From IMG/VR virus record IMGVR_UViG_3300032116_001461, positions 1 through 21,923 of that record: 21,923 bases of DNA; one strand, 5' to 3'. Origin of the DNA: a virus. Both the position numbers and the translations under genes were made by a program. The notes beneath the pieces are model-generated. The model searched no databases. It saw only the letters and a program-made list of their open reading frames with translations, and had not been told where the DNA came from. This document shows, piece after piece, positions 1-21,923 of the stretch (its first letter is position 1; every line of letters starts with the position of its first letter).

Positions 1-560
1 AAGAATGGAAAGACGAACACCTCGTCATCACAGGAGGAGAACCACTCCTCGGATGGCAACGAGCCTACCCAGAACTCCTAAGTCATGAAAAGATGAAGGG
101 TCTCTCCGAGATTACTTTTGAGACTAACGGTACTCAACCGCTGACTCCTGAATTTCTTGACTATCTTGAACAATGGTGGTGGGACGGTGGCAAGATTGGC
201 TATGGTTCAGCTAATCATGATCGTGAAATCACATTTAGTGTGAGTGCTAAGTTGAGTTGTTCCGGTGAGAAGGCAGAAGATGCTATCAAGCCTGATGTAG
301 TAGTCGGCTATCAAACAATCGGAAAGGTCTATCTTAAGTTTGTTATCGCAACAGAAGATGATGCTAAGGAAGCACTAGCAGCAGTTGAACAATATCGTGA
401 TGCTGGATTTAAAGGTCATGTTTACTTTATGCCCGTAGGTGGTGTTGAGAGCGTGTATCATCTTAACAATCGCACTGTTGCCGATCTTGCTATGAAGAAC
501 GGTATTCGCTACAGTGACAGACTTCAAGTTCCTCTATTCAAGAATGCGTGGGCAACCTAA
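1..560 (+). CDS. queE: 7-carboxy-7-deazaguanine synthase (QueE-like), 3' part, 5' end outside window
   Basis: The reading frame is open from base 3 (the first two bases are a split codon) to the stop at 558-560, so the ATG at 93 is internal and this is the C-terminal ~185 residues of a longer protein. Visible motifs are ITGGEPLL just inside the window, the radical-SAM GGEP signature that helps bind S-adenosylmethionine, and FETNGT a little later, both typical of QueE. The CxxxCxxC cluster motif would lie upstream. QueE converts 6-carboxytetrahydropterin to 7-carboxy-7-deazaguanine, the precursor of preQ0 and queuosine. In phages this pathway is known to supply 7-deazaguanine DNA modifications that protect against restriction. 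The next gene begins right after the stop. Family is confident; whether the product goes to DNA or tRNA cannot be told here. Confidence 0.88.
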   Translation, partial: EWKDEHLVITGGEPLLGWQRAYPELLSHEKMKGLSEITFETNGTQPLTPEFLDYLEQWWWDGGKIGYGSANHDREITFSVSAKLSCSGEKAEDAIKPDVVVGYQTIGKVYLKFVIATEDDAKEALAAVEQYRDAGFKGHVYFMPVGGVESVYHLNNRTVADLAMKNGIRYSDRLQVPLFKNAWAT

Positions 561-1964
561 GTGGCACTAAACGATAGATATTATGCTGCGGCATTCTGTG
601 ATGAAGAAGATGAGGCCGTGATAAGAACTTATTCTAAACGAATCGGCTTTCTCGTTAGTTCACAAACATTGATTCCGCATGGTGGTATTGGACAATTCAC
701 GAAAAGCTTCTGTGAGTTGATGCACCGCTATGATGTATGCGTAGATATTATCACTGATAAGAGTCCACAGGGCGTTGCGGATGAGTTTGTCAAAGAACTG
801 AACGCAAACATCATCTACCCAGATAATCCACAACGCTATACTGACCACAGTGCTGTCTTTATGTATGAGGATAGCTACTGCTATGAGCGTATGGCTAACT
901 TCCGTGATGCAACTATCAAAGCATTGTCCAGTAATCTATATGATAGCTTCGTCTGCAACACATACGAAACTGTGCAGGTACTTTCTACCTTAGGATTGTC
1001 AGACTATATTCAGACTATCGCATATACTCATTTAGAAAGTCAAATCTTCAAGGATACTAAGAATCCGTTCCTTGATGAAGTCAATGACATGATGAGGTTG
1101 CAGTTGCAGATGCCTGGCATCACAATTGGTACTCAAAGTAAGTTCAACGAATTGCATTTTGAAAATGCATATCATCTTCCTATCCCGCTTCCTGAACAGG
1201 GCTTACTACAAGAATATGACAATGACCGCGAAGGTGTATTGTTTATCGGTCGTTGGGAAGAAGGCAAGAACCCTGAACTATATCTAGAATTGATTGAACA
1301 GACTAAGTTGCCTGCTCGTGTTATGACAAGTGCGAGTGGTGCTAAGAAGTTTGAAGAACGATTGAAGAAGATTGGTGTTGACTATCAAATCAAGGTAGGT
1401 ATCATTGGACAAGAGAAGGTAGACTTTATCAAGAGTTGCCGTGTAGCATTTAACCCAAGCACAGTAGAAAGCTATGGTATTGCTTTCCTTGAGCAGATTA
1501 TTCAGCTCCCTACATTTGCGTTGATTAACCAACGTTGGACGCAAAACTTCCCAAGCACACAATTCTTCACGACTAGCAAGCGTAACATGGCTGAGGATGT
1601 AAAAGCAGTCTATGACCAATACCCCACAAGCAAGTCTTGGTATGCAGCTTATGATTCAGTGAATCATTTCAAGATTCACGAAGATGCAGTATTCCACAAG
1701 TGGAATCATTGCTTTAACGAGTTTGAACCTCGTAAGAGCAATAGCAATACTGCAAAGATTTGTGATGAGACTACTGTAAAATATAAGGACTTTGTTGCTG
1801 GTTTGGGTCGGCGTGTTCTTTGCATTGATGATATTCGTTCGGTACTAGCAAATAGACACAAGTTTAGAATTGTCTATACTGCAAAGGATACTTATTTGAC
1901 TAAAGATCCTTCTTTCGAACCCAAAGAAGAACAAGTTGGCATAGATTTATTTGAAGGATTATAA
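561..1964 (+). CDS. GT-B fold, GT4-type glycosyltransferase
   Basis: 467 aa with a GTG start touching the queE stop. No in-frame ATG exists before the first Rossmann strand (KRIGFLVSSQ, residues 26-35), so GTG is the most economical start although its Shine-Dalgarno is poor. Features of a retaining GT-B enzyme: a glycine-rich turn HGGIGQF (40-46) for the acceptor/nucleotide side, a second-domain entry strand VLFIGRWEEGKNP (226-238), and an E-x7-E motif at E303/E311 (ESYGIAFLE) as in family GT4. The acceptor is unknown. The neighbouring queE, methyltransferase and epimerase genes allow two readings: glycosylation of modified phage DNA, or modification of a surface glycan. The last ~100 residues show no motif I recognise. 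Overlaps the next start as TAATG. Confidence 0.8.
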   Translation: MALNDRYYAAAFCDEEDEAVIRTYSKRIGFLVSSQTLIPHGGIGQFTKSFCELMHRYDVCVDIITDKSPQGVADEFVKELNANIIYPDNPQRYTDHSAVFMYEDSYCYERMANFRDATIKALSSNLYDSFVCNTYETVQVLSTLGLSDYIQTIAYTHLESQIFKDTKNPFLDEVNDMMRLQLQMPGITIGTQSKFNELHFENAYHLPIPLPEQGLLQEYDNDREGVLFIGRWEEGKNPELYLELIEQTKLPARVMTSASGAKKFEERLKKIGVDYQIKVGIIGQEKVDFIKSCRVAFNPSTVESYGIAFLEQIIQLPTFALINQRWTQNFPSTQFFTTSKRNMAEDVKAVYDQYPTSKSWYAAYDSVNHFKIHEDAVFHKWNHCFNEFEPRKSNSNTAKICDETTVKYKDFVAGLGRRVLCIDDIRSVLANRHKFRIVYTAKDTYLTKDPSFEPKEEQVGIDLFEGL

Positions 1965-2629
1965 TGATGGCAGATAGAATTATCACACTAGATAATAATT
2001 TTGAAGTACTGTATGAGGATGGTTTGGATGGTGGTGGCTACGACCATCTACTTGATTTTGTTAACGCAGTGAATCTTGCAGGTAAAACCAATTATACGAA
2101 TGCAGTTGAATGGTGTGCTGGATTTGGAGTGATTGGTTTTGATTTCCTAAACAGAAAGGTCTGTAATCATATGTCATTCATTGATTGCTATGACCTTGCA
2201 ATTCAGTGGTTGATTAAAACTAGCACCCACAACAATGTCAGCGATAAAACTTCTTTCTATATCGCAGACAAAATATCTCTAATCCCAGAAGATGTGAAAT
2301 GGGACTTAGTATTAGCTAATCCTCCACACTGCTTTGAACGTGCTTCCGTAGAGCATTTTGAGAAGACGTTGACCGAACCGCAGAAAGATGATGTAATTCG
2401 AATTACTTGTGATGAGGACCTTGCTGTTCATAAGGAATTTTTCAAGAACATCAGAAGTCATCTATTGCCCGGAGCAGACATTTTTATTTCAGAGGTAAGT
2501 AGTTTTGATGAGGTAGAGCAGTTGGCACGGGATGCAGGGTTAGAGATTGTTTCACGATATGCTGCCGCTAAGCTTTCAATAAACTGTTCAGGTGCAGCAG
2601 TGATATTTCACTTTAAGGAACCGGCATGA
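1964..2629 (+). CDS. small class I SAM-dependent methyltransferase (NPPH motif)
   Basis: 221 aa. The SAM-binding motif I is VEWCAGFGVIGF (48-59) and the catalytic-loop motif IV is LANPPH (117-122), a variant of the NPPY of amino-methyltransferases such as PrmC/HemK and N6-adenine enzymes. There is no separate target-recognition domain, so it resembles PrmC-like or free-standing small phage methyltransferases rather than a restriction-modification enzyme. The ATG overlaps the previous stop by one base (TAATG); a second ATG follows immediately at 1967. The next gene starts within its stop (ATGA), implying translational coupling with the epimerase. The substrate (DNA base, glutamine or sugar nucleotide) cannot be decided from the sequence. 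Confidence 0.7.
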   Translation: MMADRIITLDNNFEVLYEDGLDGGGYDHLLDFVNAVNLAGKTNYTNAVEWCAGFGVIGFDFLNRKVCNHMSFIDCYDLAIQWLIKTSTHNNVSDKTSFYIADKISLIPEDVKWDLVLANPPHCFERASVEHFEKTLTEPQKDDVIRITCDEDLAVHKEFFKNIRSHLLPGADIFISEVSSFDEVEQLARDAGLEIVSRYAAAKLSINCSGAAVIFHFKEPA

Positions 2630-3462
2630 AAAAGATTCTAATTACAGGTAACTCAGGTTACATTGGGTCTCATCTATGTAAGATGCTAGAAGGAGAGTAT
2701 GAGATTCATGGGTTAGACATTTGTGAGCCTCAGCACCCGGTCAAAGAATTTCATCAGATTGACATTAACCGATTGTTTGCCATTGACCAAGAATATGATG
2801 CAGTGATTCACCTTGCTGCACTTGTTAATGTTGGTGAAAGTGAACGTATTCCCATTCAATATTACATCACTAACGTCAATGGTACAATGAACGTAATCAA
2901 CAAGATCAAGACAAAGAATTTCATCTTTGCTAGCACCGGAGCTGCTGAACTATGCGAGAGCGCATACGGTATCAGCAAGAGAGCAGCAGAAGATGTTGTC
3001 CGCGAATATTGCACTACACATAGACCAACCCCCTACACAATCTTTAGGTTCTACAACGTGATTGGTACTGATGGATTCAAACCAACTAATCCAGACGGGT
3101 TGATGTATAATCTTATCAAGGCAATTGATACAGATGAATTCACTATCTATGGTAAGGACTATGAGCAGAGTCATGACGGTACAGCAATGCGTGATTATGT
3201 TCACGTAAACGAAATTTGTAATGCGTTGAAGCTAGCAATCGAAAAGCCTGCAAACAGTGTAGAAAGTTTGGGGCATGGTGTTGGCTACACTGTTAGAGAG
3301 ATTGTAAACAAGTTCCAAGAAGTCAACAACACCTTCTTTGATATCAAGTATGGTCCTCGTAGACCAGGTGATGCAGCGGTCAGCGTGTTAGAAGATGTTT
3401 CTAGCTATATGGAACATTTATATAGTATGGATGAACTTTTAAAGGTTGACAACATTGTTTAA
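2626..3462 (+). CDS. NAD-dependent sugar epimerase/dehydratase, GalE-like
   Basis: 278 aa extended short-chain dehydrogenase. The NAD-binding motif GNSGYIGSH is at 8-16, the catalytic Ser/Thr at 103-104 (ASTGA), and the YxxxK pair is Y114/K118 (YGISK). The stretch around YGKDY...DGTAMRDYVHVNEI in the C-terminal half closely follows UDP-glucose 4-epimerase, where RDYIHV is conserved. It is about 60 residues shorter than bacterial GalE, with deletions mainly in the substrate domain, so specificity may differ. It would interconvert a nucleotide sugar used by the glycosyltransferase encoded two genes upstream. The start ATG overlaps the methyltransferase stop as ATGA. The last codons contain a sigma70-like -35 box for the next gene. 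Confidence 0.82.
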   Translation: MKKILITGNSGYIGSHLCKMLEGEYEIHGLDICEPQHPVKEFHQIDINRLFAIDQEYDAVIHLAALVNVGESERIPIQYYITNVNGTMNVINKIKTKNFIFASTGAAELCESAYGISKRAAEDVVREYCTTHRPTPYTIFRFYNVIGTDGFKPTNPDGLMYNLIKAIDTDEFTIYGKDYEQSHDGTAMRDYVHVNEICNALKLAIEKPANSVESLGHGVGYTVREIVNKFQEVNNTFFDIKYGPRRPGDAAVSVLEDVSSYMEHLYSMDELLKVDNIV

Positions 3463-3474
3463 TTGTGATAGAGT
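3446..3474 (+). promoter_or_regulatory. possible sigma70-type promoter giving a leaderless start
   Basis: TTGACA at 3446-3451, a 17-base spacer, and TAGAGT at 3469-3474 (4 of 6 matches to TATAAT). The -35 lies in the end of the epimerase gene. If real, the expected start of transcription is base 3481, which is the A of the next ATG. The -10 is weak, so this could be chance. Confidence 0.4.
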
Positions 3475-3480
3475 GGTAAC

Positions 3481-4071
3481 ATGAATATATTTTACGTAAA
3501 TTCCGACCCCGAGGTCGCTGCTCGTAGCATGGTTGACCGCCATGTAGTTAAAATGATTCTAGAGACTGCACAGTTGCTCTCTACTGCCCATCGTGTCATT
3601 GACGGTGAGGAGTATGTAGGACAAACGCAGACCGGACGTAAAGCAAAACGATGGAGACTATCTGGCAATGCTGACGCTATTATGTATGCTGCTACTCATA
3701 TTAATCATCCTTCAGCAGTTTGGGTTCGTGAAAACTCTGCTAACTACAATTGGTTGTATGATCATCTTTTGGCTCTTGGTCGTGAGTATACCTATCGTTA
3801 TGGTCGTACTCATCTTACTATTGATAAGCTAAAGGATATTCTCAAGGACGCCCCTGCGAATATCACACAAAGCAAAGTAATGACTAAGATGCCATCTTGC
3901 ATGGACAAGCAGTACATCGTAAGCTTAGACCCGATTATCAACTATCGCAACTATTACAACTACGGCAAGACTGACTTGCTACGCTGGTCTAATCGTCCGC
4001 CTCCGCAGTGGATTGACGGCACGGTTATCATGACTGACGGTAAAAAGCAGATATACACTATACAGAGATAA
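3481..4071 (+). CDS. conserved phage protein, function unknown (possibly DenV-like)
   Basis: 196 aa, N-terminus MNIFYVNSDP followed by a conserved-looking block DRHVVKMILETAQLLSTAH (19-37), then a basic, Tyr/Asn-rich C-terminal half. From memory this N-terminal block is widespread in T4-like phages, mostly as a hypothetical protein. The D-x-H plus following Glu pattern loosely recalls the T4 endonuclease V (pyrimidine-dimer glycosylase) family, but I cannot confirm homology and do not assign that activity. There is only a weak Shine-Dalgarno (GAGTGG) before the ATG. The last 15 codons plus stop are duplicated 1,102 bases downstream, after the methyltransferase gene. Confidence 0.7.
   Translation: MNIFYVNSDPEVAARSMVDRHVVKMILETAQLLSTAHRVIDGEEYVGQTQTGRKAKRWRLSGNADAIMYAATHINHPSAVWVRENSANYNWLYDHLLALGREYTYRYGRTHLTIDKLKDILKDAPANITQSKVMTKMPSCMDKQYIVSLDPIINYRNYYNYGKTDLLRWSNRPPPQWIDGTVIMTDGKKQIYTIQR
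4023..4071 (+). repeat. 49-bp direct repeat, copy A (3' end of upstream gene)
   Basis: The last 49 bases of the 3481-4071 gene match 5125-5173 at 45 of 49 positions with no gaps, including an exact 23-base core. All four differences are transitions and the reading frame is preserved. The copies bracket the methyltransferase gene at 4074-5123. Confidence 0.92.
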
Positions 4072-4073
4072 CT

Positions 4074-5123
4074 ATGCCTAAGAATAAGAATAAAAAATAT
4101 CAAATTACTCATTTAGGCAAGACTCTAAACACTGACCACTGGTATGACTTGCCAGAGGATAAATGTCTAGCATTGAAGGCTGCGTATTACGAGAAGCCTG
4201 ATTTTGATTTGGTTAAGAAAAATCTAGAGGCAGTGTATAATGGTGGTACTGTCATAAGCACTATCACTAGCTATTATGTAAAAGACCTTATGGCTAAAGT
4301 GAAGCTAGAATCTCCGCGATGGTCTATCGAACAAGTCTTTGAATCTATCGACTTGATACGATACTTTTGGAGCCGAGTGCTTTCAAGTGATAAAGTATAC
4401 CCGAAGACCGATTCAGATATCAAGAACTTTGAAGCTGCCCTAAGACTTAGTGGCGGCGGTGTTGCCATGAAGCCATCTAACTATCCTATTAAATCAGTTG
4501 ACGAGATACTTTCTAAGTACAATATCAATGGTAAATACTACGATTTTTCTTGTGGTTGGGGAGTACGATTACTTTCAGCAATGAGAAATCGAGTTGAGTA
4601 TTACGGTACTGACCCTAATAACCTACTAGTAGACAGACTTAGACAGATGGCTACTGACTACAACACAGTAAATGATACATCTGCATTTTATGATATTAGG
4701 TGTCACGGTTCCGAAACATTCGTTCCAGAATGGGAAAACACTATCGGAGTAGCCTTTAGTAGTCCTCCGTATTTCAATCTTGAAGACTATGGTGTTGGTA
4801 ATCAGTCATACAAGCCCGGAACTTCTTATCAAGAGTGGCTAGATAACTATCTACGACCGACGATAGAGAACATCAAGAAATACCTGATTGAAGATGGCAA
4901 GATGCTCGTTAACATTAAAGATTTCTTAGATTACAAGCTATGCGCTGATACTAGAGCCATTGCAGAAAGTCTAGGGTTTCATTACGTAGAAACACTTACG
5001 TTGAAGAACATAACTAGACCAAGTGCTAAAGTAGACTTGAACACAGATGAAGGCATCATGGTGTTCTCAAAGAATCCCGTACAGCCAGAGATAGTTCCTG
5101 AAAGCCTATTCGTTTTTGGATGA
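4074..5123 (+). CDS. DNA methyltransferase, SPPY type (N4-cytosine or N6-adenine)
   Basis: 349 aa. A class I methyltransferase core occupies the C-terminal half: motif I YDFSCGWGVRLLSA (156-169), the acidic strand-2 end GTDPN (178-182), and motif IV SSPPYFNLEDYG (229-240). SPPY is the hallmark of exocyclic amino-methylating DNA enzymes, frequently m4C. The first ~135 residues are a separate, mostly helical region that may recognise DNA. No restriction partner is adjacent, so protection of phage DNA or a regulatory mark is more likely than a complete restriction-modification pair. The gene starts two bases after the previous stop and lies exactly between two copies of a 49-bp direct repeat, which suggests it arrived as a cassette. 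Its stop overlaps the ATG of a 17-codon ORF. Confidence 0.83.
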   Translation: MPKNKNKKYQITHLGKTLNTDHWYDLPEDKCLALKAAYYEKPDFDLVKKNLEAVYNGGTVISTITSYYVKDLMAKVKLESPRWSIEQVFESIDLIRYFWSRVLSSDKVYPKTDSDIKNFEAALRLSGGGVAMKPSNYPIKSVDEILSKYNINGKYYDFSCGWGVRLLSAMRNRVEYYGTDPNNLLVDRLRQMATDYNTVNDTSAFYDIRCHGSETFVPEWENTIGVAFSSPPYFNLEDYGVGNQSYKPGTSYQEWLDNYLRPTIENIKKYLIEDGKMLVNIKDFLDYKLCADTRAIAESLGFHYVETLTLKNITRPSAKVDLNTDEGIMVFSKNPVQPEIVPESLFVFG

Positions 5124-5173
5124 AGGTTATCGTAACTGACGGTAAAAAGCAGATATATACTATACAGAGGTAA
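5120..5173 (+). CDS. 17-codon mini-ORF duplicating the C-terminus of the 3481-4071 protein
   Basis: ATG at 5120 overlaps the methyltransferase stop (ATGA); the product is MKVIVTDGKKQIYTIQR. Its last 15 residues equal the C-terminus of the protein ending at 4071 except one Met-to-Val change. Two of four nucleotide differences are silent. It may be a translated peptide, a relic of a displaced gene end, or simply a ribosome feeder for the next gene: its end, ACAGAGGTAA, supplies the Shine-Dalgarno for the ATG at 5177. Confidence 0.45.
   Translation: MKVIVTDGKKQIYTIQR
5125..5173 (+). repeat. 49-bp direct repeat, copy B (after the methyltransferase)
   Basis: Second copy of the repeat described at 4023-4071, 45 of 49 identical. 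It ends in GAGG plus TAA, directly before the ATG at 5177, so it carries that gene's ribosome-binding site. Confidence 0.92.
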
Positions 5174-5176
5174 AAT

Positions 5177-5593
5177 ATGTTTGAAAAATTAAAAAAATTG
5201 TTTAGTCCAGCCCCAGAGCCGACTCCTGAACCTGTGCCAGAAGTAAAGAAGGCACCTAAGAAGAAAGAGCTTACACCTAAGGAGAAGGCAACTGCTGCCG
5301 GCGAGCCTTACGTTAACATCATAAGCGTTGACCTTGACCCAGCCGACATTAACAATGGCGCTTTTGAACTTGAATGGAATGATAAGTTTCTAGTAAATCT
5401 AGTCAAGCAGGGTTACAAGATTCGTGATGATGATACCGAGGCACAAATTGTGGATCGTTGGTTCCAAACTGTATGCCGAAACATTGCACTTGAAGTATAT
5501 GAACAACAGCAGGCCGACCCTGATAAACGTGAATCAGATATGCGTGTTATTCAGCAGCGTGATTTAGGTGGCGGATTTACCGAAGTTAGTTAA
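5177..5593 (+). CDS. conserved hypothetical protein of marine T4-like phages
   Basis: 138 aa. The N-terminus (MFEKLKKLFSPAP) is basic and is followed by a Pro/Glu then Lys-rich linker (about 10-45). The folded part begins near EPYVNIISVDLDP (43-55) and contains NGAFELEWNDKF and IVDRWFQTVCRNI, ending in RDLGGGFTEVS. I recall the pattern of FELxWN, VDRWF and a terminal RDLG..EVS as common in cyanophage and other marine T4-like genomes, where it is uncharacterised; this is memory, not a search. The Shine-Dalgarno GAGG lies in the preceding repeat. No function is proposed. Confidence 0.75.
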   Translation: MFEKLKKLFSPAPEPTPEPVPEVKKAPKKKELTPKEKATAAGEPYVNIISVDLDPADINNGAFELEWNDKFLVNLVKQGYKIRDDDTEAQIVDRWFQTVCRNIALEVYEQQQADPDKRESDMRVIQQRDLGGGFTEVS

Positions 5594-5611
5594 TATTTTG
5601 GATAAAAAAGG

Positions 5612-5640
5612 TTGACAACTGCTACGTTATTGTGTATTAT
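5612..5640 (+). promoter_or_regulatory. sigma70 promoter for the ParB-like/GIY-YIG-like pair
   Basis: TTGACA at 5612-5617, 17-base spacer, TATTAT at 5635-5640, in a 78-base intergenic gap. Transcription would start near 5647; AAAAGG serves as Shine-Dalgarno for the ATG at 5672. The bases before the -10 (TTGTG) and an ATTAAC element just downstream are shared with the promoter at 7273. Confidence 0.8.
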
Positions 5641-5671
5641 GTGTATACATTAACTAGTAAAAGGTACTGAT

Positions 5672-6853
5672 ATGGCAGTAAAGTTTAAATGGGTAGCTAA
5701 CACTACTAAGATTACTAAGAAGCAGCTTCCGGTAAATGAACTTGACCGTAAGCCCGGTGATATTACCGCACGAAGCGCAGTGGATATGGCTAACGATTTT
5801 ACTGTGTCGCCTGAAATGGAGCAGATCAAATCTGCTCTAGCCGATAAAAGCTATAGTAATTCAGCCCCTCAAGATTTCAGCGATACTCCGACTCTAATGA
5901 AGTTGAAGATTCGCTTGCTTATTTCTGCACTTGAGTTTCAGCGTCCTATTGAATTCACGCACGTTAAGAAAATCGTACTTGAATGGGATTCTAGGCGCCC
6001 TGCTACTATCAATGTAGTTTATAATCCCGATACAAAGCAGCATTACATCACTGATGGGCAGCATACTGTTCTTGCATATGCAATCCGTGCATATTTGGGA
6101 TTGTTCAAGGATGTTGATCCGGCAGATTGGCTTGACCTTGAAATAAATTGCCAGGTCGTAGTGACCAATGATATGGCATTTTGTAGCGAACACTTTCAAG
6201 GAATTAACGGCGGAGACAAACTGCCATTGACTCCGTTTGATTATTGGAAGCCAAAGGTTCTCGGAAAACGTCAGCATTCTCCGAACAAGCAAACTAAGGA
6301 TACCTATGAGATTGCATTTGCTAAACAACTCATCTTAGAAAAGTACAAGATTATTCCAGTACACCAAGATTCACCTGATAGATTTAAGCCCGGCGCATTA
6401 GTGCATGTACACAATCTTGAAAAGATGAGTGTTGAGGATGTTGCTTTCATGGCAAAAAATCACAACACGTATTGGTCGCAGGAACCGGTTGATCCTTCTG
6501 AAATGCTTCCGTTGCAGGAACTTCGCAATCGTTGCGTAAAAGCGGGTGCAGAAACAGACTCTAAGGAGTTTAAGGAATTCATGCAAGACCTAAACACAAT
6601 TATCAAGCATGTCCTGGGAGGCTTTGCTGAACTCAAGCACAAGACACAAGAAGTATACCCCAAATACCATTTAGCTGCGTTCGGTGAAACAAAGACAGCG
6701 CCGAAGGACGCTTCATTGTCGCTTTTACTCAAGATGTATAAGAAGGCGGGTGGAACTTATCGGTATGCTCCTAGCATTCTAATCAACAAATATAGTGAGA
6801 ACAACACTGATTTGTTTGATCATCTTGACCCTGCAATTAGGAAGATGTTCTGA
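5672..6853 (+). CDS. ParB/Srx-like (DGQH-motif) protein
   Basis: 393 aa. The central region has the N-terminal ParB-domain arrangement: FQRPIEFTHVKKIVLEWD (89-106), then INVVYNPDTKQHYITDGQHTVLAYAIRA (113-140 by position), i.e. a strand pair closed by DGQHT. In ParB, DndB and DGQHR-type proteins this loop is DGxHR and binds or hydrolyses nucleotide, or acts in DNA modification control; here the final Arg is Thr. The rest (about 190-393) is helical without a recognisable helix-turn-helix. It could be a DNA-binding regulator, a nuclease, or a modification-associated factor; position alone does not choose. It has its own promoter and shares a one-base overlap with the following GIY-YIG-like gene, so the two probably act together. 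Confidence 0.68.
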   Translation: MAVKFKWVANTTKITKKQLPVNELDRKPGDITARSAVDMANDFTVSPEMEQIKSALADKSYSNSAPQDFSDTPTLMKLKIRLLISALEFQRPIEFTHVKKIVLEWDSRRPATINVVYNPDTKQHYITDGQHTVLAYAIRAYLGLFKDVDPADWLDLEINCQVVVTNDMAFCSEHFQGINGGDKLPLTPFDYWKPKVLGKRQHSPNKQTKDTYEIAFAKQLILEKYKIIPVHQDSPDRFKPGALVHVHNLEKMSVEDVAFMAKNHNTYWSQEPVDPSEMLPLQELRNRCVKAGAETDSKEFKEFMQDLNTIIKHVLGGFAELKHKTQEVYPKYHLAAFGETKTAPKDASLSLLLKMYKKAGGTYRYAPSILINKYSENNTDLFDHLDPAIRKMF

Positions 6854-7269
6854 TGTTTATGTATATAGCAGAAGTATACGGAAAGATTAAACCAGGAATT
6901 AGTAAGACTGTTACCAGTCGTATTCTATCATATGATAAGGGTAATACTAATCCTGTATTTCACAAGTTATATGTAGCAAACGATGGTTTTGGTAGTCATA
7001 TCAATAATCTAGAAGCATATGTGTTGCGTGAACTTTTCCCGTATTTAGAAAATCCAAACGGTAACAGAACTCCTAGCGAATATGTTGATCCTAAATTTAC
7101 ACAGATTGATGTACCGCATGTTCAAGCGTTAATAGAAACTCGCATAAAGAATTATCCATTACAAATACGTAAATTAAAAGATGAGTATCTTCCGATTACT
7201 AGGCACAACGCTAAAGCTATCATAGAAGGTATAACGTTATTTCCGGATAAGTACCTTGAGGACATTTAA
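6853..7269 (+). CDS. GIY-YIG-like (T5 ORF172-like) small protein
   Basis: 138 aa. The N-terminus MYIAEVYGKIKPGISKTVTSR (3-23 by position) fits the two-strand GIY...YIG core in its variant form, with a KPGIS strand and a following Arg. A candidate catalytic Glu lies in NLEAYVLREL (about 53-62), and PSEYVD follows. The match is to the T5 ORF172/MUG113-like branch rather than to classical homing enzymes, and is made by eye, so a non-catalytic DNA-binding role is possible. The ATG overlaps the ParB-like stop (TGATG) with AGGAAG as Shine-Dalgarno. Confidence 0.45.
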   Translation: MFMYIAEVYGKIKPGISKTVTSRILSYDKGNTNPVFHKLYVANDGFGSHINNLEAYVLRELFPYLENPNGNRTPSEYVDPKFTQIDVPHVQALIETRIKNYPLQIRKLKDEYLPITRHNAKAIIEGITLFPDKYLEDI

Positions 7270-7272
7270 GGC

Positions 7273-7301
7273 TTGACAAGTACGCATATTTTGTGTATAA
7301 T
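7273..7301 (+). promoter_or_regulatory. perfect sigma70 consensus promoter
   Basis: TTGACA at 7273-7278, a 17-base spacer and TATAAT at 7296-7301, all matching consensus. The predicted start is near 7308, giving a ~22-base leader with AGGA before the ATG at 7330. It should be recognised by unmodified host polymerase and suggests early expression of the exonuclease and the genes behind it. Confidence 0.9.
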
Positions 7302-7329
7302 GAACGTATATTAACAGACAGGATCCTTC

Positions 7330-8331
7330 ATGAAATACGCTCTTATTGACACTGCTAACACTTTCTTCCGCGCTCGTCACGTTGCTAGCCGCAATAGTGA
7401 CACATGGGAGAAGATTGGCATGGCTATGCATCTTACTATGTCGTCCGTCAATATGATTGTGCGTCAATATGGCATTGACCATGTTGTGTTCTGTCTTGAG
7501 GGTCGTAGCTGGCGTAAGGAGTTCTATCCTCGCTACAAGGCTCATCGCAAGCTTGACGAAAGCGCAATGACCGAACGTGAAGTAGAAGAAAATCAGATGT
7601 TCTGGGAAACGTATGACGTTTTCACTACTTACTTGCGTGAGAAGACTAACGCTAGCGTATTGCGTGTTCCCAACGCAGAAGCAGACGATATCATTGCTCG
7701 TTTCATTGACTTGCATCCCAATGACGAACACTTCATCATTTCTAGTGACAGTGACTTTGTCCAACTTATCAGCGAGAACGTAAAGCAATACAATGGTGTT
7801 GCTAATCAGCTTATCACGCTTGATGGCTACTTCAATGATCGTGGTAAGCCTATCAAGGACAAGAAGACTGGCGAGCCTAAGTTGCTTGAAGACCCTGAAT
7901 ATCTTTTGTTCAAGAAGATTATTCGCGGTGACGCAACTGACAACGTGTTCAGTGCATATCCGGGCGCTCGTGAGAAGGGTTCTAAGAACACTATCGGTAT
8001 TCGTGATGCGTTTGAAGATCGTGTAAAGCAGGGCTTCAAGTGGAATAACTTTCTCTTGCAGAAGTGGGTTGACCACGAGGGCGTTGAACACCGCGTTAAG
8101 GATGATTATGAACGCAACCGCACTCTGATTGACCTTCGTGCTATGCCCGACGATATCAAGGAAACTGTTGATAATATCATCAAGAGCGATGTTCGCACTA
8201 CTACGACTCCGATGGTCGGCGTACAGCTAATGAAGTTCTGCGGTAAGTATGAGTTGACCAAGATTAGCGAACAGGCTGAAACATATAGCAAGTGGCTCAA
8301 TAGTTCGTACAAGGGTGTACTCAATGGCTGA
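7330..8331 (+). CDS. 5'-3' exonuclease / flap endonuclease, T4 RNase H type
   Basis: 333 aa, complete. FEN-family acidic metal ligands are visible: D7 (YALIDTAN), E117, D119 and D120 (NAEADDIIARF), D140 and D142 (SSDSDF), D201 and D204 (GDATDN). The basic WRKEFYPRYKAHR block (61-73) corresponds to the region that clamps the 5' end in this family. The length is close to T4 RNase H (about 305 aa). The known role is removal of RNA primers and 5' flaps during phage lagging-strand synthesis. A helix-hairpin-helix follows near GIRDAFE. It is the first gene after a consensus promoter and overlaps the next gene by 8 bases. Confidence 0.92.
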   Translation: MKYALIDTANTFFRARHVASRNSDTWEKIGMAMHLTMSSVNMIVRQYGIDHVVFCLEGRSWRKEFYPRYKAHRKLDESAMTEREVEENQMFWETYDVFTTYLREKTNASVLRVPNAEADDIIARFIDLHPNDEHFIISSDSDFVQLISENVKQYNGVANQLITLDGYFNDRGKPIKDKKTGEPKLLEDPEYLLFKKIIRGDATDNVFSAYPGAREKGSKNTIGIRDAFEDRVKQGFKWNNFLLQKWVDHEGVEHRVKDDYERNRTLIDLRAMPDDIKETVDNIIKSDVRTTTTPMVGVQLMKFCGKYELTKISEQAETYSKWLNSSYKGVLNG

Positions 8332-8695
8332 TAATATTCCTTGGTTCAAATCAATTCAAAGCATAGGTCGGGGCTTTCGTCCTGGTATGGAAATCAAGAT
8401 GTTGTCTGCTGGCACCGGTACAGGCAAGAGTGTTTTTCTTGATTTTGAGAGCGATGATTTCAAGCCTTGGCGTGAAACGTTTCGCCCGCACTATGCTGAA
8501 TATCGTGACTTTGATACCGGCGAAACATACTGGAAGAAGTTCAATCGACTTCCTAGATCAAGCGACCTATATCGTGCTGATAACGTAATCCGTCTGAATG
8601 AAGATGGGACATATGAGTACGTAAAAAATCGTAAAGACGGAAATCTTCGGCAGCTAACCGAAGAAGAAATTATGTGGGTGTTGTTACGTGTCTAA
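8324..8695 (+). CDS. small P-loop-motif protein, function unknown
   Basis: 123 aa. The ATG at 8324 is preferred to a GTG at 8315 because AGGG sits 10 bases upstream and this keeps a short 8-base overlap with the exonuclease stop. A Walker A-like motif, AGTGTGKS (29-36), satisfies [AG]x4GK[ST]. The protein has no hydrophobic-DE Walker B strand and is too short for a RecA or ASCE ATPase fold. It may therefore be a relic of a longer NTPase, a protein that borrows the motif for another purpose, or a chance match. The rest is acidic and aromatic with no recognised domain. Confidence 0.65.
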   Translation: MADNIPWFKSIQSIGRGFRPGMEIKMLSAGTGTGKSVFLDFESDDFKPWRETFRPHYAEYRDFDTGETYWKKFNRLPRSSDLYRADNVIRLNEDGTYEYVKNRKDGNLRQLTEEEIMWVLLRV

Positions 8696-8990
8696 AGAAA
8701 TTTTGTCGTGCAAAGATTGCAAGCATTCTACTATGTTTATGATTGACAGGATTTTCACGTTGAATGGTCTTGTAGGAGTATACGATACTAACTACAAATG
8801 CTCCAAATTTCCTGAGGAAACAAAAGTAATTGATGATATAGTTCTTGGTCCAACGAAAGTAAAGGCTAAGCTGCCGTATTGTAACATTGCCCGTCGCCAC
8901 GGTGAATGCGGCCTAGATGGAAAGCATTGGCAACCTAAGCATAAGAAAGATTTATTTAAAATGTTAATGAAGGAAACATATTATGACTGA
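8688..8990 (+). CDS. Cys-rich, probable zinc-binding small protein
   Basis: 100 aa with a GTG start overlapping the previous stop by 8 bases. Five cysteines: C8 and C11 (SCKDCKH), C38 (YKCSKF), C65 (PYCNIARR) and C74 (GECGLDGKHW). This CxxC ... C ... CxxxR ... CGxxGKxW layout is like small Cys-cluster proteins found in phages and bacteria and is probably metal-binding. The function is unknown; such proteins are often nucleic-acid or protein adaptors. The Shine-Dalgarno is weak (GGGTG), so translation may be coupled to the upstream gene. Confidence 0.65.
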   Translation: MSKEILSCKDCKHSTMFMIDRIFTLNGLVGVYDTNYKCSKFPEETKVIDDIVLGPTKVKAKLPYCNIARRHGECGLDGKHWQPKHKKDLFKMLMKETYYD

Positions 8991-9438
8991 ACTAGTAGCG
9001 AAGCCTATCGTTAAAAATCAGTTTTGGATCGTCACAGATGGTCATAAAAAGGTAGGCAATATTGAAGCAAACAACGCGGGATACGGGGTGCAGATTAACG
9101 GCACCTTCCTTCAGTTCAACAACACAGATGAATTGAAGAAGTCAACTAAGATTCGCTTTGAATCCATTGCAAACACTATCTCAAAGCCTACACATCCATA
9201 TCCTGAATATCCTACTACTAAGCGAGTGTATAACAGTATCTTGGATATTCAACGCGGTTTGCATTTGTTCACTAAGACTAAAAAGAGCAAATGCTTACAT
9301 GCCGCCGGGTATTTTGTGATTGATCAGAACACTAGTAAGCAAATAGTGTTCTGTCCCAAGTATATTTTCGTGCAGAGGTATCCTTATCTAGGACCCTATA
9401 AAACCAAAACGGAAGCAGAAAGTGTGATAAATACATAG
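8983..9438 (+). CDS. conserved hypothetical phage protein
   Basis: 151 aa, ATG with AAGGA Shine-Dalgarno and an 8-base overlap with the previous gene. The N-terminal part (QFWIVTDGHKKVGNIEAN) looks like beta strands. The C-terminal half has a striking block, GLHLFTKTKKSKCLHAAGYFV then CPKYIFVQRYPYLGPYKTKTE. I recall similar LFTKS.KSK..AGY and CPK...RY...GP.KT patterns from cyanophage genomes, where the protein is uncharacterised; not verified. No catalytic motif seen. Confidence 0.7.
   Translation: MTELVAKPIVKNQFWIVTDGHKKVGNIEANNAGYGVQINGTFLQFNNTDELKKSTKIRFESIANTISKPTHPYPEYPTTKRVYNSILDIQRGLHLFTKTKKSKCLHAAGYFVIDQNTSKQIVFCPKYIFVQRYPYLGPYKTKTEAESVINT
9426..9433 (+). promoter_or_regulatory. T4-like late promoter box (GATAAATA), tentative
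   Basis: GATAAATA fits the NATAAATA late-promoter box of T4-like marine phages. If used with T4 spacing, transcription would start at about 9439, only three bases before the next ATG. It lies in the coding end of the upstream gene, so it may be coincidental. Confidence 0.35.
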
Positions 9439-9441
9439 ATT

Positions 9442-9642
9442 ATGTTACACATTAAGAAGTTTATGGACAAAATGTCCGTGGTGGAATCCAAAATGAACAA
9501 AGACGTTGTTCTACCCATCACGGATGCTCGTGGACTTCGTGATGATATTACAAGACTTTTGGCGGACCTGCACGAACTATCATCAACTAACAGTGAGAAA
9601 AACCAAGTGATAGAAGTTCAAGTTAAGGGTGGTTCATTCTAA
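9442..9642 (+). CDS. small conserved hypothetical phage protein
   Basis: 66 aa, helical, with the central phrase VVLPITDARGLRDDITRLLADLHEL, which I remember as typical of a small marine T4-like phage family (not verified). The first ATG (9442) has no good Shine-Dalgarno; alternatives are in-frame ATGs at 9463 (AAGAAG shortly upstream) and 9472. The conserved part starts after all three, so the start is uncertain. The next gene begins at its stop (TAATG). Confidence 0.62.
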   Translation: MLHIKKFMDKMSVVESKMNKDVVLPITDARGLRDDITRLLADLHELSSTNSEKNQVIEVQVKGGSF

Positions 9643-9947
9643 TGAGCAGGACACAGCCCACAGTATTAGTAGAATACGTAGATAAGAAGACGTATAAGTG
9701 CGACCAAATCGTAGAGGCAGCAGGCATTTGGGCTGTGTTCTATGATGATCAGCCGATCAATCTAAAATCAAGTCATTATCTAGCAAATGATGTTGCACCT
9801 AAATACAAGAAAACTAGTTTCAGTAATCCAGGACATGCTAGAAATCTGTGCAGAAAACTAAACGCACAGTTCAAGACTGATAAGTTTACCGTAGTGTTTA
9901 TGAACAGCGGTAGAACGGTCTACCCCGATGACCTATCCCAAGACTAA
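9642..9947 (+). CDS. small hypothetical protein
   Basis: 101 aa; the ATG overlaps the previous stop by one base, with AAGGGTGG as a good Shine-Dalgarno 9 bases upstream. The sequence alternates strands and basic stretches (VLVEYVDKKTYKCDQIVEAAG; FTVVFMNSGRTVYPDDLSQD). There are two cysteines. No domain recognised. Its end overlaps the next gene by 20 bases in another frame. Confidence 0.6.
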   Translation: MSRTQPTVLVEYVDKKTYKCDQIVEAAGIWAVFYDDQPINLKSSHYLANDVAPKYKKTSFSNPGHARNLCRKLNAQFKTDKFTVVFMNSGRTVYPDDLSQD

Positions 9948-10347
9948 AACAGAAATTGTAAAACTAATAATTGATCAGCTTAAAGATGATCCCGATTTTG
10001 CATGGAAAGACAAGCCATACGATAAAGTAGTGTTTGAATGGTTTGTTACTGGTAGAGCAGGGTCTGGACTACGATTATCAGACGCAGGCAAAGTTGCATT
10101 TGAATATGCAAAGATAGCACATTATGAATTTGAATTCTCGCCGCCGGGCGTGAAAACGAGAGATATAAACGCCTGGCACAAATATGCATTGATTCTTGAC
10201 AAAAAGATTAAATGCCCCTACTACATCGGCGTAAAACAAGTTGACAAAACTAGGAAACAACCCTATATCAGATTTTATGACAACAAGATAGCAATGATGA
10301 TGGCCTTATATGGTGATTTACAAAGCTACATTGATTCAGTAAAATAG
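9928..10347 (+). CDS. conserved hypothetical phage protein
   Basis: 139 aa. The N-terminal half has LRLSDAGKVAFEYAKIAHYEFEF, like a winged-helix or helical element; the C-terminal half has YALILDKKIKCPYYIGVK and IRFYDNKIAMMMALYGDLQSYIDS. I recall the combination L.LD.KI.CPYY and R.YD...M...GDL..YL as common in marine T4-like phages, of unknown role (not verified). The start overlaps the previous gene by 20 bases with a poor Shine-Dalgarno, so it may depend on coupling. Confidence 0.66.
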   Translation: MTYPKTKTEIVKLIIDQLKDDPDFAWKDKPYDKVVFEWFVTGRAGSGLRLSDAGKVAFEYAKIAHYEFEFSPPGVKTRDINAWHKYALILDKKIKCPYYIGVKQVDKTRKQPYIRFYDNKIAMMMALYGDLQSYIDSVK

Positions 10348-10372
10348 TATTATTTTATGTTCGCAGTTGCAG

Positions 10373-10402
10373 CATAAATAATATGCTTAGCCAAATGCTA
10401 AG
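10373..10402 (+). promoter_or_regulatory. late promoter box (CATAAATA) plus 5' leader hairpin
   Basis: CATAAATA at 10373-10380 fits NATAAATA; the expected start is about 10386. The transcript would begin at once with a 6-bp hairpin, CTTAGC (10386-10391) and GCTAAG (10397-10402) around a 5-base loop, which could stabilise the 5' end. A 46-base leader with AGGAG then leads to the exported EF-hand gene. Confidence 0.5.
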
Positions 10403-10431
10403 TTACACACAACACACACAGGAGAAAAATT

Positions 10432-10680
10432 ATGAAGAATATTGCAATTAGCCTTTTAGCGGCTCTCACTCTATCGACCCCAGCATTCGCTTCTTGGAAG
10501 AGCGATTTGTTTGCTAAGCTTGATGCAGACAAGAGCGGGGAAATTGCCCTTACTGAATTGACTGGCGCAGGATGCCGCACTCAGCCTAAGCTTTTTAACT
10601 ATGCTGATAAGGATCGCAGCAAGGGTCTTAGCAAGGCTGAATATTTCAACAACCGAGACCTTCTCGGTCGTTGCAGCTAA
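10432..10680 (+). CDS. exported EF-hand (calcium-binding) small protein
   Basis: 82 aa. Residues 1-20 form a Sec-type signal peptide: Lys2, a hydrophobic core AISLLAALTLSTP, and cleavage after AFA (20), a good AxA site. The mature ~62 residues hold a canonical EF-hand loop D31-x-D33-x-S35-G36-x-I38-x3-E42, and a second, less regular loop D59-x-D61-x-S63-x-G65-L66-x3-E70 that has Gly at position 7 rather than 6. Cysteines C48 and C81 could form a disulfide in the periplasm. An EF-hand pair is the usual Ca-binding unit. Exported phage proteins normally concern lysis, superinfection exclusion or envelope effects; which applies here is unknown. Good Shine-Dalgarno (AGGAG); probably late-expressed. 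Confidence 0.8.
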   Translation: MKNIAISLLAALTLSTPAFASWKSDLFAKLDADKSGEIALTELTGAGCRTQPKLFNYADKDRSKGLSKAEYFNNRDLLGRCS

Positions 10681-10692
10681 GGAGTAGTTAAC

Positions 10693-10974
10693 ATGTTGGC
10701 TACTTTAATCAACAATACCGTTGACGCCATCCAAACTTCAAAGAAGATTTTCGTTGATACTTTCGTCAAGCACGAAGGTCTAGCAAAGTCTCTAAATGAG
10801 TTTGTAGATGCCCAAACTGACTATACAAAGCAAGCAATTGATGCTAGTGTTAAAGCTGGTAATGAGGTGTATAAGACTGTCTCTGACAGAACATTTTACA
10901 CTGATACCATGAAGACTATGCAAGAATCTGTACAGGCTTTGTATCACACACAGAAGAAGAAAGAAGAAAAATAA
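10693..10974 (+). CDS. phasin-like amphipathic helical protein
   Basis: 93 aa, no cysteine, almost entirely predicted helix. The core LNEFVDAQTDYTKQAIDASVKAG resembles the phasin repeat region (FxxxQxxyxkaaldA), which in bacteria coats polyhydroxyalkanoate granules; related proteins also act as chaperones. The likeness is by eye and could merely reflect amphipathic helix composition. The C-terminus is a Lys/Glu tail (QKKKEEK). Shine-Dalgarno AAGGAG overlaps the EF-hand gene's stop, so both are probably on one transcript. Confidence 0.55.
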   Translation: MLATLINNTVDAIQTSKKIFVDTFVKHEGLAKSLNEFVDAQTDYTKQAIDASVKAGNEVYKTVSDRTFYTDTMKTMQESVQALYHTQKKKEEK

Positions 10975-10976
10975 TA

Positions 10977-11075
10977 ATGACTAATAAAGCACTATATGCA
11001 TCACGGGCCGGGTTTATAACACTAACCTCATTGATGATGGTTTTAACCTACTCGTTTATCGTAACTATTTTATAA
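10977..11075 (+). CDS. 32-aa single-span membrane protein
   Basis: ATG at 10977 to TAA at 11073-11075. After a short basic N-terminus (MTNKALYASRAG) comes one hydrophobic span of about 20 residues (FITLTSLMMVLTYSFIVTIL). It starts two bases after the previous stop, behind an A/G-rich stretch that may serve as ribosome-binding site, and its stop overlaps the AAGGAG of the next gene. The tight packing supports real coding. The function is unknown; phage proteins of this size and layout include lysis and exclusion factors. Confidence 0.5.
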   Translation: MTNKALYASRAGFITLTSLMMVLTYSFIVTIL

Positions 11076-11086
11076 GGAGTTGTACA

Positions 11087-11353
11087 ATGAGCGATAGTAA
11101 AATTCCAGGACTTCCTGAGATTAAGTTTAATAAGAACGGATATGAAATCCGTTCTGATATTTTGGGGCTCGCTGAAAAGCTAGTCATTGAGGAATACAAG
11201 GCTAAGTTACTTGGTTGGGAAGTCTCGCAGAAAAAAGACGAAGAAGGTAAGATTGTTACCAAAGTCTCTGCTCCGGAGTTTCCTGGACTTGATAAGGTCC
11301 TTGAGACTGCTCAAAAGATGTATGATTTCGTAAATCAAAATCCAAAAAAGTAA
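11087..11353 (+). CDS. small conserved hypothetical phage protein
   Basis: 88 aa with a strong Shine-Dalgarno (AAGGAG, 11075-11080). The N-terminal IPGLPEIKFNKNGYEIRSDILGLAEKLV followed by a helical LGWEV segment and a C-terminal LETAQKMYDFVNQ helix is, as I recall it, a pattern of cyanophage-type hypothetical proteins (NGYEIR..L.LA); not verified. Soluble, acidic, no catalytic motif. It is the last gene before the composite promoter/hairpin element at 11362-11418. Confidence 0.7.
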   Translation: MSDSKIPGLPEIKFNKNGYEIRSDILGLAEKLVIEEYKAKLLGWEVSQKKDEEGKIVTKVSAPEFPGLDKVLETAQKMYDFVNQNPKK

Positions 11354-11361
11354 AAAAACGG

Positions 11362-11390
11362 TTGACAAAAGGTCTCCTTGGAGCTATAGT
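11362..11390 (+). promoter_or_regulatory. sigma70 promoter nested in a terminator-like hairpin
   Basis: TTGACA at 11362-11367, a 17-base spacer, TATAGT at 11385-11390. The predicted start is about 11397, inside the 3' half of an inverted repeat (11373-11412), so transcripts from this promoter lack the upstream arm. Shine-Dalgarno AAGGAG lies at 11406-11411 before the ATG at 11419. Confidence 0.8.
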
Positions 11391-11418
11391 GATAATATAG
11401 CTTCTAAGGAGATTTTTT
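11373..11418 (+). terminator. inverted repeat plus T6: terminator/Shine-Dalgarno-sequestering hairpin
   Basis: TCTCCTT (11373-11379) pairs with AAGGAGA (11406-11412), and AGCTATA (11382-11388) with TATAGCT (11396-11402), leaving a 7-base loop and a small internal loop (GG/TCT). TTTTTT follows at 11413-11418, touching the ATG. In read-through RNA this is a 14-bp hairpin with a U-tract, able to terminate transcription or to hide the Shine-Dalgarno. The stem is only moderately GC-rich, so termination strength is uncertain. Confidence 0.6.
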
Positions 11419-11625
11419 ATGGGTAATGAAGATTTTATCAGCTACGTGCTTAGCTTCTATAACGGTGTTGATGGCATCTACAAAGATGTAGACGCTACTC
11501 CTGCCGAAGTTGTTGCTGCTACCCGCAAGCTTGAAAAGATGTATCGCAGCAACGGCGAAGAGCCAGTGTATGACTCTATTGACCGTGAGCGTGTTCGTGA
11601 CTTCATTCTAGAAGGTCGCAAGTAA
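11419..11625 (+). CDS. small acidic hypothetical protein
   Basis: 68 aa, preceded by AAGGAG and T6. The sequence is helical and acidic: FISYVLSFYNGVDGIYKDV, then ATPAEVVAATRKLEKMY, then DSIDRERVRDFILEGRK. No domain recognised. Its expression is governed by the composite promoter/hairpin immediately upstream, which suggests that its timing or dose matters. The stop overlaps the next ATG (TAATG). Confidence 0.65.
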   Translation: MGNEDFISYVLSFYNGVDGIYKDVDATPAEVVAATRKLEKMYRSNGEEPVYDSIDRERVRDFILEGRK

Positions 11626-11933
11626 TGCCCTACACTGTTCTTGACGCTATGAAGGATGAAGTTGAACTTCTCCGAGAACAGGCTAAAGTTGAGGAAAAGG
11701 AAGACCGCATTATTGCTGTAGCTATTCTAAGACAAATAGCCATGTCCCATCAGCGAATCATCAACCGTGTTGAAAAGGGATTAGACTATTCACTTGAAAT
11801 CGTAGATGGCGAAATCAAACGAGTAAGTAAGCAGTCTAACCGCAAGACCCTTGAGGAAGAATATCCTGCACTCAAAAATGCAGCAGAGCAATACAATCTC
11901 GTTAAAGATTTGATTGACAGTACCCCAGATTAA
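11625..11933 (+). CDS. helical hypothetical protein
   Basis: 102 aa, highly charged and probably coiled-coil over residues 7-45 (AMKDEVELLREQAKVEEKEDRIIAVAILRQ region), with a shorter strand pair near SLEIVDGEIKRV and a helical C-terminus. Translation is coupled to the previous gene through TAATG, with AAGGT as Shine-Dalgarno. No similarity recognised. Confidence 0.6.
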   Translation: MPYTVLDAMKDEVELLREQAKVEEKEDRIIAVAILRQIAMSHQRIINRVEKGLDYSLEIVDGEIKRVSKQSNRKTLEEEYPALKNAAEQYNLVKDLIDSTPD

Positions 11934-11952
11934 ATAAAGGAAAGGAAACATC

Positions 11953-12153
11953 ATGAAAGAAAATATCGTAAACACTCTTAAGGCTAGCTTTGAAGCTAGT
12001 ATTGCTAAGCATAAGATGAACATTGACATTATGCTAAACAACCCAATGGCAATCCACGAACATACTGACTTTATGGGTGCTGTTGAACTTGAACTCGCAC
12101 AGATTGCCGAGTATGAAGATAAGTTGGAAGCACTTACAAAATATTTTTCATAA
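11953..12153 (+). CDS. small conserved phage protein (helical)
   Basis: 66 aa, strong purine-rich Shine-Dalgarno (AAAGGAAAGGA) before the ATG. The sequence is all helix, with the phrase IDIMLNNPMAIHEHTDFMGAVELELAQIAEYEDKL. I recall the NNP..I.EH.D.M.AIE.EL..IA..DKL pattern from many cyanophage genomes, uncharacterised there (not verified). It is followed by a promoter-bearing gap. Confidence 0.7.
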   Translation: MKENIVNTLKASFEASIAKHKMNIDIMLNNPMAIHEHTDFMGAVELELAQIAEYEDKLEALTKYFS

Positions 12154-12168
12154 AAGGCGATTTTTTGG

Positions 12169-12197
12169 TTGACTTGTTTGCCCAAACTTGTTATAAG
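12169..12197 (+). promoter_or_regulatory. sigma70 promoter with extended -10
   Basis: TTGACT at 12169-12174, 17-base spacer, TATAAG at 12192-12197 preceded by TGT (extended -10). The spacer end TGCCCAAACTTGT matches the promoter at 12883 (TGCCCATACCTGT) at the same distance from the -10. The predicted start is near 12204. Confidence 0.75.
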
Positions 12198-12230
12198 AGT
12201 ATATCAAGAACGAAGAAAAGGGTTTACAAC

Positions 12231-12599
12231 ATGGCATATGTTTCGCAGCAGATGAAGTCAGAACTCGCTCCCGCAATCAAGACCATTCTTAAGAAGTATG
12301 GTATCAAGGGTTCGATTGCTGTTCAGAATCATTCTACGCTCGTTCTCAATATCAAGTCTGGTAAGATTGACTTTGCTAAGGATTCTACCTCTGACAATTT
12401 CAACTATCAAGTCAACACTTACTGGGTGCATGAACATTACACTGGTAAGGCTAAGAAGTTTCTCGCAGAAGTCATTGCTGCGATGAAGGGTCCGAAGTTC
12501 TTTGATCATTCGGATGCTATGACTGACTATTTTCATGTCAGTCACTACATTGACATTAATCTGGGCAAGTGGAACAAGCCCTATGTTTTGGAGAAGTAA
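12231..12599 (+). CDS. LPD29-like conserved phage protein
   Basis: 123 aa. The ATG at 12231 is chosen because an upstream in-frame start (12165) would put the promoter inside the gene; AGAAAAGGG precedes it. The block LAPAIKTILKKYGIKGSIAVQNHSTLVLNI looks to me like the large polyvalent protein-associated domain LPD29, found in phage and mobile-element proteins, followed by a tail DYFHVSHYIDINLGKWNKPY. Assignment is from memory of the motif K.YG.KGS..V.NHSTL. The molecular function of that domain is unknown to me. Confidence 0.65.
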   Translation: MAYVSQQMKSELAPAIKTILKKYGIKGSIAVQNHSTLVLNIKSGKIDFAKDSTSDNFNYQVNTYWVHEHYTGKAKKFLAEVIAAMKGPKFFDHSDAMTDYFHVSHYIDINLGKWNKPYVLEK

Positions 12600-12710
12600 A
12601 TGTTTGAACGTCTAAGGTTTTGGGTGTATAAACAGACTCCTGCGTATTGGGAGATTGTTGGCTTTTTTGTATTGCTTGCCTTTATTGGCTTTCTAGCAGG
12701 AGTAAATTAA
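12600..12710 (+). CDS. 36-aa single-span membrane protein
   Basis: ATG at 12600 directly follows the previous stop (12597-12599); TAA at 12708-12710. A basic amphipathic start (MFERLRFWVYKQTPAYWE) precedes one hydrophobic helix of about 16 residues (IVGFFVLLAFIGFLAG). The Arg/Lys-rich N-terminus suggests it stays inside the cell. Its end carries the AGGAG Shine-Dalgarno of the next gene. Function unknown; packed between two genes without gaps, which supports it being real. Confidence 0.55.
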   Translation: MFERLRFWVYKQTPAYWEIVGFFVLLAFIGFLAGVN

Positions 12711-12711
12711 T

Positions 12712-12861
12712 ATGCGTACTTTTTGGGTTTTCATCAAGAATTCGGCTGGCTATCCTATGCGGGTAGAACTACAGGCAGAAAATAACTTTCGTGCGATTGA
12801 AATCGCTAAGGCACTCTACGGACCTGCACTCATGTCCGAAGGTGCAAATCTAGTAAACTAA
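12712..12861 (+). CDS. 49-aa hypothetical protein
   Basis: ATG at 12712 with AGGAG 9 bases upstream; stop at 12859-12861. The sequence has a beta-hairpin-like start (MRTFWVFIKN...YPMRVELQAEN) and a helix (FRAIEIAKALYG). I recall similar short proteins (FxVFVK..AG....V.A.N...A...A..) in marine T4-like phages, where the role is unknown. Complete and well packed in the operon. Confidence 0.58.
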   Translation: MRTFWVFIKNSAGYPMRVELQAENNFRAIEIAKALYGPALMSEGANLVN

Positions 12862-12882
12862 TGATTTTGGGCATCTTGTCGT

Positions 12883-12911
12883 TTGACATAGGTGCCCATA
12901 CCTGTTATAAC
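12883..12911 (+). promoter_or_regulatory. sigma70 promoter with extended -10 and flanking inverted repeat
   Basis: TTGACA at 12883-12888, 17-base spacer, TATAAC at 12906-12911 with TGT immediately upstream. TGGGCA (12868-12873) and TGCCCA (12893-12898) form a 6-bp inverted repeat around the -35, a possible operator. A small hairpin TGTAC/GTACA (12917-12932) lies at the predicted transcript start. Confidence 0.78.
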
Positions 12912-12953
12912 AATAATGTACAATTGGGTACAAATTTCTCTAAGGAGTAACTT

Positions 12954-13322
12954 ATGACTACACAGACTTTTAAGGTAGTTGGTATCACTGAACACAACGG
13001 TAACGTTAAGGTTCGCTTTACACATGATATGGTTCGCCGTGTAAAGCAATTTAGTAAGGGTGGAGCAGGACGAATTGACTTCGTTGAATTGCCCACTGAA
13101 ATGACTAAGATTGATGCTCTCAAGTATATGCTTACGTGCAAGGAGTTTTCTTCGGAAGATGACCAAGCTACGATTCAAGACACGCTTGAAGACAAAGAAC
13201 GTGAAGCCCGTAAGGGTGCAGGTACAGTCAAGGTGAAGGGTACTGTTTCACTTGACGCAATTAAGAATCGTCCGCGCAAGGATGTTTCTGTTAATGATAT
13301 TTTGGAGGCAGTAAATGGCTAA
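12954..13322 (+). CDS. conserved hypothetical phage protein
   Basis: 122 aa with a strong Shine-Dalgarno (AAGGAG, 12942-12947). The N-terminal beta part TFKVVGITEHNGNVKVRFTHDMVRRVK and the block DFVELPTEMTKIDALKYML form a pattern I remember from cyanophage hypothetical proteins (F.V.G...NG..KVR....R...L.....I....L...MTK..A); not verified. The C-terminal third is a charged linker (EDKEREARKGAG) ending in a short helix. It overlaps the next gene by 8 bases. Confidence 0.7.
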   Translation: MTTQTFKVVGITEHNGNVKVRFTHDMVRRVKQFSKGGAGRIDFVELPTEMTKIDALKYMLTCKEFSSEDDQATIQDTLEDKEREARKGAGTVKVKGTVSLDAIKNRPRKDVSVNDILEAVNG

Positions 13323-13518
13323 GGGTATTACGAAGATCAGCGATAAGCTGGCTAAGGTTGGCGAGTGTGTCAACGTTTATTTTTATGATAACGCATATAT
13401 GGTAGAAGTTTCAGGCCGTAATGCAGAAGATGATTGGGCCACTGCAAAGCTAGTCTGTCGAGATTTGAGTGAGGTTCAGACCTTGCTTGAAGAAGTAGAT
13501 TCACTTCCGAAAGAATAA
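13315..13518 (+). CDS. small hypothetical phage protein
   Basis: 67 aa; GGAGG lies 9 bases before the ATG, inside the end of the previous gene. The product is a small alpha/beta protein with the phrase YFYDNAYMVEVSGRNAEDDWATAKLVC, then an acidic helix. It is probably co-translated with the 122-aa protein. It is the last + strand gene, ending just before a strong bidirectional terminator. Confidence 0.66.
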   Translation: MAKGITKISDKLAKVGECVNVYFYDNAYMVEVSGRNAEDDWATAKLVCRDLSEVQTLLEEVDSLPKE

Positions 13519-13520
13519 TT

Positions 13521-13546
13521 AGAAAGCCCCCGAAAGGGGGCTTTCT
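13521..13546. terminator. bidirectional intrinsic terminator between convergent operons
   Basis: Perfect 11-bp stem: AGAAAGCCCCC (13521-13531) and GGGGGCTTTCT (13536-13546) with a GAAA tetraloop (GNRA type). The + strand transcript ends just upstream at 13518 and the - strand fibre gene ends at 13557. T residues follow the stem only briefly, but the A-rich 5' arm gives a U-rich 3' arm in both directions. Confidence 0.9.
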
Positions 13547-13556
13547 TGTATTATGA

Positions 13557-15425
13557 TTATGCGTTTGGTGCTTTAATTACCATAAATCTAATAGTTATTG
13601 CATCTGAACTAGTCGTGAACCCGCTGATATTTACGATGTTTACATAGAATCCAGTGAGAGAAACAGAAATAGTTGCTGATGGCTGCGCTACAACGTTATA
13701 AACTCCAAAGTTAGGGCTAACTATTTGTACCAACACAATATCATTGTTCGGATCAACTTTATCGTTTGCTACAGAGAATGTATCAATTTGATTTGCTACC
13801 ATAGTAGCACTAGTAGTAATGATAGTACCTGCTAGTGCGTTAATGGTTACCCCATTTCCTCTGTTGGTAGTTTGAGTAACAGTAGAACCTGATGCATAAC
13901 CAATCTTACCGGTTGATGTTAGTGTACCATTAACATTAGCACCAGTACTTGTAACTACTAATTCAACATTGCTACCGGCTGCTTGAATTGAAACATTGCC
14001 GTTACTAGTAATAGTGATGTTTGAGTTACCATTCTGTAATAGTCCGCTATTAATAGTAGTGATGTTACCAGTTGTAATGTTTGCTATATTAGCAGTTACG
14101 GAGCCAGTAGTACTAATATTGCCACCAGTGATATTACCAGTACTTGGTTCAACTGTAGCATAGTTATTATACTTTATGTTACCATCATAGAGCATTATAC
14201 TCATAGCACCATTGGAGGTGATATCTTGAGTGACTCCTACTGGTACTTGAGTACCATTAGCGTAATTAATAGCAAATGCGTTGCCCGGTAGTGTTAGATT
14301 ACCAGTAGTGTCAAATGTCCAGCTGTATTCAGTATTGCCGCCCGAGTTAGACCAAATCTGAAGATTTCCTGTTGAACCAATTTCACCATCATCAGGATAA
14401 ATCTTAATTGCGTCCCCGCTGAAACCAGTGAATATAGTATTAAGAGCCGAAATACCAAGATTAGCAGGACCTGCTAAACTGGCGTCAGTTGAAGTAATGC
14501 TAGGATTTGCACCACCGACAATAGTTAAGATAGGATCAGCAGTATTAGGATCAGTATCACGCGGGAATACTAGATTTCCACCATTATCAAATGTCCAAGT
14601 GTTTCCGCCGCTGTGAATGAATGCATTAGGAGCATTACCGTTATGATAACCTATTTCAAAACTTGATTCTTCACCACCTAAGAATATGTTAGCAAGTGGT
14701 TCATCAATATTTGCACCAGGTGCTCGTAAGTGAATATGTCCTGGAGCAGTTGGATCAAGCACAAGTGACTGTGAACTATATCCAACAGATGGTGTCAAGA
14801 TCATTGTGCTGACATTTGGATTTATCGGATCCAATGAACTGTTAGCAACGCTTTGAATTACGCTCTCGCCACCCGCTAAGATTAAGTTACCGGTTGTGTC
14901 AAGTGTCCAGGTATATGATGTGTTACCATCATATGAACTCATAATGATATCACCGGTGCTACTTACTTGAACATACTTTTGATCATCACCTACAATTAAA
15001 TCATATGCGTTGTTGTTGCCTGTATCTAAGTGAATATGACTTGCTACATCTCCTCCACGAACCTGTAGATATGATAAGTTAGCAGTAGCCAGTGGGTCCC
15101 AACTTAGATTCAATTGGTTAACACCTTGAATAGTAACATCATCAAATGTGACATTACCTAACGCTGCCGCACCAAACGATACCTGATCACCATTAGCATA
15201 GTTAACAGCAAATGTATTGCCTGGTAATGTTAAGTTACCTGCGTCATCAAATGTCCAAGTTTGGTCAGTGTTAGCATTGTCAGTTACAATAGCAAAGTTA
15301 GCCGCAGAAGTTATACTGAAGAAGTCGTTTAGACTTGGTGACGCACTTGAATCACCGAATGAGTTGATATTTCCACCAGATGTAAATCCACCGTCCGATG
15401 TGATTGGTAGTAAGTTAGCTGCCAT
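13557..15425 (-). CDS. tail-fibre-like beta-repeat protein (622 aa) with HxH motifs
   Basis: 622 aa, rich in Gly, Asn, Thr and Ser, with almost no Cys, as in trimeric phage fibre shafts. A recurring W-T-[FL]-D-x2-G-N-L-x-[LF]-P unit occurs at W57, W173, W277 and W369. The 22-residue stretch at 64-85 (NLTLPGNTFAVNYANG...) is nearly repeated at 376-397. Two HIHL motifs (H130/H132 and H230/H232) each begin a ~50-residue module that ends in a WTFD unit. The last ~90 residues are non-repetitive, likely a C-terminal head or cap. Start ATG with AAGGG as Shine-Dalgarno. It is third and last of the fibre genes and ends at the terminator. The exact virion part (fibre, spike or collar) cannot be told. 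Confidence 0.75.
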   Translation of the reverse strand: MAANLLPITSDGGFTSGGNINSFGDSSASPSLNDFFSITSAANFAIVTDNANTDQTWTFDDAGNLTLPGNTFAVNYANGDQVSFGAAALGNVTFDDVTIQGVNQLNLSWDPLATANLSYLQVRGGDVASHIHLDTGNNNAYDLIVGDDQKYVQVSSTGDIIMSSYDGNTSYTWTLDTTGNLILAGGESVIQSVANSSLDPINPNVSTMILTPSVGYSSQSLVLDPTAPGHIHLRAPGANIDEPLANIFLGGEESSFEIGYHNGNAPNAFIHSGGNTWTFDNGGNLVFPRDTDPNTADPILTIVGGANPSITSTDASLAGPANLGISALNTIFTGFSGDAIKIYPDDGEIGSTGNLQIWSNSGGNTEYSWTFDTTGNLTLPGNAFAINYANGTQVPVGVTQDITSNGAMSIMLYDGNIKYNNYATVEPSTGNITGGNISTTGSVTANIANITTGNITTINSGLLQNGNSNITITSNGNVSIQAAGSNVELVVTSTGANVNGTLTSTGKIGYASGSTVTQTTNRGNGVTINALAGTIITTSATMVANQIDTFSVANDKVDPNNDIVLVQIVSPNFGVYNVVAQPSATISVSLTGFYVNIVNISGFTTSSDAITIRFMVIKAPNA

Positions 15426-15445
15426 TTTGTTTTCCCTTATTCTTA

Positions 15446-17854
15446 TTAATCTACTGCGATACCAAATTCAGTAGCATCATATGTAACCCAACTATTGGCT
15501 GCGCCTGAGTTAATTGTTACTGTAATTTCCATTACGTTAGAGCCGTTCAAGTCAACTACTACCGTGCTGTTAGCAATTGTAGGTGGTTGAACTCTGTTGC
15601 TTACTGTATAGAAAGTATTACCACCTGTAGATGTAGCAGACACATCAAAAAATTCAAATCCTAAGCCAGTGTGCTGAATTTGCATTGTAACTTTCATTGA
15701 TGTTGTATCAATATTGGTAGCAGTATAAACAACTGTTGGTGTAGTACCATTAATTTCAGCACTGTATCTAAGCCCTGGGATAATCTTGCGCTGACTTTGA
15801 ATTACTGTTTGTTCGTTGATAGTGTTACCTACATCTAACTCAATAGTTGGTAATCTTAGATTACCGTCATCCTGAAATTGCCATTGCCAAGCGGCAGTAC
15901 CTGTATCAGTATAGATGTTTACTGCACTAGATGCTTCAAGACTGATAGCATTAGAGCTACCAATATCAATGTTGTTTCCGTCATTACCAATAGTTCCGCT
16001 GTTAGGTAATTGAATTATGCCTGCACCATCGAATGTCCAAGTGCCACCGGCACCATTATCACTACTAGATATGATTAGTTGTATTTGTCCTGCTAATGCG
16101 TTTGCGCCGGCATCACCTGATCTTAGAATGATACTGCCACCAGAATCACCATTGCCAGTACTATCACCGGCATTTATGGTTACATCACCACCTGAACTAC
16201 CTAGGTCAATATTACCATTATTTGTACCGGCATTGCCTGCATTAAGTGTAAGAGAACCGCCGCTTCGTGCAGAGATATTAGCACCTACGGCATTACCGCC
16301 TTGTCCAGCCGAGACAGTAACAAATCCACCACCACCACCAAAATCAAGATTGGATGCGCCACCACGACCGGCTTCAATAACAATGTCACCTGCTGATGTA
16401 TCGCTATCTTCAGCACTATCACCGGCAAAGATATTAATGTCACCACCTTCAGCGGTTGCCCCGGTAGGACGATCACGAGCCTGTAACAAAATGTCATCGG
16501 CTGAATACAAGTTGATATCTGCGGTATTACCAGAAGCACGATTGTCAATCTCTATCGTACTGTTACTAATAATATCGTTAGGTATAGTCAAGTTACCATC
16601 TGTGCCAAATATCCATGTCTGGGTACCTGCTGTAGTGACTGTGGCATTGCCATTAGCATTAGCAATGTTAAAGTTACTGTTACCGTTTGCTAATGGTAAT
16701 CCGCCAGCACCAGCAGCAGTAGTTTGAATACTACCGTCTGGATACTTGATACCAGCTCCAGTACGAGTCAAGTGGAATACATCATTGGCGTGGTCAATTC
16801 TTGCGAACTCTGCGTTTGCTAAGAATCCACCTGTAGCAAATATGATATCTGGAACATTGCCATTATCGCCGGTTGCTAGAACAAGACCACCACCAATACC
16901 GTTTGCATAGCCTTGTGAGAATACATAACCATCGCCCGGCTCAGTAATTGTGTAGTTAGGATCGTTGAATGTGTGTCCAGCAAAACCTAAGTCTGCAAAG
17001 CCCTGAGTCTCGTCGCTATCTGCACCGTATGCAGCATAGTCGCTTGAGCCGTTTGAATTTTCATTCAACAAAGCAGCTTGAATGAACTCTCCGCCGGCGT
17101 CAGTGACAACTAGTGTTGGGTTGGTTAGTGTCACATTGGCCGCGCCTGGACCTACATTCAATCTTGTACCCTCAAAGTTTGCATTTGCCGGGCAATATAC
17201 TGTTCCATCGCTAGCAAAAGTAAAGTGTGAGTTAGCATTGTTGATATCGGTAGAAATTACAACATTGCTAGTACTTCTGATTTCAAATTCGTTGTCAGAA
17301 TTAGGTTCAATTACCCATTGGGCGCCACCTGGTGCAGGCCAATACAATGCACCCCCTTGACCAAATGTAAACACTGCACCGTTTGCATTAATTTGAACAT
17401 TACTTCCTGATGCAGGGTTAGATGAAATTCTGTTTGCGCCTACTGTACCAGTAAATGTAGGTAGATAGTTAGCAACATTACTATTGCTGTATGATCCGTT
17501 TGCTGCTACGTTAGTTAGGAATCCGCCATCACCGTAATAAAAGTTCGCCGTAGCAATATTACCTAAGTTAGCATTACCTGCTCTGATATTTCCAGTAACT
17601 ACGAGAGAAGTAAGAGTACCTACGCTTGTGATGTTTGGTTGTGCAGCATTCGCAACAGAAAGAGCCAAGTTAGCTTGTGCAGCACGAGCAAAGTACGAAC
17701 CACCGGCACCATTAAGAATCAGATTGCCTAAATTCTGTAGATTGGCTTTCTGAGTAGTAGGAGTCCCTGCCATATTGACTAATGGAACTAAGGTAGTATA
17801 GGCAATGTTTGCGCCTATATCTTGTAATGCTGTAATCTTGATGCTATCAACCAT
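15446..17854 (-). CDS. tail-fibre-like protein (802 aa) with glycine-rich beta region
   Basis: 802 aa with AGGAAG Shine-Dalgarno. The N-terminal ~50 residues (VDSIKITALQDIG...LVPLVNMAG) look like an attachment region. At about 255-370 there is a domain with QGFADLGFAGHTFNDPNYTI, EPGDGYVFSQG and DIIFATGGFLANAEFARID; I recall related domains in phage tail proteins with possible receptor binding. Residues ~470-595 are Gly/Ala/Asn/Asp repeats with GGDITI-like strands (GGDINIFAGD, AGDIVIEAG, GGSLTLNAG, GGDVTINAGD, GGSIILRSGD), which fit a beta-helix or beta-roll. W-x-F-x3-G-x-[LI]-x-[LI]-P units occur at about 414, 606 and 658. The C-terminal ~110 residues are non-repetitive. It lies between two other fibre genes. 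Confidence 0.77.
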   Translation of the reverse strand: MVDSIKITALQDIGANIAYTTLVPLVNMAGTPTTQKANLQNLGNLILNGAGGSYFARAAQANLALSVANAAQPNITSVGTLTSLVVTGNIRAGNANLGNIATANFYYGDGGFLTNVAANGSYSNSNVANYLPTFTGTVGANRISSNPASGSNVQINANGAVFTFGQGGALYWPAPGGAQWVIEPNSDNEFEIRSTSNVVISTDINNANSHFTFASDGTVYCPANANFEGTRLNVGPGAANVTLTNPTLVVTDAGGEFIQAALLNENSNGSSDYAAYGADSDETQGFADLGFAGHTFNDPNYTITEPGDGYVFSQGYANGIGGGLVLATGDNGNVPDIIFATGGFLANAEFARIDHANDVFHLTRTGAGIKYPDGSIQTTAAGAGGLPLANGNSNFNIANANGNATVTTAGTQTWIFGTDGNLTIPNDIISNSTIEIDNRASGNTADINLYSADDILLQARDRPTGATAEGGDINIFAGDSAEDSDTSAGDIVIEAGRGGASNLDFGGGGGFVTVSAGQGGNAVGANISARSGGSLTLNAGNAGTNNGNIDLGSSGGDVTINAGDSTGNGDSGGSIILRSGDAGANALAGQIQLIISSSDNGAGGTWTFDGAGIIQLPNSGTIGNDGNNIDIGSSNAISLEASSAVNIYTDTGTAAWQWQFQDDGNLRLPTIELDVGNTINEQTVIQSQRKIIPGLRYSAEINGTTPTVVYTATNIDTTSMKVTMQIQHTGLGFEFFDVSATSTGGNTFYTVSNRVQPPTIANSTVVVDLNGSNVMEITVTINSGAANSWVTYDATEFGIAVD

Positions 17855-17878
17855 TTTATACTTCCTATGTTGTTTTTA

Positions 17879-18991
17879 TTATGCGAAAGTTACGCCGTTA
17901 TTACCGATACAGAACCACTTGTTATTGATGTACTGTAGTATACAGGCATCCCCAATAGTATCAAATGTCATTGTACCAGTGCCTGAAGTCTTCCATCCTG
18001 CGTTTGTAACAGTGATTACCATATCACCACCGTCACCAAACATTGCAAACTTTTTAATTTGTCCGTTGGTACCTGCTGCTAACGTTGCTGTTTCTGCGGT
18101 ACTAGTAGTAAAATAACTCGTGTCTAGAAGCAAATTAGCAGCAGCACTTGCCGCTAAATCTTCGCTACCAGAAAGAATTGATCTATTTGAAGTTACTGTG
18201 CCGGTGAATGTTGCGTTAGCGGGCAATTCTACATTTATAGTTCCTGAACTTACCACTGGACTACCAGTAACCACTAGTTGGCTACTTGACACTCCTACAC
18301 TAGTTACTGTTCCACCTAATGATGCAGCAGAGATAGTAACGTTACCGGTACCACCTGAGACTACAATGCCTGAACCTGCATTTATTCTAAGGACGCCGGT
18401 GTTAGTTACAGTGATATTGCCTGCACTAGTAATAGGTCCGCCGCTTATCTGAATACCTGAGTTATTACCAGTAATAAGTCCTACGCTAGTAACTGTACCT
18501 GCGATATTGCCATTAGCTGCACTAGTGATTCTACCATAGTTGTCTACAGTGATTGTTGGGTTAGCATATGTACCTCCAGTTACGCCTGAGGTAGCTAAGT
18601 CAATTGCGATGTTTCCGTTAGTAACCAACGGAGAGTTTGTTACGACTAAGCGACTAGTGCTTGCTGGATTAAGACCCACGCTTGACAGTCCGCCGCCGTT
18701 ACCTGAGCCTGTAGCACTAATAGTTACGTTGCCGTTAGCTTGATTGATTACGATGTTTGTGCCAGCAATGATATTTCTGACGCCGGTATTAGTTACAGTA
18801 ACCGTACCAATATTAGCATTTGCATCAACTGCGATGCCTGCACCTGCTGTAAACGTATTGTAGGGGCTTGAGAGGTCAAATAAGTTAGCAAAGTTCTGCT
18901 GAGTTTTTGTAAACGCAGTATATAGGCTATCGCTGTTTGCCGATTCGTTGGGCAAACCAACATTAATAGTTTGTTGTCCAGGTATGCTCAT
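17879..18991 (-). CDS. tail-fibre-like protein (370 aa)
   Basis: 370 aa. A short conserved N-terminus (MSIPGQQTINVGLPNESANSD) is followed by a helical adaptor (SLYTAFTKTQQNFANLF). The shaft contains strand repeats such as GTVTSVGL and YANPTITVDNYGRITSAANG, which match the familiar VDxxGRxT repeat of phage fibres. The C-terminal ~65 residues (QIKKFAMFGDGGDMVITVTNAGW... GDACILQYINNKWFCIGNNGVTFA) form a cap with two cysteines. Shine-Dalgarno AAGGATT, and a late box GATAAATA 19-26 bases upstream of the ATG. It is the first of three consecutive fibre genes and was probably named a structural protein in relatives. Confidence 0.77.
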   Translation of the reverse strand: MSIPGQQTINVGLPNESANSDSLYTAFTKTQQNFANLFDLSSPYNTFTAGAGIAVDANANIGTVTVTNTGVRNIIAGTNIVINQANGNVTISATGSGNGGGLSSVGLNPASTSRLVVTNSPLVTNGNIAIDLATSGVTGGTYANPTITVDNYGRITSAANGNIAGTVTSVGLITGNNSGIQISGGPITSAGNITVTNTGVLRINAGSGIVVSGGTGNVTISAASLGGTVTSVGVSSSQLVVTGSPVVSSGTINVELPANATFTGTVTSNRSILSGSEDLAASAAANLLLDTSYFTTSTAETATLAAGTNGQIKKFAMFGDGGDMVITVTNAGWKTSGTGTMTFDTIGDACILQYINNKWFCIGNNGVTFA

Positions 18992-19009
18992 TGTTAATCC
19001 TTATGATAG

Positions 19010-19017
19010 TATTTATC
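19010..19017 (-). promoter_or_regulatory. T4-like late promoter (GATAAATA) for the fibre genes
   Basis: Reads GATAAATACTATCAT on the - strand. T4 spacing gives a start near 19004, a 13-base leader with the AAGGA Shine-Dalgarno and the ATG at 18991. The extended string ATAAATACTATCAT also occurs upstream of the dismutase gene. Confidence 0.65.
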
Positions 19018-19339
19018 AATAAGGATTGAAACTATCTCCGCAGCCGCACGAACTCTTGGCATTGGGGTTCTTAATATCAAATTTTGAACCCGTAATACTC
19101 TCTACAAAATCTACCACTGACCCTTGCAAATACGGAACTGAAAACTCGTCAACTACTACTTTGACTAATCCAGCATCAACCTCAGTGTCGCCTTCTTCAA
19201 TCTCATCCGTGATTTCAAATCCATATGTAAGTCCAGCACAACCCTTGCCACTCACTAACATACGCAAACGAGCATCGGGTCCTTCGCCCTCTAGAATTGA
19301 ATGCACTTTCTTCTGTGCATTTTCAGTTAGTGTTATCAT
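19016..19339 (-). CDS. erpA: A-type iron-sulfur cluster carrier (ErpA/IscA/HesB family)
   Basis: 107 aa, full length for the family. The three cluster-binding cysteines are present: C34 in GKGCAGLTYGF and C98/C100 in the C-terminal SSCGCGDSF. NPNAKSSCGCGDSF is closest to ErpA as I recall it, so the symbol is a best guess within the ErpA/IscA/SufA group. These proteins accept [2Fe-2S] or [4Fe-4S] clusters from the scaffold and deliver them to target enzymes. HesB-like genes are known in some marine phages. The start overlaps the upstream gene's stop as ATGA, making the dismutase, 60-aa protein and carrier genes one translationally coupled unit, directly before the fibre genes. Confidence 0.92.
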   Translation of the reverse strand: MITLTENAQKKVHSILEGEGPDARLRMLVSGKGCAGLTYGFEITDEIEEGDTEVDAGLVKVVVDEFSVPYLQGSVVDFVESITGSKFDIKNPNAKSSCGCGDSFNPY

Positions 19340-19518
19340 TTCTTACGTCCTCTAAATCCAACTGGCATCTGCATATCGTTCACTGGGAACATTGCTTTGA
19401 ACCATTCATCTGTTCCAGGCTTAGCCGTGATGCCGCTGCGATTGATGGGTTCCATATGAGTAGGCTTGCCTCTACTATCAACGATGCCTGCAAGTCTCTT
19501 TAGATCATCTGGACTCAT
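19336..19518 (-). CDS. 60-aa hypothetical protein between dismutase and ErpA
   Basis: An ATG at 19518 overlaps the dismutase stop as ATGA and is chosen over the longer in-frame start at 19569, which would overlap by 55 bases; GGGG lies upstream. The product begins MSPDDLKRLAGIV and ends in a basic GRKK tail. It contains KPGTDEWFKAMFPVN, a phrase like that in small T4-like phage proteins (KPG.PEWF), of unknown role. Its own stop overlaps the ErpA start (ATGA). The obligate position between two iron-protein genes hints at a shared process, but nothing in the sequence shows iron binding: it has no Cys and only one His in the 60-aa form. Confidence 0.62.
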   Translation of the reverse strand: MSPDDLKRLAGIVDSRGKPTHMEPINRSGITAKPGTDEWFKAMFPVNDMQMPVGFRGRKK

Positions 19519-20066
19519 AGGCTTTTGCCCCATCTCGTAGAGATGACATTCCAGTTGATGATCTTCCAAATATCTTTGAGATACTTTTTCTTATCAGAAC
19601 CATAATCAAGAATCCAAGCATGTTCCCACCAGTCAATCAATAATAAGATATCGCTCTTGACTTCGTGATTCTTGATTGTTTTGATGTTGCCGTCTGTAGC
19701 TAGATATACCCAGCCAGACCCCTGAATGCCCATCGCAACTTCTTCAAACTTCTCTTTAAAGCTCTCAAAGCTGCTATAATGCTTTTCAATGAAGTTCTTG
19801 ATTGGTCCGTTTGGTGTGTTGTTTAGCTGAACTTGTCTAAACTGAGTGAACCAAAGATTGTGTAAAAAGACACCTGCATAGTTGAAGTCTTTGTCGCCTT
19901 CATTGTTATTGTATCTTTTTGCATAACCCTTCGCTAGTTTCTCGTAATGTAGCTCAAGCGTATCCTTGCTCATAACACTGGAAACTTCACGCGGAGTGAA
20001 GTTTAGTGGAATGATTTCAATGTCGTTGGGTTTTTTACCCTCAATAAGCTTAATAAATTCTAGCAT
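19515..20066 (-). CDS. Fe/Mn superoxide dismutase (SodB/SodA family)
   Basis: 183 aa, near the ~192 aa of bacterial FeSOD. All four metal ligands are found: H40 (LELHYEKL), H69 (VFLHNLWF), D145 and H149 (DWWEHAWILDY). The second-sphere Tyr at +8 from the first His (Y48), GSGWVYLA (116-123) and the C-terminal IWKIINWN also follow the family; the usual second His of the HxxxH pair is Leu44. It should convert superoxide to H2O2 and O2. Metal type (Fe or Mn) cannot be fixed by eye. The ATG at 20066 is the only start that keeps the N-terminal strand; it has no clear Shine-Dalgarno and lies five bases from a late-promoter box. Confidence 0.9.
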   Translation of the reverse strand: MLEFIKLIEGKKPNDIEIIPLNFTPREVSSVMSKDTLELHYEKLAKGYAKRYNNNEGDKDFNYAGVFLHNLWFTQFRQVQLNNTPNGPIKNFIEKHYSSFESFKEKFEEVAMGIQGSGWVYLATDGNIKTIKNHEVKSDILLLIDWWEHAWILDYGSDKKKYLKDIWKIINWNVISTRWGKSL

Positions 20067-20071
20067 GATAG

Positions 20072-20079
20072 TATTTATT
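20072..20079 (-). promoter_or_regulatory. late promoter box (AATAAATA) abutting the dismutase start
   Basis: On the - strand AATAAATACTATC runs directly into the dismutase ATG; the box includes the stop codon of the SGNH gene. T4 spacing puts transcription start on the A of the ATG (20066). Shares ATAAATACTATCAT with the fibre promoter at 19010-19017. Confidence 0.5.
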
Positions 20080-20773
20080 TAAAGTTGTCTAGTATCTTTT
20101 TTGTAATAACTTGCTGTGACATGATTCCCATATGCATTAAGTCTCTTGCTAAATCAAATTTTTGGTGATTCATAACATCCGTGTCAATGATTTTAGTATC
20201 GGTATAGCAAAGTTTTACCATTCTTTTGGAAAGTTCTTTTTTGGATGCGAAGTATCCTGTTTGTTGTCCTAATGCCATAAATCTAGATGAGTCGGTATAT
20301 GGACCGGCAACCTGATGAAGCGACACATTATCATTTTCATGTATTGAAAGAAATCTAGTTTCGTATGTCCAGGCTATTACTACAGCTTTGGGAGGCTTCT
20401 TTACAGTGTTGATCCAAGCTATTAAATTATATGTCATGGCGTCTATACCTGATCCGCCCAATGACAAGTTATAGTAATCCATGCCTAAGGCATTTGAGAC
20501 TAAGTAGGGAAAGGTCTTTTCTAGTTCTAAGCCTGTCCCTTCTGTGTGACTGCATCCGCTGAATAGAATATAATTATCTAGATCAATTTCCGATACGTTT
20601 TTGCATCTATGTCCATACTCATTATAGTCATACGTTATCTCAGCATTTCTATAATACCAATCTTGTGGTTGAGTTTTTAAGTGCTTTTCAAACCTATCTT
20701 CATTGTCGCTACCCGAAAACTTCAATGTAGTGTTTGTGACATGACCTATAAAATTCCCGTTAAACTTACGCAT
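20075..20773 (-). CDS. SGNH/GDSL-like hydrolase, paralog 1
   Basis: 232 aa with GAGG Shine-Dalgarno. Block I is FSGCSHTEG (S75 as nucleophile, GCS in place of GDS). Block II glycine is in NLSLGGSGID (about 103-111). The block V Asp-x-x-His pair is D211/H214 (RDLMHMG). The block III GxND Asn is not evident; AWTYETRF occupies that place, as I recall for the phage members of this family. SGNH enzymes cleave acyl or acetyl esters, and in phages they may trim cell-surface glycans or decorate virions. It is adjacent to, and clearly duplicated from, the next gene upstream on the strand. It could also be non-enzymatic. No signal peptide. Confidence 0.72.
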   Translation of the reverse strand: MRKFNGNFIGHVTNTTLKFSGSDNEDRFEKHLKTQPQDWYYRNAEITYDYNEYGHRCKNVSEIDLDNYILFSGCSHTEGTGLELEKTFPYLVSNALGMDYYNLSLGGSGIDAMTYNLIAWINTVKKPPKAVVIAWTYETRFLSIHENDNVSLHQVAGPYTDSSRFMALGQQTGYFASKKELSKRMVKLCYTDTKIIDTDVMNHQKFDLARDLMHMGIMSQQVITKKILDNFK

Positions 20774-20793
20774 ATGTCAACCTCATTTTTTGA

Positions 20794-21519
20794 TTAGACA
20801 ACATGATTTAGGATATCCTTAACTAGTGCAGCATGAGATTCTATTCCAGGATGACTTAAATCTCTTGCAAAATCAATCCTATCTAACCGTATGGGCGTTT
20901 CATCAAACGGTATCTGCCTCAATGCGTTAATCATTACTAGTTTAGTATCGGTTGTCATTAGTTTAATAAGATTACACGCTAGTTCTTTGCGGCTATTGAA
21001 GAAGTTGATAGCGTCGGAATAATAGATGAATTTTGAAACGTTTTCATCTTCTTTCCAAAATCCGTGTGGATCAGCACATCCGTTGTTCACGATTACGAAT
21101 CTAGTTTCGTCAGGCCATTGGACAAATAGGTACTTTGGCTTTTTTTCTACAGTTAAGTACCATGCTGTGAGATTGTGCATCATCACATCTATACCTGACC
21201 CAGCAATTGACAAGTTATAGTAGTCACAATTTAGCGCATTAGCTACTTGATAACAATAAGTCTTTTCTAGTTCTAACCCAATACCCTCTGTGTGGCTACA
21301 TCCGGTGAACAATATATAGTTGTCTAGATTTATGTCAGCAATGTTTTTACACCGATGGCCGTATTCGTTGTAGTCATAGGTTATTTCAACGTTTCTATAG
21401 TACCAATCATCAGGCTGGGTGCGAAGATTGCCAACAAAAGGTTCTTCTTCATCGCCTCCGGAATAGAACCGAGACTGATTAAGAAGTTCATATCCTAAGA
21501 AAGGAAAGTTAACCTGCAT
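20794..21519 (-). CDS. SGNH/GDSL-like hydrolase, paralog 2
   Basis: 241 aa. It shares DWYYRN.EITYDYNEYGHRCKN, then GCSHTEG.GLELEKT and YYNLS..GSGID with paralog 1, with the same serine position (S75) and block V D220/H223 (RDLSHPG); the C-terminal half carries insertions relative to paralog 1. The start overlaps the infA stop by one base (TAATG) and its Shine-Dalgarno (AGAAGAAA) is inside infA, so translation is probably coupled. Both paralogs retain their catalytic residues, which argues against one being a decaying copy; different substrates or partners are likely. Role as for paralog 1. Confidence 0.72.
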   Translation of the reverse strand: MQVNFPFLGYELLNQSRFYSGGDEEEPFVGNLRTQPDDWYYRNVEITYDYNEYGHRCKNIADINLDNYILFTGCSHTEGIGLELEKTYCYQVANALNCDYYNLSIAGSGIDVMMHNLTAWYLTVEKKPKYLFVQWPDETRFVIVNNGCADPHGFWKEDENVSKFIYYSDAINFFNSRKELACNLIKLMTTDTKLVMINALRQIPFDETPIRLDRIDFARDLSHPGIESHAALVKDILNHVV

Positions 21520-21734
21520 TATTTTCTTCTTATGATTCTTCCGCGATTTAGATCGTATGGGGTCATTTCTAGTTCTACACGGTCGCCCATCAGTATTCTG
21601 ATTTCGTATTGACGCATTCTACCGGACACGTAACTCAATACAGTATGTCCGTTTTCTAGCTTTACCTTAAATGTAGCATTAGGTAAAACATCAATGACTT
21701 CGCCTTCTAATTTGATTGTACTTTCTTTAGCCAT
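21519..21734 (-). CDS. infA: translation initiation factor IF-1
   Basis: 71 aa, the usual length (72 in E. coli). The OB-fold pattern is complete: [47 protein letters not shown] and [10 protein letters not shown], ending in basic RRK. IF-1 binds the 30S A site with IF-2 and IF-3 during start selection. Phage copies are rare; the gene was probably taken from a bacterial host. It follows the partial upstream gene by four bases with only a weak Shine-Dalgarno (AAAG), and overlaps the SGNH gene. It may tune translation toward phage messages, but this is inference. Confidence 0.93.
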
Positions 21735-21738
21735 AACT

Positions 21739-21923
21739 TTACTTTTTGAGCGTTGCCCAAATATCTTCGCCTTCTAGAATCTCTTTCTCTAGTCTGCGAT
21801 ACTCTTCACCGAGTGCTTTCAGTTTTTCCCAACGACCTTCAAGGTCATTGTTTGGACGTAGAATTCCTAAACGTTCTTCAATAACGTTAAGTCTTTCGTC
21901 TAAGCTTACGCCTCTAATCTTGA
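21739..21923 (-). CDS. partial gene, C-terminal 60 residues of a coiled-coil protein
   Basis: The frame is open from the window edge to TAA at 21739-21741; the 5' end is missing. The visible part, [43 protein letters not shown], is charged and helical, likely coiled-coil, ending in EDIWATLKK. Short proteins of this appearance (IE.RL.IL.PN..L...W..L......Y..LE) occur in cyanophage structural or baseplate regions as far as I remember (not verified). Function unknown. It is the first visible gene of the - strand operon. Confidence 0.68.

Follow-up and report, generated by a model that had tools for sequence, protein, structure and literature searches.

In an uncultivated T4-like phage, represented by the 21.9-kb virus record referred to below as the window, a DNA methyltransferase gene (M) stands between two genes, A and B, with the 3' end of A present on both of its sides, and the insertion of M between A and B is well supported. 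The repeat pair is present in the DNA, the junction is ancestrally single-copy, M is mobile, and the pattern recurs with other cargo. The case with M is that of one lineage only, and we infer microhomology recombination as the origin of its arrangement: M probably entered the shared A/B junction through illegitimate recombination at microhomologies, with only signal-duplicating insertions surviving. Judged from its sequence, the tail of A probably doubles as the leader of B, bearing a Shine-Dalgarno sequence and a putative T4-type late promoter, and the two roles appear to have been split after duplication, coding falling to the left-hand copy (copy 1) and regulation to the right-hand one (copy 2). 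How genes are added to phage genomes with almost no intergenic space is an open practical question. The history of this locus can be reconstructed, since empty sites, other positions of the cargo and a second, independent insertion into the junction are all available, and the locus is also a natural experiment on a small scale in how sequence that is both coding and regulatory resolves after duplication.

The repeat pair, its single-copy ancestor and the mobile cargo

An earlier sequence-only reading had drawn attention to the last 49 bases of a gene recurring, with the frame kept, just after the methyltransferase gene, and this is upheld: the two copies (Table 1) are identical at 45 of 49 nt at a spacing of 1102 (repeat family D6; self-BLAST E = 1.3e-13). 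Once copy 2 is masked, the 49-mer has no ungapped match in the rest of the window above 26/49 on the same strand or 27/49 on the opposite strand. Over 10,525 and 9,525 bases, respectively, that span the locus, contigs 3300032050_004712 and 3300008116_002766 agree with the window at every position (100% identity), and this identical arrangement in two further contigs makes an artefact of one assembly unlikely. Among the fetched loci, M lies between A and B only in the window and these two contigs.

Table 1. Features of the methyltransferase locus, in window coordinates.
Feature	Position	Strand	Remarks
Gene A	3481..4071	+	196 aa; phrog_624 'DNA binding protein'; weak Pyr_excise
Copy 1, 3' end of A	4023..4071	+	synonymous changes in codons 192 and 196
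Left junction	4069..4078	+	A stop TAA joined to M leader CTATGCC
M, DNA methyltransferase	4074..5123	+	349 aa; probable N6_N4_Mtase type; motifs DFSCGWG and SPPY
Mini-ORF, MKVIVTDGKKQIYTIQR	5120..5173	+	17 codons; ATG overlaps M stop (ATGA, 5120-5123)
Copy 2, ancestral A/B junction retained as B leader	5125..5173	+	
Right junction microhomology GGTT	5125..5128	+	common to AAAAAAGGTTGACA and CACGGTTATC
Putative promoter motif ATATATACTAT	5153..5163	+	one mismatch from the family's late-promoter-like ATAAATACTAT
AGAGG, Shine-Dalgarno of B	5166..5170	+	6 nt before B ATG at 5177
Gene B	5177..5593	+	138 aa; phrog_13349; virion structural protein, head and packaging
Promoter element after B, TTTTGGATAAAAAAGGTTGACA	5596..5617	+	same string follows M in A-B-M relatives
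Gene C	5672..6853	+	ParB-like; comes after M or B in relatives
Gene D	6853..7269	+	GIY-YIG nuclease fold; candidate break source (speculative)

Searches with A and with M yielded 72 and 33 loci, respectively. In 45 related contigs B lies directly 3' of A with one copy of the tail, which argues that the single-copy A/B junction is ancestral and that M was inserted into it. A comparison with related phages had been proposed as the check on insertion, and single-copy A-B junctions were indeed found in many relatives, including M-free empty sites of the order A-B-C-D-X (L164, L165) or A-B-g14-g24-g25-X (L156-L158). Where the A of single-copy relatives is 92-97% identical to that of the window, the tail reads ATATATACTATACAGAGGTAA and is followed by a few bases and then the ATG of B; a variant, ATATATACTATTGGAAGGTAA, occurs in L020 and L021. 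The polarity is that the tail sequence of the relatives is kept by copy 2 and not by copy 1. The Kyanoviridae member HTVC008M is one of the T4-like phages with a homologue of A, and many others have one as well. The position of A has itself been swapped between lineages, given that another gene (g23) takes its place directly before B in L155, L159 and L161.

M matches the Pfam family N6_N4_Mtase with E 1.1e-5 and 25.9 bits, just below the curated cut-off of 26.7, and its SPPY and DFSCGWG motifs are invariant across 16 relatives; a structure model (pLDDT 42) was too poor for use. No restriction-enzyme match was found among the neighbours A, B, C, D and X, which marks M as an orphan, like the stand-alone orphan methyltransferase of Staphylococcus phage Alsa_2, to which it is 35% identical over 93% of its length. 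Such phage methyltransferases usually shield phage DNA from host restriction. A tblastn scan of genome_contigs confirmed no bacterial relatives of M. In related loci M comes after B (the commonest position), before A, is absent, or is decayed (L153, L106); when before A, it is placed between E and A (L012-L018, L142, L146). It can also be far closer to the window copy than its neighbours are: in L087 an M of 91% identity has A and B beside it at 63% and 51%, respectively, and in a 171-kb record M lies at 126 kb with 94% identity and the A homologue at 12 kb with 49%. The varied positions, together with high identity of M against low identity of A and B, indicate that M moves separately from the genes around it. 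The M tree puts the window copy with the after-B copies of A-B-M loci, a group with 93% support in the nucleotide tree and weak inner support. Per-segment identities point to no single donor of M. For the E-M-A-B order we claim no duplication, as no repeat of at least 22 nt was detected in L012 or L142, although M and A both carry similar promoters there.

Expression signals in the tail of A and the fate of the two copies

That copy 2 also carries the Shine-Dalgarno sequence of the next gene, as had been stated from the sequence, is borne out (Table 1). The heptamer ATAAATA is among the most enriched 7-mers 5' of ORF starts in a sample made up of 150 kb of related sequence and the window (19 occurrences vs 2.0 expected) and forms the core of T4-type late promoters (PMC1524935). 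Such a promoter would have a TATAAATA-like sequence ahead of a late gene and be active in vivo; the putative motif in the tail of A, ATATATACTAT, is one base away from ATAAATACTAT. Both signals, and their original spacing to B, are retained by copy 2. Copy 1 preserves the amino-acid sequence of A but has undergone two synonymous changes at positions invariant in 17 single-copy alleles, one on the promoter motif (codon 192, TAT>TAC, 4054-4056) and one on the Shine-Dalgarno sequence (codon 196, AGG>AGA, 4066-4068). Across the 32 codon columns that show no synonymous variation in the 17 alleles, the A of the window departs at these two only, and both fall within the four such columns of the tail, for which the chance is 6/496 = 0.012. 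We regard this evidence as suggestive rather than strong, since the change in codon 196 coincides with the crossover and could stem from it, and it is weakened further in that the four differences between the copies are few.

Copy 2 is also the end of an ORF whose stop lies at 5171-5173 and which is most likely an incidental by-product. Selection on its 17-aa peptide had been entertained as one reason for the likeness of the two copies; the comparison speaks against it, as the mini-ORF is confined to a single lineage and conservation in copy 2 concerns the Shine-Dalgarno sequence and the promoter motif. Selection on the mini-ORF is in our view quite improbable, be it for the peptide or for a translated leader that would couple B to M. 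Its frame is preserved and its ATG overlaps the stop of M, but an open frame is to be expected anyway in a recent in-frame copy, and the one departure of copy 2 from the relatives, ATG>GTA, changes a codon of A.

Recurrence with other cargo

The sequence-only reading had further suggested a search for the same repeat beside other cargo, and such a case exists, with the same junction duplicated around an unrelated insert. Local direct repeats were scarce when the loci were compared with themselves; promoters and tRNAs accounted for some, and two match the pattern of the window. In the first (L034:3581-5671), a foreign 2-kb segment of 61% GC parts A and B in a phage of 42% GC and lies between the two copies of a 40-bp repeat (90%) that comprises the end of A and the start of B; the single-copy state is seen in L033, and two bases of the promoter-like motif are lost from the right-hand copy in L034. 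No match to the insert was found in 50,697 phage records. In the second (L103:2880-4212), from another T4-like phage in which gp59- and SSB-like genes lie close by, a distant homologue of M (65% identical) is bordered on both sides by a 100-bp direct repeat (96%). The left copy closes an 86-aa ORF, and in the right copy lie GGAG and the ATG with which the following ORF begins; no single-copy relative of this phage was found in the collection.

Partial duplications also border nuclease genes. An HNH-type endonuclease gene sits at the start of the exonuclease gene X in L178 (6127-6998), with a 34-bp copy of the X start upstream, and in L038 (1988-3597) an endonuclease-like gene is preceded by a remnant of A, 30 codons long, and followed by a complete, more divergent A. 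In the first 50 kb of T4, no flanking repeat was found around mobA, segF, segA, mobB or mobC, the only repeat being the sequence that mobB and mobC share; with five free-standing endonuclease genes lacking it, such a scar is evidently not left by every insertion.

Routes into the junction

At the left junction, the stop of A is joined to a leader of the type that follows the TAA of B in A-B-M loci (e.g., L009, L011, L020). On the right, M is followed by GGATAAAAAAGGTTGACA in relatives, whereas in the window GGATGAAGGTTATC continues into the A tail. The two strings that share GGTT come from the promoter following M in relatives and from the A tail, respectively, and the exchange is placed within GGTT because it is there that the post-M sequence of the relatives gives way to the tail of A. 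Short sequences are thus shared at both junctions, TAA on the left and GGTT on the right; these could arise by chance and are weak evidence alone. In T4, tandem segments and deletions form at microhomologies of 2-10 bp (PMC9391042).

Recombination at these microhomologies would place M so that 46-49 nt of the junction flank it on both sides. On the simplest path, the 3' flank of an M positioned after B would have joined the A tail of a second genome to yield A-B-M-a'-B, from which the first B would then have been lost between two TAA stops, with copy 1 completing A and copy 2 driving B. Insertions at this site would survive only if they duplicated the overlapping signal, since any other would disrupt A or switch B off: placed at the A stop without duplication, the insert would part B from its signals, and farther upstream it would truncate A. 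As the tail of A serves as the leader of B, duplication would be tolerated and was likely needed, and with the A-end/B-start stretch on both sides of M, both neighbours can keep working. The promoter element that follows B in the window corresponds to the end of M plus the promoter in A-B-M relatives and is possibly the scar of a lost second M. We take this as no more than a hint, given that the 20-mer TTGGATAAAAAAGGTTGACA is also found in unrelated settings, several of them after terminators, and that L025, which lacks M, has a similar spacer. In its own right, TTGGATAAAAAAGGTTGACA (5598-5617 of the window) is a recurrent promoter element of these phages, occurring in many unrelated contexts.

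The main rival concerns the detailed route, not the insertion itself, and we give it a little less than an even chance: a fragment with M, free or from a donor, would have been joined at both ends into an empty A/B junction at staggered breaks, leaving a duplication like that of a target site. This requires fewer steps, dispensing with the tandem intermediate and the loss of B; the variable repeat length fits staggered breaks, and the insert of L034 is explained as well, its foreign DNA having no possible tandem origin. On the other hand, the M of the window lies within the clade of after-B copies, and GAAGG, immediately to the left of the right junction, resembles the post-M promoter and not A; these two observations favour an after-B source for M, which could still have been a donor genome. 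A nuclease, whether D or one since lost, might instead have cut near the A/B junction, with M copied in during repair. D has a GIY-YIG fold (Slx1, Z 8.8; weak family matches of its homologues) and lies 1.3 kb downstream of B, the nuclease genes of L178 and L038 have their partial duplications, and T6 owes tandem amplification to the GIY-YIG enzyme SegB (PMC13096335). Nevertheless, the insert of the window holds no nuclease gene and D is present in M-free relatives, so we consider this homing-type route rather unlikely, and it is speculation that D supplies DNA breaks as SegB does in T6. The small D protein has the ParB-like gene C as its partner in most relatives.

The sequence-only reading had proposed the insertion of a cassette at the stop of A with a replacement 3' end, as integrative elements do at gene ends. 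The insertion stands, with the old junction lying beside B and A provided with a second 3' end; the analogy with integrative elements is not supported. An element that targets the 3' end of A and supplies a replacement end, like integrases that act at tRNA genes and gene ends, would give this very geometry, but there is no integrase beside M or in the L034 insert, and the window insert holds M only. M has no conserved ends and in most relatives sits elsewhere without such a repeat; repeat lengths vary between 34 and 100 bp, and their borders differ, the 49 bp of the window lying inside A and the 40 bp of L034 reaching into B. Site-specific integration is, on this evidence, barely credible.

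Microhomology-mediated entry into the junction, which we favour, has partial parallels in known systems. The free-standing homing endonuclease genes of the T4 seg/mob type are likewise cargo between adjacent genes, expressed from upstream and with the downstream signals preserved. The displacement of downstream promoters by T4 mobile elements is recognized as a problem that is solved by promoters inside the invading gene, and segG carries promoters of gene 32 (PMC2988022). Unlike in those systems, the cargo here is a methyltransferase, and the signals were saved by a duplicated end of the upstream gene, not within the cargo. Segmental amplification and compensatory deletion in T4 and T6 share with the proposed path microhomologies of 2-10 bp, tandem segments and secondary deletions (PMC9391042, PMC13096335), but are recent dosage amplifications of a resident gene, whereas the present case would be a settled change of gene order with partial relics. 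Partial gene relics beside a moved gene are likewise expected from tandem duplication followed by random loss. The latter process is known from mitochondrial gene order. In the literature searched it is not established as a phage model, and the intermediate A-B-M-a'-B was not present among the fetched loci.

It is conceivable, if somewhat doubtful, that junction duplication is a general route by which compact phages take in new genes, the copies then splitting coding and regulatory roles; only junction-duplicating insertions would survive because the signals of the downstream gene lie inside the upstream one. Should this be so, the scar would mark recently gained cargo in phage genomes, anti-restriction methyltransferases for example, through a searchable signature, namely a repeat of which the left-hand copy closes one gene and the right-hand copy bears the start signals of the next. 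Elsewhere in the window, on the minus strand at 20075-21519, two neighbouring genes are tandem paralogues that share a 278-nt stretch of 71% identity.
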